In this document: piece after piece, positions 1-64,000 of the stretch
Layout of the letters: each line of letters starts with the position of its first letter
How positions within the stretch are numbered: position 1 is the stretch's first letter
Origin: Methanooceanicella nereidis
GTDB taxonomy: Archaea > Halobacteriota > Methanocellia > Methanocellales > Methanocellaceae
NCBI RefSeq assembly: GCF_021023085.1
Contig: NZ_PGCK01000014.1
Span: 1-64,000, forward strand
Reading direction: 5' to 3'
DNA length: 64,000 bases
Notes under the pieces: model-generated
The model's database searches: none
What the model was told of the DNA's origin: nothing
Seen by the model: only the letters and a program-made list of their open reading frames with translations
Translations under genes and position numbers: made by a program

Positions 1-160
1 AGTGTACCTTAGTTACCCTTGTGTACTTAGTGGTTAAGCTAGTGTACCTTAGTTACCCTTGTGTACTTAGTGGTTAAGCTAGTGTACCTTAGTTACCCTT
101 GTGTACTTAGTGGTTAAGCTAGTGTACATTTGTTGCCTTTGTGCCCTAAGTCGAGAAAAA
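1..160. repeat. Tandem 40-nt repeat array, cut by window edge
   Basis: Three identical 40-nt units (1-40, 41-80, 81-120) are followed by a decayed fourth unit (121-160). Each unit begins AGTGTACCTTAG and ends TGGTTAAGCT. The period is not a multiple of 3 and no ORF spans it. There are no unique spacers, so it is not CRISPR. It is related to the 43-nt units near 47.8-48.1 kb, sharing GTGTACCTT and the GTGGTTAA end. The array probably continues left of the window. Confidence 0.9.
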
Positions 161-247
161 TTATCACTCATCTTAAAGAATAAGAATACGACGCCCAATA
201 GAAGAAACTACTAAGCGATACCCTATGATCACGCCAAAAATAGCAGC

Positions 248-1351
248 CTATTTTTCTTTTGTGACGTCCATGAGCTCTTCCGGGGGATAGTCTATCATTC
301 CAAGAGCTGCGACGGCCCCGATTATGCCCCTGTTACCTGTCACCTCATAGACCATGACACCGGAGTCTTTCGCTGCGGATAAAGCTTCATCTACCGTGAC
401 GATCCCTTTTCTTGCCTTCTTAGTAAATTCCAGAAGTGCCGGGCATGCTTTAAGGCCTATCTTCACCGCCATGGCAGTGTTATCGGACCGGGTCTGGGAC
501 TCAAGATACTCATGGGCTGACTGTATCACCGGATCGACCAGGTCATGCATGATCCCCATCTCAATATAGCTTACTGCGTTGCCGGCGGTCTTATACGGGA
601 CATCATGGTATAAAAAGCCGACATTATGGGATACCCGGTAAACGCCCTCTATGGAGGACAAAAGGTCCAGCAGTGACAGCGTCAGTGCAAATGTCGCCCC
701 GCCTTCCTCGCTATCGGTATCGTCGATCCCGATAGTGACATGCGTGAGAGCTTCCGTTACAATGACACCCTCCACATAGTCCGGTTTTTCATCATACGTG
801 ATATCAAGGACTCCGTCTGCCTGTTCCATCATCTCGGTAAGAGAGTATGCAGGGCCCCCGTATGTGCGTATATACTGGTAGACAAGCCCGTCTTTGACGA
901 TTACCTTTTCCAGGCCGAGAGAGATAATGTCGTCAAGATTAACGTCGCTTTCCCCGGCCTTTACTCGCTGCCGGAGTATCATACCATTCTTTCTTACTTT
1001 CGGATTGCCTTTTAAGTACATGAACTCGCAAAAAGCTATACAACCCTCGCTTCTGCACTCGTGGAATATCTCAACGAGGTCGTTGTCTACGGTGGTGAAT
1101 ATCCTTTTGCATGCGGATGCCGGCAGGCTGCGCATGCGCCTTCTCGCATACTTGGCGCGCTTTCTTCCGGCCCTTTCCTCGAGTACCTCCACGCATCCCT
1201 CATCTACGAACCGGTTTATCCAGTCCTGGACCGTGCTTCGCGGCAAGCCTGTGACAGATACGATGTCCTGGACGTCAAAATAACCCTTATCATGGGTGAT
1301 CCTATCAATAAGTTTAATGAACTCTTTTCTCTTTTCCAGGACTTTAAGCAT
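248..1351 (-). CDS. HTH plus TiaS-like (IDDTD) protein, possible methanogenesis marker 11
   Basis: 367 aa. The N-terminus (about residues 20-60) looks like a winged helix-turn-helix (TGLPRSTVQDWINRFVDEG) followed by a basic stretch. The C-terminal half carries IGIDDTD at 207-213. That motif is typical of the ATP/nucleotide-binding domain of TiaS (tRNA-Ile2 agmatinylcytidine synthetase) and of related methanogen proteins. The TiaS zinc-ribbon and OB parts are not evident, so it is unlikely to be TiaS itself. It resembles, from memory, the methanogenesis marker 11 family, but this is not certain. The HTH suggests a DNA- or RNA-binding role. It stands alone, divergent from the next gene. Confidence 0.55.
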   Translation of the reverse strand: MLKVLEKRKEFIKLIDRITHDKGYFDVQDIVSVTGLPRSTVQDWINRFVDEGCVEVLEERAGRKRAKYARRRMRSLPASACKRIFTTVDNDLVEIFHECRSEGCIAFCEFMYLKGNPKVRKNGMILRQRVKAGESDVNLDDIISLGLEKVIVKDGLVYQYIRTYGGPAYSLTEMMEQADGVLDITYDEKPDYVEGVIVTEALTHVTIGIDDTDSEEGGATFALTLSLLDLLSSIEGVYRVSHNVGFLYHDVPYKTAGNAVSYIEMGIMHDLVDPVIQSAHEYLESQTRSDNTAMAVKIGLKACPALLEFTKKARKGIVTVDEALSAAKDSGVMVYEVTGNRGIIGAVAALGMIDYPPEELMDVTKEK

Positions 1352-1566
1352 GATCCGTCTGACCTACAGAGTAATTAATTAAGTATTGATAATTAATATA
1401 TTTATTTCCGGGCCGGATAAAGAAATATACTTTCTAGTGGCTGCTCATGAGATTTATACGATAAGATTATAATTCATCTAAAATATTTGCTTATGACAAA
1501 AAGGCTCATATTTTATTAGGTATATGTGCATTATATTCTAAAATAATTAAACAGGGATCAGGCATC
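1352..1566. promoter_or_regulatory. Divergent AT-rich intergenic region
   Basis: 215 bp between two divergent genes and strongly AT-rich. It contains several TATA-like stretches (TTAATATATTTATT near 1394-1407; ATTATATTCTAAAAT near 1531-1545). It must hold promoters for both neighbours, but none can be assigned firmly. No small ORF or RNA was recognised. Confidence 0.4.
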
Positions 1567-2718
1567 ATGGAATCGGAACCACCTAAGGAAAGCACAGGAT
1601 CGAAGCTCATATTCATTGCGACGCTGGCAGTATTATTTTTAATAATGGTAGCGTGTGCTTTCGTAATATACGGATACATCACTCAAGGCACGGGAAATGC
1701 GACCACAGCGCCGACACTAATCCCGACAGCGACACCGGCCCCGACACCTTCCATAATGCCAACGCCGACCCCTACGCCCACACCGGAGCCTACCACTGAT
1801 CCCGTACAGCAGTGCCAGGACGATGTAAGGCTGAATAAGGAACTGTCCGTTTATTATAACCCGGGTATCTGGGAGGACTATGTGGTCTATGAGAATAGCC
1901 AGAACGGCGTGAACAGGGTATATCTTTTCGATACTAAGACCTCGACTGAAATAAAGATAGCTGAAGGCAACATCATGTCCTATGGCTGTATCGGGAACGG
2001 CAAAGTCGTGTTGATCGACCGGGACAATTATAAGATGTTCGTATATGATATTGAGACGAACACTAACTCGACACTGATCCTCGAGGAAAACAAGCCTCGA
2101 TTCAACCCCGATATTTATGGCAGAAGGATAGCTTTCTGTCAGGACGATGGCGGATATAACGACCATTATGGCCAGTGGATGAGCAAGTTCAGCATTTACA
2201 TAACGGACTATGTCGACAGCACGACAAGCTGTATCGTCCCGGACATCTCGGAGCCCACTGACATCAGGCTATATGATAATTATGTCGTATGGACGTCATA
2301 CGATGGCCAGAATAGCGACATCTACATGTTCAACATCCCTAAGGGGAGCATGACCAAAATAACTGACGGGAACGCTAAAAACGATCACCCTAGAATATAT
2401 GACAATTATGTCATATACCACAGTAATGCCAAAGACGGCCAGCACATATATTCCTATAATATTGACACGGAAGAAACCAGGATGATCTCGTCTGTCGGAA
2501 AACAGTACAACGCGGACATATATGGCTCGAAGGTCGTCTATGATGATTCAAGGATAGGCAACTGGAACATTTACATATATGACCTTCGGACAGGACAGGA
2601 AAAATGGCTGACATACGAAACCCATGACCAGCTGAACCCCCACATATACGGGAATAAGGTCGTATATCTTGATAACAGGAATGGCGGCTGGGATGTCTAT
2701 ATGATAGATATAGAGTGA
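1567..2718 (+). CDS. Membrane-anchored TolB-like beta-propeller surface protein
   Basis: 383 aa. One transmembrane segment lies near residues 14-38, followed by a Pro/Thr-rich linker (PTPTPTPTPEPT, about 47-78) typical of archaeal cell-surface proteins. The rest (about 95-383) is built from repeated blades of the type YGxxVVYxDxRxGxWxIYxYDL, the TolB/periplasmic beta-propeller repeat. It is expected to be displayed outside the membrane, probably glycosylated on the linker. The binding partner is unknown. The next gene (prenyltransferase) starts 6 nt after its stop, so the two are probably co-transcribed. Confidence 0.75.
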   Translation: MESEPPKESTGSKLIFIATLAVLFLIMVACAFVIYGYITQGTGNATTAPTLIPTATPAPTPSIMPTPTPTPTPEPTTDPVQQCQDDVRLNKELSVYYNPGIWEDYVVYENSQNGVNRVYLFDTKTSTEIKIAEGNIMSYGCIGNGKVVLIDRDNYKMFVYDIETNTNSTLILEENKPRFNPDIYGRRIAFCQDDGGYNDHYGQWMSKFSIYITDYVDSTTSCIVPDISEPTDIRLYDNYVVWTSYDGQNSDIYMFNIPKGSMTKITDGNAKNDHPRIYDNYVIYHSNAKDGQHIYSYNIDTEETRMISSVGKQYNADIYGSKVVYDDSRIGNWNIYIYDLRTGQEKWLTYETHDQLNPHIYGNKVVYLDNRNGGWDVYMIDIE

Positions 2719-2724
2719 TGGCCG

Positions 2725-3660
2725 ATGCGGGATATAATAAAGGCGTGGATAAAGGAGTTCAGAGGGCTGTTTCTTTTGTTCGTAACGCTGCCGGTGATCT
2801 TAGGCAGCGTCATATCCTTCGTATTTTATCCCGAAGCGTTTAGCCTTTATTACTTTTTAATATCGGTAATAGCGATGCTATCGCTGCATGCAGGTACAGT
2901 CATCCTGAACGATTTCTTCGATTTTAAAAGCGGTACGGACGTGATCAATACCGAAAGAACTCCCTATAGCGGAGGAAGCGGGCTTCTTCCGGGTAACGTA
3001 CTGAAGCCAAAACAGGTCTTCATTGCGGGGCTGTTTTGTTTCATGATATGTACAGTCCTGGGGATCTTTATAGTATTGACAAGAAGCCCAATAGTCATGG
3101 TAATAGGAGTCATAGGTGTGGTACTCGGGTTTTTTTATACTGCGCCTCCCTTTAAATTGGCTTATAGAGGTTTTGGCGAGATCGCGAGGCTTATAGCCAC
3201 CCCTTTGATGGTGCTGGGCGCATTTTTTGTACAGGTGCCCGTAGGTTCCGGATGGGAAGTAATACAATATATGGAAGGTATCGCCGTAGCTACAATAGCC
3301 TCACTGCCGCTAGCGTTCCTGAATACAGGCGCCCTGTACATATTTGAGTTCCCGGACTACAATGCGGATATTAAGGTGGGAAAGAAAAACCTCGTCGTAA
3401 GGCTCGGAAGGCAAAAGGCATCATATGTATACGTCCTGTTGAACATACTCGCATACCTGTCCCTGACTATCGGTATTTATACAGGGATCCTTCCTTTAAT
3501 GGCAGGGATAGTCTTCATCCTGATACCGCTTTCTGCCGCATCAATTCTCGGGCTGATGAGATATTTCGATCATGTGAAGCGTCTTGTGCCATACCTGAAG
3601 ATCGCGAGCGACACGTATGTCATCGCAAGCATATTGATGATAGTAGCGTTTATGGTATGA
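2725..3660 (+). CDS. UbiA-family prenyltransferase (MenA-like)
   Basis: 311-aa polytopic membrane protein. The first aspartate motif NDFFDFKSGTD begins at N62. It is followed by TPYSGGSG, a MenA-type signature, and the second motif DYNAD lies at 211-215. Family members transfer a polyprenyl chain from its diphosphate to an aromatic or polar acceptor (here perhaps a naphthoate-like or lipid acceptor) using Mg2+ bound by these aspartates. Length is normal for the family. It is translationally close to the upstream surface protein. The prenyl diphosphate synthase at 3.9-4.9 kb could supply the donor. The acceptor cannot be told from sequence. Confidence 0.82.
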   Translation: MRDIIKAWIKEFRGLFLLFVTLPVILGSVISFVFYPEAFSLYYFLISVIAMLSLHAGTVILNDFFDFKSGTDVINTERTPYSGGSGLLPGNVLKPKQVFIAGLFCFMICTVLGIFIVLTRSPIVMVIGVIGVVLGFFYTAPPFKLAYRGFGEIARLIATPLMVLGAFFVQVPVGSGWEVIQYMEGIAVATIASLPLAFLNTGALYIFEFPDYNADIKVGKKNLVVRLGRQKASYVYVLLNILAYLSLTIGIYTGILPLMAGIVFILIPLSAASILGLMRYFDHVKRLVPYLKIASDTYVIASILMIVAFMV

Positions 3661-3785
3661 TGTCACGGCCATACCAGAAATTGAAAGAAGTGTCTTATTA
3701 AATAAATTTAGCCTGATCAGTATATCATGGCACATGACTGCGATCTTTAATTCTGTACGCAGATTTATTGCAGGTTCATCTTAAA

Positions 3786-3868
3786 AGCTCAAAGACTTCT
3801 TAAAGAGCTCAATGCATTTTTAGAGAAACATAGACATCTTTGAGCCTTTGAGCCTTTGAGCCTTTGAG
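3786..3868. repeat. CTCAAAGG palindromic element, copy 1 with TTTGAGCC tandem
   Basis: An AGCTCAAAGACTTCT arm starts at 3786. The opposing side is CATCTTTGAGCC, followed by an 8-nt tandem (TTTGAGCC repeated to 3868). The two sides are imperfect inverted complements. Similar elements occur at 26395-26449 and 51040-51104. It lies in the 277-bp gap between two convergent genes, which holds no other recognisable feature. Confidence 0.55.
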
Positions 3869-3937
3869 AAAATATGATAGTATACTGATCAAGTCATAAA
3901 ACAACGAATAAATAGAAAAGACGACCGGTCACAGCCA

Positions 3938-4882
3938 TCATTTGTCCCTGGTCAGGATGTAATCGCACAGGTCTTCAAGATGTGTTTTATACTTGCTGTC
4001 CCTTATCGGCTTTAATGCGTCCCTGGCGGCATTCGCTTTATCCTGTGCCAGTTTCTCGGCCTCTTCTATGGAAGGCTTCAGTGCTTTTAACAACTCTTCC
4101 CGGGACATCTTTAGCATATCCTCGCGTTTTAGCCCGTTCTTCATAGCCAGAAGAAGCACCAGGGTCGGGCGGTTCATTTTAAGATCTATCATGATAGGCT
4201 TGCCAAGGGTTTCTTTATCGGATGTGAAATCCAGTATGTCATCCTTCATCTGGAACGCGATCCCGATATTATCCCCGTAGCGGTTCAAAGCGTCCACTTC
4301 TTTCTTTGTTCCGCCGCCGACAAGAGCCCCTACTTCCGAGGATGCCCTGAACAGAGAAGCGGTCTTTTTCTGGGCTATCTTATAATAATCATCGATGCCA
4401 TAATCGCGATTTGTAAGTTCCATGGCTTCGCCTTCTGCCAGACGGAGTAAAGAGGTGGAGGCGCATTCTATGATCGCCCTGGTGACCTGAAGGTCGCTTC
4501 TTGCGGCCTGCTTTATGGTCAAAGCCAGCATCGCGTCCGCGGCTATCAACGCCATATGGTTTCCCCAGCGGGCATTGATCGTCGCCTTACCGCGCCGGGT
4601 TTCGGACGAGTCGATAATATCGTCGAGAATGAGCGAGGTGTTATGAATCATTTCCACTACAAGTGCCGGCACTAATGATTGTGCCAGGGTCCCGCCCACG
4701 GATTCGCAGGATAAGGTCAGTATAGTGGACCGCAGCCGCTTACCCCTCTGTGATAGTGCATACTTTACAACTTCGGCAAGCTCAGCAGGCTCGATCACGA
4801 ACGATAATAGGTCTAGCTCCTTATCTATAAGCGCCGCCCTTGTCGATATCAATTTTTCTAATTCGCCGAACGATTGATTCAT
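3938..4882 (-). CDS. Trans-polyprenyl diphosphate synthase (GGPP synthase type)
   Basis: About 314 aa from the ATG at 4882. An in-frame ATG at 4906 would add 8 residues, but 4882 is preceded by GAGATAGGTAGT. The first aspartate-rich motif is LILDDIIDSSETRRGK (DDxxD plus RRG) and the second is MKDDILDF. The enzyme condenses IPP with allylic diphosphates, most likely giving geranylgeranyl diphosphate for archaeal ether lipids, or a longer chain for a quinone-like carrier. It is cytosolic. It stands alone on the minus strand, convergent with the UbiA gene. Chain length cannot be read reliably by eye. Confidence 0.88.
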   Translation of the reverse strand: MNQSFGELEKLISTRAALIDKELDLLSFVIEPAELAEVVKYALSQRGKRLRSTILTLSCESVGGTLAQSLVPALVVEMIHNTSLILDDIIDSSETRRGKATINARWGNHMALIAADAMLALTIKQAARSDLQVTRAIIECASTSLLRLAEGEAMELTNRDYGIDDYYKIAQKKTASLFRASSEVGALVGGGTKKEVDALNRYGDNIGIAFQMKDDILDFTSDKETLGKPIMIDLKMNRPTLVLLLAMKNGLKREDMLKMSREELLKALKPSIEEAEKLAQDKANAARDALKPIRDSKYKTHLEDLCDYILTRDK

Positions 4883-5081
4883 ACTACCTATCTCTTTTAG
4901 AAACATCTACAAGATAAATAGTTTGCTTTTTTATCAACTCTTTTTTGGTTGAAATCTAAAAAGACCATAATGAAAATTAAAATGTAGACATATACATAAT
5001 AATGGAAAAACCTACCGACCGGATAAGAGTAAGGGTTAAATATTATCAGGGAATGTGCGCCTGACATTTTTAGTCAGGCCT

Positions 5082-5855
5082 TCATTTTTTAGCCGTCACG
5101 ATCAGGTCATAAGAATCGGAAGTGCCCATAATATCCATATTGAAATTTTCATAAAACCGCAGTCCTTTAAAGCCTGCTTTTTCCATTAATTCCCGGACCT
5201 TACCAGGGCTCACAGGATTATACTCTACGACATCGACATTGAATTCAGGCTTGCCTTTGCGCTCTATGATAGAAAGGATATTGAAAACAACACTATCCTT
5301 ATGATAATCTATGGCAAATATGAAGACATCGACACATTCCCCGTCTCTTGTATAAAGCGATGGAATAAAGCGCTCTCTGTCGCGATACAATGCGTCAAAG
5401 TTCTCCAGATGCAAGATACATAGGCCGCCGGGTTTCAGGACATCATACATGTTCCGGATAGCGCAATAGAGGTTTTCATCCCCGAACTCATGCGGCAGGG
5501 AATTACCCATGGATATAACACAATCATATCTCTTTTCGATTACGGAAGAGATCTCCTTAATGTCGAGGTTGTAAATATAACAGCTCATACCATGTTTCCG
5601 GAGGTTCTTCGTGGCCATCGCGATCATATCGGGCGACAGGTCAACGCCATCGGTATCATAGCCCATGCTGGAAAGCATTACGAGGTGAAAACCGGTCCCG
5701 CAATGGCAGTCAAGGACCGACCTGACATTATTCTCCGATAATATCTTTTTAAAAAAGCCCTCTTCCTTTTTACGACGATTATCCCAGGGCATTAAAAGAT
5801 CATACCGGTCAGCAATACCTGAATAAAATTCGTGGATCCTGTGCCTGTCCGACAT
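5082..5855 (-). CDS. SAM-dependent methyltransferase, class I
   Basis: About 257 aa from the ATG at 5855. A GTG at 5897 would add 14 basic residues. The Rossmann-type core has motif I VLDCHCGTGFH (C-H-C-G-T-G where D-x-G-x-G-x-G is usual), GVDLSPDMI as the acidic SAM-ribose motif, and LKPGG before the fifth strand. The family methylates small molecules, lipids or proteins; the substrate is not evident. The variant motif I keeps the key glycines only in part. It is a single gene with tRNA-Ser upstream. Confidence 0.7.
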   Translation of the reverse strand: MSDRHRIHEFYSGIADRYDLLMPWDNRRKKEEGFFKKILSENNVRSVLDCHCGTGFHLVMLSSMGYDTDGVDLSPDMIAMATKNLRKHGMSCYIYNLDIKEISSVIEKRYDCVISMGNSLPHEFGDENLYCAIRNMYDVLKPGGLCILHLENFDALYRDRERFIPSLYTRDGECVDVFIFAIDYHKDSVVFNILSIIERKGKPEFNVDVVEYNPVSPGKVRELMEKAGFKGLRFYENFNMDIMGTSDSYDLIVTAKK

Positions 5856-5998
5856 CTTACGATTCCTAGATAGGGATTGTCTGCGCTTATATGACACCCT
5901 AAAATAAAGCGAAAATCAGGATATATGATAAAACTTGAAAGCGGGTGAAAGCACCGCCATATGATAAAACCTTATAGAACTATTAGAGATAATAACAG

Positions 5999-6080
5999 CG
6001 CCGAGGAGGAGACTTGAACTCCTAAGGCCTTGCGACCGCTGGTTTTCGAGACCAGTCCCTTACCGTTAGAGTACCTCGGC
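5999..6080 (-). tRNA. tRNA-Ser (CGA)
   Basis: The reverse strand folds as a class II tRNA. The acceptor is GCCGAGG pairing with CCTCGGC and the discriminator is G. The anticodon arm is CTGGT-CTCGAAA-ACCAG with anticodon CGA, and a long variable arm is built on CGGTCGCAAGGCC. The T arm is AGGAG-TTCAAGT-CTCCT. The long variable arm and G73 fit tRNA-Ser, which decodes UCG. No CCA is encoded and no intron is seen. Confidence 0.93.
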
Positions 6081-6314
6081 ATCCAGTGAAAATAATATCC
6101 GCACGATAATAACGTGTGAAATTATTGGACGAATACTTTCCTCATTTTATCTATCACGACTATTTAAATTTTATGCCCACGCGATTTATATGAAAATATT
6201 TTGTTAAGACAATGGAATATTAAAAAAGTGGTTAATAGCTTATAAAAAGACACCAAAATAAGCTTCCAAATGTTTTTAACTCAACAAAGATAAATATCAT
6301 AATCAGTGATCCAT

Positions 6315-6476
6315 ATGTCTGGCAAGTTTAGAAAGCGTGACATAGAAAGAAAGGGTAGCAAAAAGGAACGCGAAAAGGACATGAAACTCGTTGATGAAAA
6401 CAAGGAGGATCTCGCCCACCCTGAAAAAATTGCCAGGGAGCTTGAAAAAGTCACCCCCGTGGAAGAGATTGAATAA
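6315..6476 (+). CDS. Small highly charged protein of unknown function
   Basis: 53 codons from ATG 6315 (MSGKFRKRDIERKG...) to TAA 6474-6476. It is rich in Lys, Glu and Arg, with no Cys or membrane segment, and is probably helical. A TATA-like CTTATAAAA lies near 6239. It ends 23 nt before the ubiquitin-like gene on the same strand, so the two may form an operon. I do not recognise the family. The coding call rests on the open frame, strand agreement and composition. Confidence 0.55.
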   Translation: MSGKFRKRDIERKGSKKEREKDMKLVDENKEDLAHPEKIARELEKVTPVEEIE

Positions 6477-6499
6477 TTCTAAAAACATTTACATTTTAG

Positions 6500-6715
6500 G
6501 TGAACATATTGAAAATTCCTGTAAAGATTTATGCAGGTAAAGTAAGCAGCATGGATGTCGAACTTCCGGAAGGTTCCACATATATTGACCTGCTTGATAC
6601 ATTAAAGATAAACCCGGAAACGGTGATCGTTTTCAAGAATGGAACGCCCGTTGCAGTAGATTCAAATGTGACATCGGGCAATGTGGACATTATGAGAGTG
6701 GTATCTGGCGGATAG
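6500..6715 (+). CDS. MoaD/ThiS-like ubiquitin-fold protein ending in GG (SAMP-like)
   Basis: 71 aa from the GTG at 6500, with a TTG at 6509 as an alternative. The beta-grasp pattern (IPVKIYAGKVSSMDVELPEGSTYIDLLDTL...) ends exactly in VVSGG. A free C-terminal di-glycine is the activation site of MoaD, ThiS and the archaeal small modifier proteins (SAMPs): an E1-like enzyme adenylates it, then it becomes a thiocarboxylate or is ligated to lysine. The cysteine desulfurase 240 nt downstream on the same strand could donate the sulfur. Whether it serves cofactor/tRNA sulfur transfer or protein modification cannot be decided here. Confidence 0.8.
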   Translation: MNILKIPVKIYAGKVSSMDVELPEGSTYIDLLDTLKINPETVIVFKNGTPVAVDSNVTSGNVDIMRVVSGG

Positions 6716-6736
6716 CCGGGTATCACGGCTTTTTTT
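6714..6736 (+). terminator. Hairpin plus T-run terminator
   Basis: Directly at the stop of the GG protein: AGCCG stem, 7-nt loop, CGGCT, then six T (6731-6736). The short stem and oligo-T fit an archaeal intrinsic terminator that would separate this gene from the cysteine desulfurase. Confidence 0.6.
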
Positions 6737-6958
6737 AGATACTGTCCGGTGTTCACGGTGATTTTCTAGCAAAAACTTACAAAAATAATGGATAACCAGT
6801 CATTCATTCATCCCGAAGTCTTATAGTATATCTCAATTGTCTCGACGCTTTCTTTAGAAAAATTTGATACATAGGATCCTTGTCATCGCGTTGAGCCTTC
6901 GTTAGTATGGCACGTTATATTCATAACTGATAAGCGTTATAAAAAACTCAGAAAAGCC

Positions 6959-8140
6959 ATGTATGATGTCTATAGTATAAGAGAAGACTTTCCAGTCCTC
7001 AGGGAAGTGATCTATCTTGACAGCGCGGCCACGAGCCAGAAGCCGGTCCAGGTAGCAGATGCAGTGAGCGAGTACTTTAAAAGATATTGCGGAAATTACG
7101 GCAGAGGAGCTCACAGGCTGTCTAAAATGACCACGGAAAAATATGAGGATGCGCGTGAAGATGTGGCTTCATTCCTCGGCTTGCCGGCAAAAAAATCAAT
7201 TTTCACAAGAAATGCGACGGAAAGCATAAACATGGTAGCGCTGGGGATGGACTGGAAAAAGGGAGACAACATCATAACGGCTGTTGTGGAACATCACAGT
7301 AACCTTCTGCCGTGGATAAGATTGAGAGAGAAAGGCGTTGAAGTCACCATAGTTGATTCCGATGATAAGGGTATCGTGTCTCCGGCAAGCATTGAGGAAG
7401 CGATCACAGAAAGGACCAGGCTCATCGCGATCGGGCACGTATCTAACTTTTTTGGCTCGGTACAGGACATCAAATCTATTTCTAAGATAGCGAAAAAACA
7501 TGGAGTTAAATTCCTGGTAGACGCTGCACAATCGGCAGGTGAAATGCAAATAGACTTTCGGGGTCTTGACATTGATTTTTTATGCCTGCCAGGTCATAAA
7601 GGCCTTTTAGGGCCCCAGGGGACCGGCATATTGTATATACGGGAACCTGAGCGGTTATCTCCAGTATATGTAGGCGGCGGCACTATAAAGACTGTGACAC
7701 TTGACGAGTTTAGTTTTGATGAGATACCGTCGAGGTTTGAATATGGGACTCCTAACATACCGGGAGTCATAGGGCTTGGCAGGGCTGTGAACTACGTAAA
7801 GGACATAGGCGTGGAGAGCATCGAATCGCACTTAAAGGCCGTATCTGGATACTGCGTAAAGCGTCTTTCGGAGATCCCGCAGGTAGAGATATATGGCCCG
7901 GAGAACAGGGGATCCCTGGTATCTTTCAATGTAAGGAATGTAAACCCCCATGACGCGGCAATGATACTGGACGAGACTAAAAAGATATGTGTCAGGAGCG
8001 GACAGCATTGTGCTCAAACGGCTCTTGCCAGATTATGTATCAGTGGTTCCATAAGGGCGTCTTTCGGCTGCTATACGACTATGGAAGAAATAGATGCCCT
8101 CGCAGAATCGGTAGAGATGATAGCGAAGGCATTTTCCTGA
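6959..8140 (+). CDS. Cysteine desulfurase, SufS/Csd type
   Basis: 393 aa. It is a fold-type I PLP enzyme with the PLP lysine K214 in LPGHKGLLGPQGTG, D188 in FLVDAAQS, and the catalytic cysteine C351 in RSGQHCAQ. The short loop around C351 marks group II (SufS/CsdA) rather than NifS/IscS. It converts cysteine to alanine and carries the sulfur as a persulfide for Fe-S clusters, tRNA thiolation or other thio-cofactors. Many methanogens lack one and use sulfide directly, so its presence is informative. It lies downstream of the ubiquitin-like GG protein on the same strand. Confidence 0.93.
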   Translation: MYDVYSIREDFPVLREVIYLDSAATSQKPVQVADAVSEYFKRYCGNYGRGAHRLSKMTTEKYEDAREDVASFLGLPAKKSIFTRNATESINMVALGMDWKKGDNIITAVVEHHSNLLPWIRLREKGVEVTIVDSDDKGIVSPASIEEAITERTRLIAIGHVSNFFGSVQDIKSISKIAKKHGVKFLVDAAQSAGEMQIDFRGLDIDFLCLPGHKGLLGPQGTGILYIREPERLSPVYVGGGTIKTVTLDEFSFDEIPSRFEYGTPNIPGVIGLGRAVNYVKDIGVESIESHLKAVSGYCVKRLSEIPQVEIYGPENRGSLVSFNVRNVNPHDAAMILDETKKICVRSGQHCAQTALARLCISGSIRASFGCYTTMEEIDALAESVEMIAKAFS

Positions 8141-9016
8141 TCATTCCTCGAAAGAGATATTTACTGGTTTAGCGGCTATCTCTGGCGCGACACCATGTTC
8201 TATTCCCTCTACTGCCCATAAATATAGTAGAGTGTAATATGAGGTCTTAACGAACTGGTTCAGCGTCGATATCAGTGATATCCCCGTGAAAGCGACCATT
8301 ATGCCTGCGATCGCGGCGACTAAGAAATTGATCCCTGCCAGCGATAGGAATATGCCGGCCCCGGCCATCAAAGATAGAACAACGCCCGCAAACCCGAACA
8401 TACCTGTCAATATCCTGATCCCGATCTCCCCGACACCGATAGCCACAAGGTTATTCCCCACAATTTCAATCGACTTCTTTATCGTGTTTTGATATCCGAG
8501 GCCGGATATCACGGCAACGGGAACTAAAAGCCTGCTGGCAACGTCCCAGCCTTCTTCGACTATACCGGCAAAAATACCTCCGATAAAGTTAAAACCGGGG
8601 TTCCTGCGCTTCATCCTTGAACCTTTGAAAAGTTTGACGATGAATGATAGGATCACTCCGGTCAATGACAATAATGCCAATGTTGATGCTACCGAAGCAG
8701 ATCTGTTAAAAGCATTTCTCATTGAAGACCGGCCATTTTTCACGTGCTCGTATACCGCATATGAGGATGCCCCCATAAAAAAATAGCTGACCATGTAGCT
8801 TATGAACAGTGCCGCAATTATGAAGAACCCGAGTATACTAATGCCCGCTTTGCCCATGACGTTAAAAATGATCACAGGCACTATGAGCAATATGCTTATC
8901 CCTGTGCTTACCAGCACAGATAGTAGTGACGGAAGAAGCAGTTTTGGCTCCTCTATGACCATACGGTAACACTCTATCATGTATTTAAACGCCTGGCTAA
9001 TATGTTCCCAAACCAT
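8141..9016 (-). CDS. Polytopic membrane protein, DUF6159-like
   Basis: About 291 aa from the ATG at 9016. That start has AGGTG spaced just upstream (9023-9027), whereas the longer frame starts with a non-hydrophobic leader. About six hydrophobic segments are visible (e.g. LLPSLLSVLVSTGISILLIVPVIIF and GFFIIAALFISYMVSYFFMGA). A basic loop (GSRMKRRNPG) lies mid-protein. It resembles the DUF6159 family, whose function is unknown. It is convergent with the cysteine desulfurase with no gap between stops. Confidence 0.6.
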   Translation of the reverse strand: MVWEHISQAFKYMIECYRMVIEEPKLLLPSLLSVLVSTGISILLIVPVIIFNVMGKAGISILGFFIIAALFISYMVSYFFMGASSYAVYEHVKNGRSSMRNAFNRSASVASTLALLSLTGVILSFIVKLFKGSRMKRRNPGFNFIGGIFAGIVEEGWDVASRLLVPVAVISGLGYQNTIKKSIEIVGNNLVAIGVGEIGIRILTGMFGFAGVVLSLMAGAGIFLSLAGINFLVAAIAGIMVAFTGISLISTLNQFVKTSYYTLLYLWAVEGIEHGVAPEIAAKPVNISFEE

Positions 9017-9243
9017 TTTAACACCTGCTTGACAGCTTAATAATGATATCATGTACATATAACCTTGTAAACGCCGCCATGGCAATATTTACAATTAAAT
9101 GAGAACAAATATAAAAATATCTATAATCTGATAACAAATAACAAATAACAAGATTTATTTTTAATAAAAACAATTCATAAATGACCTTAAGATTATATAA
9201 TAATCATAGGCAACCCATGTGAACCATCGATGACGGTGTAACT

Positions 9244-9876
9244 ATGGAGATGAAAGACAAGCCCAAAGAACTAAAAAAATGCCCGCAGCATGGATATTTC
9301 CGGGGCCAGGAATGCAGTTGCGGAAACATCGGCACTTTCGTGCTTTCAGGCTATAAAGCGGAAAAGCTGGGTAAGATAATATCGGGAGCGCTCAGGCATT
9401 TCCCGGGGGAGTTAGGCCTTAAGATGGATAGTAATGGCTGGGTCGAGCTTGATGAACTGGAAAAGATCATTCAAAACAAGTACAGCTGGGCAAGTATTGA
9501 CCACATAGACGCGATGTTTTCTACCGATGAAAAAGGAAGATACGAGAGGAAGGGGAATAAAGTAAGGGCGAGATACGGGCATTCGATAAATATAGATCTC
9601 GATTACCCTGAAGTAGACTCTGAGATGTTATTTTATGGCACAAGCGAAGAAGAGGCTGACAGGATACTCGAGATAGGCCTTAAACCGGTCAACCAGCATT
9701 ATGTGCATCTTAGTAAGACTATCGAAGAAGCGGTGAAAGTAGCCTGTATCAGAACAGAGCATCCGGTCATTATTTCATTAGACGCAAAGAAAGCCAGAGA
9801 AAATGGAATAAAGATATTAGATGCAGGTCCTGTATGCCTGGCAGGGCCGATACCGCCGGAATACATCAGGATCTGA
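9244..9876 (+). CDS. kptA: RNA 2'-phosphotransferase, Tpt1/KptA
   Basis: 210 aa. The N-terminal mini zinc finger has C13, H16, C24 and C26 (CPQHGYFRGQECSCG), as in archaeal KptA. The core shows ALRHFP with the catalytic Arg-His, VRARYGHS with the second Arg, and LFYGTSEEEADRILEIGL. The enzyme moves an internal 2'-phosphate from spliced RNA to NAD+, giving ADP-ribose 1'',2''-cyclic phosphate. Its 3' end overlaps the end of rtcA on the other strand by 11 bp, pairing two RNA-phosphate processing enzymes. Confidence 0.92.
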   Translation: MEMKDKPKELKKCPQHGYFRGQECSCGNIGTFVLSGYKAEKLGKIISGALRHFPGELGLKMDSNGWVELDELEKIIQNKYSWASIDHIDAMFSTDEKGRYERKGNKVRARYGHSINIDLDYPEVDSEMLFYGTSEEEADRILEIGLKPVNQHYVHLSKTIEEAVKVACIRTEHPVIISLDAKKARENGIKILDAGPVCLAGPIPPEYIRI

Positions 9877-10870
9877 TGCATACCGGGCCATTTTTTTCTA
9901 CTGTAAACTTTTTTCCGGTGATCTCTTCGATCACCCACATGTTCGTTATTGCATGAGACGTCAGCTCCGACGTGATAATTTTTGAGCTTCCCGTTGCAAG
10001 GTGCATATATTGTATAAGCTGGTCCGAAAGATTTGAATCAACGGCAGCTCCCGAACGTATTTCTTTTAATATTTTCTTTGCCGCTTCAGAACCAACTTTT
10101 TCTGCAGGAAGTCCCCGCTCGCCCAGTGTGCTGCTACCTAAATAGCCCTTATATAGTGTAATGCTGGAGCCTGTCGACACATCGTTGCGTATATCCAGTT
10201 TTATCTCTCCGACACTTATGCCGTTTTGCTCAAGAAACTTAGTTGCGGAATTTGCCTGTCTTTCAGCTACGTGAGAAGGAAGCTTTGATGAACAGGATAC
10301 GCCATTTACAACATCGCCTTCAGGACAAACGAACTCTGCGCTCTTCAATGTTCCGGGTTCGACGTGTAAGATCATTTTCCCTCCGCCGCGAGGATAAAAC
10401 CCCCGGCTCACAAGAGACAGATCGGCTACATAATTAAATTTTTTTAATGCTGGTAATAGGACATTTCCCAGGTAATCATATGTGGGAGACCATTTTACGT
10501 CGGTACCGCCGATTACCTCAAAAGTGACAGGTGATGAAGCATAATAAGCCATTGCCATTACGCTTTGTAACAGCAAGGAGATGCTTCCGGCAGTTCCAAT
10601 GTCCACATAATAATAACCGCCTTTTATCTTCCGGGGTATAAATTTGATTTCTGTAGACCCTATGTATAATCCATCAACAGTGGCATCAGTCATTTCCCTG
10701 GCAAGTTCGATGGATTTAATGTGCTGTATGGCAAGGCCCGGTTTAGGACGGTTTTTACGAATGTTCTTAATATTTATGCTTTTTTCTAGAATGGACGATA
10801 GGGATATTGCAGTCCTCAGTATCTGCCCTCCGCCTTCGCCATAAGAGCCGTCTATTTCAATGATGCCCAT
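9866..10870 (-). CDS. rtcA: RNA 3'-terminal phosphate cyclase
   Basis: About 334 aa from the ATG at 10870 (MGIIEIDGSYGEGGGQILRTA); the frame is open to 10894. It shows the RtcA signature YGEGGGQILR near the N-terminus. Near the C-terminus, SHAITNM matches the HxxTN context of the histidine that forms the AMP adduct in this family. The enzyme converts an RNA 3'-phosphate to a 2',3'-cyclic phosphate using ATP. It is convergent and overlapping with kptA. Length is normal. Confidence 0.92.
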   Translation of the reverse strand: MGIIEIDGSYGEGGGQILRTAISLSSILEKSINIKNIRKNRPKPGLAIQHIKSIELAREMTDATVDGLYIGSTEIKFIPRKIKGGYYYVDIGTAGSISLLLQSVMAMAYYASSPVTFEVIGGTDVKWSPTYDYLGNVLLPALKKFNYVADLSLVSRGFYPRGGGKMILHVEPGTLKSAEFVCPEGDVVNGVSCSSKLPSHVAERQANSATKFLEQNGISVGEIKLDIRNDVSTGSSITLYKGYLGSSTLGERGLPAEKVGSEAAKKILKEIRSGAAVDSNLSDQLIQYMHLATGSSKIITSELTSHAITNMWVIEEITGKKFTVEKNGPVCIRS

Positions 10871-10912
10871 AAAAGTAAGAATGTTCCCTATCAAAAAAAA
10901 TTAACGGTATAA

Positions 10913-12409
10913 TTAACCTGAGAATACTTTGCCTATAGTGTAGACCACATTATTCAACAGGTATAAAAAGTACGTTAATGTCAGGCCTGGAGTGGCGACC
11001 ATATTAATGTTGAGAGTGCTGACTTCTCCGGAAAGAACGTCGATGGTCCCAGTCTCATTATTATAACCGTCACAGGTTATAAGATAGGAATATGCCCCGC
11101 AGGTCTTGTCAGACAGGACCATTGAGCCTTCGCCTGCATACTCTCCGTTAAGATAGACAGATGCTTCGGCAGGAGTGACAATTATGAATAGATTTCCGCT
11201 ATTTTGCTGCAATGTCCTGTTGATACTTGTTGTGACCTCAGGAGATATCTCCACATCGAAGCCATCATCATAGTATCCTTCTTTCTTAAGCACTATATGA
11301 TGATCGCCTATACCAAGCTTGTTAAAAATATAGGGAGTTTTTTCTGAGGTATTAGATCCATCAATCCAGATATATGCCCCTTCAGGATCGGAAGTTATCT
11401 CAAGGCTGCCGGTATTAACAATGTCAAAATTAATATTGACGCTGGTAGAATGGCTTACGCCCAGAGTATTAGCATAGTAGATACGAAATACGTCCGATGT
11501 CTTTACGTATTCTTTTCCGTTTATGTCATAAATGAATCGTATACAGTAGTTATCATAGATACCCATGACGTCTATGCCATAGAATTCATAGAGACCGTTA
11601 GCGTCAGAGCTGGTGGACTTAACTTTAAATAAGTTCTTCTTATCATCAACTTTGCAGAGCTCGACATTTACTCCCGGTAACGGCATATTATTTTTTTGAC
11701 TGGTAGTTCCCTTAACTACATTTACACTGGGAGATGGCTGTTCATGATAGGACACATTCTTTGTAAGCGGACAAAATACTGACACATACTTATCCTGATC
11801 GCTCTGAACATTAACATTGATCTTATCTGAAACATATGTTTTACCATTGACGTTTCTTTCTGCCCACAGAGAGTAGTTTCCTACGGGCAGCCAAAATTGC
11901 CAGGGCTGCGTAGTACGGCCATCATAAAAGGCATACATCCCGTTATCCATATAAATGGTAGCAGGTACGGAGGAAATCCATGAGCTTTGATCTGAAACTA
12001 CGCCGTATATCCTGCCCATCCCTGAAGGCGGGTAATTATCAAAGACGAAATTCTGTTCCGCACATCTTAGCGGATACACTACGAACCATAAAGATGAAAG
12101 CTGTCCATAGTCTTTTCCATCTTTATCGAACGATACTTTTACCTTATAATTATCATAGCCATAGCTTGATACTATTGGCACTTTATCAAATGAGAACAAG
12201 CCACCGTTATCTGTAGATGTCGTGGCTATAAGCTTACTATAATTATCATAACATTCGACATATGCGCCGTTGACAGGATTACCGTTCTTATCGGAAACCT
12301 TACCGGAGATAGATCCGTATTGTTCCGCAAGTACGATTGGTGATATTAGGATATTCAGAAAAAGTAAAACTAATATCAATAAAACATTTCTTCGAATGTT
12401 TTTTGACAT
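10913..12409 (-). CDS. Secreted surface protein with CarboxypepD_reg-like and PEGA domains
   Basis: About 498 aa from the ATG at 12409, which places the signal peptide (MSKNIRRNVLLILVLLFL...) at the N-terminus. After it come at least three carboxypeptidase-regulatory-like Ig folds (GSISGKVSDKNGNPVNGAYVE; GRIYGVVSDQ; VVKGTTSQKNNMPLPGVNVEL). Two PEGA domains follow (GSLEITSDPEGAYIWIDG and GNLFIIVTPAEASVYLNGEYAG). The C-terminus is hydrophobic (LTYFLYLLNNVVYTIGKVF) and probably membrane-anchoring. It begins 59 nt after the PGF-CTERM protein on the same strand, suggesting joint expression in the cell envelope. The ligand is unknown. Confidence 0.75.
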   Translation of the reverse strand: MSKNIRRNVLLILVLLFLNILISPIVLAEQYGSISGKVSDKNGNPVNGAYVECYDNYSKLIATTSTDNGGLFSFDKVPIVSSYGYDNYKVKVSFDKDGKDYGQLSSLWFVVYPLRCAEQNFVFDNYPPSGMGRIYGVVSDQSSWISSVPATIYMDNGMYAFYDGRTTQPWQFWLPVGNYSLWAERNVNGKTYVSDKINVNVQSDQDKYVSVFCPLTKNVSYHEQPSPSVNVVKGTTSQKNNMPLPGVNVELCKVDDKKNLFKVKSTSSDANGLYEFYGIDVMGIYDNYCIRFIYDINGKEYVKTSDVFRIYYANTLGVSHSTSVNINFDIVNTGSLEITSDPEGAYIWIDGSNTSEKTPYIFNKLGIGDHHIVLKKEGYYDDGFDVEISPEVTTSINRTLQQNSGNLFIIVTPAEASVYLNGEYAGEGSMVLSDKTCGAYSYLITCDGYNNETGTIDVLSGEVSTLNINMVATPGLTLTYFLYLLNNVVYTIGKVFSG

Positions 12410-12468
12410 TATTACACCGAAAAAATGAAAAAGGTAAGGGGATTTTAGTCCCCTTAACAAGAACCTCT

Positions 12469-14319
12469 TTAGTTCTCCTTCCTTGCTATGAGGTATGCAA
12501 CACCGAGTAAGCCGGCGAGCGCGAACACAGTCTCAAAGCCCGGCGTTGGGGTCGGGGTCGGAGTCGGTGTCGGTGGGACCGGGGTTGCGGTTGCTGTTGC
12601 AGTTACGACAGGAGTCGGGGTCGGAGTTACCGGTGCAACGTATACGTAGTCAGGAATAGCTACGTTCGCGGTGTAGGTACCCTTGGTGAGGTTAACCATT
12701 GCGAAGTATATGTGGCCATCCTTCTCTGCGGTTACGTTGTAGGTTCCCCAGGGGATCCTCTCGTAGGTGTATGTACCGATTGCTGCAGTCCTACCATCGT
12801 TGGAGAGCTGCGGGTTCTCGGGTACCTTGACTATACCGTTGTTTGCGGTGCCGTTCCAGTACCAGAGGGTTACGTTAGCGTTTGGTACACCGTTCCTGTT
12901 CTTGTCTGTTACCATACCGGAGATCGTACCCCAGCCGACTACCTTAACCAGGACACTGTCCTCGATGATAGTGTTGTAGGTTATGGTTGCGTTTGCGGTA
13001 ACGTTAACCTCACCGAGAGTCTCGTTGGAGGTTAAGGGTATGGTTGCCTTGCCGAATGCATCCGAAAGGTTGGTTGTTACCTTCGGTAAGTATGCTACGG
13101 TGTCATTGTCCGCTGCGAAGTTGATCTTGACGCCAGGCCTCTTGTACGGTAAGCCGTTCAGGTAGAGCTGTGCGGTGATGGTCGATACGTCGCCACCTAC
13201 AAGTATGGTCTCCGGGTCAGCGGTGACTCTTATCTCATCCGGCATCGGGACGTGTAAGACTATGAAGCCTGCAGAGGTCCTGGTGGTGTTGAGTGAGTAG
13301 TTGTTGGATGCACCATAGATGGTAAGGTTGTCGGTTAACGGTGCTTCAGCGGTCGCGAATGCATATGCGGTGTCCGGGGTCAGGACGATGTTGTCGAAGA
13401 CGTAGGTTCCAACATATGGCTGCGCGCTGCTGGTGATCGTGGTCATGTTGTATATCTCGGTCGCATTTGCCATGCAAACGTGTAAGGTGACCTCGATTCC
13501 GCCGTAGCCAGTGTTGAATGAGTCAACAACTGATCCGAACCAGGAGGATACCAGCGGGCTGAAGTATATCTTTATTGAGTCGTTGATGTCAGCATCCTGT
13601 GCGAAGCTTGCCTCTATTATTGAGGAGTTACCGGATGCGTTGCCCCAGCCGAAGTCAACCTTTGCGTAGCCGCCCTTGGTGGTTGCTGTAAGGGTCTTGC
13701 TACCGGACGAGGTCGCGGAGTTCTCGTTGCCGAGGAATCCGTATGCGTCGGTTGCGTTTAATACCTCGAAGTTAATGGTGAAGCCATCGCCTACGGGCAT
13801 GCCGAGTGCATCGGTGACATATGCTGATAAGGTTACGTGGTCAGCATTGTCAGCAAGTACGTGGTTCTTCTCAGCGGTGAGTACGATCTTTGCCGGTAAC
13901 GGGAAGATGACTACACCGGTGGATGCAGTGCTGTTTGGCTCAACACCGAATGCATTGGACCAGCCCTCACCGAATAATGAGTGGTTTGCATAGACCTTGT
14001 ATGCGGTCTGGAGACTGCCATCTGCGAATAAGGTGTTGTTTACGCCAGTTATCTGGTAGTAACCGTTCGCGTCTGCAGTGGTGTTGTAGTATTCCTTAGA
14101 AACGTTTGCTGCATTTACAATTGCTACATATGCATAACCGAGGCCTACGCTCGAGTTTGCAGTGGTTACTCTACCAACTACTGAGCCGGTGTTCTTGTTG
14201 TTCTCCGGCATTAATGGTGCCTTCTCCCAGAACGGGTAAGCGGCAGTAGCTGGGATTATTGCAGCGATCATAGTTATTATCATTAACGCTGCTAATGCTG
14301 CCTTAGTTGTATTCTTCAT
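12469..14319 (-). CDS. Abundant-type surface glycoprotein with PGF-CTERM anchor
   Basis: 616 aa. An N-terminal signal peptide (MKNTTKAALAALMIITMIAA...ATA) is followed by several Ig-like folds: CarboxypepD_reg-like at about 45-110 and 465-545, and Big_1/invasin-like stretches with LSAYVTDALGMPVGDGF and ITAQLYLNGLPYKRPG. Then come a Thr/Pro linker and the C-terminal TPGFETVFALAGLLGVAYLI plus basic tail. That tail is the PGF-CTERM signal processed by archaeosortase ArtA and lipid-anchored. Many NxS/T sites are present. Its synonymous codon choice is narrower than in neighbours and the leader is long, as expected for a highly expressed envelope (S-layer-like) protein. Confidence 0.8.
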   Translation of the reverse strand: MKNTTKAALAALMIITMIAAIIPATAAYPFWEKAPLMPENNKNTGSVVGRVTTANSSVGLGYAYVAIVNAANVSKEYYNTTADANGYYQITGVNNTLFADGSLQTAYKVYANHSLFGEGWSNAFGVEPNSTASTGVVIFPLPAKIVLTAEKNHVLADNADHVTLSAYVTDALGMPVGDGFTINFEVLNATDAYGFLGNENSATSSGSKTLTATTKGGYAKVDFGWGNASGNSSIIEASFAQDADINDSIKIYFSPLVSSWFGSVVDSFNTGYGGIEVTLHVCMANATEIYNMTTITSSAQPYVGTYVFDNIVLTPDTAYAFATAEAPLTDNLTIYGASNNYSLNTTRTSAGFIVLHVPMPDEIRVTADPETILVGGDVSTITAQLYLNGLPYKRPGVKINFAADNDTVAYLPKVTTNLSDAFGKATIPLTSNETLGEVNVTANATITYNTIIEDSVLVKVVGWGTISGMVTDKNRNGVPNANVTLWYWNGTANNGIVKVPENPQLSNDGRTAAIGTYTYERIPWGTYNVTAEKDGHIYFAMVNLTKGTYTANVAIPDYVYVAPVTPTPTPVVTATATATPVPPTPTPTPTPTPGFETVFALAGLLGVAYLIARKEN

Positions 14320-14369
14320 TCATTCAACCTCCCATGGTTGTGTAATATTATAAGCGGATATCACGTCTC

Positions 14370-14391
14370 GATAAAACGGTCTTGTTTTATC
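14370..14391 (-). promoter_or_regulatory. Perfect 8-bp hairpin in the surface-protein leader
   Basis: GATAAAAC, a 6-nt loop, then GTTTTATC. It lies 50 nt upstream of the start codon at 14319. It may stabilise the mRNA or control ribosome access. No T-run follows on the minus strand. Confidence 0.5.
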
Positions 14392-14652
14392 AATCCATAC
14401 GTCAAATCTTCGACATATGCCGAACTTGACATCGCTACATAGTTAATCCATAGATACGGATTATTGGTCATACATTAGTCATTACATTAATAAAAGTTTT
14501 TTGGTCTTTCGCCTAAATTAAATACGATTACTATGCTATCCTGTAATTATTATATAGTATCCATTACCTTATAAAATTTTTTAACATTAGCCCTGATACA
14601 GCTAGATATAGCGTTAATATGGATAATTTAAGCGTACCCCAATATAATACGA

Positions 14653-14719
14653 CAATTGACTAATCAAGCATTCAGTTACAACATACATCTAATAAAATTC
14701 GTCAATTGACTAATCAAGC
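14653..14719. promoter_or_regulatory. Two 17-bp direct repeats, possible operators upstream of apgM
   Basis: CAATTGACTAATCAAGC occurs at 14653-14669 and again at 14703-14719, 50 bp apart. The second copy is preceded by GT, so it contains the palindrome GTCAATTGAC (14701-14710). They lie about 25-100 bp upstream of the presumed apgM TATA box, where a regulator could bind. Confidence 0.5.
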
Positions 14720-14804
14720 GATTTAAAAGAACTTATATTACCGGTAAATATATTTGTCAACAACCTGTTAAGTAACTAAACTTTCATGACCATCGGGGAT
14801 ATAA

Positions 14805-15995
14805 ATGAAATATGCAGTAATTCTTGGAGACGGGATGTCGGATTATCCCATAAAAGAGCTGGGCGATAAGACACCTTTGACGTACGCCAACACGCCGAAC
14901 ATGGATCATCTTGCGGATCATGCACTTCATTATGGGCTCGCACACACGACGTTACAGGACCTTCCCGCGGGAAGCGATGTAGCGAACCTTTCAGTTTTAG
15001 GATATGACCCTGAAAAATATTATACGGGAAGGGGCCCGCTGGAAGCAGGAAGCATGGGTGTGAAGCTAAAGCAGGACGACATTGCATTTCGATGTAACCT
15101 GATCACAATAGAGAATGAAAATATATCAGACTATAGCGCAGGCCATATCACCTCGGAAGAAGCGGCTGTACTGATGAAATATCTTGATGAGAACCTGGGC
15201 GACGAGAGAGTCAGGTTCTACCCGGGAATAAGCTACAGGCATTTACTGGTCATAAATAAATTTACCCCGGATACCCTTTGCACGCCGCCGCATGATGTGC
15301 TGGGCCAGCCTGTCGCGGACAACCTCCCTGAAGGAGAAGGTTCGGAAGAGATCATAGAGCTTATTAAAAAATCCCGGAACCTCCTGAAAGACCATCCGGT
15401 AAATAAAAAGAGGATAGCTGCCGGTAAGAACCCGGCAAACTCAATCTGGCCATGGGGACAGGGAAAAACACCGTCAATGCCATCGTTCAGAGAGAAGTAT
15501 AATATTAACGGGTCGGTGATATCGGCAGTTGACTTGATCAAGGGCCTTGGTGTTTTTTCAGGTCTCGAAGTCATAAATGTCCCCGGGGCAACGGGATATC
15601 TTGACACTGATTATGAGGCTAAGGCCAGATATGCGCTGGAATCATTAAAAAGCAAAGACTTTGTTTTCATACATGTTGAAGCGGCAGACGAAGCATCACA
15701 TGAAGGAAAACTAAAGGAAAAGATCATGGCTATCGAAGACCTCGATAAAAAAGTCGTAGGCACAATGCTCGAAGGCATGAAGGCGTTCGGCGAATTTAAA
15801 CTGATGGTACTTCCGGACCATCCGACGCCGCTCTCGATAAAGACGCATGCGAGGGATCCAGTACCATATGTTATATATTACTCTGGACATAATAATGAAA
15901 ATAACATATCATATGACGAAATGTCGATGAAGAAAGGCCTCTTGATAAAAGAAGGCTATCGTCTGATGGATCTATTTATAAAGGGCTCGTTGTAG
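14805..15995 (+). CDS. apgM: Cofactor-independent phosphoglycerate mutase, archaeal type
   Basis: 396 aa. The alkaline-phosphatase-superfamily metal motif ILGDGMSD is at the N-terminus, followed by LPAGSDVANLSVLGYDP, GRGPLEAGSMG, and metal-ligand clusters VEAADEASHEG and LPDHPTP. It interconverts 3- and 2-phosphoglycerate in glycolysis/gluconeogenesis with bound divalent metals. The start is preceded by GGGGAT. It lies 21 nt before thrB on the same strand. ApgM also resembles phosphonopyruvate decarboxylase-like and homoserine-kinase-like (ThrB2) enzymes, but a classical thrB follows, so the mutase role is preferred. Confidence 0.85.
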   Translation: MKYAVILGDGMSDYPIKELGDKTPLTYANTPNMDHLADHALHYGLAHTTLQDLPAGSDVANLSVLGYDPEKYYTGRGPLEAGSMGVKLKQDDIAFRCNLITIENENISDYSAGHITSEEAAVLMKYLDENLGDERVRFYPGISYRHLLVINKFTPDTLCTPPHDVLGQPVADNLPEGEGSEEIIELIKKSRNLLKDHPVNKKRIAAGKNPANSIWPWGQGKTPSMPSFREKYNINGSVISAVDLIKGLGVFSGLEVINVPGATGYLDTDYEAKARYALESLKSKDFVFIHVEAADEASHEGKLKEKIMAIEDLDKKVVGTMLEGMKAFGEFKLMVLPDHPTPLSIKTHARDPVPYVIYYSGHNNENNISYDEMSMKKGLLIKEGYRLMDLFIKGSL

Positions 15996-16016
15996 ATCGG
16001 GAGTAAATGATATTTT

Positions 16017-16901
16017 ATGGACCATGTCAGGGTAAAGGCCTCTGCGACCTCGGCCAATCTGGGTGCAGGTTTCGATGTTTTAGGCATAGCTCTAGAAGAT
16101 CCTTATGACATTATTGAGGTCAGGCCAGCAAAAGAACTGACCATAAAGGTCGAGGGAAGGGGTGCTGCATCCATACCGCAGGAACCCGAGAAAAACACGG
16201 CAGGCGTGGTTGCGCTGGAAATGGGGAAAAATGTCAGCATTAAGATAAAGAGCGGGATACGCCCCGGCAGTGGCCTGGGAAGCAGCGCTGCTCCGGCTGC
16301 CGGTACGGCCGTCGCAATAAATGAGCTTTTTTCGATGGGATACACAAAGGAAGAACTCGTGTGGATAGCCGCAAAGGGTGAAAAAGCTGCGGCAGGGTCC
16401 ATTCATGCGGATAACGTCGCGCCGTGTATTTTGGGCGGTATCACGGTAGTATGCGGCAATTACGTTAATAGCATTGATGTCCCGGAGATGGGCATCGTAG
16501 CGATCCTGCCGGACATTATCGTGAGCACAAAGGTCGCCAGAGAGGTACTTCCCAAGACGGTACCGCTCGAAGAGATGATAAATAATATCGGAAAAGCCTC
16601 GATGCTAATGCTCGGGGCTGGAAAGAAAGACCCGCATATAATAGGGAGATCGCTTATGGAAACCTTTAATGAAAAATACAGGTCGAGGTTCATAAAAGGT
16701 TACTCAGACGTAAAAGACGCTGCTATGGAACTGGGAGCTTATGGCGTAGCGATAAGCGGTTCGGGACCCACTATGATAGCTCTTTCCCCTGTTGAAAAAT
16801 GTTCGAGTATAGCAGATGCCATGAGGAAAAAGTTTACATTACATGGGGTTGACTCTGAAGCATATATAACCTGTACCGGTAAAGGAGTACAAATTATTTA
16901 A
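16017..16901 (+). CDS. thrB: Homoserine kinase (GHMP family)
   Basis: 294 aa. The N-terminus VRVKASATSANLGAGFDVLGIAL is typical of ThrB. The GHMP ATP-binding motif is PGSGLGSSAAPAAG near residues 84-97, and the C-terminal motif AISGSGPTMIAL completes the family pattern. It phosphorylates homoserine for threonine synthesis. It is probably co-transcribed with apgM. Confidence 0.9.
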   Translation: MDHVRVKASATSANLGAGFDVLGIALEDPYDIIEVRPAKELTIKVEGRGAASIPQEPEKNTAGVVALEMGKNVSIKIKSGIRPGSGLGSSAAPAAGTAVAINELFSMGYTKEELVWIAAKGEKAAAGSIHADNVAPCILGGITVVCGNYVNSIDVPEMGIVAILPDIIVSTKVAREVLPKTVPLEEMINNIGKASMLMLGAGKKDPHIIGRSLMETFNEKYRSRFIKGYSDVKDAAMELGAYGVAISGSGPTMIALSPVEKCSSIADAMRKKFTLHGVDSEAYITCTGKGVQII

Positions 16902-16936
16902 TATAAAATAAAATAAATATTAATCAAGTGAAATCA

Positions 16937-17587
16937 ATGTCATTAAAAGAATTAGTAATAACAGTTTTCGCAACGCTTCTGGCAATAGCGTTCATAGTCG
17001 CCGTGATCGGACTGATAATGGCCTCAGCTTTCGGTAACATATTCGGCGATCAGCCGGACACTACAAATTCACTGGAGCCTTCAGCGACCAAGCCTGCCGT
17101 AACAACTGTAAAGCCGACGATAAGCAATACACCGACTCCGACATATGATAGCGGCGGCCCATCGCCGACTTATCCCGCTGACCCGGGAACAACAGTAACA
17201 CCGACGCCAGTGCCGGACGACGGGCCTAAAATAATTAGCGCAGAACTTGTCGGATATGGCACCGATAGCAGCACATATAACAGAGGTAGCACAGCGAAGG
17301 GTTACATTGATGTTAAAAACACGGGTAACACAGCAATAGACGAAGTAAAGATAGACGTGACGGTTTCGAGAAAAATACCGATCATAGGCATAGTCTCGCA
17401 AAACTTCGAATATATTGCAGAAGGCCAGAATATACAGCCTGGAGAAACAAAGAGAATTGAATTTGATGTCGATATCCCTGCGGAGTATAAAGGAATTTCG
17501 ACGGCCGGAGATTACACGATCAATGGCAATGTTTTCATAGGCGATAAGTCGATCGGAACATTCTCTTTACAGATTAAGGTCGTATAA
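16937..17587 (+). CDS. Membrane-anchored surface protein with LEA/CARDB-like domain
   Basis: About 216 aa. Possible starts are GTG 16928 or ATG 16937; the GTGA just before 16937 can serve as a ribosome site. One N-terminal transmembrane helix (LVITVFATLLAIAFIVAVIGLIMASAFG) leads into a Pro/Thr/Ser linker. A C-terminal beta-sandwich follows (VDVKNTGNTAIDEVKIDVTVSR ... IQPGETKRIEFDVDIP), like LEA14/CARDB-type domains. It is likely exposed on the cell surface. It follows thrB by about 35 nt, so co-transcription is possible. Function is unknown. Confidence 0.65.
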   Translation: MSLKELVITVFATLLAIAFIVAVIGLIMASAFGNIFGDQPDTTNSLEPSATKPAVTTVKPTISNTPTPTYDSGGPSPTYPADPGTTVTPTPVPDDGPKIISAELVGYGTDSSTYNRGSTAKGYIDVKNTGNTAIDEVKIDVTVSRKIPIIGIVSQNFEYIAEGQNIQPGETKRIEFDVDIPAEYKGISTAGDYTINGNVFIGDKSIGTFSLQIKVV

Positions 17588-17593
17588 CGGCTC

Positions 17594-17612
17594 ATTTTTA
17601 TTTTTTATTTTA
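17594..17612 (+). terminator. Oligo-T terminator
   Basis: Closely spaced T-runs (CATTTTTATTTTTTATTTTA) follow the stop at 17587, with no strong stem. This matches the U-rich termination signals of archaea, before the frh promoter. Confidence 0.45.
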
Positions 17613-17670
17613 GTATTTACAAAATCCCCGCATAAGCCATATTATAGGGATATTACCCGTATTTATCGGA

Positions 17671-17705
17671 TAATAATTATAAATATGGCTGTTTAAGTTT
17701 TATCG
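17671..17705 (+). promoter_or_regulatory. frh operon promoter (TATA box)
   Basis: TAATAATTATAAATATGG lies at 17671-17688. The TATA core at about 17676-17685 is only 20-30 bp before the GTG start at 17706, so the transcript may be nearly leaderless. Confidence 0.5.
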
Positions 17706-18965
17706 GTGATTATTTTGGGAAAGACCGTAGTGATCGCCCCTACGACGCGTAACGAAGGACACGGCAAATTTGTTCTTGAAGTAGATGATGAGGGAATAGT
17801 TAAGAAAGGGCATTTTATGAGCCTTGTGCTTGTAAGGGGGTTCGAGCGGTTCCTCGTGGGAAGGGCTATGGAGTTCGCGCCTCTTGCGACCAGTCGCTAT
17901 TGCGGGCTTTGTCCGCCTACACATGCCACCGCGTCATCTGAGGCCATAGAAAGGTCGCTTGAGATATCCCCTCCGGCCGCAGGACGTCTATTAAGGGAAT
18001 TATGTAACATTGGAAATCATCTTCACGATCATCCGCTTCAGCAGATACTGGTATTGCCGGATTATGTTAAAGAAACCCAAAAACAGAGGGAGTGCATTAT
18101 ACGGATACAAAGAATGAGAAAAATCGGGCAATACATATGTGAGGTGACAGGAGGGGAAGCCATCCACTCACCGTTTATCAGGATAGGGGGCATGTTAAAA
18201 AACATAAACGAGCCTGTGAAACGAAAGCTTCTGGAGCAATTAAAAGAGTTTAAAAAAATCGCCGATGACCAGAATGAATTCATGCGTGAGGCGTACGATA
18301 AATCAGATGTGCCAAAAGGGCTGGGGGACCATGACCTTGATATGATGAGCACAGACATCATTTATGGACGGTCAGAGGTTTATGAAAATGAATATCATCC
18401 GGGATTTTCCGAGGTCTTGCCAGTTGACTACCACGGTGAAGAGATAGGAGTTGATGCGAGCACTGTCATCCCTTTGATCAACGGAAAAATAATTGAGGTG
18501 GGGCCAAGGGCCAGACTAAAAAAATATGGAAAGAAAATACCTGACGAGTACACTAAAAAAGGATGCGTTACGATAAACCGGGCTCGCCTGAAGGAGATAG
18601 AGATCAGGATAGAGCGGGGGATCGAGATATTACAACAGCTTGAGACCACAGCCCCCACCATTACGAATCCTGGCGTGACCGGTACAGGGAAGTTAGGCAT
18701 TGGGGTGAATGAGGCGCCGCGCGGTACGAACGTGCATATGGCAAAAGTCCTGGACGGAAGGATAACATGGTATAAATCAATACCGGCGACGATGTGGAAT
18801 ATACCTGTCATAGGACGCGCGTCGGAAGGATACCACTATAAATGGGCTCAATGGGTCATGAGAGCTTACGACCCGTGCATTTCCTGCGCCACCCACATGG
18901 TAGTCATAAATGATGGTAAGATCGTCGACGAGCAGATAGTTAGACCGGGATTTGAAGGTCTATGA
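17706..18965 (+). CDS. frhA: Coenzyme F420-reducing [NiFe] hydrogenase, alpha subunit
   Basis: 419 aa from GTG 17706. It is the NiFe large subunit. The N-terminal nickel ligands C66 and C69 are in SRYCGLCPPTHA. The C-terminal ligands C391 and C394 are in DPCISCATH, followed after H397 by 22 residues. That tail is the peptide that a maturation endopeptidase (FrhD/HycI type) removes after nickel insertion. The enzyme oxidises H2 to reduce F420 for methanogenesis. It is followed by frhG and frhB, but the frhD gene that usually lies between A and G is absent here. Confidence 0.93.
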   Translation: MIILGKTVVIAPTTRNEGHGKFVLEVDDEGIVKKGHFMSLVLVRGFERFLVGRAMEFAPLATSRYCGLCPPTHATASSEAIERSLEISPPAAGRLLRELCNIGNHLHDHPLQQILVLPDYVKETQKQRECIIRIQRMRKIGQYICEVTGGEAIHSPFIRIGGMLKNINEPVKRKLLEQLKEFKKIADDQNEFMREAYDKSDVPKGLGDHDLDMMSTDIIYGRSEVYENEYHPGFSEVLPVDYHGEEIGVDASTVIPLINGKIIEVGPRARLKKYGKKIPDEYTKKGCVTINRARLKEIEIRIERGIEILQQLETTAPTITNPGVTGTGKLGIGVNEAPRGTNVHMAKVLDGRITWYKSIPATMWNIPVIGRASEGYHYKWAQWVMRAYDPCISCATHMVVINDGKIVDEQIVRPGFEGL

Positions 18966-18978
18966 TGAGGTCGTTAAC

Positions 18979-19677
18979 ATGGTAAAGCCAAAATTCGCAT
19001 ATGTGCATCTGGCAGCATGTTCCGGATGCGAGATCTCGTTCATCGATAATTTTGAGCGGCTTTTAGATATGATGGACATGGTAGACTTCGAATACATAAC
19101 ACTGCTGAAAGACGTGCAGGAAATGCCTGCGGTAGACATCGTGTTTATCGACGGAGCCCCCTGCCTGCAATCGGAAGAGAGCGTAAAAATGCTAAAAGAG
19201 GCCAGAAGTAAAGCCGGGTTTTTGGTCGCCTGGGGAGGATGCTCCGCGACCTCATGTATCAACAACTTTTCAAGGGGAGGGCAAATGGCACAGCCTCAGC
19301 ACGAGTCATTTCCCCAGGTGTGTCGCATAGTGAAGGTCGATGCCTTTGTGCCGGGCTCGCCTCCGGGCCCGGAGATGGCGTATAATATAATTAAAGCGTT
19401 TGTGGAGGGCGATACAGAGTACCTGAGATATCTCACAACTTACGAAGTCGGCGGGTTTGCGTGCGGATGCGACCTCATGAAGAACATCATAGAAAACGCT
19501 CTCTGCATAGGCTGTGGAGCATGTGCGATGTCATGCCCGACAAGGGCGATCACAATGGTGCTCGGAAGGCCGTGCATTAACTGGGAGAGGTGCGTGAAAT
19601 GCGGGGCATGCTATGCGCAGTGCCCGAGGAGCTTCTTGCCGGTGCCGGTCATGGATCGAATGATGGAGGGGCTATAA
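18979..19677 (+). CDS. frhG: F420-reducing hydrogenase, gamma (small) subunit
   Basis: 232 aa from ATG 18979, preceded by GATGAGG. A TTG at 18952 is possible but would overlap frhA. The proximal Fe-S cluster motif is CSGCE (C14, C17), with further NiFe small-subunit motifs WGGCSATSC and PGSPPGPE. Two ferredoxin-type 4Fe-4S motifs follow (CIGCGACAMSCP and CVKCGACYAQCP). It relays electrons from the NiFe site to FrhB. It starts 13 nt after frhA and its TAA overlaps the ATG of frhB. Confidence 0.93.
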   Translation: MVKPKFAYVHLAACSGCEISFIDNFERLLDMMDMVDFEYITLLKDVQEMPAVDIVFIDGAPCLQSEESVKMLKEARSKAGFLVAWGGCSATSCINNFSRGGQMAQPQHESFPQVCRIVKVDAFVPGSPPGPEMAYNIIKAFVEGDTEYLRYLTTYEVGGFACGCDLMKNIIENALCIGCGACAMSCPTRAITMVLGRPCINWERCVKCGACYAQCPRSFLPVPVMDRMMEGL

Positions 19678-20540
19678 TGGGATACAGAGGATTTGGCAGG
19701 TATAAAGAAGCGCTGGCCGCAAAGACCATGGACCCGAAGATCATGAGCGTCGGACAGGATGGCGGAGTTACTACGGCATTACTGTGCTACTCTATCGATA
19801 ATGGCATCATCGACGGGGCAGTGCTAACAAGAAAGAGCGGCCCGAAATGGGTGCCGGAGCAGGTTATCGCCACGTCAAAAAAGGAGATCATTGAATGTAC
19901 GGGAAGCATATATGCCCTGTCACCTAACATGTATAAGCTCAAAGACGCGGTGAGAGAGTACGCCCTTGAAAAAGTGGGCTATGTAGGACTTCCCTGCCAG
20001 ATAGATGCGCTCAGGAAAATGCAGTTGTATCCGTTCGGGGCCAGAGGCATCGGAGAACGTATAGCTCTTGCCCTTGGCATATTCTGCAGCGAGAATTTCC
20101 ATATGGAAGGGTTAAGGACGATTATCGAGGGGTATTGTAAAATGCCTATAGAGGATGTAAACAAAATGCATATCACAAAAGGCAAATTCATGGTCGAAGG
20201 AAAAAAGCATGCCGAAGTGGGCATGAAAAAAGCATCCAGATATGCCCAGGATGGCGATAGCGTATGCCCGGACCTGGTAGCGGAATATGCAGACATATCC
20301 ATCGGCTCCATAGGTTCGGAGGAAGGATGGAATACTGTATTTTTAAGGACAAGAAAAGGAATAGACACGTTTTATGGAGCGGTATCGGCAGGATATATTG
20401 AAACAGATGACATCAATAAAGCTAAGCCCGGGCTTGAGCTGCTGGAAAAGTTAGCGCTGTCAAAAAAAGCTGCCGCCAAAGAGAACATTGAAAAGAGAAA
20501 AGCCATGGGGCTATTCGTTACAAGAGACCAGTATTATTGA
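19677..20540 (+). CDS. frhB: F420-reducing hydrogenase, beta subunit
   Basis: 287 aa from ATG 19677, which overlaps the frhG stop by 1 nt. It belongs to the FrhB/FdhB family, binding FAD, one 4Fe-4S cluster and F420. It shows GQDGGVTTALLCYSIDNGIIDGAV at the N-terminus, CTGSIYALSPN, and GLPCQIDALRKMQ. It transfers electrons by hydride to F420. It ends 8 bp before the convergent superoperon. Confidence 0.93.
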   Translation: MGYRGFGRYKEALAAKTMDPKIMSVGQDGGVTTALLCYSIDNGIIDGAVLTRKSGPKWVPEQVIATSKKEIIECTGSIYALSPNMYKLKDAVREYALEKVGYVGLPCQIDALRKMQLYPFGARGIGERIALALGIFCSENFHMEGLRTIIEGYCKMPIEDVNKMHITKGKFMVEGKKHAEVGMKKASRYAQDGDSVCPDLVAEYADISIGSIGSEEGWNTVFLRTRKGIDTFYGAVSAGYIETDDINKAKPGLELLEKLALSKKAAAKENIEKRKAMGLFVTRDQYY

Positions 20541-20548
20541 TCCGGGCT

Positions 20549-20785
20549 TTAACTTTTCTTCATCAGGTCATCGGCTTTCTCTAAGGCCATCTTTAAAGCC
20601 TCATCCACCGTGCGCTGATCTATCTCTTCTCCCCGGTCTGTAACAAGGGTGATGTCGATGGATATCTCATTATTATCAATCGATACGACTATATCCAGGT
20701 CATCGATCCTTTTTGCGGGGACGACTGAATTAATATGATCCAGGGCGGCTTTATATACCGCCTCTATGATCTCTTCTTCCTTCAT
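20549..20785 (-). CDS. DUF3194 family protein
   Basis: 78 aa, acidic, with a helix-strand-strand-helix look (MKEEEIIEAVYKAALDHI ... TVDEALKMALEKADDLMKKS). The DUF3194 family is restricted to archaea and usually sits next to prefoldin beta, as here (4 nt downstream). Function is unknown; the linkage suggests a chaperone- or translation-related role. Last gene of the superoperon. Confidence 0.75.
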   Translation of the reverse strand: MKEEEIIEAVYKAALDHINSVVPAKRIDDLDIVVSIDNNEISIDITLVTDRGEEIDQRTVDEALKMALEKADDLMKKS

Positions 20786-20789
20786 CGGA

Positions 20790-21149
20790 TCATTCGGCCT
20801 TGCCGCTTCCCTTGCTCAAAGACTGCTTGATCTGCTCCTGGAGCTGCTGGAACCTGGCCTGAATGCGCTCTTCCTGCCTGGCGAGGGACTTTAACCTGAC
20901 ATCGAGGCTGTCCTTCTTCTCTTCGAGGTCTTTTAAGACGTCTTCCTTCTTTGCCTTGATAAGAAGCTCTCCGGCCGACTTGTACACCGTTGCGTCATCC
21001 TCTACCTTGTTCAGCTCCTCGAGAGCGGTCTCTGTCTCACGGAGCAGCATCTCGACCTGGCCTTTTTGCTGTACTAAAGCCTGTGCCTGCTGCTGTACCT
21101 GCTGGAGCTGTGCCAGCTGGTTCTGGACCTGCGGTGGTAATTCGTTCAT
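20790..21149 (-). CDS. pfdB: Prefoldin beta subunit
   Basis: 119 aa. Two long Gln/Glu/Lys-rich coiled-coil helices (about 5-50 and 75-115) flank a short beta-hairpin region around VYKSAGELLIKAKKEDV, the beta-prefoldin signature. It forms a hexamer with prefoldin alpha and hands unfolded protein to the thermosome, which is encoded at 49.2 kb. Confidence 0.92.
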   Translation of the reverse strand: MNELPPQVQNQLAQLQQVQQQAQALVQQKGQVEMLLRETETALEELNKVEDDATVYKSAGELLIKAKKEDVLKDLEEKKDSLDVRLKSLARQEERIQARFQQLQEQIKQSLSKGSGKAE

Positions 21150-21153
21150 GATA

Positions 21154-21390
21154 TCACTCTTTTAACTTAAACATGTCTTCAGAAATCTTAACCAAACGTA
21201 GCCATGTATTGATAGCGGCTCGAAGTGAAATAATATCCTCCGCGGATATAAATAAATTAAGCTGGTCTCCCACTACGTCTAGCTCTATCTTCGATCTTTC
21301 CGAGGGGATGGCCTGAAGTTCGGGTTTAAGCGACTCATAAACAAGTTTTGACCGGTCGCCGAACTCGAACTCTATCAATATGCTATGCAA
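21154..21390 (-). CDS. pcc1: KEOPS complex subunit Pcc1
   Basis: 78 aa with the Pcc1 pattern (LVYESLKPELQAIPSERSKIELDV ... LFISAEDIISLRAAINTWLRLVKISEDM). Pcc1 dimerises Kae1 in KEOPS, which makes the t6A modification at A37 of ANN-decoding tRNAs. It lies between rpoP and prefoldin, the typical order in euryarchaeal superoperons. Confidence 0.85.
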   Translation of the reverse strand: MHSILIEFEFGDRSKLVYESLKPELQAIPSERSKIELDVVGDQLNLFISAEDIISLRAAINTWLRLVKISEDMFKLKE

Positions 21391-21408
21391 ACCTATCCCA
21401 CTATAGGA

Positions 21409-21546
21409 TCATACTGCCTTTACGCGCTTTATGGTAGTGGGCCTCTCTTTAACGAGAATGCGGTGCCCGCAGTATGGACACCTGACCCCGCCATATTCTT
21501 TGTCTATTTCAACTATGTGTTTACAGCTTGAACACTTATAGCTCAT
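21409..21546 (-). CDS. rpoP: DNA-directed RNA polymerase subunit P (Rpb12)
   Basis: 45 aa ([20 protein letters not shown]...). Four cysteines form the zinc ribbon CxxC...CPYC (C5, C8, C23, C26), followed by [10 protein letters not shown], typical of RpoP/Rpb12. The stop (21409-21411) and start (21544-21546) fit directly after the L37Ae gene. The small size is normal. It is a structural subunit of the archaeal RNA polymerase. Confidence 0.93.
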
Positions 21547-21831
21547 TTATTCTCCACCCTCTACGGCCTTCCTAATGGTCCTTGCCATAGTCTTGCCGCT
21601 CGGAGTCTGTGGTAAGTAGGTTCCGCCAGTGTAAGTATAGTTGCACTTTATGCAAGTCCATATGCCGGTACCCTCTCTCCATACAGCTATGCGGCCGCAT
21701 TTCGGGCACTTGTGGGCCTGCTTCATCGATCCTTCTATGTCGGCTACAAGTGACCTGATCTTACGTCCATACCTGCATCCGAACCTGCCTGCACTACGGG
21801 TCTTCCTTCCTTTTGCTTTTCCAACTGCCAT
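21547..21831 (-). CDS. rpl37ae: Large ribosomal subunit protein eL43 (L37Ae)
   Basis: 94 aa. A basic N-terminus ([22 protein letters not shown]) precedes a C4 zinc ribbon (CPKCG ... [15 protein letters not shown]). It abuts rpoP with no gap and lies 2 nt after rrp42. Confidence 0.95.
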
Positions 21832-21833
21832 TT

Positions 21834-22613
21834 TTATATTCCCTCCAACTTTTCTCTCAGCACGTTAGCTCGTTCTTTAGCCAGGTGCACGATATGATTA
21901 ACTTCATCCGCCGTTAGCGTACCTACGCCGCTCTTCTGCATGCCCGCGATAGCGCCTTCCTTGTTAGTGATGACCGTTAGCTTTGTCGAGGCAACGTTCT
22001 CCTCGTCGAGGCTCGGGTCGAGCATTATGACGCCAGCGACCTCTACAGCTGTGATAGCTACCGGAATGTCATTGAGCGGGAGCTTCGCGTCTTCGCCCAT
22101 ACCGAACTTAAAGTTCGGCACTTTCGTGTTCATGAGCGCCGCTATAGCCCCTAGTGAGGACGCGTCCATTAAGTTACCATCATGGTCCAGGACGTGAACG
22201 TCTATAAAGACCATCCAAACTTTCTGACCACTTTCAATACATAACTTATTTAAATCAATTGCGCCTGATTCTCTCACTCCGCGGTCAACTACTCTTGCGA
22301 GCTCGATCGCATCCTCCCTGGGAGGACCGCTCTCAAAACTCGGCGACGCTAGCGGAACAAGCTCTAAGTTCGTGATTATGACGCCACTGTCAGGGGTGTC
22401 CGGGAACGGCTCGCCGGGCTGCATTTTAACTCCGACGACGACCTGTGATTCTCCGATCTTGACTTTAGCGGAACCCTCCGCCTTGTCGATCACGCCTACC
22501 TCGACCGAGATAGTCCTGAACTCGTCGAACTTCCTGCCGTCAGCCCTGTCTCCCTGATTGGCCAGGCTATATATATAATCTCTCTTTATCTCTGCTATGA
22601 CCTCTTCACTCAT
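21834..22613 (-). CDS. rrp42: Exosome subunit Rrp42 (RNase PH-like, non-catalytic)
   Basis: 259 aa of RNase PH fold ([43 protein letters not shown]). It forms the hexameric exosome ring with Rrp41 and completes RNA binding at the active site; catalysis is in Rrp41. It overlaps the end of rrp41 by 8 nt. Confidence 0.95.
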
Positions 22614-23442
22614 TAGCCTCGCCTCCCTGTTCCTGCTGCTCCTGTTCTTTGAATTCCTCTACATCCTCTTTGAATATTTCTTCTTTGACCTCGGCGGTCT
22701 CTGCGGCAGGTGCCTCCTGCGCAGGAGGGGAGACCATCTGACCGTACTTCTCGATCAGCGCCTGTTTCTGTAGTTGATGAATATACCTGCATCCTTCCAT
22801 GGCCATTTCAAGGGCGGTCCTGAACTCGTCCTCGGTGAGGTGGCCGTCCATCTGGCATAATGTTATGTCGCCGGAAGGCGTCATCGCAATGGGAAGGTCT
22901 GCCTGACCGTAGTTATCTTCATCCTTATTAAGGTCCAGTACAAGAGTGTCATCCACCTTGCCTACAGCGCACGCGCTGACAAGGCACTTCATCGGAATGC
23001 CCGCATCGGCAAGAGCCACGGATGCCGCGTTTATTCCGGCGACCCTGGTACCTGCATCGGCCTGAAGTATCTCCACGAAAATATCGATGGCTGACCTGGG
23101 GTACATTTCCTGCAAGATTACGCATTCCAGCGATTCCCTGCTGACCTTGGATATCTCTATGCTTCTGCGGTCGGGTCCCGGTCTCTTCCTTTCTTCGACC
23201 GAGAAGGGTGCCATGTTGTACCTGTATCGCACTATTGCGCGAGATGCGTCCTGAAGGTGTCTCGGATGTACTTCCCTTGGACCGTATACAGCAGCGATAA
23301 CCTTGTTGCCGCCGAACTCTAAGTAGCATGAACCGTCGGCCCTTTTCAGCACGCCGGCTTTGAACTTGATAGGCCGGAGATCCTGTGCTCCTCTTCCGTC
23401 CAGCCTTTTACCGTCAATGATCAATTTTTCTGGCTTACTCAT
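22606..23442 (-). CDS. rrp41: Exosome subunit Rrp41 (catalytic RNase PH-like)
   Basis: 278 aa. RNase PH fold with [21 protein letters not shown], the RNA/phosphate-binding arginines in [43 protein letters not shown], and the acidic pair region [19 protein letters not shown]. It degrades or extends RNA 3' ends using phosphate or nucleotide diphosphates. The acidic C-terminal tail (after about 235: [20 protein letters not shown]) is longer than the core. It overlaps rrp4 by 4 nt. Confidence 0.95.
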
Positions 23443-24122
23443 TTATTACTCCTCAACGTTTCCAGCTCTTTTGTCAGATATTCTTTTATATTATCCGTTA
23501 ATCCGGAGGTGTGGGCCTCGCGCTCGATCTTGAAGATCGTACGTATGGCCAGGTCGACCATCTTTTCGTCTCCCCGTAACCAGATCCTTCCGTTCTGTCC
23601 TACGAAGATGCTGCAATTCAACTCCTTCTTCAGCATGCTTATCATGGAACCGTTACGGCCTATAACACGGGGTATCTTTGTATGAGATATATCTATGACC
23701 CTGCCCTGGCGTAATATCTTAAGATGCTCTTCTCTTAAAGTTAACTCCACTTTCATCGTAGGATCGACATCTTTTACCTTTGCTACGATCAACTCTCCGA
23801 TATGAAGATATTTGCTCATATTGGATTGGTCTACGCGCTCCGGGTATTCGGATACATGCAATAATCCCTCGTAAGGGGAATTGATGTCGATGATCCAGTT
23901 TGAGAACGTCACATCGTCAACTTTTCCAATTACAAGGTCGCCTCTGGCCGGTATATACCTGCCTGAGAGCGGTATGACCTTAATGTTACTTCTCCGGTCG
24001 ACAAGCCCGTAATTTGCCGAATATACTTTTCCGCCCTCCACATACGTGCCGTGGCTGGCAAGCCGCGGGTCGTCGGATAGAAGGTCGCCCGGTACTACTA
24101 TCTCTCTTTCAACCATTATCAA
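23439..24122 (-). CDS. rrp4: Exosome RNA-binding cap subunit Rrp4
   Basis: 227 aa. The N-terminal domain (VVPGDLL...[15 protein letters not shown]) is followed by an S1 domain ([34 protein letters not shown]) and a KH domain ([33 protein letters not shown]). It caps the Rrp41/42 ring and selects RNA. Confidence 0.95.
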
Positions 24123-24146
24123 TTCCTTCCATGATCATTATAGCGG

Positions 24147-24842
24147 TCATCTAAGCAGCTTGGTCTCGGCTTCGCCTTTGGATAGCTTATTGACCAGGTC
24201 ATAAAATTCAGGCTGCATTCCTGCCGGCATCTGTATGACGCCTATCCAGGACCCGTCATTTTGCCATTCGTCTCTCACAAGCTTTCCGAACGACTGTAAT
24301 TCGCCGTATGCCCTTGCCGCATAATTTGCCGGTACTTTGACCGCCACTTTGACCTCTTCGAATCTTATCGGTATTATCGGGCGGATCGCTTTCATTACGA
24401 GATTTACGTTTTCCTCGACCGATTTAGTGAGGTCGATATGTACTCCGGCCTCTTCCATGGCGCGCTCTATGCGCATCGGAGGATGCGGCGTCATCGTCTG
24501 AGGGTTTATAGCGTTCCTTGATATGAATGTTACTACCTGCCGCCTTTTATCCTCTATCAGGCGGTGGCGCTGCTCCGAGGTAAGGTTGATCTCGCCTTCG
24601 AGCACGATCTTGCGGGCTATGTCAAAAACATTTGTAGTCCCGAAAGCCTTGATCAGGTCTTCTTCCGGGACCCTGTCGCCCCTCGACGCGTTCTCAAATA
24701 CTTCCTCGACGGCGAGAATGTCCTCCAGCCGGACACTGGCACCCTTTTTCATATCGTAAGCGCCCTCAGGATCAACAAGTATCTCGAAATGTTCACCGTG
24801 GGTCTTGAGCCTTGCCACTACAGCCTTATCGAGCGCTACCAT
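24147..24842 (-). CDS. sdo1: Ribosome maturation protein SBDS
   Basis: 231 aa, three-domain SBDS/Sdo1 (KAVVARLKTHGEHFEILVDPEGAYDMKKG; RHRLIEDKRRQVVTFISRNAINPQT; C-terminal ferredoxin-like domain with KVPANYAARAYGELQSFGK). In archaea and eukaryotes it acts in release of the anti-association factor aIF6 from the 60S/50S subunit. Placement between psmA and rrp4 is the usual archaeal order. Confidence 0.95.
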   Translation of the reverse strand: MVALDKAVVARLKTHGEHFEILVDPEGAYDMKKGASVRLEDILAVEEVFENASRGDRVPEEDLIKAFGTTNVFDIARKIVLEGEINLTSEQRHRLIEDKRRQVVTFISRNAINPQTMTPHPPMRIERAMEEAGVHIDLTKSVEENVNLVMKAIRPIIPIRFEEVKVAVKVPANYAARAYGELQSFGKLVRDEWQNDGSWIGVIQMPAGMQPEFYDLVNKLSKGEAETKLLR

Positions 24843-24847
24843 TCAAA

Positions 24848-25624
24848 TCACTCATCACTTTCTGATCTCGAACCCTGTTTCTCAAGGTCTGCTTTAGTAA
24901 AGCCGGCTTTAGTTATATATTCTTGTACTTCATCTTCAGTCAGCTTTCTGAATTTCCTCGTGGAAGTGTCGATCAGTCCGATCTCGATGGTCGGTTTCTC
25001 ACCCTTTGCCTCCATGGACTTGAAGAGTGCCTTAATGCCGAGAGCTATGACCTCGTCCATCGTCATGTCGACCTTATACTCGTTCTCGAGCATCTCCATC
25101 ACGACATTCCTGTTAGCGCCTATGGAGACCGCCTTATACTCATAAAGCGCTCCCGACGGGTCGGTCTCAAAGAGCCTGGGGCCGGTCTCGTCGACACCCG
25201 CGATAAGGAGAGCGCTGCCGTAAGGCCTTACGCCGCCATACTGCGTCAGCGTCTGGATGTGATCAGATATCTTCTTGGCCAGTACCTGCGTGTTCATAGG
25301 CTCGCCGTAGGTTATGTAGTTGATCTGCGCCTCTACTCTTGCCCTGTCCACAAGGGCCCTGCCGTCGGCTACAAGACCTGAAGCAACAGCGCCTATGTGG
25401 TCGTCAATCTTGAATATCTTCTCTATCGACTCGACCTCAAGAAGCTTTGTCGATATTCTTTTGTCGACAAGCAAGGCGATGCCTTCCCTGGATTTTAGAC
25501 CCATGACCGTCGCGCCTCTTCGGACAGCCTCTTGAGCGTAGTGCACCTGGAAAAGCCTTCCGTCTGGGCTGAATACAGTGATAGCCCGGTCATATCCCAT
25601 CATCTGGGGTGTCATCTGCTGCAT
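24848..25624 (-). CDS. psmA: 20S proteasome alpha subunit
   Basis: 258 aa. The gate-forming N-terminus MTPQMMGYDRAITVFSPDGRLFQVHYAQEAVRRG is diagnostic of the alpha type, with the Tyr-Asp-Arg motif that shapes the open gate. The C-terminus is acidic. It forms the outer rings that dock PAN or Cdc48. The catalytic beta gene is not in this window. Confidence 0.96.
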   Translation of the reverse strand: MQQMTPQMMGYDRAITVFSPDGRLFQVHYAQEAVRRGATVMGLKSREGIALLVDKRISTKLLEVESIEKIFKIDDHIGAVASGLVADGRALVDRARVEAQINYITYGEPMNTQVLAKKISDHIQTLTQYGGVRPYGSALLIAGVDETGPRLFETDPSGALYEYKAVSIGANRNVVMEMLENEYKVDMTMDEVIALGIKALFKSMEAKGEKPTIEIGLIDTSTRKFRKLTEDEVQEYITKAGFTKADLEKQGSRSESDE

Positions 25625-25646
25625 CTTATTTTCACTCCTGTATGAA

Positions 25647-26162
25647 TTAATTACTATTATCTAAATCAAAAGAGGTCATGCTCACATATCGCACATTAGA
25701 TCTTTTAAGAACCTCTTTATTTTCCGGAACCATATCCACTTCGTCTCCTCTCTCCTTCACAATCGTTCCGGAAAATTTGCCTGTAGTAATTTGCAAAGAA
25801 AGGATATTAGTGGAAGGTATGCTTTCACACGCAATATATTTTTCTGTTGCCGCCCTGATCGTGCCTGACACTCCGAGAATGTTTATCAAAGTCCTGTATC
25901 CCTTGATCGAGCATACAGTGGATATTGCCGCTCTCGCCTTCTCGACAGCGCCGTGGTTTACTCTTATTACGCCTCTGGCACCGTCAAAGTCCATGAGACG
26001 ATATCCTATCTCGCTGCTGCCCACATCGCCCATGAGCGATTGTGTAGAAAAGAATATTTCGTCGAGCAGTGATTTTCGGTCTATCGGCTCGTCTGCCTCT
26101 GTAATGACCTCGAAGGCGATGTACCGCTTCTTTTCGCGAAGCGAGGACGGTAAAATCTTCAT
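25647..26162 (-). CDS. rnp2: RNase P protein component 2 (Pop5/Rnp2)
   Basis: 171 aa. The core (PSSLREKKRYIAFEVITEADEPIDRKSLLDEI ... GARGVIRVNHGAVEKARAAISTVCSIKG ... LGVSGTIRAATEKYI) matches archaeal Pop5. It continues about 45 residues further than the shorter family members. Together with Rnp3 it activates the RNase P RNA that trims pre-tRNA 5' ends. A 458-bp gap separates it from rnp3, which usually lies directly upstream. Confidence 0.9.
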   Translation of the reverse strand: MKILPSSLREKKRYIAFEVITEADEPIDRKSLLDEIFFSTQSLMGDVGSSEIGYRLMDFDGARGVIRVNHGAVEKARAAISTVCSIKGYRTLINILGVSGTIRAATEKYIACESIPSTNILSLQITTGKFSGTIVKERGDEVDMVPENKEVLKRSNVRYVSMTSFDLDNSN

Positions 26163-26620
26163 ATATTCGTAATATCGATGACAAGATACATAATATTAAT
26201 GTTGATGTCCGACGGCAACATCTGACGAACCTGATGCTAAGTAACGAAGAAATAAGGATTCATCAATGCATATGTTACAGGATAGAGACTTATGATAGGT
26301 CCGGTTAACTCGTCGGTTTATATGATCACGGTCTTATCTGATGCTATGGGATATGCGGTGATATGCTGTGCCCGTATGTGATACATTCTTACCGCAAAGA
26401 CTCAACTTTTCTCTTTAAAAAAATCTTTGAGAAGTCCTTTGAGTCTTTGGGATGAGAATGCATTACGGCAATGAACAGCCCGAAGTATCAATATCATTAA
26501 GATCTATCCGGCGATAGACCGTCGAATTTACCGGACGCATCATTAAAAATCTAGAATTCCTGAGGAAAACGGCGAAGCATACGAAAGCCCGCATTTTTTA
26601 GCTATTGGAACTATAAAAGA
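26163..26620. other. 458-bp gap inside the superoperon, with palindromic repeat
   Basis: No ORF with a supporting start is seen. The region holds the CTCAAAGG palindromic element (26395-26449). Just upstream of rnp2 is an AT-rich TATA-like stretch on the minus strand (around 26183-26200) that could give the downstream half of the superoperon its own promoter. Confidence 0.55.
26395..26449. repeat. CTCAAAGG palindromic element, copy 2
   Basis: The arm CAAAGACTCAA (26395-26405) is complementary to TTGAGTCTTTG (26439-26449). The loop includes a run of A and a second TTTGAGAAGTCC. It is followed by GGGATGAGAATGCATTA, similar to the GATGAAAATGCATCA flank of the copy at 51 kb. Confidence 0.65.
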
Positions 26621-27331
26621 TCACTGGACGAGTTCAACGCCTTCCATTATATAGCCGGTGCCGGGAAGGTTGCGCTTCAGTATCTCTGACGGGTAATAGG
26701 ATAATCCCTTTATGGCATCCTCTTCGCTCATGTCGAACAACGTGCATAGAGATATCATGCTTCTGATGTCCCTCATGTCATAGAGCGATCTCGGGCTTGA
26801 GGTGATCACATAGGGAGCGCCGTATTTTTTTACCAGCCCAAGATTGGTCCTGTAATTTGATAATGCTTTTACCCTGCTGCCGCCTTTGCCGCATAGGATA
26901 TAGGACAGGTCGAACTCAACGGCCACATACTTATCGGCCGCGAGCTTTGCTATCACGTGATTTATTCCGCTGGTCTTTCCCGTATGCGGATGTGAGAGGA
27001 TGTCGACGCGGCTGTCTTCGCATGCCGCGCGGTTTATGGCCTCGTCGCCGCCGTGGACCAGCACGACATCAACCTTATTCCGGTACCTGTCCACCTGCCT
27101 TCTCAGCTCGTTGGCCTTATGGACTGATATCTCGACGCCGCTAAGTACGGTAAATCCCTCTTCGGCGGGGTATGAATCCTTAATGTTTTGAAAAAGATCG
27201 GAGTGATATGAGATACATATTCCCGAGTACCCGCTGTTTTTTGCGGCGTTGATAAAACGGGATATTGTAGTCGCCCCTTCAGGATAGGCGTGTACGTTCA
27301 GGTCATAATATCTTAAATCATTCTTCAGCAT
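26621..27331 (-). CDS. rnp3: RNase P protein component 3 (Rpp30/Rnp3)
   Basis: 236 aa TIM-barrel PHP-like protein. It shows YYDLNVHAYPEGATTISRFINAAKNSGYSGICISYHSD, GVEISV, VVLVHGGDEAINRAACEDSRVDILSHP and YVITSSPRSLYDMRDIRSM, all in Rpp30 order. It partners Rnp2 in RNase P. It overlaps the COG1325 gene by 14 nt. Confidence 0.92.
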   Translation of the reverse strand: MLKNDLRYYDLNVHAYPEGATTISRFINAAKNSGYSGICISYHSDLFQNIKDSYPAEEGFTVLSGVEISVHKANELRRQVDRYRNKVDVVLVHGGDEAINRAACEDSRVDILSHPHTGKTSGINHVIAKLAADKYVAVEFDLSYILCGKGGSRVKALSNYRTNLGLVKKYGAPYVITSSPRSLYDMRDIRSMISLCTLFDMSEEDAIKGLSYYPSEILKRNLPGTGYIMEGVELVQ

Positions 27332-27752
27332 GGAAGTATTCCCTGATGATCTTTAGACCGTTTTCGTACTTTGCAGGATATGCTGCCAGCTTTACTCTGA
27401 CGGCTATGGCGTCCTCGGCATAGGTTATGCGAACGTCGCCAAGGTATGCGTCCTGCTTTGAGAGCCTTAGATAAAAGTTACATTCATCGTCCACCCGCTC
27501 GGGAAGTTCCTTGATAAGCTCGTTCAGGTCCGCTTCGGGCAGTGACGTTCTTAAAAACTCAATATATTTTTCAGCCGCTTTTTTCTTTTCGATACGGGCT
27601 GTAAGTATCTTGATCGGGTTTCCAAAATATCCTTCAGTTTCTTCGAACTCTATCGGAGTATCTTCAGGAAGAACAGTTTCAAGGGCCTCCTGGACCCTTG
27701 AAACATCTTCTGTGGCATGTGCCTGTGTCCTGAAGAGGATATAATGGATCAT
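27318..27752 (-). CDS. COG1325 RNA-binding protein (exosome-associated, DUF54)
   Basis: 144 aa. It begins [54 protein letters not shown], a pattern of the archaeal COG1325 family predicted to bind RNA, and named exosome subunit because of its place in this operon. A direct role in the exosome is not established by the sequence. It overlaps the L15e stop by 4 nt (ATGA-type coupling). Confidence 0.82.
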
Positions 27753-28339
27753 TTACCCCTTCTGCCATGACTTCCTATAGAGGGCCTGGTCTTCTCGGTA
27801 CCCATGCCTCTCTTGCCCATACCCCTGCCCTTCTTACCGGCGCTGGTCAGACCCCTCTCCGCCCTTCCGCGGTGGGTGCCCCTTGCGATCCAGTTAAGGT
27901 TCTTGTCGCTCAGGATCGACGGGTGGTGCGGGTCAACGAGAATTACCTCGTACCACTTGTGCTTTCCATCCTCTCCGACCCAGTATGAGTTTAATACTTC
28001 CATGTTCGGGAACCTCTTGGATACTCTCTCCTCGGCGATCCTCTGAATGCTCTTACGCCTTGTGAGTGTCCTGAGACCCATGTGCTTGGATTTGCGGCCT
28101 CTTACGTACCTGGACTTGCGGCTGCCACCACGCCTTACGTGGGTCCTGGCAACTACTATGCCCTGCTTCGCCTTATATCCGAGCTCCCTCGCCCTGTCAA
28201 GCCTTGTCGGCCTCTCGAGCCTTACGATGGTGGGCTCCCTTCTCCATTCCTGGAGCCTGCTCCAGAATAATTTTCCTACATACGTCTTGTCCGGGCGCTT
28301 CCATGCGTCGCGTATGTAGCCATACATTGACTTTACCAT
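27749..28339 (-). CDS. rpl15e: Large ribosomal subunit protein eL15 (L15e)
   Basis: 196 aa, very basic ([68 protein letters not shown]). Start ATG 28339 has AAGGAGA upstream at the proper spacing. It is the first gene of the superoperon that runs to 20549. The leader (about 28340-28455) holds two hairpins. Confidence 0.96.
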
Positions 28340-28382
28340 ATAGTTTCGTCTCCTTTTGCGTGTGTTCGCGTTTCATGGTTCA

Positions 28383-28441
28383 GCCTTTGATATCCTTTCT
28401 GCTGTCGTTAAAGGCCACATCCCGGCGGGAACTGATCCCGC
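28383..28441 (-). promoter_or_regulatory. Structured leader of the L15e superoperon (two hairpins)
   Basis: On the minus strand the leader contains GCGGGA-ACTGA-TCCCGC (28425-28441), followed by a stem of GCCTTT with AAAGGC (28383-28415). Both lie between the TATA box (28477-28486) and the ribosome site of L15e. They may bind a ribosomal protein for autogenous control. Function is inferred from position only. Confidence 0.45.
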
Positions 28442-28476
28442 GACTGAAACTTCGTTGGTGAATAACAGGGTATTAG

Positions 28477-28486
28477 GATATAAACA
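28477..28486 (-). promoter_or_regulatory. TATA box of the L15e superoperon
   Basis: The minus strand reads GTTTATATCC at 28477-28486 (plus strand GGATATAAAC). Transcription would begin near 28455, giving a leader of about 115 nt. The rest of the 310-bp gap up to 28649 shows nothing else recognisable. Confidence 0.55.
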
Positions 28487-28649
28487 TTACGGCTTTTTAT
28501 AAAAAATTTCTTGGGAAGCATCCGGCGGACCTGCCCATAAAATGGCCCCTGGGTCCTTTATTATACCTATTTAGGACCCGGTATTGGCCGGAGCCGATCA
28601 TCGATCCGCCGGAACTCGCCATAAGTATTCGGGGACCTATGTGATTTGC

Positions 28650-29447
28650 TCATTTATTTACTGTCTTTACTATCAGGACGTGGCAGGGAGCGTTGCTTAC
28701 GATCTTATCCGCTATGGAGCCAAGCAGGAACTGGTAATAAACGGGGTGCTCCGTCGCTCCCACCATCATCAGGTCATAGCCTTTCCTGGCCTCGTCAAGT
28801 ATTACGGCGTCGACGGGGCCGCTTCTGTAAACCAGGAAATGTTTTACATTATCCGATTCAAAGATTTCCTTTATTTCGGACAATATCCTTTCTGCCTCAG
28901 CCTTCTGTGACTGGTCTCCGGCATATAATACAGTTACCTCGCCGCCGGATTTTTTTGCCAGGGCTTTTGTAAGTTTAGCCGCCCTGAGAGCGTGCCTCTG
29001 GCCCGACGTGGGCAGCAGGGTCTTATCGTACTTAAGAGGCCTGCCCTCGACATAGCTCAAAACGGCGGTCTCCGTATGTGATTTCCTCACGACCTCGTCG
29101 ATCACGCTCCCGAACACACGTCTCTGGCCCCGTTTATAATACGGGTTTGCGAAAAAGATCAGGTCATATTCGGATGACCTGGCCTCTTCGAGTATTCCTG
29201 CTGCGACCGAACTTGAATTCCTTACCTCATAATGAGAGCTTAATCCGGCCGCTGTCGAGATAGCCGAGGCATCGGACACGACGTTCATCGCCCGCCTCCA
29301 CTCTATCGCCGAACCTGGAAACTTGACAGAAGTGGATACGTACAGGAACGTTATCTCTCCTCCCGGGTTCAACACATCCTTTAGAAAGTCTAAGGCGAGC
29401 TTTACTTTTGTCGCGCCGGAGATGGGCAACAGAACACGGTCATACAT
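28650..29447 (-). CDS. Tandem universal stress protein (two Usp domains)
   Basis: 265 aa with two Usp domains. The first (MYDRVLLPISGATKVKLALDFLKDVL...) covers about 1-135 and the second (YDKTLLPTSGQRHALRAAKLTKAL ... YDLMMVGATEHPVYYQFLLGSIADKIVSNAPCHVLIVK) covers about 140-265. The second ends with the G-x(9)-G-S-like ATP-binding stretch (GATEHPVYYQFLLGSIADKI). It starts 6 nt after kdpC on the same strand, so it is part of the kdp operon. Usp domains occur inside bacterial KdpD, so a K+- or ATP-sensing role is a reasonable inference. Confidence 0.82.
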   Translation of the reverse strand: MYDRVLLPISGATKVKLALDFLKDVLNPGGEITFLYVSTSVKFPGSAIEWRRAMNVVSDASAISTAAGLSSHYEVRNSSSVAAGILEEARSSEYDLIFFANPYYKRGQRRVFGSVIDEVVRKSHTETAVLSYVEGRPLKYDKTLLPTSGQRHALRAAKLTKALAKKSGGEVTVLYAGDQSQKAEAERILSEIKEIFESDNVKHFLVYRSGPVDAVILDEARKGYDLMMVGATEHPVYYQFLLGSIADKIVSNAPCHVLIVKTVNK

Positions 29448-29453
29448 AGATCG

Positions 29454-30032
29454 TCATCCCCTATCATCCTCTACGTTGATTCCTTTTTTCATTTCCATGA
29501 TACCAATGTTCAATTCAAGGACATTGACCCTGGGCTCCCCCCATATCCCCAGGAGCTTCCCTCTTGTCTTTGATCTTATCAGGTCTTTGACAGATGCCTC
29601 GTCAATGCCGTTCTCCCCTGCTACGCGGGGAGCCTGCATCATTGCGTTCTCTATCGAAATATCCGGGTCAAGGCCCGAGCCTGACGATAATACGGCGTCA
29701 GCAGGGACTGTATCGACCCCTTCAGGCATCCTTGACAGGATCAGGCCAATAAGCTCACTGTTATCGGGCCCGAGGTTCGACGCGCCTGATGCGGATGCAT
29801 TGTAATTTACAGCGGAAGGCCTTGAATGGAAATATTCAGGCCCTGAAAAATTCTGGCCGATCAATAGAGACCCTACGACCCTGCCGTCATACGATACAGG
29901 GCTACCCCGGGCGGCATCGGGGAATAAGGCCGACGATACGAGCGTGACTGACATGGGATATATAACCCCGCACACCAGCGCGACCAGCAGCGTCATATAA
30001 ACTGAAAGGACAAGCAGCCTTAAGATCCTCAT
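29454..30032 (-). CDS. kdpC: Potassium-transporting ATPase subunit C
   Basis: 192 aa. One N-terminal membrane helix (LRLLVLSVYMTLLVALVCGVIYPMSVTLVSSALFP) is followed by KdpC motifs GSLLIGQNFSGPEYFHSRPSA and SGLDPDISIENAMMQAPRVA. It stabilises the KdpAB complex and helps ATP binding. It overlaps kdpB by 4 nt. Confidence 0.95.
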   Translation of the reverse strand: MRILRLLVLSVYMTLLVALVCGVIYPMSVTLVSSALFPDAARGSPVSYDGRVVGSLLIGQNFSGPEYFHSRPSAVNYNASASGASNLGPDNSELIGLILSRMPEGVDTVPADAVLSSGSGLDPDISIENAMMQAPRVAGENGIDEASVKDLIRSKTRGKLLGIWGEPRVNVLELNIGIMEMKKGINVEDDRG

Positions 30033-32065
30033 AGCCCCATCACCGCCGTCAATACTATGTCGATCAGCTTGATACCGATGAAAGCGCTGACCAGCCCGCC
30101 AAGGCCGTAAATAAGGATGTTCCTTTTCAGCATATCAGATGCGCCCGCCGGAGTGTATTTTACGCCGCTTAAGGCCACCGGTATCAAAATAGGTATGATC
30201 AGAGTGTTAAATATCAGGGCGGAGAATATCGCGCTTTTCGGCGAGGACAGCCCGAGTATGTTCAGTGCCGCGAGCGCAGGTATTGTCGAAGAGAAGATAG
30301 CGGGCAGGATCGCGAAATATTTTGCGAGATCGTTGGTGATGCTGAACGTGGTCAGAGCGCCCCTGGTTATTAAAAGCTGTTTAGCCACGCCGACCACCTC
30401 TATCAGTTTCGTAGGGTCGGAATCGAGATCGATGAGCTCGGCCGCTTTCTTTGCAGATGCTGTGCCCGTGTTCATCGCCATCCCGACATTAGCCTGTGCA
30501 AGGGCCGGGACGTCATTATCGCCGTCGCCGCTCATGAACACATGATTACCCTGGGCTTGCTCGCCCATGATAAGTAGCAGCTTATCCTCGGGTATGGCGT
30601 TGGCCATATACTGGTCAACGCCGACCTCGTCGGCTATCGTCGCAGCAGTGACCACGTTATCGCCTGTGCACATTATGGTCTTTATACCCATGCGCTTTAG
30701 CTCGTCGAGCCTTTCCCGTATCCCCGGCTTGATCACGTCCTTCAGGATCACAAGCCCTACGACCTCGTTGTCGACGGCCACCGCGAGCGGCGTCGAGCCA
30801 ATACGGGAAGCCTGGCCGGCTTCCTCCACCAGTTTTTCTGGCAGATGCCCGGCCTGTATCTTAATGGCCTCCATCGAGCCTTTTATGTACCTCTTTCCGT
30901 CAGCCGTCTGGATGCCGCTGATACGGGCCTCAGGTGTGAACAATATCGTCTTAAACCCTTTAAGCTTCGAGTCGTCTATGTGATGCCCCAGTTTTTTTCC
31001 GAGATCTAATATCGACCTGCCCTCCGGGGTGTTATCTCTAACGGAAGCGTACATGGATGCCATTATGATGTCCTTCATACTCTTTCCGGGCGCATGTATG
31101 ATACGGTTTGCCTTCCTGTTGCCTATCGTGAGCGTTCCGGTCTTATCCAGTATCAGCACGTCCACGTCACCGGTATTTTCTACAGCCCTGCTGGAGGTCG
31201 CGACAATATTGACCATGGTAACCCTGTTAACGCCCGCGATGACTATCGCAGGAAGCAAGCCGCCCATAGTGGTAGGTATCAGACACACAAAGAGCGATAC
31301 CAGTACACCGGTGTCAGCCTCTATCCCGTAGTAAGTGGACATGACGGCGACGGCCACGACGACCACGAGTAAAACTATGGTCATGGATATCAGCAGCACG
31401 GTCAGCGCAACCTCATTTGGCGTCCTCTGACGCTCTGCCGCCTTTTCCAGCATCAGTATCCTGTCAAGGAAAGTGCTTCCCGGCTCCGCTGTAATACGGA
31501 TCCTTGCGTACCCGGATAATATCCTGGTACCGCCTATGACCGAAGGGTCCGGGCTATCTGCCTCTTTTATTACGGGCTGCGACTCTCCGGTCATCATCGA
31601 TTCGTCAAACGCTGCGGACCCTTCTGTGATCACGCCGTCGCGGGGCACTGTATCCCCTCCTTCAACGTGGACCGTGTCGCCTATCTTCAGGCTGTCGGAA
31701 TCGACGAATTTGATCGTGTCGTCCGGGCCGAGTTTTTTTGCGATAATGCCTTTCCTTTTGATCTTGAGCCTGTCTATGAGCGCCAGTCGCTGTGTTTCGG
31801 CCAGCGATTCAGAAAAGAAAGAGAATAATATCGTAAGAAAGAGTGTGATCACGATGAAGAGATAGTCTGAACGGTTCATTACCGGGGACTCTATGTCCAT
31901 GAACTGTGACGGGAACAGGTACACGAGTACAGTGAGCCCGAGACACATGAACAGGATGAATATTATCGGGTTTTTTATTATGTACCTTGGGTCGAACTTT
32001 GAAAAAGATGATATGAGCGAGGTGAGTATTGTCCGCCATGATAGCCATCCGTCGCCGACTGTCAT
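30029..32065 (-). CDS. kdpB: Potassium-transporting P-type ATPase, subunit B
   Basis: 678 aa. The phosphorylated aspartate is D307 in DKTGTLT. The actuator motif TGES is at 159-162 and the membrane motif IPTTMGGL at 263-270. The nucleotide/hinge motifs are MCTGDN and GDGDNDVPALAQANVG. It drives high-affinity K+ uptake. It overlaps both kdpA and kdpC by 4 nt. No kdpD/kdpE is present in the window. Confidence 0.97.
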   Translation of the reverse strand: MTVGDGWLSWRTILTSLISSFSKFDPRYIIKNPIIFILFMCLGLTVLVYLFPSQFMDIESPVMNRSDYLFIVITLFLTILFSFFSESLAETQRLALIDRLKIKRKGIIAKKLGPDDTIKFVDSDSLKIGDTVHVEGGDTVPRDGVITEGSAAFDESMMTGESQPVIKEADSPDPSVIGGTRILSGYARIRITAEPGSTFLDRILMLEKAAERQRTPNEVALTVLLISMTIVLLVVVVAVAVMSTYYGIEADTGVLVSLFVCLIPTTMGGLLPAIVIAGVNRVTMVNIVATSSRAVENTGDVDVLILDKTGTLTIGNRKANRIIHAPGKSMKDIIMASMYASVRDNTPEGRSILDLGKKLGHHIDDSKLKGFKTILFTPEARISGIQTADGKRYIKGSMEAIKIQAGHLPEKLVEEAGQASRIGSTPLAVAVDNEVVGLVILKDVIKPGIRERLDELKRMGIKTIMCTGDNVVTAATIADEVGVDQYMANAIPEDKLLLIMGEQAQGNHVFMSGDGDNDVPALAQANVGMAMNTGTASAKKAAELIDLDSDPTKLIEVVGVAKQLLITRGALTTFSITNDLAKYFAILPAIFSSTIPALAALNILGLSSPKSAIFSALIFNTLIIPILIPVALSGVKYTPAGASDMLKRNILIYGLGGLVSAFIGIKLIDIVLTAVMGL

Positions 32066-33720
32066 ATCTTCACCCCCGTAGATATCAGGTCTGCCAGCGG
32101 CCCCATCGCCAGCACGGGCAGGAAGGATAATGCGCTATCCATGATAAGTACGCAAATAAGGAGCACGGCGAATATTATGGTATCCGTAGGGAAGCTTCCT
32201 CTGGTATCCTCTATGGTCTTTTTGGTCGATAAAAGACCCGCCAGCCCTAAAAAAGCGGATATAGGGACATATCTTCCGATCAATATCAGCGTACCGGAGA
32301 GTATGTTAAAATACGGGGACGAACTCTGCAGTCCGGCCATGCCTGAGCCGTTATTGGCGGACGCGGAAAGGAACTCGTATAATATTTCGCTGAACCCCCT
32401 TGTGCCGTCATTCAGCGTGATGTCGTGGGACGGCATAAGAAGTATGGTCGAGGCCGTGGATATCAGGACTATGATCGGGAAAGTGATTATCACAAGGAAT
32501 ACATACTTCATTTCATCCGTGCCGATCTTTTTTCTCATGAATTCCGGTATCTTTCCCACCATCAGCCCTGCGATAAAGACGGAGACGATCGAATAGGCCA
32601 GAAGAAGCTCAAGCCCTATGCCTATCCCTCCGGGCACACAACCCAGCATCATACCGATCATCGCTCCGAGCACGCCCATCGGCATCATGGAACTGATGCT
32701 GCACGTCGTGCCGCCGCTCTGGACGTACGTGTTCGTCGCGACAAAGAAAACGCTTTCAAAAGCGGTAAACCTCTGCTCCTTTCCTTCGATATATCCTGAC
32801 GGGAGGGTTATCCCCGAAGGAAGGTCGGGATTATCGGAAGTCCCTACGGCGAGCATTACCGATGCGGAAATGAATATAAAAAGTATGACAGCCAGTAATG
32901 TATATCCCTGTCTCTTATTGCCCATAATGATGCCAAATGCATAAGGCAGCGAGAGCGGTATCAGCATTGTAAGTATAAGCTGTACGACATTGGTGAGAGG
33001 CGAAGGGTTCTCGAACGGGTGGGCAGAGTTCGTGTTATAGTACCCTCCCCCGTTATTCCCGAGGAACTTTATGGACTCCATCGCCGCAGTAGGGCCGATC
33101 GGTATTGATTGTAGCCCCCCCGCTAGCGTATCCATGACCAGCTCGCCGCCCATGACCTGAGGGACGCCGCAGGCCGCGAAGATGATCGCCGAAAGCAGGG
33201 AAAACGGTATGAGTATCCGGACAAGAATGCGGACCATGTCCTCAAAATAATTGCCCAGCTTGCCCCCTGTAGTCCCGAACCCGCGTATGAAGGCGAAGGC
33301 GGATGCCAGGCCGGTAGCGGATGAAGAGAACATCAAAAAGATCACCATCATCTGGCCGTACGACGACATCTGGAGTTCGCCCGAATAATGCTGCTGGTCC
33401 GTGTTTGCCGTGAAAGACGATGCGGTATGGAATGCCAGGTCAGGGCTCATTCCCATGATAATGAAACCTGAGATGGCCAGCACCCACATCGCTGCGTTCA
33501 TTAATAGCAGTGCTGCAAGGTACTCCTTCCAGTCCATGCCATATTTGCCCATCTCCCCGGTCGCAGCGAGCGCAGCCTTTTCGACCGGGCTGAAAATAAG
33601 GTCGAGGAAGGACTTTTTCCTGGAGAATACACCTGCAATGTATTTTCCCATTGGGATAGCCAATACCGTCGCTAATAATATGATAGTAAGGATCTGAAGC
33701 ACACCGATTATAAGTCCCAT
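32062..33720 (-). CDS. kdpA: Potassium-transporting ATPase subunit A (K+ channel-like)
   Basis: About 552 aa from the ATG at 33720; an upstream in-frame extension would run into kdpF. It has many membrane helices and the four SKT-type selectivity stretches, e.g. SSFTANTDQQHYSG, GNNGGGYYNTNSAHPFENPSPLTN, FVATNTYVQSGGTTCS and SASANNGSGMAG. It forms the ion pathway of Kdp. Confidence 0.96.
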   Translation of the reverse strand: MGLIIGVLQILTIILLATVLAIPMGKYIAGVFSRKKSFLDLIFSPVEKAALAATGEMGKYGMDWKEYLAALLLMNAAMWVLAISGFIIMGMSPDLAFHTASSFTANTDQQHYSGELQMSSYGQMMVIFLMFSSSATGLASAFAFIRGFGTTGGKLGNYFEDMVRILVRILIPFSLLSAIIFAACGVPQVMGGELVMDTLAGGLQSIPIGPTAAMESIKFLGNNGGGYYNTNSAHPFENPSPLTNVVQLILTMLIPLSLPYAFGIIMGNKRQGYTLLAVILFIFISASVMLAVGTSDNPDLPSGITLPSGYIEGKEQRFTAFESVFFVATNTYVQSGGTTCSISSMMPMGVLGAMIGMMLGCVPGGIGIGLELLLAYSIVSVFIAGLMVGKIPEFMRKKIGTDEMKYVFLVIITFPIIVLISTASTILLMPSHDITLNDGTRGFSEILYEFLSASANNGSGMAGLQSSSPYFNILSGTLILIGRYVPISAFLGLAGLLSTKKTIEDTRGSFPTDTIIFAVLLICVLIMDSALSFLPVLAMGPLADLISTGVKI

Positions 33721-33730
33721 ACTGACACCA

Positions 33731-33820
33731 TCAGAATCTCTCAGGATGAAGGAGAACGTATGCCATATAGGCAAAAGCCACTATGATAAACGCCGCTACT
33801 ATAATGTCCCCTATAGCCAT
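33731..33820 (-). CDS. kdpF: Potassium-transporting ATPase subunit F
   Basis: 29 aa (MAIGDIIVAAFIIVAFAYMA then YVLLHPERF). It is a single hydrophobic helix with the C-terminal L-x-P-E-R-F typical of KdpF, which packs on KdpA and stabilises the complex. The start is 33818-33820 and the stop 33731-33733. kdpA begins 10 nt later. It is usually missed by automatic annotation. Confidence 0.92.
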   Translation of the reverse strand: MAIGDIIVAAFIIVAFAYMAYVLLHPERF

Positions 33821-33995
33821 TAATGTAAACACCCGGGATAATTAGAGGTTAAACTACCGTATTAAAATAAAATATTATCGGAGGGAAAGATAAAATGTCC
33901 GTAACGTCTTCTTGCATAAAACCAACAAAAAATGTCGAAGGCCGATAAAAATAAAACGAGAAGTGTATCACTTCTTTAAAAAAGTTCAAAAGGAC
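33821..33995. promoter_or_regulatory. kdp promoter region
   Basis: 175 bp upstream of kdpF and downstream of the Cys-Gly micro-gene. On the minus strand an AT-rich AATATTTTATTTTAATA (33860-33876) is a candidate TATA region, with GGTG before the kdpF start. No operator could be identified. Confidence 0.4.
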
Positions 33996-34073
33996 TTACT
34001 TCTTTTTCTGTCCTTTCTTTTCTTTTTCATCCTTCTTGGGCTTACTGCCGCATCCACATCCGCATCCTGCCAT
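33996..34073 (-). CDS. Cys-Gly-rich micro-protein next to hypB
   Basis: 25 aa: MAGCGCGCGSKPKKDEKEKK followed by GQKKK. Start ATG (34071-34073) is preceded on the minus strand by AGGTGAGCTT, a strong ribosome site, and the stop is 33996-33998. Three cysteines alternate with glycine, then a very basic/charged tail, so it is a likely metal binder. It begins 58 nt after the hypB stop on the same strand. Bacterial HypB often carries such a Cys-rich nickel-binding motif at its own N-terminus, which this HypB lacks. The functional link is inference. Confidence 0.6.
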   Translation of the reverse strand: MAGCGCGCGSKPKKDEKEKKGQKKK

Positions 34074-34131
34074 AAGCTCACCTCTTATTATTTTATATTT
34101 AAGAGTGAATGCTCTTTGTACAAATACTTAC

Positions 34132-34779
34132 TCATGTAATCAGCATGTCTGCAAGCTCTTCGATGCCGACGCCCTTTTTGAGGTTGGCTTTGATTATCCT
34201 GATGTTTGAGTTGTGCCGCCTCATATCGCGTTCCATGCGTTCTACGCTCGCGCCGACCGCTTCCGCGAGGTCGACCTTATTGATTATGCCTATCTCGCAT
34301 TCGCGGAACATTGCAGGGTGCTTGTTAACAACGTCGTCGCCCTCTGTCACGCTGACTATGACGACACGCTTATGGCTTCCCACGGGGAAATCCGTCGGGC
34401 ACACCATATTGCCGACATTCTCTACGAGCAGGACGTCAATATCATCGAGGGGTAATTTATGAAGTGCATGGTGTACCATATGCGCATCCAGGTGGCATTC
34501 AGTACCCGTATTTAAGTTCTGTGTGGGAATGTCAAGCGCATGTATGCGCTTGTAGTCATCGTCGCCATAACAGTCGCCAACGATAGCACCGACCTTATAC
34601 CCTCTTGCCTTCAATACAGGGGTTAGTTTCTCTATAAGCATCGTCTTGCCTGACCCGACAGCTCCAAGGATGTCTATCGACCTTATGCCGTGCTCATCAA
34701 GATGCTCGCGGTTCTCTTCCGCCTGCCGCCGGTTAGCCTCCGTTACGCTTACGCCAACATTAACTTCGATCTTGTGCAA
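34132..34779 (-). CDS. hypB: Hydrogenase nickel-incorporation GTPase HypB
   Basis: 215 aa from TTG 34779 (preceded by GGTGAT). P-loop GAVGSGKT (K45), the metal-binding C95-H96 in GTECHLDAHMVHHAL with a further Cys in GNMVCPTDFPVG, and the guanine motif NKVDLAE. It delivers nickel with HypA to NiFe hydrogenase large subunits such as FrhA here. It lacks the N-terminal CxxCGC nickel motif of E. coli HypB. hypA is not next to it. Confidence 0.95.
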   Translation of the reverse strand: MHKIEVNVGVSVTEANRRQAEENREHLDEHGIRSIDILGAVGSGKTMLIEKLTPVLKARGYKVGAIVGDCYGDDDYKRIHALDIPTQNLNTGTECHLDAHMVHHALHKLPLDDIDVLLVENVGNMVCPTDFPVGSHKRVVIVSVTEGDDVVNKHPAMFRECEIGIINKVDLAEAVGASVERMERDMRRHNSNIRIIKANLKKGVGIEELADMLIT

Positions 34780-35106
34780 ATTATCACCAGATAAAAATCA
34801 TTTTCATTCAAGAGGTGTCTTATAAATCAAATATTTGTCGGCAGCAGTTTCCGCCCTGCCTAAAATATCTTCAATAGCCCGGTATCACTTAATGACTGAT
34901 CGCATGGATGCATATCTTGCATGGTTTCGCAGATATTCATCGCACAGGCGGCTTTCAAAAATGTAATTACAAATTTTATAGAAGAGATTTATTATCGTCG
35001 ATTCATAACATATGAGCTATACGCTGGCCATATAAATTAAAAGGACATTCGACAAGCGAATAAGGACCATGGTTTTGCGGATCGGAGCAGAAAAGGCGGT
35101 GAAAAA
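34780..35106. other. 327-bp gap between hypB and the PAS kinase
   Basis: A divergent intergenic region. A TATA-like CCATATAAATTAAAAGG (35028-35044) lies about 65 bp before the kinase start, and GGCGGTGAAAAA immediately precedes that ATG. Nothing else recognisable. Confidence 0.45.
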
Positions 35107-38100
35107 ATGATCAACATTGACAGGCAGCGGTTAGAGAAAAATATGCCGACCTTAAAGAACGTCATTATGATAGCCGCCTTTATATATGCCACAGTGTCTG
35201 CCGCATTACAGTTTTATGGCTATAATGAATATTATTATATACAGCCATTTTTTATCGTCATCATACTCGCATCTGCATGGCATTATAGAAAAGGGATATT
35301 ACTAGCCATATTCTTAGGGGTCTTCCATATCGGGATAACTTATCACCACTTTGGCTTGATTCTTCCAGTGGTCGTGGCCAGAGTAATACTGTTCATTCTC
35401 GTAGCGGTCATAATAAGTGAAATATTCAGAGAGAAAAAAGATCTGGACATCAAGTTACATGAGACAAATAACAGGCTATCTAACATTATCCAGTTCTATC
35501 CTGACGCCACCTGGACAATAGATAATGACGGGAAGATCACCGCATGGAACAAGGCGATGGAAAAACTGACAGGAAAAATAGCCTCCGATATGGTAGGAAA
35601 AGGTAACTGTGAATACTCTTTGCTCTTTTACGGTTCAAGAAGCCCTATGCTGATAGATATTATCGGGATCATGGATGATAGCCTTCTACAGAAAAAGGAT
35701 TTCAGGCTGGAAGCGATGACTGTCAACTCATCCTTGAACGGTAAGGATGTCACACTACATGAAAAAGCGGGAAAGCTGTATGACGTTGACGGGAATGCCA
35801 TCGGAGCCATTGAATCGATAACAAACGAGACGGAATACAAAAAACTGGAAGAAACCCTGATAGAGAGCGAAAAGAGATTTCGTAACATCGTGGAGAGCAG
35901 TAACGACATAATCTGGGAGATGGATGAGAATGCCGGCTACACGTACATGAGCCCCAATGTCAAGGACATCCTGGGTTACGAGCCGGAAGATATCGTCGGG
36001 AAAAAACCTTATGATATCATGCCCCCGGACCAGATACGTATTTCGAAGGAAAGGTCCTTGAATGTCTTTTCTGATAAAAGACCGGTGATCGTAGAGGATA
36101 AATTCCTGCACAAGGACGGGCGGCAAATAATCTTTGAGGTCAGCGCAGTCCCGGTCTTAAACAGTAAAGGGGAGTTAAAAGGTTTCCGGGGCATAGCCAG
36201 AGACATATCGAAGCGTAAAAGATCCGAAGAGGAACTAAAAGAATTAACCTCAAAGGTCAATCAGCAGGCGAGCACGCTTGATGCGATATTATCTGCGTCG
36301 CCTGACATCATAATGATGATCGACAGGGATCTAAGATGCATATATGTAAATCCGGCATTCATGAGATCGACCCGGCCGGAAGATAAAAATATCATGGGTA
36401 AAAGGTTTCCGGACCTTAAGGTCGATCCTTATTTCAAGAAAAGGTTAACTGATGAGATAAACAACGTTTTTTCGAGCGTCGAACCGCTGACTAATGAATG
36501 GTCCTACGATCACTTAGGTTCTACATTTTATTACGAGTACATAATCAGCCCCATAGTGGATACTGATGGTAAAGTGAATGCGGTCGTAGTCACGGCCAGG
36601 GATATCACTGGACGTAAAAGTACCGAAGATGCGCTCATACAGAGCGAGGCCAGGTTCAAGGCCATTTTCAAGAACGCAGGCATCGGTATCAAGCTGGTGG
36701 ATATGGACGGCAGTATAATAGAGAGCAATCCGGTTTACCAGAGGATGGTCGGATATACGGAGGATGAGCTTCGATATAAAAAAGTATCCGAGATAACTTA
36801 TCCCGGCGATCTGGATACAAATAATGCGCGACACAGGGAACTGGTGGAAGGTAAACAGGATAGTTTCCAGATCGTGAAACGATACGTCAAAAAGGACGGG
36901 AATATCGTATGGGTCCGGCTGACAGATTCCCTGGTGTATGACATCGGCGGTAACCCGCTTTATACGATAGGCATGGTCGAGGACATCACGGAGCATAAGA
37001 AAGCAGAAGAGGCTTTGCAGGAAAGCGAATCAAAGTTCAGGATATTGATGGAGACCGTCTCTTCCGCAGTCATCATCTTACAGGACGACCTTTTAAAGTT
37101 CGCCAACCCTGCCGCTGAAGAGGTAACAGGCTACAGGAGAGAAGAGCTTTATTCTATGGACCCCGAATCTTTGCTAAAGCACATACCTCTGGATAAGCAA
37201 AAAATGCTCTTTGACTATAAGTACGCAAGATTGACCGGGGCATCGGCCCCATTGAGATATGAGATCAAGATATTCACGAAGAACATGTATGAGAAGTGGG
37301 TGGACATAACATGCGGTGTGATCAATTTTGAAGAAAAGCCTGCCATACTCGTAACAGGATTCGATGTCACTGAGCGTAAAAGATACGAGAAAAAATTGCA
37401 CGACAGTGAGTCCAGCCTTCGCAGGATAACTGATAATATGATGGATATGATTAGCCAGACAGACATTAGCGGCATCTTCCAGTACGTAAGCCCTTCACAC
37501 AAGGCAATACTCGGCTATGATCCGAACGACCTCTTAGGCAGGTCTGTACTGGATTTCGTACATCCTGACGACAGAGAGAAGGTCAGGCGCGACATCAGTG
37601 AGGCGATTTTCAGCGCATCCAGGGGGAAGTCATCGTTCCGATACCGTCATGCCGACGGGCATTATATATGGGACGAGACGATAGGCAACGTATTATGCAA
37701 CGATAGCGGCGATAAGATCGGCGCCATATTTTGCGGAAGGGATATAACTGAACGTAAGCTGGTGGAGGACCAGATCAAAGCCTCGCTGAGAGAAAAGGAT
37801 GTGCTGTTAAAAGAGGTACATCACAGAGTTAAAAATAACCTGCAGATAGTCTCAAGCCTGCTAAGCCTCCAGTCGGGATACGTAAGGGATGAGAGAGACG
37901 TCGAGCTGTTCAGGGAAAGCCAGAACAGGGTAAAATCCATGGCGTTCATACATGAGAGAATGTACCAGTCAAAGGATCTCTCAAGGATAGACTTTGAAGA
38001 ATACATCCAGAGCCTGACTATGCACCTGCTCAGGTCTTACGGGGCCAGCGGGGACAGGATCGTCTTGAACATGGACGTCGATAATGTTTTACTGGGCGTG

Positions 38101-38424
38101 GACACTGCGATCCCGTGCGGCCTAATAGTAAACGAGCTTGTATCCAATTCATTAAAGTATGCATTCCCGGATGGTGAAAAAGGAAGCATATCGGTAGGAT
38201 TGCATAATGACAACGGTAAATATATTCTAGTTGTAGGAGATAATGGTATAGGTTTGCCAGAAGACCTTGATCTCCGCAATACAACGACCCTGGGTTTACA
38301 GCTAGTCAACACGCTGGTTAACCAGCTCGAAGGCGAAATGGAGCTGGAGAGGGACAGTGGTACGTTATTCAGGATAATGTTCAAGGAAATAATTAAAGAA
38401 AAAGGGATTATCGATGACGAATGA
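35107..38424 (+). CDS. Membrane multi-PAS sensor histidine kinase (HisKA_2 type)
   Basis: 1105 aa. An N-terminal membrane domain (about 15-105, four or so hydrophobic helices) precedes six PAS domains. These begin near NNRLSNIIQFYPDATW, KRFRNIVESSNDIIW, STLDAILSASPDIIM, ARFKAIFKNAGIGIK, SKFRILMETVSSAVI and SSLRRITDNMMDMIS. The kinase follows: HisKA_2 with EVHHRVKNNLQ (His pair 905-906) and HATPase_c with NELVSNSLKYAFPDG and VVGDNGIGLPEDL. Ligands cannot be read; some PAS domains could bind haem, flavin or small molecules. It overlaps the next gene by 11 nt. Confidence 0.92.
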   Translation: MINIDRQRLEKNMPTLKNVIMIAAFIYATVSAALQFYGYNEYYYIQPFFIVIILASAWHYRKGILLAIFLGVFHIGITYHHFGLILPVVVARVILFILVAVIISEIFREKKDLDIKLHETNNRLSNIIQFYPDATWTIDNDGKITAWNKAMEKLTGKIASDMVGKGNCEYSLLFYGSRSPMLIDIIGIMDDSLLQKKDFRLEAMTVNSSLNGKDVTLHEKAGKLYDVDGNAIGAIESITNETEYKKLEETLIESEKRFRNIVESSNDIIWEMDENAGYTYMSPNVKDILGYEPEDIVGKKPYDIMPPDQIRISKERSLNVFSDKRPVIVEDKFLHKDGRQIIFEVSAVPVLNSKGELKGFRGIARDISKRKRSEEELKELTSKVNQQASTLDAILSASPDIIMMIDRDLRCIYVNPAFMRSTRPEDKNIMGKRFPDLKVDPYFKKRLTDEINNVFSSVEPLTNEWSYDHLGSTFYYEYIISPIVDTDGKVNAVVVTARDITGRKSTEDALIQSEARFKAIFKNAGIGIKLVDMDGSIIESNPVYQRMVGYTEDELRYKKVSEITYPGDLDTNNARHRELVEGKQDSFQIVKRYVKKDGNIVWVRLTDSLVYDIGGNPLYTIGMVEDITEHKKAEEALQESESKFRILMETVSSAVIILQDDLLKFANPAAEEVTGYRREELYSMDPESLLKHIPLDKQKMLFDYKYARLTGASAPLRYEIKIFTKNMYEKWVDITCGVINFEEKPAILVTGFDVTERKRYEKKLHDSESSLRRITDNMMDMISQTDISGIFQYVSPSHKAILGYDPNDLLGRSVLDFVHPDDREKVRRDISEAIFSASRGKSSFRYRHADGHYIWDETIGNVLCNDSGDKIGAIFCGRDITERKLVEDQIKASLREKDVLLKEVHHRVKNNLQIVSSLLSLQSGYVRDERDVELFRESQNRVKSMAFIHERMYQSKDLSRIDFEEYIQSLTMHLLRSYGASGDRIVLNMDVDNVLLGVDTAIPCGLIVNELVSNSLKYAFPDGEKGSISVGLHNDNGKYILVVGDNGIGLPEDLDLRNTTTLGLQLVNTLVNQLEGEMELERDSGTLFRIMFKEIIKEKGIIDDE

Positions 38425-40552
38425 ACGGATACTTGTCGTTGAAGATGAGAGCATTGTCGCAAAAGACCTGCAAAACCGGCTAATAAAGCTGGGATATCAG
38501 GTCCCTGCGATGGCCTCGTCGGGAGAGGAAGCGATCAAGAAGGCGGAAGACCTGAAGCCGAGCCTCATCCTGATGGACATCATGTTAAAAGGAGAGATGG
38601 ATGGTATACAGGCCGCGGAATATGTGCATTCCAACCTTGACATACCGGTCATATTCTTAACCGCATATGCGGATGAGAACACATTAAAGAGGGCAAAGAT
38701 CACGGAGCCTTTCGGCTATATATTGAAGCCGTTCGAGGAAAGGGAACTGGTCACAGCCATCGAGATAGCCCTTTATAAGCATCAGATGGAGAAAAAGCTG
38801 AAAGAGAGCCAGGAGCTTTACAGGGACCTGGTCGAGAACCAGGGAGAAGGCATAGGCATCATAGACCAGGATGAAAAGTTCGTTTTTGCCAATCCTGCTG
38901 AGGAGGCCATTTTCGGGGTGCCCTCCGGCGGGCTTATAGGAAGGATGCTTGGTGATTTCGCAGACCGCCAAAAGGTCGCGTCCATTCTTGAGCAGACCAA
39001 AAAACGCAGTAATGGAGAGGCGGAATCTTATGAGATAGATATTACGCGCCATGATGACGAGAAGCGTAACCTCCTTATCACCAGTACCCCGAAATACGAT
39101 AAAAAAGGACGATATTGCGGAGCGTTCGCGATATTCCAGGATATTACGAAACGAAAGCTCATGGAAAAAGAGCTTCGGCTGAAAAACAGGGACCTTATGA
39201 TCATAAGCTCCATTGCATCCACGATAAACAGGGCGAACAACATACAGGATATGTTGAAAGATGTCCTTAAGGGGGCAATGGTGCTAACAGGCGCTGATGC
39301 AGGAGCGATATACCTGTATGAGAAGGAAGATAAGACCAAGATGACCTTGCAGACGAGCACCTATAGCACGGACGCAGGTTCCGCCCTCAGCCACAGGTCC
39401 TCCTTACCGAGGAATTTTTCGATAGACGGGAATAAGGTCGTATACGGGGAGAAAGGACGGGAACATATAAGCGGGCTGTTCGATGAGGAAGTATATTCGA
39501 TATATGTGCCCATACTCGTAAAAGGCGAATCCATAGGCGTCATAGTCATGTATACGATCAATCCGGTCCCGGAGGGTGCCGATAAGTCGGCCGAATTACT
39601 CAGCATAGGATCTCAACTGGGCATTGCCATAGATAATCATCTCATGATGAAAAAGATACAGGATGACAGCCGCTACCTTTCGGACATTATCAACGAGTCC
39701 CCGGATGCGATGCTCACGGTTGACAAGAACGGAATGATACTCTCTTTCAACAAGAGCGCCTCAAGGCTTCTCGGATACCTGAAGGACGAGATGGTCGGCA
39801 AACATCTTTCATCGCTGCTCCCGGACGGTTCGATGCCGGAACTTGACGAGACAAAGAGCTATGTCAGGGAGTTCAAGTGCAGCGACGGCAGCGAGATCAC
39901 GCTGAACATCTCGACTTCCAGGCTGTACAAGGATAACATTGAGTTCGGTTTTATTATAACGTTAAAGAACCTCTCTGAGATCGTGGGGCTAAAGATAGCG
40001 CCTATAAAAGAGACTGCGGTTGATACAGAGCAGCTTTATCAGTTTGACCCGGGCTTCATATATCTCTTCGACAAATCTGTGGACGGGCGGTATATGGAGA
40101 TCTTTGCAGACCAGGTGAAGCATAATATACAGGGGCTTTGTATCTCGAGGAAGAACCCGAAGAACATAAGGCAGATGTATGGCCTTGAGAAGACGCCGGT
40201 CGTATGGCTCAACAGCAGTGACAGCGTCGCAGGGGAGAATTGCATCAAGCCTGATAACCTGACAGGGCTCACCGCCACGCTGCACAAATTTTTAATGGAG
40301 GCGGAAGACGGCATTATACTGCTCGACGGAATGGAATACCTCATGACCAGGAACAGCTATGAGTCGCTGTTAAAGTTCATCCATTTCATAAACGACAGGG
40401 TCATGCAAAGCCGGTGCAGAGTATTCTTCTGCATTGACACGCTGGCGCTGGATGAAAGGCAGTACCATATACTACGAAGTGAAATGCTGGAGTTCGAGGA
40501 CCACAGCAATGAGAGGCCTCTCAGGACAAGGGCGGGGCAGACGTCACATTAA
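38414..40552 (+). CDS. Response regulator REC-PAS-GAF-PAS-DUF835
   Basis: 712 aa. Receiver domain at 1-120 with phosphoacceptor D55 (LILMDIML) and acidic D11. Then a PAS (about 135-255), a GAF (about 265-415), a second PAS (about 420-530) and a C-terminal DUF835 (about 560-690: QFDPGFIYLF ... EDGIILLDGMEYLMTRNSYESLLKFIHFIND). There is no kinase, no HTH and no enzymatic output domain. Its start overlaps the kinase stop, so they form a two-component pair. DUF835 is common in methanogen signalling proteins and its role is unknown. Confidence 0.9.
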   Translation: MTNERILVVEDESIVAKDLQNRLIKLGYQVPAMASSGEEAIKKAEDLKPSLILMDIMLKGEMDGIQAAEYVHSNLDIPVIFLTAYADENTLKRAKITEPFGYILKPFEERELVTAIEIALYKHQMEKKLKESQELYRDLVENQGEGIGIIDQDEKFVFANPAEEAIFGVPSGGLIGRMLGDFADRQKVASILEQTKKRSNGEAESYEIDITRHDDEKRNLLITSTPKYDKKGRYCGAFAIFQDITKRKLMEKELRLKNRDLMIISSIASTINRANNIQDMLKDVLKGAMVLTGADAGAIYLYEKEDKTKMTLQTSTYSTDAGSALSHRSSLPRNFSIDGNKVVYGEKGREHISGLFDEEVYSIYVPILVKGESIGVIVMYTINPVPEGADKSAELLSIGSQLGIAIDNHLMMKKIQDDSRYLSDIINESPDAMLTVDKNGMILSFNKSASRLLGYLKDEMVGKHLSSLLPDGSMPELDETKSYVREFKCSDGSEITLNISTSRLYKDNIEFGFIITLKNLSEIVGLKIAPIKETAVDTEQLYQFDPGFIYLFDKSVDGRYMEIFADQVKHNIQGLCISRKNPKNIRQMYGLEKTPVVWLNSSDSVAGENCIKPDNLTGLTATLHKFLMEAEDGIILLDGMEYLMTRNSYESLLKFIHFINDRVMQSRCRVFFCIDTLALDERQYHILRSEMLEFEDHSNERPLRTRAGQTSH

Positions 40553-40687
40553 ATGAAAGATCTTGCCCTGCATTATACTTTATTTTAAAGCTGGATCACG
40601 ATATTTCGCCATAAGCATACTTAAGCATTAATGGCCGGCACAGGCAACACGAAAAATAAATAGTTCTTGAGGAGTTACGTATTAGTG

Positions 40688-40996
40688 ATGCAAAAAGAAG
40701 AGATGAAACAAAATAAAAAAATAATCATATGGCCGATCTATCTCGACCTTAGCAGGACAAGGAATGAAGGAAGGCTAACGCCCAAAGAGTTTTCCGTTAA
40801 GTCCCCTAAAGCCTCGGAGATCGTGAAGGCGGCCGATAACTTAGGCCTCCACCCCGAGATATACCAGAATAAGGTACACCCTTCGATCTGGTGGGAAAAG
40901 ACGGGTTATGTGGCCATAGATAACATAGGCCCCAAGAGTGATCTGCTGCGAAGGATCGGCAAGGAGATCATCAGGATGAGAGGGGGCAAGCAGTAG
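40688..40996 (+). CDS. srp19: Signal recognition particle 19 kDa protein
   Basis: About 102 aa from ATG 40688; a GTG at 40685 is equally well spaced from GAGGAG (40669-40674). The frame is open back to 40667 but that codon overlaps the ribosome site. SRP19 motifs: IIWPIYLDLSRTRNEGRLTPKEFSVKSP and IYQNKVHPSIWWEKTGYVAID. It binds 7S RNA and promotes SRP54 assembly. Confidence 0.92.
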   Translation: MQKEEMKQNKKIIIWPIYLDLSRTRNEGRLTPKEFSVKSPKASEIVKAADNLGLHPEIYQNKVHPSIWWEKTGYVAIDNIGPKSDLLRRIGKEIIRMRGGKQ

Positions 40997-41091
40997 AGTA
41001 AATGCGATCTTAACGATCGGGCATGCAATTTAAGGGATCGCCATTATTGCCGCACAAAGAATAAATATTACCATAAGATAAGTCTCTAATC

Positions 41092-41751
41092 ATGATAGAT
41101 CTCCACACGCATACCACTTTTAGTGACGGGGAACTCATACCCAGCGAACTTGTAAGAAGGGCCAAAGTCATGGGCTATACGGGCATCGCTATCACTGACC
41201 ATGCCGACCCGTCAAACCTGGAGTTCCTCATAGAAGCGGCAAAAAAAGCCAGATATCTTGAAAATGCTTATGAGATCACTGTAGCGACTGGCGTGGAGAT
41301 CACACATGTGCCGCCCGCGTACATCCCGGCACTGGCACGCAGGGCAAAAGAGCTGGGAGCAGAGATAGTCGTGGTCCATGGCGAGACGCCGGCAGAGCCG
41401 GTGATGCCCGGAACTAACATGGCTGCCGCAGGCTGCGGCGATGTGGATATCATAGCCCATCCCGGATTCATTACAGAGGAAGAGGCGAGGAAAGCTGCTT
41501 CTAACGGGATCCATCTGGAGATCACCGCAAGAAAAGGGCATAATATGACCAACGGGCATGTGGCCCGGATAGCGGAAATAAGCGGAGTAGGGCTCGTTGT
41601 CGATACTGATTCTCACGCCCCTGACGACCTTATATCCAGCGATAGGGCTTTTAAGGTCGCGCTTGGCGCAGGTTTATCCAGGCGTGACGCGGAGCGCGCG
41701 CTAAATAATTCGAAAGATTTATTAGGCAAAATCGTTAAAAATAGATGCTAA
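41092..41751 (+). CDS. PHP-domain phosphoesterase, histidinol-phosphatase-like
   Basis: 219 aa. Metal-binding PHP motifs: DLHTHTTFSDG at the N-terminus, ITDHAD, VEITH, VVVHGE, IIAHPG and DTDSHAP. It is about half the length of bacterial HisK, as usual for archaeal single-domain PHP proteins often found next to srp19. It is likely a phosphoesterase or hydrolase; the substrate is unknown. Confidence 0.8.
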   Translation: MIDLHTHTTFSDGELIPSELVRRAKVMGYTGIAITDHADPSNLEFLIEAAKKARYLENAYEITVATGVEITHVPPAYIPALARRAKELGAEIVVVHGETPAEPVMPGTNMAAAGCGDVDIIAHPGFITEEEARKAASNGIHLEITARKGHNMTNGHVARIAEISGVGLVVDTDSHAPDDLISSDRAFKVALGAGLSRRDAERALNNSKDLLGKIVKNRC

Positions 41752-41829
41752 TAATATTCTGACTACAGAGCAGTAACCCGATAACAATTTAATACGCTGT
41801 TAGTGTACTATATTAAGCATTGCGTAAAG

Positions 41830-41859
41830 TTTATATACTATTAGGCTAGACTTTATATA
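41830..41859 (+). promoter_or_regulatory. Twin TATA boxes upstream of gar1-tfb
   Basis: TTTATATA occurs at 41830-41837 and again at 41852-41859, exactly 22 bp apart. From the first box transcription would start near 41858, leaving a leader that contains GGAAGTGA (41871-41878). From the second it would start near 41880, nearly leaderless. Confidence 0.6.
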
Positions 41860-41884
41860 GTTTTGTAGTTGGAAGTGACGTTTT

Positions 41885-42124
41885 TTGAAGCGACTTGGCA
41901 TTGTTTCACATTTATCGGCTCATGGTTATCTTATCGTTCGTTCAGAGGATAGTTCACTTCCCCGGATAAACGCAAAGATAGTCAATAAAAAAATGGATAG
42001 GATCGGAACTGTTTATGATGTCTTCGGACCTGAAAAGTCTCCGTACATATCCATAAAGCTGGACAGGAAAATGACCCAGTCCGGCGTACAGGCCCTTATG
42101 AAAGAGCGAGTATACGTAGCATGA
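41885..42124 (+). CDS. gar1: H/ACA ribonucleoprotein protein Gar1
   Basis: 79 aa from TTG 41885 (RBS GGAAGTGA). A small beta-barrel: [19 protein letters not shown] ... [21 protein letters not shown], characteristic of Gar1/Naf1. It binds Cbf5 in H/ACA RNPs that pseudouridylate rRNA. tfb follows after 10 nt, a gene order seen in many euryarchaea. Confidence 0.88.
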
Positions 42125-42134
42125 AGGTGTAATC

Positions 42135-43148
42135 GTGGCAGAGATAGAGAAGATTAGAGAGATAGAAAGACGAGAGGTCAGCAAAGAAAAGACCCTCGAA
42201 AAAATGAAAAAAGAATCAGAGAAGACCGGTGAGACTGAAGAGAGGATACTGGAATGCCCGGAATGCGGCTCGCGCCAACTGGTACACGATTATGAAAGAG
42301 CGGAACTGGTTTGTAACGAATGCGGCCTGGTCGTAGATGAAGATTTCATAGATATGGGACCCGAATGGAAAGCATTCGACCATGACCAGCGCATGAAGAG
42401 GTCAAGAGTAGGCGCGCCAATGACATTTACCATTCACGATAAGGGATTGTCGACTATGATAGACTGGAGGAACAGGGACTCCTATGGTAAGTCCATATCC
42501 TCCAAGAACAGAGCACAGTTATACCGTCTGAGAAAATGGCAGAGGCGTATCAGGGTATCCAATGCGACAGAAAGGAACCTCGCCTTCGCATTGTCCGAAC
42601 TGGACAGGATGGCATCCGCACTTGGTCTGCCCCGTAACATAAGAGAGACTTCTGCGGTCGTCTATAGAAAGGCAGTATCCAAGAACCTCATACGCGGCAG
42701 AAGCATCGAAGGCGTCGCAGCGGCGGCACTGTATGCGGCATGCAGACAGAACGGCGTTCCGAGGACACTTGACGAGATTGCAGAAGTGTCGAGAGTAAGC
42801 AGAAAAGAGATCGGCCGTACATACAGGTTCATCTCCAGAGAGCTTGGATTAAAGCTAATGCCCACATCGCCCATCGACTATGTCCCGAGATTCTGCTCCG
42901 GATTATCCCTGAAGGGAGAGGTCCAGAGCAAGGCAGTGGAGATCCTCAGGCAGGCCGCGGAAAAAGAGCTTACGAGCGGCAGAGGACCGACAGGCGTGGC
43001 AGCGGCGGCGATCTACATATCCTCGATCCTTTGCGGAGAAAGAAGGACTCAGAGAGAGGTCGCTAACGTAGCCGGGGTCACTGAAGTCACCATCCGTAAC
43101 AGGTATAAGGAACTTGCAGAAGAGCTGGACATTGAAATAATCCTGTAA
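42135..43148 (+). CDS. tfb: Transcription initiation factor TFB
   Basis: 337 aa from GTG 42135. N-terminal zinc ribbon C41, C44, C60, C63; B-reader/linker with [30 protein letters not shown]; two cyclin repeats (about 140-230 and 235-330), the second ending in the HTH that reads BRE ([23 protein letters not shown]). A charged 35-residue N-terminal extension precedes the ribbon. It recruits RNA polymerase to TBP-bound promoters. Confidence 0.96.
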
Positions 43149-43161
43149 ACCGGTCTTTGAA

Positions 43162-43219
43162 GTATCAAGTTTGAATATATCGGGCTTGATACGTTTTTTA
43201 TATTTTTATTTGCTTAATG
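43162..43219 (+). terminator. tfb terminator
   Basis: A perfect 8-bp stem GTATCAAG / CTTGATAC (43162-43169 and 43185-43192) is followed by T-runs from 43194. It lies 13 bp after the tfb stop. Confidence 0.65.
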
Positions 43220-43343
43220 ATCGCCTATTTTTTGATCAGAGCGTTTATTTTGATAGTCAATACTATCAGGGGGCCCCATTAAAAAGCGAAGGCTTCCACT
43301 GCCGGGTAGTTTTTAATATACTGTAAATGGAAAGATAGTTTTA

Positions 43344-44132
43344 ATGGAGCCTTTTAATATCATCCTGCTATTCCTTTCCGGCCTCATTTCAGGAGCTTTC
43401 GGTGGCATGATAGGCATCGGAGGCTCCACGCTGCTGGTGCCGATATTAACGCTTGCTATGGGCATGCCTGTGCATACCGTGATACCGATCGGTCTTTTGA
43501 ATAATATAGCCGTATCCTCGTCAGCGGTGCTTAAGTATCATAAAATGGGGCTGTTGCATAAAAATACAGTGATGATAATGAACATAGGCTCGGTGCCGGG
43601 CATTATAGCGGGCACGTACATCGCTTCGATCAGCACTGACACTACGATTAAACTGATATTTGGCGGTTTTCTTCTGGTAGTACTCATGCAGGCGCTGATA
43701 AGGAAAGACGGTGGCGAGAATGTTACTATGGAAGAGCCTGAAAACATTGATAAAAAAGGATTTTCCATACTGGGCTTTTTTATGGGGCTGCTGGGAGCGC
43801 TCCTGGGCATCGGAGGAGGCGTAATAGCCGTTCCTGTTCAGGTACACCAGTTCAAGGTCCCGCTCAGGAACGCTATAGCTAATTCGCTTGGCACGATAGT
43901 GTTAGCGTCTTCACTGGGAGCCCTGATCTATATTTCAATAAATGCCGGCAGGTTATTCTCCCCGGATGATGTGATAGAGTCGATAATATTCATAGCACCG
44001 GGCTCGATAATCGGCGCGACGTTGAGCGCAAAGACGTCGAAAAGATTACCTGAGAGATATATAAAGTATATTTTCTATGCCACGGTAGCCTATATCGCCT
44101 ATAGGATGATAACAAGTGGCCTGGGTATGTAA
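43344..44132 (+). CDS. TauE/SafE family permease (first of tandem pair)
   Basis: 262 aa, about eight hydrophobic segments in two halves that each begin with the family glycine motif: SGAFGGMIGIGGSTLLVPIL and LLGALLGIGGGVIAVPVQ. The conserved central joint reads EPENIDKKGFSILGFFMG. TauE/SafE proteins move anionic sulfur compounds (sulfite, sulfonates) or are of unknown substrate. Followed by a paralogue. Confidence 0.82.
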   Translation: MEPFNIILLFLSGLISGAFGGMIGIGGSTLLVPILTLAMGMPVHTVIPIGLLNNIAVSSSAVLKYHKMGLLHKNTVMIMNIGSVPGIIAGTYIASISTDTTIKLIFGGFLLVVLMQALIRKDGGENVTMEEPENIDKKGFSILGFFMGLLGALLGIGGGVIAVPVQVHQFKVPLRNAIANSLGTIVLASSLGALIYISINAGRLFSPDDVIESIIFIAPGSIIGATLSAKTSKRLPERYIKYIFYATVAYIAYRMITSGLGM

Positions 44133-44189
44133 CCGATAAGCTTTACGCTAATGCTTTATATATACAATACTTCATGCTATGAGATATTA

Positions 44190-44975
44190 ATGGAGATGCT
44201 GGAAGCCTTACTTTTTCTAATGACCGGGACACTTATAGGCTCGTTCAGCGCCCTGCTGGGAATAGGCGGCGCGGTGATCCTGATACCGGTCCTGTCGTTG
44301 TTGTTCGGCCTGCCGATACAGATGGCGATGGCCATAGCACTGATCACTAATGTCGCGGTGTCTTTGTCCGCAGTGCTAAAATATGAGCGTAAGGGGCTCC
44401 TTCACAGGAATGCGGTAAAAATAATGAACATAGCAGCAGTCCCGGGCATCATCGCTGGCATTGCGATATCTACGAACAGCCCTGCATCGGCCATAATGAT
44501 ACTTTACGGATCCTTCCTCCTGTTCATGGTCGCGCTGGCATTCGTAAACAATAAATCTAAGGACAGAGAGCCGATAAAAGAGCCTGAACACATAGACAGG
44601 AAAGGGCACAGTATGCTGGGCTTCATCATAGGCATTCTTTGCGGCGCGCTGGGACTTGGCGGAGGGGGGCTGGCAGTCTCCGTGCAGACCAATTTTTTTA
44701 AGACGCCCATAAAGAACGCGATAGCCAACTCCATGGGCACTATTGCCATAGCTTCCACCATAGGCGCCATATTATATTTCATGTTTTCAGGCACGCTATT
44801 CGACGCAGAGGAAGCCTTGATCATAACAGCCATGACTGTCCCGGGGGCTGTGATAGGCGCCAGGATAAGCGCAGGTGCGGCTGACATGCTTAAAACTAAA
44901 TATATCAGGTATGCATTTAATCTAACGTTGCTATATATCGCCTATAGCATGATAACGCGCGGCCTGGGCTGGTAA
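44190..44975 (+). CDS. TauE/SafE family permease (second of tandem pair)
   Basis: About 261 aa from ATG 44190; the open frame reaches 44151. Same layout as its neighbour (SFSALLGIGGAVILIPVL; EPEHIDRKGHSMLGFIIG; GALGLGGGGLAVSVQ), so a tandem duplication. Its stop is 1 nt from the start of the kinase gene mfnE, so the three are likely co-transcribed. Confidence 0.82.
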   Translation: MEMLEALLFLMTGTLIGSFSALLGIGGAVILIPVLSLLFGLPIQMAMAIALITNVAVSLSAVLKYERKGLLHRNAVKIMNIAAVPGIIAGIAISTNSPASAIMILYGSFLLFMVALAFVNNKSKDREPIKEPEHIDRKGHSMLGFIIGILCGALGLGGGGLAVSVQTNFFKTPIKNAIANSMGTIAIASTIGAILYFMFSGTLFDAEEALIITAMTVPGAVIGARISAGAADMLKTKYIRYAFNLTLLYIAYSMITRGLGW

Positions 44976-44976
44976 A

Positions 44977-45582
44977 ATGATAGTGATAAAGTTAGGGGGC
45001 AGCCTTTTTGATGAGGCTCCCGGATTATTGAATAAGATAAAAGACCTCGACGCTGATATTTTAGTCGTTCCCGGGGGCGGTGAATTCGCGAATATCGTCA
45101 GGGATATTGACAGGAAATATTCGCTTTCGGATGACGCAGCACACTGGATGGCAATTCTCGCCATGAACGAGTACGCTTTTTACCTTTCCGATAAAACAGG
45201 GATACCGTTAAGGGACTCTATAAGCAGTGAGAGCGGTGTCCGGATATTGCTGCCCTATGAGATGATCAAGGAAAATGACGAACTCCCCCATTCCTGGGAC
45301 GTTACGTCGGACACGATAGCCGCATGGATAGCTCACATGGCTGGCGCGCGGCTTATCAAGGCCACTGATGTGGACGGAATTTTTGTGAACGGCAAATTAC
45401 TGGACAGGGCCGGGGCATCCGATATCAAAAAAATGAAAGAGACATGCGTCGACCTTGCGCTGCCGGGATACCTTATTAAATACGGGATGGACGTGACAGT
45501 GGTTAACGGACATTACCCGCAAAGGGTCATTGACGCCATTGACGGTAAAATGACCATAGGGACAGTCATAGAAGGAAAATGA
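44977..45582 (+). CDS. mfnE: Amino-acid-kinase-fold protein, probable methanofuran kinase MfnE
   Basis: 201 aa. It begins IVIKLGGSLFD with VVPGGGEFANIVRDID, then SDTIAAWIAHMAGARLIKATDVDGIF, the amino-acid kinase fold in a short form. The size and pattern resemble MfnE, the [5-(aminomethyl)furan-3-yl]methyl phosphate kinase of methanofuran synthesis in methanogens. Other short members of the fold (isopentenyl phosphate kinase, UMP kinase) have different signatures, but I cannot exclude another substrate. Confidence 0.6.
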   Translation: MIVIKLGGSLFDEAPGLLNKIKDLDADILVVPGGGEFANIVRDIDRKYSLSDDAAHWMAILAMNEYAFYLSDKTGIPLRDSISSESGVRILLPYEMIKENDELPHSWDVTSDTIAAWIAHMAGARLIKATDVDGIFVNGKLLDRAGASDIKKMKETCVDLALPGYLIKYGMDVTVVNGHYPQRVIDAIDGKMTIGTVIEGK

Positions 45583-45616
45583 ATAAAAGAAGTAAAAATT
45601 TAGAAAAAGAAAAGGA

Positions 45617-46216
45617 TCAATCGTTTTCGTCGTCGGCTTCGTCAGAGTAGTCGATGCCGCCTGCAAGCACTGCAGCTATCGAATCGATGCCGTCCACGCC
45701 TTCAGCCACGAACGACGGGGGGATCTTATCGAGGACTTTTTCACTGTCAAATGCCTTTCCTGAAAGGACCAGCGCGCCGGCCTTACCAACGAGCTCGAAC
45801 GCCTTATCAAGATCTTCCTTCTCTTCTGCCTTTGCCGCTTCAAGGATCAATTTTTCAGGGTTGTCCTTTTCGTTAAAGTCTCCCTCGACAAAATATTCGG
45901 CTGCTGCGAACACGCCTACCAGGGCGGACTGGACGGACTCTACCATCATGTCCTTATCATCGTCCATCGGCTCGACTTTCTGGAGGACTATCTCCTTCAT
46001 CATCTGGAGGTTTGCTGCAGCATCCTCTTTAGATATCATTCCGCGCTGCAGTTTTCCGGTGATCTTACAGATCGCAAGTATTACGTCCTCTTCCATGTCG
46101 AGGAACACTATACCCTCTCTTCCGAGACCCTCTGCGTTGGGATCTATCTTGAACTTGCTCTCCTTCACCTGGTTAATCCAGTTGTTCCACCTTTCCTCTG
46201 AGTAAAACGTGATCAT
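45617..46216 (-). CDS. DUF2150 family protein
   Basis: 199 aa, acidic and mostly helical (MITFYSEERWNNWINQVKESKF ... EGIVFLDMEEDVILAICKITGKLQRGMISKEDA). It resembles DUF2150, a family seen in methanogens and related euryarchaea, with no known function. Convergent with mfnE. Confidence 0.7.
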   Translation of the reverse strand: MITFYSEERWNNWINQVKESKFKIDPNAEGLGREGIVFLDMEEDVILAICKITGKLQRGMISKEDAAANLQMMKEIVLQKVEPMDDDKDMMVESVQSALVGVFAAAEYFVEGDFNEKDNPEKLILEAAKAEEKEDLDKAFELVGKAGALVLSGKAFDSEKVLDKIPPSFVAEGVDGIDSIAAVLAGGIDYSDEADDEND

Positions 46217-46297
46217 TGTTATCTCCAGTGCCTAATTTGTTAGATATATCGACTAATTAAAAAGATTTTCGGTATGCCATTTAAGGGATTATGAACA

Positions 46298-47686
46298 CTA
46301 TTGTGACTTTGGCCTTAATTGTTTACCTATTTTTTGGTCCAGTATTGTTATAAATTCATCTTCTTTTCCGAAGGGTATGGTAGCCCCGGCGGCTATATCA
46401 TGGCCGCCCCCGGCGCCGCCGACCTCATCTGCGGACTCCCCGATAGCTTTCGCGAGATTCAGCCCCCTCAGTATAAGGTCATGGTTACCTCTGCCGGACA
46501 CCTTGATCCCTTCTTCCGAGTTTGCGAAACCTATTATCGGCATGTCCCTGCGCACGCAGTCAAGGCTCGAGCTCATCCCTGCTATGATGCCCACTATCGT
46601 TTCCCGTATTTCCTTTTTCGCATGGAAGTACTGTAAGTTCTCAAGACGCGTCACGCCTTTATCCATGACGTAGTTGAGGCCGTTCACAAGATTTCGGCGG
46701 TGCTGCTCTAAAAGGTCTCGCGCATAGTTAAATGCATCGCCCCTGTCGCCCATGCATACTGCCAGGCCTATATCCGCATGATCATATCTCGCGGTAGCGT
46801 TCAGCAGGGTAGAGTATTCCGAAGCGTCCCTTAATTCAGTTCCGGGTTCTTCCTTAAGAAGCGTATATACATCCCCTATGAGCCTTTGCACCTTATACGG
46901 CTGCATCCCGCACGACAGACAATACTGTATAAGTTTTGAGGTGACGGTCTTCTTTTCCTGCGGGCTCAGGTCTATCCATCTCCTCCATGTATCCGTCCTG
47001 ACATGTACGCCCGCATTTTCCAGGAACGCTATACATGAGTCCTCGCTTCCGCTTAGCCCGGGGATGAACGGGTCCGAGCTATACTGTAAAAGTTTGAATA
47101 TCGGCCTCGTCTGCCTGCCAAAGAGCTTAAGATCCTTCTCAAAAAAAAGATATCCGTGCTCTTTGCCCATTTCGAGTATCTGCCTGTTGACTCCGACCAG
47201 AGCATTATTACGCATATCCTGAAGGTCGCCGACAGCGCCCACAATGGCCAGCGACGAAAGATCGACGTTGTCGCCGAGTTTCATGGCGAGGATAAACGAC
47301 ATTCCCGCCCCGCATATGTCCGTGGCGCCATTAAGCCCGTGAAGGTGGGGGTTCAGATGATATTCGTACTCGACCGGCCTTGGCTGATGATGGTCTGCAA
47401 TAACTGCGGGTATGCCGAGCGCTACTATCTCGTCCAGCGCTCCGCTCCCCAGGTCGGTAAATATAACGAGCTTTCCCGGGCAATTATCCGCGATGTTTTT
47501 TAAAGCGGCGCTATCGAGCTTTTTTTCGAAACGTGTGGTGTATGGCTTTCCCATCCTTTTTAGTGCGGTACACATTATGCCGGCTGACGTAAGGCCGTCC
47601 GCATCTATATGGGAGACTACGACCACTTCCTTGCTCGATCTTATCAGGTCCGCGCACTTTTCGGCGGTATTGCTAAATCGTTCCAT
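46298..47686 (-). CDS. RecJ-like DHH/DHHA1 phosphoesterase
   Basis: 462 aa. DHH motifs: VVSHIDADGLTSAGI (motif I), FTDLG, and VIADHHQPRP (the DHH). The C-terminal DHHA1-like motif GGAGGGHDIAAGATIP is near the end. Archaeal relatives include GAN (the GINS-associated nuclease) and other RecJ homologues; which one this is cannot be told by eye. Possible role in replication or RNA/DNA 5' end trimming. Confidence 0.82.
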   Translation of the reverse strand: MERFSNTAEKCADLIRSSKEVVVVSHIDADGLTSAGIMCTALKRMGKPYTTRFEKKLDSAALKNIADNCPGKLVIFTDLGSGALDEIVALGIPAVIADHHQPRPVEYEYHLNPHLHGLNGATDICGAGMSFILAMKLGDNVDLSSLAIVGAVGDLQDMRNNALVGVNRQILEMGKEHGYLFFEKDLKLFGRQTRPIFKLLQYSSDPFIPGLSGSEDSCIAFLENAGVHVRTDTWRRWIDLSPQEKKTVTSKLIQYCLSCGMQPYKVQRLIGDVYTLLKEEPGTELRDASEYSTLLNATARYDHADIGLAVCMGDRGDAFNYARDLLEQHRRNLVNGLNYVMDKGVTRLENLQYFHAKKEIRETIVGIIAGMSSSLDCVRRDMPIIGFANSEEGIKVSGRGNHDLILRGLNLAKAIGESADEVGGAGGGHDIAAGATIPFGKEDEFITILDQKIGKQLRPKSQ

Positions 47687-47819
47687 CGTAACGCCATTGA
47701 CGTTAGAGCTTAATACATATTACCTTTGCGGACGCTGAAAATATTAAAGATCTATTAAAAATTCTGGATAGAATATAGGACTAAAAGACCAATATGTTCC
47801 CACAATTAAGCTTAAAAGG

Positions 47820-47967
47820 GCTCGAAGGAACACCAAACTGCTAACCACAAAGCGCACAAAGGCGAACAAGGAACACAAAACTGCCAACAACAAAGCGCAC
47901 AAAGGCGAACAAGGAACACAAAACTGCCAACAACAAAGCGCACAAAGGCGAACAAGGAACACAAAGG
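47820..47967. repeat. 43-nt tandem repeat array, minus orientation
   Basis: About three 43-nt units of the type AACTGCCAACAACAAAGCGC followed by ACAAAGGCGAACAAGGAACAC. The reverse complement gives GTGTTCCTTGTTCGCC..., related to the array at 47999-48084 and to the array at window positions 1-160. The ORF crossing it is an artefact of the repeat. Confidence 0.85.
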
Positions 47968-47998
47968 ACCTTTTTAGATAAGCATATTTTAAAAAATA

Positions 47999-48084
47999 TT
48001 AGTGTACCTTAATCGCCTTCGTGCGCTTTGTGGTTAACAACTTAGTGTACCTTAATCGCCTTCGTGCGCTTCGTGGTTAACAAA
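47999..48084. repeat. 43-nt tandem repeat, plus orientation (two copies)
   Basis: Two units (47999-48041 and 48042-48084) of the form TTAGTGTACCTTAATCGCCT ending in GGTTAACAA. They differ by one base at the T/C of GCTTTG/GCTTCG, plus the last base. They face the array at 47820-47967, so the two arrays could form an inverted structure around the 31-bp centre. Confidence 0.85.
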
Positions 48085-48100
48085 ATTAAAATTAATTATT

Positions 48101-48700
48101 CTAGAGCCCTGCGAAGAGCGGCACAAGCACCATCACGAGCAGCGACAATACGATGCCGCTTATGAAGGCTATCACGCTCATTTCACTGCCGGCGTACTTC
48201 ACGACCACGGGAAGCGTAGTATCCATCGATGTCGCGCCGCCGGGCGCTATCGCAGAGATCTTGCCCAGATATTTTACGACGACAGGCACGAGCATGAACG
48301 CGAGCACTTCCCTGAAAACGTTCGACAGCAGAGCCATCGTGCCGATGTCTGCGCCGACCAGCGACGTAAGCATGACGCCGGAAAGAGTATACCAGCCGAA
48401 TCCTGCGCCAATGGCCATGGCATACGTCGGAGCAACGTTGGTGACACAGCTTATGCATAGCGCCCCGACTATGCTGCCCGCCGCGATAAATAGCGGCAGT
48501 AAGACTATCTTGATGCCCATGCGTTTGATCTCCGCGGCCACGGTCTTGTTCTGGCTCATGTCCACGCCTATCACGAACATCAGCATGCACAGCATGACAG
48601 TGAGCAGGGTATCCAGGTACGGCGTGAAAAAGCAGGGTATGAGATCAAACACTCCCAGCAATATGCCAAGCGCAAGGGCGAACAGTATGATAAGTATCAT
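48101..48700 (-). CDS. LysO-type lysine exporter, C-terminal part (split gene)
   Basis: 199 aa, about six membrane segments. Family motifs: VMLCMLMFVIGVDM, AIGAGFGWYTLSGVMLT, and FREVLAFMLVPV...GGATSMDTTLPVV. These match the DUF340/LysO family (YbjE) that exports lysine. The N-terminal part is supplied by the adjacent 107-aa ORF, which overlaps by 4 nt, so this is a two-gene form rather than a frameshift within one frame. Confidence 0.75.
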   Translation of the reverse strand: MILIILFALALGILLGVFDLIPCFFTPYLDTLLTVMLCMLMFVIGVDMSQNKTVAAEIKRMGIKIVLLPLFIAAGSIVGALCISCVTNVAPTYAMAIGAGFGWYTLSGVMLTSLVGADIGTMALLSNVFREVLAFMLVPVVVKYLGKISAIAPGGATSMDTTLPVVVKYAGSEMSVIAFISGIVLSLLVMVLVPLFAGL

Positions 48701-49020
48701 TTTGCCACGCTCCTGACGATGAACTTATCAAAAATGAACGCGAACAGTATGCTTCCCGCCACGGCGCCCAGGGTGATCAATAGCGCGTTGAGACCATATG
48801 ACCCGAGGTTGGATATGACCATATCGTTCATTCCGGTCTTGATCCCCATTAGCAGTATAAGGACGAATACAAGGCCAGTCATTATTTTTGATACCCATTT
48901 CTTTTCCTTTTCCGAAAATGATCCTTTTCCCAGGCCTGCTAATATGCCCGCGATAAGGGAGATTATGAGAAGTCCGACTGAAATGAGCATCTGGTCAATC
49001 ATGTAGCGGTAAACATGCAC
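48697..49020 (-). CDS. LysO-type exporter, N-terminal part (split gene)
   Basis: 107 aa, three or so membrane helices (MLISVGLLIISLIAGILAG; IMTGLVFVLILLMGIKTGM; GLNALLITLGAVAGSILFAFIF). GIKTG plus the LGAVAGSI stretch resembles the first part of LysO. A shorter start at ATG 49002 (MIDQML) is possible. The two genes overlap by an ATGA, so they are translated together. Confidence 0.7.
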   Translation of the reverse strand: MHVYRYMIDQMLISVGLLIISLIAGILAGLGKGSFSEKEKKWVSKIMTGLVFVLILLMGIKTGMNDMVISNLGSYGLNALLITLGAVAGSILFAFIFDKFIVRSVAK

Positions 49021-49142
49021 TAAAGTAGTATTTAAATTTAGCTTTTGTCCGATAAATACATGAATGTCGATGGAATAGATACCTGAGGCTTAAAAAAAGG
49101 GATTTGATGCCCTCTGTAGGGTGATTCCGGCAGGTTAAAAAT

Positions 49143-49158
49143 AAGAAATTTATTTATA
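49143..49158 (+). promoter_or_regulatory. Thermosome promoter (BRE/TATA)
   Basis: AAGAAATTTATTTATA: a purine-rich BRE followed by a TATA element, about 45-50 bp before the start codon. It predicts transcription from about 49178-49185 with a short leader containing GGAGGT. Confidence 0.6.
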
Positions 49159-49206
49159 GAAGTACATTCCTACAAATAGACCAAACTATATTTTGGAGGT
49201 ATGAAG

Positions 49207-50889
49207 TTGGCCAATCAGCAGGCTGGCGGTCAGCCAGTTTACATAATGAGAGAAGGAACAAGTCGCTCAAGAGGCAGAGAGGCTCAAGCTTATAACATCA
49301 TGGCAGCCAGGGCGGTTGCAGAAGCAGTAAAATCGACCCTGGGCCCGAAGGGAATGGATAAGATGCTCGTCGACTCGATGGGCAGCACTGTTGTCACGAA
49401 CGACGGTGTGACCATCCTTAAAGAGATGGACATCGATCATCCGGCAGCAAAGATGGTCATAGAAGTGGCCAAGACCCAGGATGATGAGGTCGGGGACGGT
49501 ACCACTACAGCAGTGATACTTACCGGAGAGCTTTTAAGAAGGGCAGAGGAGCTCATCGACCAGGAGATCCACCCGACATCAATAGCCCACGGATACAGGC
49601 TTGCAGCGGAGAAATCCCAGGAGCTTCTTAAGACGATCGCAGTCCCCATCAAGAAGGAGGACAAGAAGTTCCTTAAGAGGATAGCGTTCACGGCATTGAC
49701 CGGCAAGGGCGCGGAGGCCATCGGAGATAAGCTTTCCGACCTGGCAGTCGATGCGGTCCTGGCAGTAGAGGAAGAGGGCGTTGTCGATACCAACAATATA
49801 CATGTCGTTAAGAAGGCAGGCCAGGGAGTGCTCGCTTCCGAGATGGTCGAGGGCATGATCATCAACAAGACCAGGCTTAACGAGAACATGCCAAAGCAGG
49901 TAAAGAACGCGAAGATCCTGCTACTGAACGTGCCGCTCGAGGTCAAGAAGACCGAGGTCGATGCGAGCATTAAGATAACCTCGCCGACCCAGATGAAATC
50001 TTTCCTGGAACAGGAAGAGGCTATACTTAAGAAGAAAGTGGATATCATCAAAAAGAGCGGGGCTAATGTCCTGTTCAGCCAGAAGTCCATTGAGGACATG
50101 GTAGCGCATTACCTTGGAAAGGAAGGTATCCTTGCGTTCAAGAGCGTTTCCGAGTCGGACATGAAGAAGATCAGCAAGGCAATAGGCGGTCGCATAGTCA
50201 CAAAATTAGAGGAGATCGACACCAAGAAGGATCTCGGTACCGCGGGCATCGTCGAGGAGAGGCGCGTCGGCGGCGAGGACAGCATGCTGTTCATTGAGAA
50301 ATGCAAGAACCCGAAGGCAGTATCCGTCCTGCTCAGGGGAGGTACGGACACGCTTCTGGACGAGCTGGAAAGAGCCCTTCATGACTCCATACGCGTCGTC
50401 GGCGTTGCCGTAGAGGATAAAATGATCGTCCCGGGCGGAGGCGCACCTGAGATAGAGCTTGGATTAAGGCTGAAGCAATATGCGGCCTCCATCGGCGGCA
50501 GGGAACAGCTGGCTGTAGAGGCTTTCGCCAACTCTCTCGACATCATCCCGAGAACACTGGCAGAGAATGCAGGCCTGGATCCCATAGATATGCTCGTTGC
50601 CTTAAGGAGCAAGCATGAATCCAAGAACGGCAAGAACTTTGGTCTGAACGTATACATCGGAAAGCCGGAGGATATGATAAAGGAAGGCGTCATCGAGCCC
50701 TTACGTGTCAAGAAGCAGGCATTAGGGTCCGCAGCAGAGGCCGCCATAATGATCCTAAGGATCGACGATGTCATAGCGTCCGCAGGGCCGAGCGAACAGG
50801 AGATAATGGAAGCCCAGGCTGCAGCGCAGGCCCAGATGAGAGCCGGCGGAATGGGTGGCATGGGCGGAATGGGCGGAATGGGATTCTGA
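49207..50889 (+). CDS. ths: Thermosome (group II chaperonin) subunit
   Basis: About 560 aa from TTG 49207. GGAGGT (49195-49200) touches the ATG at 49201 but is 6 nt from the TTG, and the resulting N-terminus [14 protein letters not shown] is typical, so TTG is preferred. Motifs: [30 protein letters not shown], a Gly/Met-rich flexible tail ([14 protein letters not shown]). It folds proteins in an ATP-driven, prefoldin-fed double ring. Confidence 0.96.
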
Positions 50890-50919
50890 GCCCATCCCCT
50901 TTTTAATTTTTTTCGTCTA
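50880..50919 (+). terminator. Thermosome terminator
   Basis: GGGAT / ATCCC stem (50880-50884 and 50894-50898) spanning the stop codon, followed by CTTTTTAATTTTTTT. Short stem and long T-tract. Confidence 0.55.
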
Positions 50920-51346
50920 ATAATACGGTTTTTTATTGATCCAAATATGGGATACCGGCAGGTATCTATAGCGGTCACGAATTCTTTGATATTGTCCGTG
51001 ATATTTTTCGTAATGAGAGATCATAGCCATATTTTTATCTCTCAAAGGACATCTCAAAGGCTATTGTTAAAAAAGGCGTTGATTCCTTGAGATGTCCTTT
51101 GAGATGAAAATGCATCATGCCCATGTACGGCATGTCAGATCACCGTCCGATCAGACGATGATCATATTGGTCTACGAAATGACGACACGCTACACCTTGC
51201 ATATAAAAATGATCTTTATCCATTATGATGATGGAGATACCTATATTAGGGCTGACATTATAATTCAGGGCTGCTAAATGCCATCAATATCTTATGTTCG
51301 AAAATATAATCGATCTTGGATACGAAGGCCCTAACAGAGGGAACAT
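50920..51346. other. Gene-free stretch with palindromic element
   Basis: About 430 bp with no supported ORF. It contains the CTCAAAGG palindromic element at 51040-51104. The 61-codon frame at 51092 has no coding support. Nothing else recognisable. Confidence 0.5.
51040..51104. repeat. CTCAAAGG palindromic element, copy 3 (best hairpin)
   Basis: The left arm at 51040-51060 (TCTCAAAGGACATCTCAAAG plus G) is complementary to the right arm CCTTGAGATGTCCTTTGAGA (51085-51104) over 20 positions with one base bulged. A 24-nt loop contains GTTAAAAAAGGCG. Followed by TGAAAATGCATCATGC, like copy 2. Confidence 0.75.
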
Positions 51347-52006
51347 ATGCGCAAATTCGATCTTCATATGCACTCAAAATACTCCAGGGACGGGATACTT
51401 GATCCGGAAACGATCGTCAAGATCGCGCTGAAGAGAGGCCTTGACGGGCTTGCGGTCACTGACCATGATACCATAAGGGGCGGACTTGCGGCAAAAAAGG
51501 TCGCGCCAAAAGGTCTCGAGGTCATTTGTGGCTGCGAAGTGAGTACGGACAGGGGGGACGTCATTGGGCTGTTCCTTAGCGAGGAGATAAGGTCCAGATG
51601 TCACATTGATGTCATAGAGGAGATACGATCCCAGGGCGGCGTGGCTATTGTCCCGCACCCGTTCGACAGTATGCGCGGCTCGGCTTTCTGGCTCAGGGAA
51701 GATGACTCGAGAAAGATCGACGGCGTGGAAGTGATGAACGCCCGCTGCATATTCAGGAGATCCAATAATGCCGCAGTAGATTATGCCGATAGGTATAGCC
51801 TGGCAAAAGTGGGCGGCAGCGATGCCCATTTTGGCGCAGAGATCGGAAATGCGGGCACTCTGATACCTGAAGATTCTGATGTCAGGGAGTCGATATTGAA
51901 AAACCGTACTATGGCATATGGAAACATCTCATCGCCGTTCTTCAACTTCAGGACCACCGCGCTGCTAATGAGAAGGCGCATATATAAAACGCGTAAAGAT
52001 AGCTGA
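51347..52006 (+). CDS. PHP-domain metal-dependent phosphoesterase
   Basis: 219 aa. PHP motifs DLHMHSKYSRDG, VTDHDTIRGG, GCEVSTDRGDVIGLFL, IVPHPFDS and GGSDAHFG. It looks like the PHP phosphoesterases of the YciV/TrpH kind, which act on nucleotides or oligonucleotide 5' ends, but this one is shorter. Substrate unknown. Distinct from the PHP protein at 41 kb. Confidence 0.8.
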   Translation: MRKFDLHMHSKYSRDGILDPETIVKIALKRGLDGLAVTDHDTIRGGLAAKKVAPKGLEVICGCEVSTDRGDVIGLFLSEEIRSRCHIDVIEEIRSQGGVAIVPHPFDSMRGSAFWLREDDSRKIDGVEVMNARCIFRRSNNAAVDYADRYSLAKVGGSDAHFGAEIGNAGTLIPEDSDVRESILKNRTMAYGNISSPFFNFRTTALLMRRRIYKTRKDS

Positions 52007-52083
52007 CGATACCTTAAAAAATCAAAAAATAGATATACCAAAAACGTTATGTTGTAGCTGGAAATATTTATTATTTGCATAAG

Positions 52084-52155
52084 GCGGCTATGGTCTAGTG
52101 GCTATGACATGAGCTTCCCAAGCTCGAAGTCCGGGTTCAATTCCCGGTAGCCGCA
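52084..52155 (+). tRNA. tRNA-Gly (CCC)
   Basis: 72 nt: acceptor GCGGCTA with TAGCCGC, D arm GTCTAGTGGCTATGAC, anticodon loop TTCCCAA with anticodon CCC, T arm CCGGG-TTCAATT-CCCGG, discriminator A. It decodes GGG. No CCA encoded; no intron. The 278 bp up to the next gene hold no other feature. Confidence 0.95.
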
Positions 52156-52433
52156 TCGAACTTTTTTATGATGTCAATTGTTTGGATGGTCTTTATTCTT
52201 AAAATTCGAAATAATCCATTTTTACCGGACATATACCTGTACAGCAATCACATGCGGATTAATCACACATTATAATCAATAAAATATACTAATATTTAAT
52301 ATATTTATTTTATTCGAAATTTCGTGAATTTTCGACGTACGTAACGATTATTTCCAAAAATATAACATATTATCATACAGGCTTGCCTTAAAGAAAGAGT
52401 TAAATATTTTTATGCCATATTCTAAAATAATTA

Positions 52434-52790
52434 GTGGGGTTGTCAAATAGAACAAGAGGGATGGGGATGCAATCGATGGATTTTGTGGTAAATGAAATAA
52501 CAAAAAGATTGTACGATTATTTGGCGACAGATACGAGCGGCATCAGGAGAGTCGTTCTCCAGGTGTTCGTCAAGCTCAAGACGCTTACTGCCGATACACT
52601 GCACAGGATACTGGTCGAGCGTAACTTTACCATTACTTTAAAGCAGGTAACGGCAATGTTAGGAGTAATACACTCCAAGCTCGGCATACTGCATGCTCAC
52701 AAGAACTCGTATGATGCAAAATATGAGTACAGTATAAAAGAGAAATACTCTCACATCGTAGAGAAAGCTCTTGTAAGCACGGCCGCATAA
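52434..52790 (+). CDS. DUF2551-like small helical protein
   Basis: 118 aa from GTG 52434. Start is uncertain: ATG at 52461, 52467 or 52476 are also possible. Winged-helix-like: TSGIRRVVLQVFVKLKTLTADTLHRILVERNFTITLKQVTAMLGVIHSKLGILHAHKNSYDAKYEYSIKEKYSHIV. The pattern resembles DUF2551, a euryarchaeal family, perhaps DNA-binding. Stand-alone, with a TATA-like TTAAATATTTTTAT upstream. Confidence 0.6.
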   Translation: MGLSNRTRGMGMQSMDFVVNEITKRLYDYLATDTSGIRRVVLQVFVKLKTLTADTLHRILVERNFTITLKQVTAMLGVIHSKLGILHAHKNSYDAKYEYSIKEKYSHIVEKALVSTAA

Positions 52791-52894
52791 GTTGCTTTAT
52801 CAGGCCTGTCACAAAAATTTTCATATTGTTCAGTCATGGCCATCTATCGCCATGACGGTTAAATTTATTGATTCTTAGCGTTCATTACTATCAG

Positions 52895-53275
52895 ATGAGC
52901 GACGTCAGGTATACTTACGTTATTGCCTTCCGCGATGACAGCTTTTTAATGGTCCGTCACGCACGAAGAGCGTGGGAGATGCCCGGAGGTAAGATGGAGC
53001 CGGGAGAAGACCCGGAATCGGCTGCGATAAGAGAGTTCAGGGAAGAGACAGGATACGACGTGAGTTCCCTGCAGGTAATAGAAAAAGAGGAGGGCGGACT
53101 CGTGTACATGGGAGAGCTTGGCAAAAAGCTTGAGATAACGCCCAATAAAAATGAGATACTTGGCATAGGATTTTTCGAAAAGCTGCCTGATGAGCTTTCA
53201 TTCCCGCTGGTCGAATACCGGCGAATGATAGATGCCGCATATAATGCCAGAGGGAAGAGGGCAAGAAGTTCTTGA
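52895..53275 (+). CDS. NUDIX hydrolase, 8-oxo-dGTP-type
   Basis: 126 aa from ATG 52895. Nudix box GGKMEPGEDPESAAIREFREETGYDV, matching G-x5-E-x7-R-E-U-x-E-E-x-G-U with its metal-binding glutamates. It would cleave nucleoside diphosphate-linked compounds to monophosphate. Substrate is not identifiable; single gene. Confidence 0.85.
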   Translation: MSDVRYTYVIAFRDDSFLMVRHARRAWEMPGGKMEPGEDPESAAIREFREETGYDVSSLQVIEKEEGGLVYMGELGKKLEITPNKNEILGIGFFEKLPDELSFPLVEYRRMIDAAYNARGKRARSS

Positions 53276-53577
53276 AAACCTGAATCAAAAAGAAAGTGTA
53301 AAAGGCAAACAAAGACACCATAATTAATTTTTGATGACATTAGTATAAAAACAGAATAAAAACCCGTTCTGTCCTTCGTACATTCGTTTATGTCCTAATC
53401 AGCCCCGTTTTAACATTTATCCAGGGCTTATCAGGAAATTTTGATACTTATTACATTAGCTCCGTTAAATCGCCGCCTAACGTATAAAACCTGAAAAAAT
53501 AAACTGGTTTTGCCATGTAAGATCGCTCGACACCTGCCGGTATCGGGCATATGACACTGGCAGCGGGGCGCTGAGAA
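53276..53577. other. 302-bp intergenic gap
   Basis: No ORF, repeat or tRNA seen. It must carry the promoter for the aldolase-AOR cluster; no clear TATA element was found. Confidence 0.3.
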
Positions 53578-54459
53578 TTGTACCATCCTGGAGGAGTCTA
53601 CCCGGCCATTCCGGTACCTTTCAAAAAGAACGGTGACCTGGACGGCGAATCGTTGATCGGCCTTATACAGCATTTTGAAGACACGGACATCAACGGCATA
53701 CTTATTATGGGCACCTCCGGCGAGTTCGCAATGATGAATGACAATGAACGCAGGAAGGTTGTTGATATTGCCGTCGGGTCGGTGAACCGGCTGGAGACGA
53801 TAATCAACGCCGGATACGCTTCGACGCGGGAGACAGTGTCACTGGCAAAATACATAAAAGACGCTGGCGGTGATGCCGCCATAGTGGTCGCGCCCTATTT
53901 TTATCATCCGTCACAAAAAGGAATGGCGGACCATTTTGTAACTGTGGCCGAAAAGGCGGATATTCCTGTCCTGGCCTATAACATACCATCATTTTCCGGC
54001 AACACATTGTCCCCGGACATAATGACGGATTTCGCGCTTGAAGAGCGCATAGTGGGAATAAAGGACAGCGGAGGAGATCCCGCCGCGTTACAGGAGTTCA
54101 TACACAGGTCATACGAAGGGTTCTCCGTCATGGTGGGATCGGACAGCCTCGCATGTTTCGGGTTATGCATGGGAGCCGCGGGAATGATAATAGGAAGCGC
54201 CGCGATCGCCCCGTGGATATGCACGGAGATGTACGATGCACTGCGGAAGACTGATTTTAAAAGAGCGTTGAGCATGCAGCTCGCTTTGAACCACGTCATC
54301 AAGGCCATGAGCGTCGGCACCTTCCCCGTATCCATAAAATATTGCCTCAGGGCACAGGGGCTCCCGGCGGGCTATGTAAGGAAGCCCCTGGAAGAGTTAA
54401 GCGCCGCACAAAAAAAGGAAGTTGAGGTCCATCTTAAAGCGGCCAATATTTTGAAATGA
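53578..54459 (+). CDS. DHDPS/NAL-family aldolase (class I lyase)
   Basis: 293 aa from TTG 53578, the first start codon after an in-frame stop. Schiff-base lysine K162 in VGIKDSGG, the Tyr-Asn of YNIP (Y134, N135), and G-T-S-G-E (45-49) are those of the dihydrodipicolinate synthase/NAL/KDG-aldolase family. The AOR gene overlaps its stop (ATGA at 54456-54459). Because the next gene is an aldehyde oxidoreductase, a sugar-acid aldolase role (such as KDG to pyruvate plus glyceraldehyde) is more likely than lysine synthesis. Confidence 0.82.
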   Translation: MYHPGGVYPAIPVPFKKNGDLDGESLIGLIQHFEDTDINGILIMGTSGEFAMMNDNERRKVVDIAVGSVNRLETIINAGYASTRETVSLAKYIKDAGGDAAIVVAPYFYHPSQKGMADHFVTVAEKADIPVLAYNIPSFSGNTLSPDIMTDFALEERIVGIKDSGGDPAALQEFIHRSYEGFSVMVGSDSLACFGLCMGAAGMIIGSAAIAPWICTEMYDALRKTDFKRALSMQLALNHVIKAMSVGTFPVSIKYCLRAQGLPAGYVRKPLEELSAAQKKEVEVHLKAANILK

Positions 54460-54476
54460 TTCGGAGCGTTGAAGTG

Positions 54477-56369
54477 ATGAAAGGATTGTGGGGAAAGATA
54501 ATAAGAGTGAATCTTGCCGGCGGTAGTGTAAAGGTAGAGGATGTCCCGGAGCATATCGCCAGGTCGTGCCCGGGAGGAAAAGCACTTGCCGCTCATTATG
54601 CCATAAGGGAGATACCGAAAGGTGTCGATCCTTTAGGCCCTGAAAATAACCTGTATCTTTTTACAGGAGTTCTTACAGGGACGGCGACACCCACCGGCAA
54701 CAGGTTCGTCGCCGCGACAAAATCGCCTCTGACAGGTACATTTACCGACTCTTATGGCGGAGGCTACTGGGGGCCCGAGCTAAGGTTCGCGGGATATGAT
54801 GGCATGATACTGGAAGGGATATCGGAAAGCCCGGTGCGCATACACATACAGGACGATGACATCGGCATACTTGATGCTTCGGACATATGGGGTACCGACA
54901 CATGGACGGCCACAGAGAGGATAAAAAACGCATATGGCACTCTTAAAAAGCCTCTTAAAGTATTGAGCATAGGCCAGGCAGGAGAAAGGCAGGATGTGCT
55001 CTCTGCGATCATAGCTGACGCCAGAGCTGCCGCACGCGGAGGGGTGGGGGCGGTGATGGGAAGCAAAAACCTTAAAGCCATCTCTATCATCGGAAGTAAG
55101 AGACCGCCAGTAGATGACCATAAAGGTATGATGGCACTTGTCAAAGAGCAAAATATGCGCCTGAACAAAAACCCTGTTACCGCTGAATCTTTGAGATATA
55201 GAGGCACGCCGAATATACTTATGGGCGTCAACGAGGTGGGTGCTTTGCCCACAAGGAACTTCCAGGACGGGCAGTTCGAAGGGGCGGAGAATATAAGCGG
55301 GGAGTCTATGCGGAAAGTCCTCTGGAATGGCGGAAAGAACTGGCACCCGTGCTGGAACTGCGTAATAAAATGCACACATTTTACCGTGCTCGAGCAGCCG
55401 GGCTATGAAGGAAAGATAGATGACGGCCCGGAATATGAAACGACGGCGCTTCTGGGCTCATGTTGCGGGATAGATGACCCTAAGGCCATTGCGCTTGCCG
55501 ACTATATTTTAGACGGATATGGCATGGATACGATATCCGTGGGGAATACCATAGCATTCCTGATGGAATGTTATGAAAAAGGCATTATAGGGAAGGACAT
55601 TACGAACGGCCTTGACCTGAGGTTTGGAAATAAGGACGCATGGCTGGCGGCAATTCATGCGGCGGGCAAGAGCGAAGGCATACTGGGAAGGCTGGTGGCG
55701 AACGGCACTAAAAAGGCGTCGGAAGAGATAGGAAAGGGCACGGATAAGTTCGCCGCGAACGTGAAAGGCCAGGAGATCCCTGCCTATGACCCAAGATGCG
55801 GCCAGGGAACGGCGCTATCATATGCCAGGTGCGAACGAGGGGCCGATCATCTTAAGCCATGGGTCTTTAACAAAGAGTATCTTACTTCTGAGGAACGTAC
55901 CGACCCGTTCGACACTTCGGACAAGCCCGGACTGATCAAGAGGGAGAACGAAGCATCCGCCCTGTTAGACTGCATATGCGTCTGCAGGTTCGTAGCCAAT
56001 GAGCTGACACTGCAGAACGATTTCCTCATGCTTGTCAACGCCGCCACAGGCTTCGATTATAGCTGGCCTGAATTTTGGGAGATAGGTGAGAGGGCTGTCA
56101 ATCTCGTCAGGTCTTTCACATCGAGAGAAGGTTTCGGGCGTAAGGATGACTCCCTCCCGGAAAGGTTCGTGAAGGTGCCCCTGAGCTCCGGCCTGGCAAA
56201 GGGTAACGTCGCCAGGGTCGACGAGATGCTTCCAAAATATTATGAGATATGCGGCTGGGACTCTAACGGCATGCCCACTAAAGAAAAATTAAGGTCTCTA
56301 GGCCTGGAGTTCGTGATAGAGGAGCTTTACGGTGCTGCTGAAACCGCGGCAGCTGCCAGAGCTGCGTGA
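54477..56369 (+). CDS. aor: Tungsten-type aldehyde:ferredoxin oxidoreductase
   Basis: 630 aa from ATG 54477 with GGAG upstream. An ATG at 54456 overlapping the aldolase stop is possible. AOR family: N-terminal MKGLWGKIIRVNLAGGSVKVED, GGKALAAHY, 4Fe-4S ligands C292, C295, C299 (CWNCVIKC) and a fourth cysteine in LLDCICVCRF. It would oxidise aldehydes to acids with ferredoxin using a W/Mo-pterin. It is followed by a MoaD-like gene. Confidence 0.92.
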   Translation: MKGLWGKIIRVNLAGGSVKVEDVPEHIARSCPGGKALAAHYAIREIPKGVDPLGPENNLYLFTGVLTGTATPTGNRFVAATKSPLTGTFTDSYGGGYWGPELRFAGYDGMILEGISESPVRIHIQDDDIGILDASDIWGTDTWTATERIKNAYGTLKKPLKVLSIGQAGERQDVLSAIIADARAAARGGVGAVMGSKNLKAISIIGSKRPPVDDHKGMMALVKEQNMRLNKNPVTAESLRYRGTPNILMGVNEVGALPTRNFQDGQFEGAENISGESMRKVLWNGGKNWHPCWNCVIKCTHFTVLEQPGYEGKIDDGPEYETTALLGSCCGIDDPKAIALADYILDGYGMDTISVGNTIAFLMECYEKGIIGKDITNGLDLRFGNKDAWLAAIHAAGKSEGILGRLVANGTKKASEEIGKGTDKFAANVKGQEIPAYDPRCGQGTALSYARCERGADHLKPWVFNKEYLTSEERTDPFDTSDKPGLIKRENEASALLDCICVCRFVANELTLQNDFLMLVNAATGFDYSWPEFWEIGERAVNLVRSFTSREGFGRKDDSLPERFVKVPLSSGLAKGNVARVDEMLPKYYEICGWDSNGMPTKEKLRSLGLEFVIEELYGAAETAAAARAA

Positions 56370-56371
56370 AA

Positions 56372-56668
56372 ATGGGCAAAGTGATCGTGAGAGCGATAGG
56401 GCAGATGGCGGGATCGCTGGATAAGAATAAGTATGAGATAGACATGAGCCCGGGGCTCACGGTCAGAGAATTGTTAAAAGAGCTGTCCTATCTTGCAGGC
56501 CCGGGATTTGCCGACTCTGTGTATGATCCGGCCGGAAGGCGCTTGAACGAGTATATCACCATATTTATCAACTCAAAGGAAATAAGGTCGCTGGCAGGGC
56601 TTGACACCAGGCTAAAAGCGGGAGACGTGGTCACCATATTGCCGCCCATGGCAGGAGGTCTGGATTAG
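56372..56668 (+). CDS. MoaD-like ubiquitin-fold protein with C-terminal GGLD
   Basis: About 98 aa from ATG 56372, or GTG 56366 overlapping the AOR stop. Beta-grasp pattern ends ILPPMAGGLD. The di-glycine is followed by two residues, so the protein would have to be trimmed before activation. It is next to AOR, which needs a dithiolene pterin, so it may serve the W/Mo-pterin synthase as MoaD. It may instead be a protein modifier. Confidence 0.75.
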   Translation: MGKVIVRAIGQMAGSLDKNKYEIDMSPGLTVRELLKELSYLAGPGFADSVYDPAGRRLNEYITIFINSKEIRSLAGLDTRLKAGDVVTILPPMAGGLD

Positions 56669-56814
56669 AGAGTAAGCGTATTAAAATAATGGCCATTCGC
56701 CTGAATGACAATATTAAGCAACACTGTAAAAAAAATTGGCGCTTTTAGGTTTTACTGTTAATAATTTTGGTTAGGTATAAAAAAATCAAGAACAATCTGT
56801 CTTTGGTTGATCCG

Positions 56815-58104
56815 ATGAAAATAGGCGTTTTACACTGGGCATTTCCTCCGGTAGTCGGTGGTGTCGAATCACATCTCATATATCTATATGGTGAACTTGC
56901 ACAGAAGGGACATGATATATCGATACTAACTGCCCCTCACCCAGAGAGGGATGACTCATCAGTAAAATGGTGTAAGATAGTATCAGACGACCTTATGAAC
57001 CTTGACTCGCTTCAAAACAGTATCCCGAAGGAAGGCAGATACGAGAAAGTCTATGATATGATAGAGAACTTCATCCTTGATGAGACCCCGGACGTGGTCC
57101 ACGCTCACAATTTTCATTACTTCATACCAGATCATGCGGAATGCCTGGATGAGGTCTGTAAAAAATACGGTATACCCATGGTCCTGACTATCCATAATTA
57201 TTGGGAGGACGATCTTTGCAGGCACCTGATGAAGGACATAGGCTGGGATAAGATCGTCGCCGTTAGCTACCATATGAAAAACCCGTCCTTGTTCGACTCA
57301 AAAGTGCCCCTGGATAAAGTGGAAGTCCATTATCATGGGGTAGATCTTGATAAATACAGGGTCATCGAAGACAGGGACTCAGTAAGGTCTAAGCTGAACC
57401 TTGACGGGAGAGAAGTCGTATTTCATCCCGCAAGGGCATGCAGGTCAAAGGGCACTATGCATAGCATCGAGGCGGTCGCCAGGCTCAGAGAGAGATACCC
57501 CAACATATGCCTGATAGTCAGCGGTAACGGGGATTCCGTGGACTTTGAGCAGGAAAGGCCCCAGTTCAGGTCGGAGGTAGCTAGTCTGGTCGACGAGCTA
57601 AAAATGCGGGACAACATCCTCTTCGTAAGCCCCTCGGGCGACGAGATGCCGCTTTACATGAATGCCTCTGACGTCATCCTCTATCCGACTATCATGCCGC
57701 AGGGAGAGGCTTTTGGGATCGCGCCGGTAGAAGCGATGGCATGTGGAAAACCGGTCATTGTCACCAACAGCGGAGGGCTTGTCGAGAGCACCTCGATGAA
57801 CATTAACGGTATCGTCGTGGACCGCGACCCTGATAAGCTGGTGGATGCACTGGTCGAGAACATCGACAGGCTATTAACGGATAAGAATTATGCGGAGTAT
57901 CTGGGCTCTAACGGCAGGGAGATAGCCATTGAAAGATTTGACTCGAGAAAGATGGCTATGAGGATGGAGGACCTATATAACAGGCTTTTGAATGAAAACC
58001 TGACTAAATGCGAAAGCAGAGTTGGTCCGGCAATAAAACGAAAGGCCGGCGATGATAAGATCAAGGCTAATTGTACACACAGCACGTCTTTCAAGCTGAT
58101 ATAG
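56815..58104 (+). CDS. Glycosyltransferase family 4 (glycogen synthase/trehalose-type)
   Basis: 429 aa from ATG 56815. Two Rossmann domains. N-terminal GVLHWAFPPVVGGVESHLIYLY, HAHNFHYFIP, VLTIHNYW; C-terminal PARACRSKG and PQGEAFGIAPVEAMACGKPVIVTNSGGLVE, with the E-x7-E of GT4 enzymes. The next gene is a glycogen debranching enzyme, so this could make glycogen or a related alpha-glucan. Other glucoside acceptors are possible. Confidence 0.82.
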   Translation: MKIGVLHWAFPPVVGGVESHLIYLYGELAQKGHDISILTAPHPERDDSSVKWCKIVSDDLMNLDSLQNSIPKEGRYEKVYDMIENFILDETPDVVHAHNFHYFIPDHAECLDEVCKKYGIPMVLTIHNYWEDDLCRHLMKDIGWDKIVAVSYHMKNPSLFDSKVPLDKVEVHYHGVDLDKYRVIEDRDSVRSKLNLDGREVVFHPARACRSKGTMHSIEAVARLRERYPNICLIVSGNGDSVDFEQERPQFRSEVASLVDELKMRDNILFVSPSGDEMPLYMNASDVILYPTIMPQGEAFGIAPVEAMACGKPVIVTNSGGLVESTSMNINGIVVDRDPDKLVDALVENIDRLLTDKNYAEYLGSNGREIAIERFDSRKMAMRMEDLYNRLLNENLTKCESRVGPAIKRKAGDDKIKANCTHSTSFKLI

Positions 58105-58136
58105 CTCGCCGGCTGACTGTTTAGCCAGGTCATCAT

Positions 58137-60215
58137 ATGAATGAGACGATAGTCATTAACGAAGGGACTACCTTCATGGTCACAGATAATTGCGGGAATG
58201 TGCCAAGGGGCACCCCGCTCGGTCTTTTTAGGTCAGATACCAGATATCTTAATGTCTACTTTCTGAAGCTCAACGGCATGCACCTTATACCGTTAAGCTT
58301 CACCAGAAGAGGATATATAGCGAATGTTTCTCTTACCAATCCGGAACTGAAGACAGAAGACGGCCAGACAGTCCCCGAGGGGACGCTTCATATCTTAAGG
58401 ACCATGTTCATTAGCTCTAATTTTTATGAAAAGCTTTTCATTAAGAACACTAACGCGTTCCCCGTTAAGCTCCAGGTGGCGCTTTCATACGACACGGATT
58501 TTAGGGACATATTCGAAGTGAAAACAGTTACATATACTCGAAGAGGGCTCAGGGCCATACTGGAAGGGGAGGAAGGTAAAAACGTCATCTTAAGATATGA
58601 AGGCCTCGACAATATCATTCGCAGGACTGAGTTTTATTTTAACCCTGCACCGGAGATATACTGGGATAAGGCCATCTTCAACATGGAGGTGGCGCCCTAT
58701 GAGACTAAAGAGATCGATATTGAAATAGTCATGACGCTGGGCGTAGTGCCGGTGATAAGGCAGGATTTCGTCGTTGCGAAGAAAGAGATAGAGGAATCAT
58801 ATGACCAGTGGCAAAAAATGCTGACGCAGATAGACACGGATAACGACCTCATGAACAACATCATCGAGACCTGCATACTCGACCTCCGGTCCCTTATCAT
58901 ACAGACCAAGAAAGGATTGCTTGTCCCCGCGGCCGGCATACCGTGGTATGACACCATTTTCGGCAGGGACAGCCTGATCACAAGTATGCAGACGCTGATG
59001 CTGAACCCGACTTTATCGCGCTCAACCTTAAGTTTCCTGACAATTTACCAGGGCACTAAGGTCGATTCATGGAAAGACGAGCAGCCGGGGAAGATATTGC
59101 ACGAGATACGCGAAGGGGAGCTTGCGAATCTTCAGCATATTCCACATACGCCATATTACGGCACTATTGACGCCACTATGCTGTACGTTATACTGATGTC
59201 CGAGTATTACAAATGGACCGGGGACGTCACTATATTATCGGACATCAAGAACGGTGCCGAGAACGCCATCAACTGGATTGATAATTACGGGGACCTCGAC
59301 GGGGACGGATACGTGGAATACATGCGCATGTCCGAAAAGCTAGGGCTTGTGAACCAGGGATGGAAGGACTCTCATGACTCCATAGTCTTCAGCGATGGAA
59401 AGCTCGCTGACGCCCCTATCGCGCTGTCCGAGGTGCAGGGCTATGTATATGACGCAAAAAGAAGGTTCGCCGAGATGTACCCGGACTCCAGCATAGGTAA
59501 AAAAGCCATGTCAAGTTCCCGTACTCTTAAGACACGTTTTAACGAAGATTTCTGGATGAGCGATAAAAAGTATTATGCGGAAGCTCTTGACAAAAACAAT
59601 AAGCAGGTCGACTCGATAACGAGTAATCCGGGACACTGTTTTTGGTCAGAGATACTTGATAAAAAGAAAGCGGACCTTATCGTTAAACGCCTCTTACATG
59701 AGGACATGTTCTCGGGCTGGGGGATAAGGACTCTGGCTACCAGCGAAAAAGCATACGACCCGCAAAGCTATCATAACGGTTCCGTCTGGCCGCACGATAA
59801 TTCGATCATAGCCTGGGGGTTGAAAAAATACGGATATTCTGAGGAGGCAAACCATATCATCACGGCTCTCATCGAGGCGAGCAAATATTTCGATAACAGG
59901 CTGCCCGAGCTGTTCTGCGGTTATCCGCGTGTGGAGAAGCAGCCGCCTGTGATATACCATTCGACATGCAGCCCGCAGGCATGGGCTTCTGGAAGCATAA
60001 TATTGTTCATCCAGACAATGCTGGGACTGTACCCCGATGCTCCGAATAATATCCTTTACGTGAAGCCTACGCTCCCGGAATGGTTGAAGTATGTGACGGT
60101 CAAGAAATTAAAGGTAGGGCCCGAGATCGTAAACCTTGAGTTCAGGCGCGTTAACGGAAAAACGACATATGACGTGATAGGGAAGACAGGCACGATAAAA
60201 GTCGAGGGACTATGA
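58137..60215 (+). CDS. Amylo-alpha-1,6-glucosidase (glycogen debranching type)
   Basis: 692 aa. An N-terminal beta-sandwich (VINEGTTFMVTDNCGNVPRGTPLGLFRSDTRYL) precedes an (alpha/alpha)6 barrel with IPWYDTIFGRDSLITSMQTL, QPGKILHEIREGE, YYGTIDATMLYVIL and YHNGSVWPHDNSIIAWGL. These motifs match the archaeal/bacterial GDE (GH133-like). It trims alpha-1,6 branches of glycogen. Its start is 30 nt after the GT4 gene, with AGGT before the ATG. Confidence 0.88.
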   Translation: MNETIVINEGTTFMVTDNCGNVPRGTPLGLFRSDTRYLNVYFLKLNGMHLIPLSFTRRGYIANVSLTNPELKTEDGQTVPEGTLHILRTMFISSNFYEKLFIKNTNAFPVKLQVALSYDTDFRDIFEVKTVTYTRRGLRAILEGEEGKNVILRYEGLDNIIRRTEFYFNPAPEIYWDKAIFNMEVAPYETKEIDIEIVMTLGVVPVIRQDFVVAKKEIEESYDQWQKMLTQIDTDNDLMNNIIETCILDLRSLIIQTKKGLLVPAAGIPWYDTIFGRDSLITSMQTLMLNPTLSRSTLSFLTIYQGTKVDSWKDEQPGKILHEIREGELANLQHIPHTPYYGTIDATMLYVILMSEYYKWTGDVTILSDIKNGAENAINWIDNYGDLDGDGYVEYMRMSEKLGLVNQGWKDSHDSIVFSDGKLADAPIALSEVQGYVYDAKRRFAEMYPDSSIGKKAMSSSRTLKTRFNEDFWMSDKKYYAEALDKNNKQVDSITSNPGHCFWSEILDKKKADLIVKRLLHEDMFSGWGIRTLATSEKAYDPQSYHNGSVWPHDNSIIAWGLKKYGYSEEANHIITALIEASKYFDNRLPELFCGYPRVEKQPPVIYHSTCSPQAWASGSIILFIQTMLGLYPDAPNNILYVKPTLPEWLKYVTVKKLKVGPEIVNLEFRRVNGKTTYDVIGKTGTIKVEGL

Positions 60216-60388
60216 TCGGTTACAAATAGTACTTTTTAATAACGGACATATATCCCCTTCCGGCTTTATCCTGAATATTATATCGATTTTTATTGAATAT
60301 AAGCCAATAAATCGATGATTTTGTTATAAACGAATATAAATCGACAGTACTTACCTTGTTATGGGTAGAATACAAGAGGAGGGTAGAT

Positions 60389-60772
60389 ATGATGAGTAAT
60401 AGTAAACGCTTTAGGCTGCGGTATCTTATTATTGCATTGGCCGTGCTCCTGGTGGTCTCGTCGGGCATTGCGACAGCTTCTTTCTTTAGTTTCCCGTCCC
60501 TTGACAGGTTCTCTTTTGGATCAATGACACAGCCTGCCTATAACACAGGGCCTTTCACCACGGTCAACCGGTTCAGCATGCCGTTAAACGACCTGTCGAT
60601 GACAAGCGGCATAGGACTGCCGTTCGGAGGCATCAGCCCGTTTTACTCGCCCTATACATACAGTAAGTCATACACAAGATCGACCATGGGACCGGAAGGG
60701 CCCGTAACCCAGTCGTATGTCATGGACTATGATAGTACGACGGGCGAACAAACGGTCACTTATATGAACTAG
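60389..60772 (+). CDS. Small secreted protein of unknown function
   Basis: 127 aa from ATG 60389 (the ATG at 60392 is also possible), with GAGGAGGG upstream. The start in frame at 60356 is not favoured. Signal peptide/membrane segment LRYLIIALAVLLVVSSGIATASF, then a Ser/Thr/Tyr/Phe-rich mature part (MPLNDLSMTSGIGLPFGGISPFYSPYTYSKSYTRSTMGPEGPVTQSYVMDYDSTTGEQTVTYM). No Cys. Family not recognised. Confidence 0.65.
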   Translation: MMSNSKRFRLRYLIIALAVLLVVSSGIATASFFSFPSLDRFSFGSMTQPAYNTGPFTTVNRFSMPLNDLSMTSGIGLPFGGISPFYSPYTYSKSYTRSTMGPEGPVTQSYVMDYDSTTGEQTVTYMN

Positions 60773-60775
60773 GCT

Positions 60776-60819
60776 GATCGACCGGGTGACATCCTGATCG
60801 ATCTTTTTATTTTTTTTCT
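60776..60819 (+). terminator. Hairpin plus T-tract terminator
   Basis: GATCGA (60776-60781) pairs with TCGATC (60798-60803), followed by TTTTTATTTTTTTTC. It lies 4 bp after the small secreted protein. Confidence 0.6.
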
Positions 60820-61078
60820 TCTTCAGCTTTTTGTGATGTTTTCTTTGTTGTTTCTTTCCGGGTGCTGGTTGATAAAAAAATGAGAGACTACTAATAAAGA
60901 TCAGACTATTATGAAATTACTCAATTACAAAAAATTTCATTATCCCGTTTCATAGCTTACGTTAATCATACAGGCATAGGTAGACCTATCATTTCATATA
61001 TCACCAGAACGGCTTATGCGGCGATACTTGCGAGTTATATGGAGATATTTGGAAATAGCATCATTATTTTTCTTTGAC

Positions 61079-61160
61079 ACATGTTACGAAAAATCATATA
61101 TCTGATGATACATGTTACGAAAAATCATATTTTACTGGCACACGTTTCGATAAAATATAT
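61079..61160. repeat. Three 21-nt units at 30-31 nt spacing
   Basis: ACATGTTACGAAAAATCATA plus T at 61079-61099 and again at 61110-61130 are identical. A decayed third copy is at 61140-61160 (ACACGTTTCGATAAAATATA plus T). The spacing is 31 and 30 nt with different 9-10 nt between them. Confidence 0.7.
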
Positions 61161-61332
61161 CACAATATACCATATTTTATCAAAAACATCTATCGACCAG
61201 CGTAAAAGGATTTTTGAAATATATTCGGCATTATTCATCGTTAAATATCGAATAATTTGGTAAATTTTAAAGAAATGTGTACCAATATGCTTATTGTAGG
61301 GATGGAATGGATGTGGCAAAACGGCCACAATA

Positions 61333-61359
61333 AAACGGACTTATCATATAAGTCCGTTT
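61333..61359. other. Perfect 11-bp hairpin
   Basis: AAACGGACTTA, loop TCATA, TAAGTCCGTTT. Without a T-run on either strand, so perhaps an RNA structure or a protein site rather than a terminator. Confidence 0.55.
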
Positions 61360-61398
61360 AAACCATTATGTTGACCCTCACCTTATCCATTACCCTCC

Positions 61399-61453
61399 CC
61401 ATCACCCTTGTTGGTGATGGCTACTCTTGCGGCGGTGTTACCCTCACCGCCGC
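61399..61453. other. Two adjacent GC-rich hairpins
   Basis: CCATCACC (61399-61406) pairs with GGTGATGG (61413-61420), and GCGGCGGTG (61429-61437) pairs with CACCGCCGC (61445-61453). They are GC-rich within an AT-rich stretch and embedded in ACCCTC-type motifs. Confidence 0.6.
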
Positions 61454-61499
61454 CTACCCTCAAAAAAATAAATACCCTCAATAATAAATACCCTCAATT

Positions 61500-61639
61500 A
61501 AAAACAATACCCAATAAATACTACCCTAAAAACAATACCCAATAAATACTACCCTAAAAACAATACCCAATAAATACTACCCTAAAAACAATACCCAATA
61601 AATACTACCCTAAAAACAATACCCAATAAATACTACCCT
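61500..61639. repeat. Five 28-nt tandem repeats
   Basis: Five perfect copies of AAAAACAATACCCAATAAAT followed by ACTACCCT, at 61500, 61528, 61556, 61584 and 61612. Flanked by TACCCTCAA-type half units on both sides. Not CRISPR because there are no spacers. Not coding: 28 is not a multiple of 3. Confidence 0.9.
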
Positions 61640-61743
61640 CAAGTAAAAACGTACTACCCTCTTTTCTTTTTTTGATGTCCTTAATGAAGAACATCCATGA
61701 GAATGCCTTTAAGATCAGTATATTGCAGCAGTCGCTTTTTAGC

Positions 61744-62400
61744 TTATTTCTTTGAGCGCTCTATTATCTCTTTAATCTTTTCAAGCGTCCTGATAGCGTC
61801 TTCTGCCTTCAGGTTCAGCGGGTTATCGCGTATGAAATCTCCAAGGCGGTCTGATCGTTCTGTCGAGATAATACCTTTTTCAGTAGCGCGTTTAAGGATC
61901 TCCGGATATTTTCGGTCGGGATAGAACATCCCGGTGCACGTCTTTAATAGGGAATCGCGTTCTTCTGCGGTAATGATCCCCGAATCCTGAGCTGCCTTAA
62001 GCTGGTAGCGGATATTCACCAGCGGCTCCGACATCTGCTCTCCCGTGACCGGGTTGAATGTCACGGCGACCTCATCATCCGCACATATCCTGCCGCTTTT
62101 ATAGCATTCATAGATCCTGCCGGCGCCTATCATCCCGAAAGTATCGAGCTCGGATGCCCTGAGAGCCCCCATGCTGGACCCGCCGACGACGATAACGCCT
62201 TTTTTCATCACTTCGATTATCTCTTTATGGGCTACAGCGGTCTTATTGTAAAATACGCCATCGATTATTCCTATTATTTTGGCCCGGTCCTTTAGCGCTT
62301 TTTTTAGGTCTTCACGGCTTATGGGAGGGCGATAATCGGCCTCAAGTATTTGCCGCGCTTTTTCGACTGGCAGGCTCGGGCCCAGATACACTATTATCAT
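61744..62400 (-). CDS. tfuA: TfuA family protein (partner of YcaO)
   Basis: 218 aa. TfuA pattern: IVYLGPSLPVEKARQIL ... PPISREDL ... IIGIIDGVFYNKTAVAHKEIIEVMKKGVIVVGGSSMGALRASELDTFGMIG. Its start overlaps the YcaO stop by 4 nt. In methanogens TfuA and YcaO together install the thioglycine of McrA (demonstrated in Methanosarcina acetivorans). TfuA may deliver the sulfur. Confidence 0.9.
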   Translation of the reverse strand: MIIVYLGPSLPVEKARQILEADYRPPISREDLKKALKDRAKIIGIIDGVFYNKTAVAHKEIIEVMKKGVIVVGGSSMGALRASELDTFGMIGAGRIYECYKSGRICADDEVAVTFNPVTGEQMSEPLVNIRYQLKAAQDSGIITAEERDSLLKTCTGMFYPDRKYPEILKRATEKGIISTERSDRLGDFIRDNPLNLKAEDAIRTLEKIKEIIERSKK

Positions 62401-63623
62401 GTAGTGACCTTTTTGGTTGAAGAAGCTCTTCTGCAGCGGGGGCCTATCCTCTCCCGGTCTATTGCGAACATTTCCAGTCCGGGGATAGTGACCCTGACAA
62501 CAGGAATACCGACCTTCTTTCGAGTCAGGTCTGTGACGATTATGTTATCGACCACGTTCTTAAGCATTTCAATGGACTTTTCTATATCGCCTTTATGTGA
62601 ATCGGTGGAAAGGTCCGGAAGGTCCTCGAGGAAAACATGTTCGGCGTTTTCGACATACCAGTGTTTGTTAAGCCGTTTCATGCGATCGTAGCCTATTGAC
62701 CTGCTTATCTGATCCCTGTTCGTGTCCTCGCGAGCACCATGTATCTGCGTCGCCCTGCTCTGTGCGACTTCCGTGAGAGCCCGTAATAAAGCGATCCTTG
62801 CGTCAAGATGCGTCCCAACGCCCATGACCAGCAGCGCCGGGTCCATTAGCTCCCGGTCATCCGTGGCCGCCATGACAGTGGGTATGCCGGAATCGGTAGG
62901 AAGGTACCATAGCTTCACAAGGATATTCGCATCGCAGAACTTTTTGTACAGCTCGAACGCTATGCCGTCCTTTTCAGTGAGTATGATCTCTTTCCCGGGG
63001 TCCCTGGTGGCTTCGGCGATGGAAAGAGCGTCACGTTCCACGACTTCCATGAGCCCGTGGAATATCGCTTCCTCCATGGTATTGCCCGAGGCAAGTCCGT
63101 TCGTGTTGCTGCGGAAAAGCCTTGAGCCCGAGATCGTCTCGTATGGATGGAAGACTGCGTTGCCCGGTAAAAATAGCTCGACATCGCTTATGAGATCATA
63201 GCCGTCCACCCAGTCAAGCTTCACTCCAGACAGCAATTTTCCGGGAAGTATAAGCTTATCAGGATCGATCGCCGGACCATCTTTTGTCAGGTCCTCATAA
63301 GAGCTTATTTTAATGCGTTTACTATCAGATCTTTGATATTCCGAGGAGTATCTTTCAATGGCCTCCATCATCACTGAGACTTTCGCCTCCACCTCGGACG
63401 CGCCTTTACCTGCGTATACGGATATTGCCCCTTTTGCAGATGCCGGCCGTATTGCGGAATATACAGGTATGCCTATCCTATCAAGTCCGGATATCTCGGC
63501 GACCCTCGTCACTCCTATCCCGGGTAACAGTTTTTCGACTTTTTTCAATGTCTCCTCAGGGGGTACCACACGATGGGTATCCTTAGTATATCCTTTAGGA
63601 GTGTATTTTAGTGTTATTTTCAT
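62397..63623 (-). CDS. ycaO: YcaO-type ATP-dependent thioamidation enzyme
   Basis: 408 aa from ATG 63623, preceded on the minus strand by GGTGATGAG. YcaO motifs: EVEAKVSVMMEAIERYSSEYQ (ATP-binding glutamates), SNTNGLASGNTMEEAIFHGLMEVVERDALS, and ARIALLRALTEVAQSRATQIHGARED. It activates the backbone amide with ATP for thioamidation, in methanogens of McrA. Divergent from the DUF2098 gene at the end. Confidence 0.92.
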   Translation of the reverse strand: MKITLKYTPKGYTKDTHRVVPPEETLKKVEKLLPGIGVTRVAEISGLDRIGIPVYSAIRPASAKGAISVYAGKGASEVEAKVSVMMEAIERYSSEYQRSDSKRIKISSYEDLTKDGPAIDPDKLILPGKLLSGVKLDWVDGYDLISDVELFLPGNAVFHPYETISGSRLFRSNTNGLASGNTMEEAIFHGLMEVVERDALSIAEATRDPGKEIILTEKDGIAFELYKKFCDANILVKLWYLPTDSGIPTVMAATDDRELMDPALLVMGVGTHLDARIALLRALTEVAQSRATQIHGAREDTNRDQISRSIGYDRMKRLNKHWYVENAEHVFLEDLPDLSTDSHKGDIEKSIEMLKNVVDNIIVTDLTRKKVGIPVVRVTIPGLEMFAIDRERIGPRCRRASSTKKVTT

Positions 63624-63873
63624 CTCATCACCTGATAGGGTTACTAATAGAAATATGCTGTTTTGCAATGTCCTTACTCATGTATCGCGGACTGAGACCA
63701 TCGAAAAGGCATCTGTACATTTTATGAAGTAATACTTAATTAAATTGTCGTTATAGGTACGGGTGCTTGTAAAAAAGGCATCAAGATTTATACTTTTATG
63801 CAGGTATAATAACTGGAAATATTGTGTTCATCAAGTATATTAATTTGTAGAACGAACATTATGGTTGATCATC
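63624..63873. promoter_or_regulatory. Divergent promoter region of ycaO and DUF2098
   Basis: 250 bp, AT-rich. TATA-like AAGATTTATACTTTTATG (63783-63800) is a candidate for the plus strand. No operator recognised. Confidence 0.35.
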
Positions 63874-64000
63874 ATGGAAGCCAGTGAAAGTGTAATGACC
63901 ACAGACCTTAATGGTAAGCCTATAAAAGTAGGCACCACGGTGAGATATATCACCACAAGGACTGTCGGGAAGGTCATAGACATTAAAAAGGAAGAGGATA
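63874..64000 (+). CDS. DUF2098-like protein, cut by window end
   Basis: 42 codons visible from ATG 63874 (MEASESVMTTDLNGKPIKVG TT-VRYITTRTVGKVIDIKKEED in two parts). VRYxxTxTVGKVIDI is like DUF2098 proteins of methanogens. The ATG at 63861 is followed by an in-frame stop. Truncated at position 64000, so length and motifs beyond this are unknown. Confidence 0.55.
   Translation, partial: MEASESVMTTDLNGKPIKVGTTVRYITTRTVGKVIDIKKEED

Follow-up and report, generated by a model that had tools for sequence, protein, structure and literature searches.

A conserved Cys-Gly micro-protein gene beside hypB in Methanocella-type methanogens, probably encoding a metal-binding and most likely nickel-buffering peptide

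Methanogens need much nickel, which is used by MCR, CO dehydrogenase/acetyl-CoA synthase and hydrogenases. In the window analyzed here, a stretch of 64,000 nucleotides from Methanooceanicella nereidis, hypB is followed on the same strand by an open reading frame of only 25 codons, whose predicted product opens with alternating cysteines and glycines and ends in a run rich in lysine. We asked whether this frame is a gene, whether its cysteine-rich head is a nickel motif that split off from HypB, and what its product might do next to HypB. The comparison set consisted of four genomes of the Methanocella family (the window genome, G001, G002 and G003), and genome-wide counts were taken from pattern and protein searches. 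The features on which the argument rests are the following.

34829-34840, minus strand: CGACAAATATTT box, conserved 52-59 nt upstream of the hypB start codon in all four genomes and probably the core promoter for hypB and the peptide
34132-34779, minus strand: hypB, with a TTG start and a product beginning MHKIEVNV; Cys95-His96 and Cys127 are kept, and Cys70 is family-specific
34074-34131, minus strand: 58 nt spacer separating the peptide gene from hypB; its 5' end carries a AGTATTTGTA-like box in three of the four genomes
34078-34084, minus strand: ribosome-binding site GAGGTGA of the peptide gene, present in all four genomes
33996-34073, minus strand: peptide gene of 25 codons, with an ATG start, its stop codon at 33996-33998 and the product MAGCGCGCGSKPKKDEKEKKGQKKK; orthologues in all four genomes
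34047-34073, minus strand: peptide head, codons 1-9 (MAGCGCGCG), identical in all four genomes
33999-34046, minus strand: variable Lys-rich peptide tail, 16 residues in the window and 88 in G003

The initial annotation had described a 25-codon Cys-Gly frame with a ribosome site 58 nt past hypB on the same strand, and the coordinates, the ATG and the GAGGTGA are all confirmed; the sequence immediately 5' of the ATG reads AAGAGGTGAGCTT. It had staked the gene on conservation of the frame and its ribosome site in relatives. Both are kept in all four family genomes, and the same peptide was found next to hypB in G001 (product MAGCGCGCGSKPKKDEKAKDSKKKA), G002 (product MAGCGCGCGSSTKPKTAAKATKKAAPKKK) and G003, where it reaches 97 residues through an AKP/AKK-rich tail (L048:1501-1791). 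Each of these genomes contains a single match to MxxCGCGC, and it always lies immediately 3' of hypB. At the DNA level, six of the 27 sites in the head vary among the four genomes, all of them third codon positions and all synonymous, compared with 48, 19 and 160 variable sites at the three codon positions of hypB. Six variable sites would all fall on third positions at random with a probability of (1/3)^6, about 0.001, a figure that ignores shared ancestry and is indicative only. Pairwise DNA identity averages 0.88 for the head and 0.78 for hypB, but 0.52 for the spacer and 0.25 immediately past the peptide stop. Given the same place in four of four genomes, an invariant head with synonymous changes only and a kept ribosome site, the open reading frame is, on comparative grounds, a real gene kept by selection throughout the family set, and its Cys-Gly micro-protein is evidently translated. 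Frame and conservation can be regarded as established.

The same holds for the linkage to hypB, whose stop codon lies 58, 59, 58 and 58 nt from the peptide ATG in the four genomes. Downstream of the pair, the window has kdp genes, G001 and G003 have the gene for ribosomal protein L15e and then a proteasome/exosome-type gene cluster, and G002 has an Fe-S protein gene; hypA occupies a separate location in all four. Since the flanking genes differ among genomes, it is the pairing of hypB and peptide that is the conserved unit. As an aside on the kdp region of the window, an open reading frame of 33 residues before kdpA (33731-33832, minus strand) matches KdpF weakly (PF09604, 17.0 bits; cutoff 21.2) and is possibly an archaeal KdpF.

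The two genes would form a co-transcribed unit. We considered the CGACAAATATTT box as a nickel operator or regulon signal and rejected this, as its other genomic matches lie inside coding sequence (a transporter, a sensor kinase), which argues for a core promoter of hypB instead. A second promoter serving the peptide alone is possible because of the AGTATTTGTA-like box that opens the spacer, and the T-runs that all four genomes have past the peptide stop are consistent with an archaeal terminator. The computed duplex energy of the ribosome site ranges from -11.5 to -12.1 kcal/mol for the peptide and from -8.3 to -9.5 kcal/mol for hypB across the four genomes, in each of which the peptide starts with ATG and hypB with TTG. 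From this stronger site and start codon, we predict more copies of the peptide than of HypB, a ratio that would fit a buffer or carrier more readily than a subunit with one-to-one stoichiometry.

Is the head a piece of HypB that became detached? At the N-terminus of E. coli HypB, a CxxCGC motif holds nickel through Cys2, Cys5, Cys7 and the N-terminal amine (PMC7055735), and the initial annotation proposed that this metal motif ‘has become’ a separate peptide in the present lineage. It was correct that the window HypB begins MHKIEVNV and bears no N-terminal Cys motif: none of the 38 residues between its TTG-encoded start and the P-loop is a cysteine, and the alignment to the E. coli-type model PRK10463 begins only at model position 78, which leaves the protein without that N-terminal region. 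The window protein scores 250.9 bits against TIGR00073 (cutoff 121.2) and matches the solved HypBs of Methanocaldococcus jannaschii (PDB 2hf8) and Archaeoglobus fulgidus (PDB 2wsm) at E about 1e-60. Both solved proteins also lack the Cys motif, as do 26 of 26 HypBs from other genomes and families of the phylum, all of which have about 38 residues ahead of the P-loop. By this sampling, archaea of this phylum normally have a tail-less HypB. None of the 26 other-family genomes has a Cys-Gly, Lys-rich open reading frame in the roughly 1.5 kb that follow hypB. With neither the motif nor the peptide in these relatives, the proposed split is not supported, and the peptide is, as judged from this distribution, a lineage-specific addition. 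The parallel drawn with CxxCGC does not hold in its spacing either, as the extreme N-terminus of the peptide reads MAGCGCGCG, a CxCxC arrangement.

HypB itself retains a potential acceptor. All four family HypBs keep the metal residues of the G-domain known from M. jannaschii (Cys95, His96, Cys127), with Cys95 and His96 in ECHLD and Cys127 in VGNMVC, a site that a review ascribes to every GTPase-type HypB (PMC7055735). They also share Cys70 (window 34570-34572, GDCYGDDD), which adjoins the conserved Gly-Asp at residues 68-69 and is replaced by Val or Ile in 26 of 26 other HypBs; a genome search for Cys70 used a pattern so loose that 299 of 394 genomes matched, and is uninformative. This cysteine may be an extra metal ligand or acceptor, or it may reflect drift, being one of 18 family-specific residues in HypB.

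The N-terminus of HypB offers a separate observation. In all 30 archaeal HypBs compared (the window protein and L002-L030), the first residue after the start is a potential metal ligand, His in 28 and Cys in two (L028, L030), which can be likened to the N-terminal MHE nickel motif of HypA. Residues 1-9 of A. fulgidus HypB are disordered and required for HypA binding (PMC3287977). From these ligand residues and the A. fulgidus data, a nickel hand-over site common to the N-termini of HypA and HypB is conceivable.

Outside the family, the head is rare. Among 394 genomes of the phylum, MxxCGCGC matched seven times: once in each of the four family members, in two proteins with a DGC domain and in one short frame. 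The other 390 genomes thus include three with the head pattern and none with it beside hypB and followed by a Lys tail. In a collection of 84,980 species, which may omit records near the window's genome, MAGCGCGCG was found in 14 records, with the Lys tail and the hypB context only in the Methanocella record. The matches in Streptomyces, Planctomycetes, Pseudomonas and others were set aside, most of them, by eye, being low-complexity readings of GC-rich DNA or lacking a Lys tail; the exceptions are a DGC-domain protein of Delongbacteria and a MarR-like protein of Desulfobulbaceae (MAGCGCGCGCASKKKE...). In three DGC-domain proteins (PF08859; L050, L051, L036), the N-terminal MxxCGCGC head is nearly identical to that of the peptide. 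The MarR-like winged-helix protein, from a Desulfobulbaceae MAG (L037), starts MAGCGCGCGCASKKKEE, with a Cys-Gly head and a short Lys run, and its MarR_2 match of 26.4 bits falls just below the cutoff of 27. These occurrences show that the Cys-Gly head serves as an N-terminal module elsewhere. The peptide itself matched no curated family or solved structure in Pfam, NCBIfam or the PDB, and specifically no DGC domain (PF08859) follows its head in the Pfam search. We found no description of it in the open-licence papers searched.

The tail ranges from 16 to 88 residues across the four orthologues, Lys-rich and net positive in all, and gives the whole peptide a computed net charge of +5 to +29. 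Within a single genus, the 88-residue, histone H1-type-like tail of G003 contrasts with the 16 residues of G001. The family HypBs are acidic, with a computed net charge of -6 to -8, making contact between the two proteins plausible.

On these features the product is probably a small metal-binding peptide, most likely nickel-buffering, that works with HypB. The Cys-Gly-Cys-Gly-Cys head would bind Ni(II) through its thiolates. Because the second residue is Ala, the initiator Met is expected to be cleaved off, and N-terminal amine/amide/thiolate arrangements favor Ni(II) and Cu(II). The mature chain would then begin Ala-Gly-Cys, so that a square-planar site for nickel could arise from the free amine, backbone amides and thiolates. 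In acetyl-CoA synthase, Cys-Gly-Cys forms the distal nickel site, which is square-planar, and nickel is also bound by this tripeptide on its own (PMC10299331). The basic tail would hold the peptide soluble and close to acidic partners such as HypB, and the peptide, acting in trans, would buffer or donate nickel to load the G-domain site. That it is a Ni(II)-binding buffer or donor for acidic HypB is a reading we place just short of an even chance. It is favored by the invariant head, the adjacency to hypB, the predicted excess, the opposite charges and Cys70 as a possible acceptor; against it, 26 other archaeal HypBs work without such a peptide, the heads on DGC-domain and MarR-like proteins indicate that the head need not mean nickel, and the AKP/AKK tail of G003 resembles nucleic-acid-binding tails.

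The last two points lead to other readings of the same peptide. Three cysteines close together and no histidine suit a wide range of soft metals, the same head is found on proteins of other organisms, and no family or structure match fixes the metal, so the product could be a general metallothionein-like peptide whose thiols take up Zn, Cu(I), Fe or another soft metal. It would then share the operon for general metal homeostasis and not serve HypB directly. The strict linkage to hypB in differing surroundings argues instead for a nickel-delivery role, and we consider this alternative unlikely, if still a serious one. More doubtful is that function resides in the Lys-rich tail, which would bind nucleic acid or another polyanion, with the head as a redox or metal clip. 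The lysine content and positive charge of every orthologue, and above all the H1-like repeats in G003, would fit such a binder, but the invariant part is the head and not the tail, tails of 16 residues, with three acidic residues in two genomes, would make poor nucleic-acid binders, and the partner gene is hypB in every case.

Less probable again is that the open reading frame acts in cis, translation of its Cys and Gly codons sensing charged tRNA or translation state and so controlling expression of a neighbor or mRNA stability. A short frame with repeated Cys codons at a constant 58-59 nt from hypB would fit such an element, yet the downstream genes differ between genomes, and in an Rfam search of the locus no family reached the gathering score, the one sub-threshold match being at chance level. 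The synonymous-only changes in the head, the variable tail that conserves its charge and the extension to 88 residues in one species all point to a working protein product. That the frame arose by chance, as its mere 25 codons and the lack of a match in the family libraries might suggest, we find scarcely credible: the comparative data already contradict it, and the case illustrates that a 25-codon gene without a Pfam or NCBIfam match can show clear protein-level selection.

Viewed as a nickel peptide, the product resembles several known systems without coinciding with any. It shares with the E. coli-type HypB site an N-terminal three-Cys cluster with a Cys-Gly-Cys core, an association with HypB and the potential use of three thiolates plus a free amine. 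It differs in being a separate polypeptide with CxCxC spacing (Cys4, 6 and 8, or 3, 5 and 7 without Met) and a Lys-rich tail, and in that HypB of the Methanocella lineage is of the short archaeal type, normally without an N-terminal site. The Cys-Gly-Cys tripeptide of the acetyl-CoA synthase distal site is present in two overlapping copies, but in a free peptide rather than in a large enzyme active site beside an Fe4S4 cluster. Helicobacter pylori, with its high nickel demand, has Hpn and Hpn-like, small, separate, His-rich nickel-storage peptides; the present peptide is likewise small and separate and probably metal-rich, but it has no histidine. Archaeal zinc-finger micro-proteins carry two C(P)XCG motifs (PMC10716476). 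The peptide is, like them, a very small archaeal Cys protein, but it lacks the paired CPxCG motifs: its three cysteines fall in a single CGCGC run, and none of the four orthologues has a second motif.

The peptide bears on how short archaeal HypBs, without the E. coli N-terminal site, are supplied with nickel; even in E. coli HypB, the role of that site is described as yet to be clarified (PMC7055735). We tentatively propose, with somewhat less assurance than for nickel buffering as such, that it may represent a trans-acting nickel metallochaperone of 25-97 residues, with a Cys-Gly-Cys head and a Lys tail, confined to methanogens of the Methanocella type. Such a carrier would be the detached, convergently arisen equivalent of the nickel site at the N-terminus of E. 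coli HypB, and its acceptor would be the short archaeal HypB (Cys70, Cys95, His96, Cys127). As a conserved free peptide encoded beside hypB, it provides a small, synthesizable object on which this may be tested.
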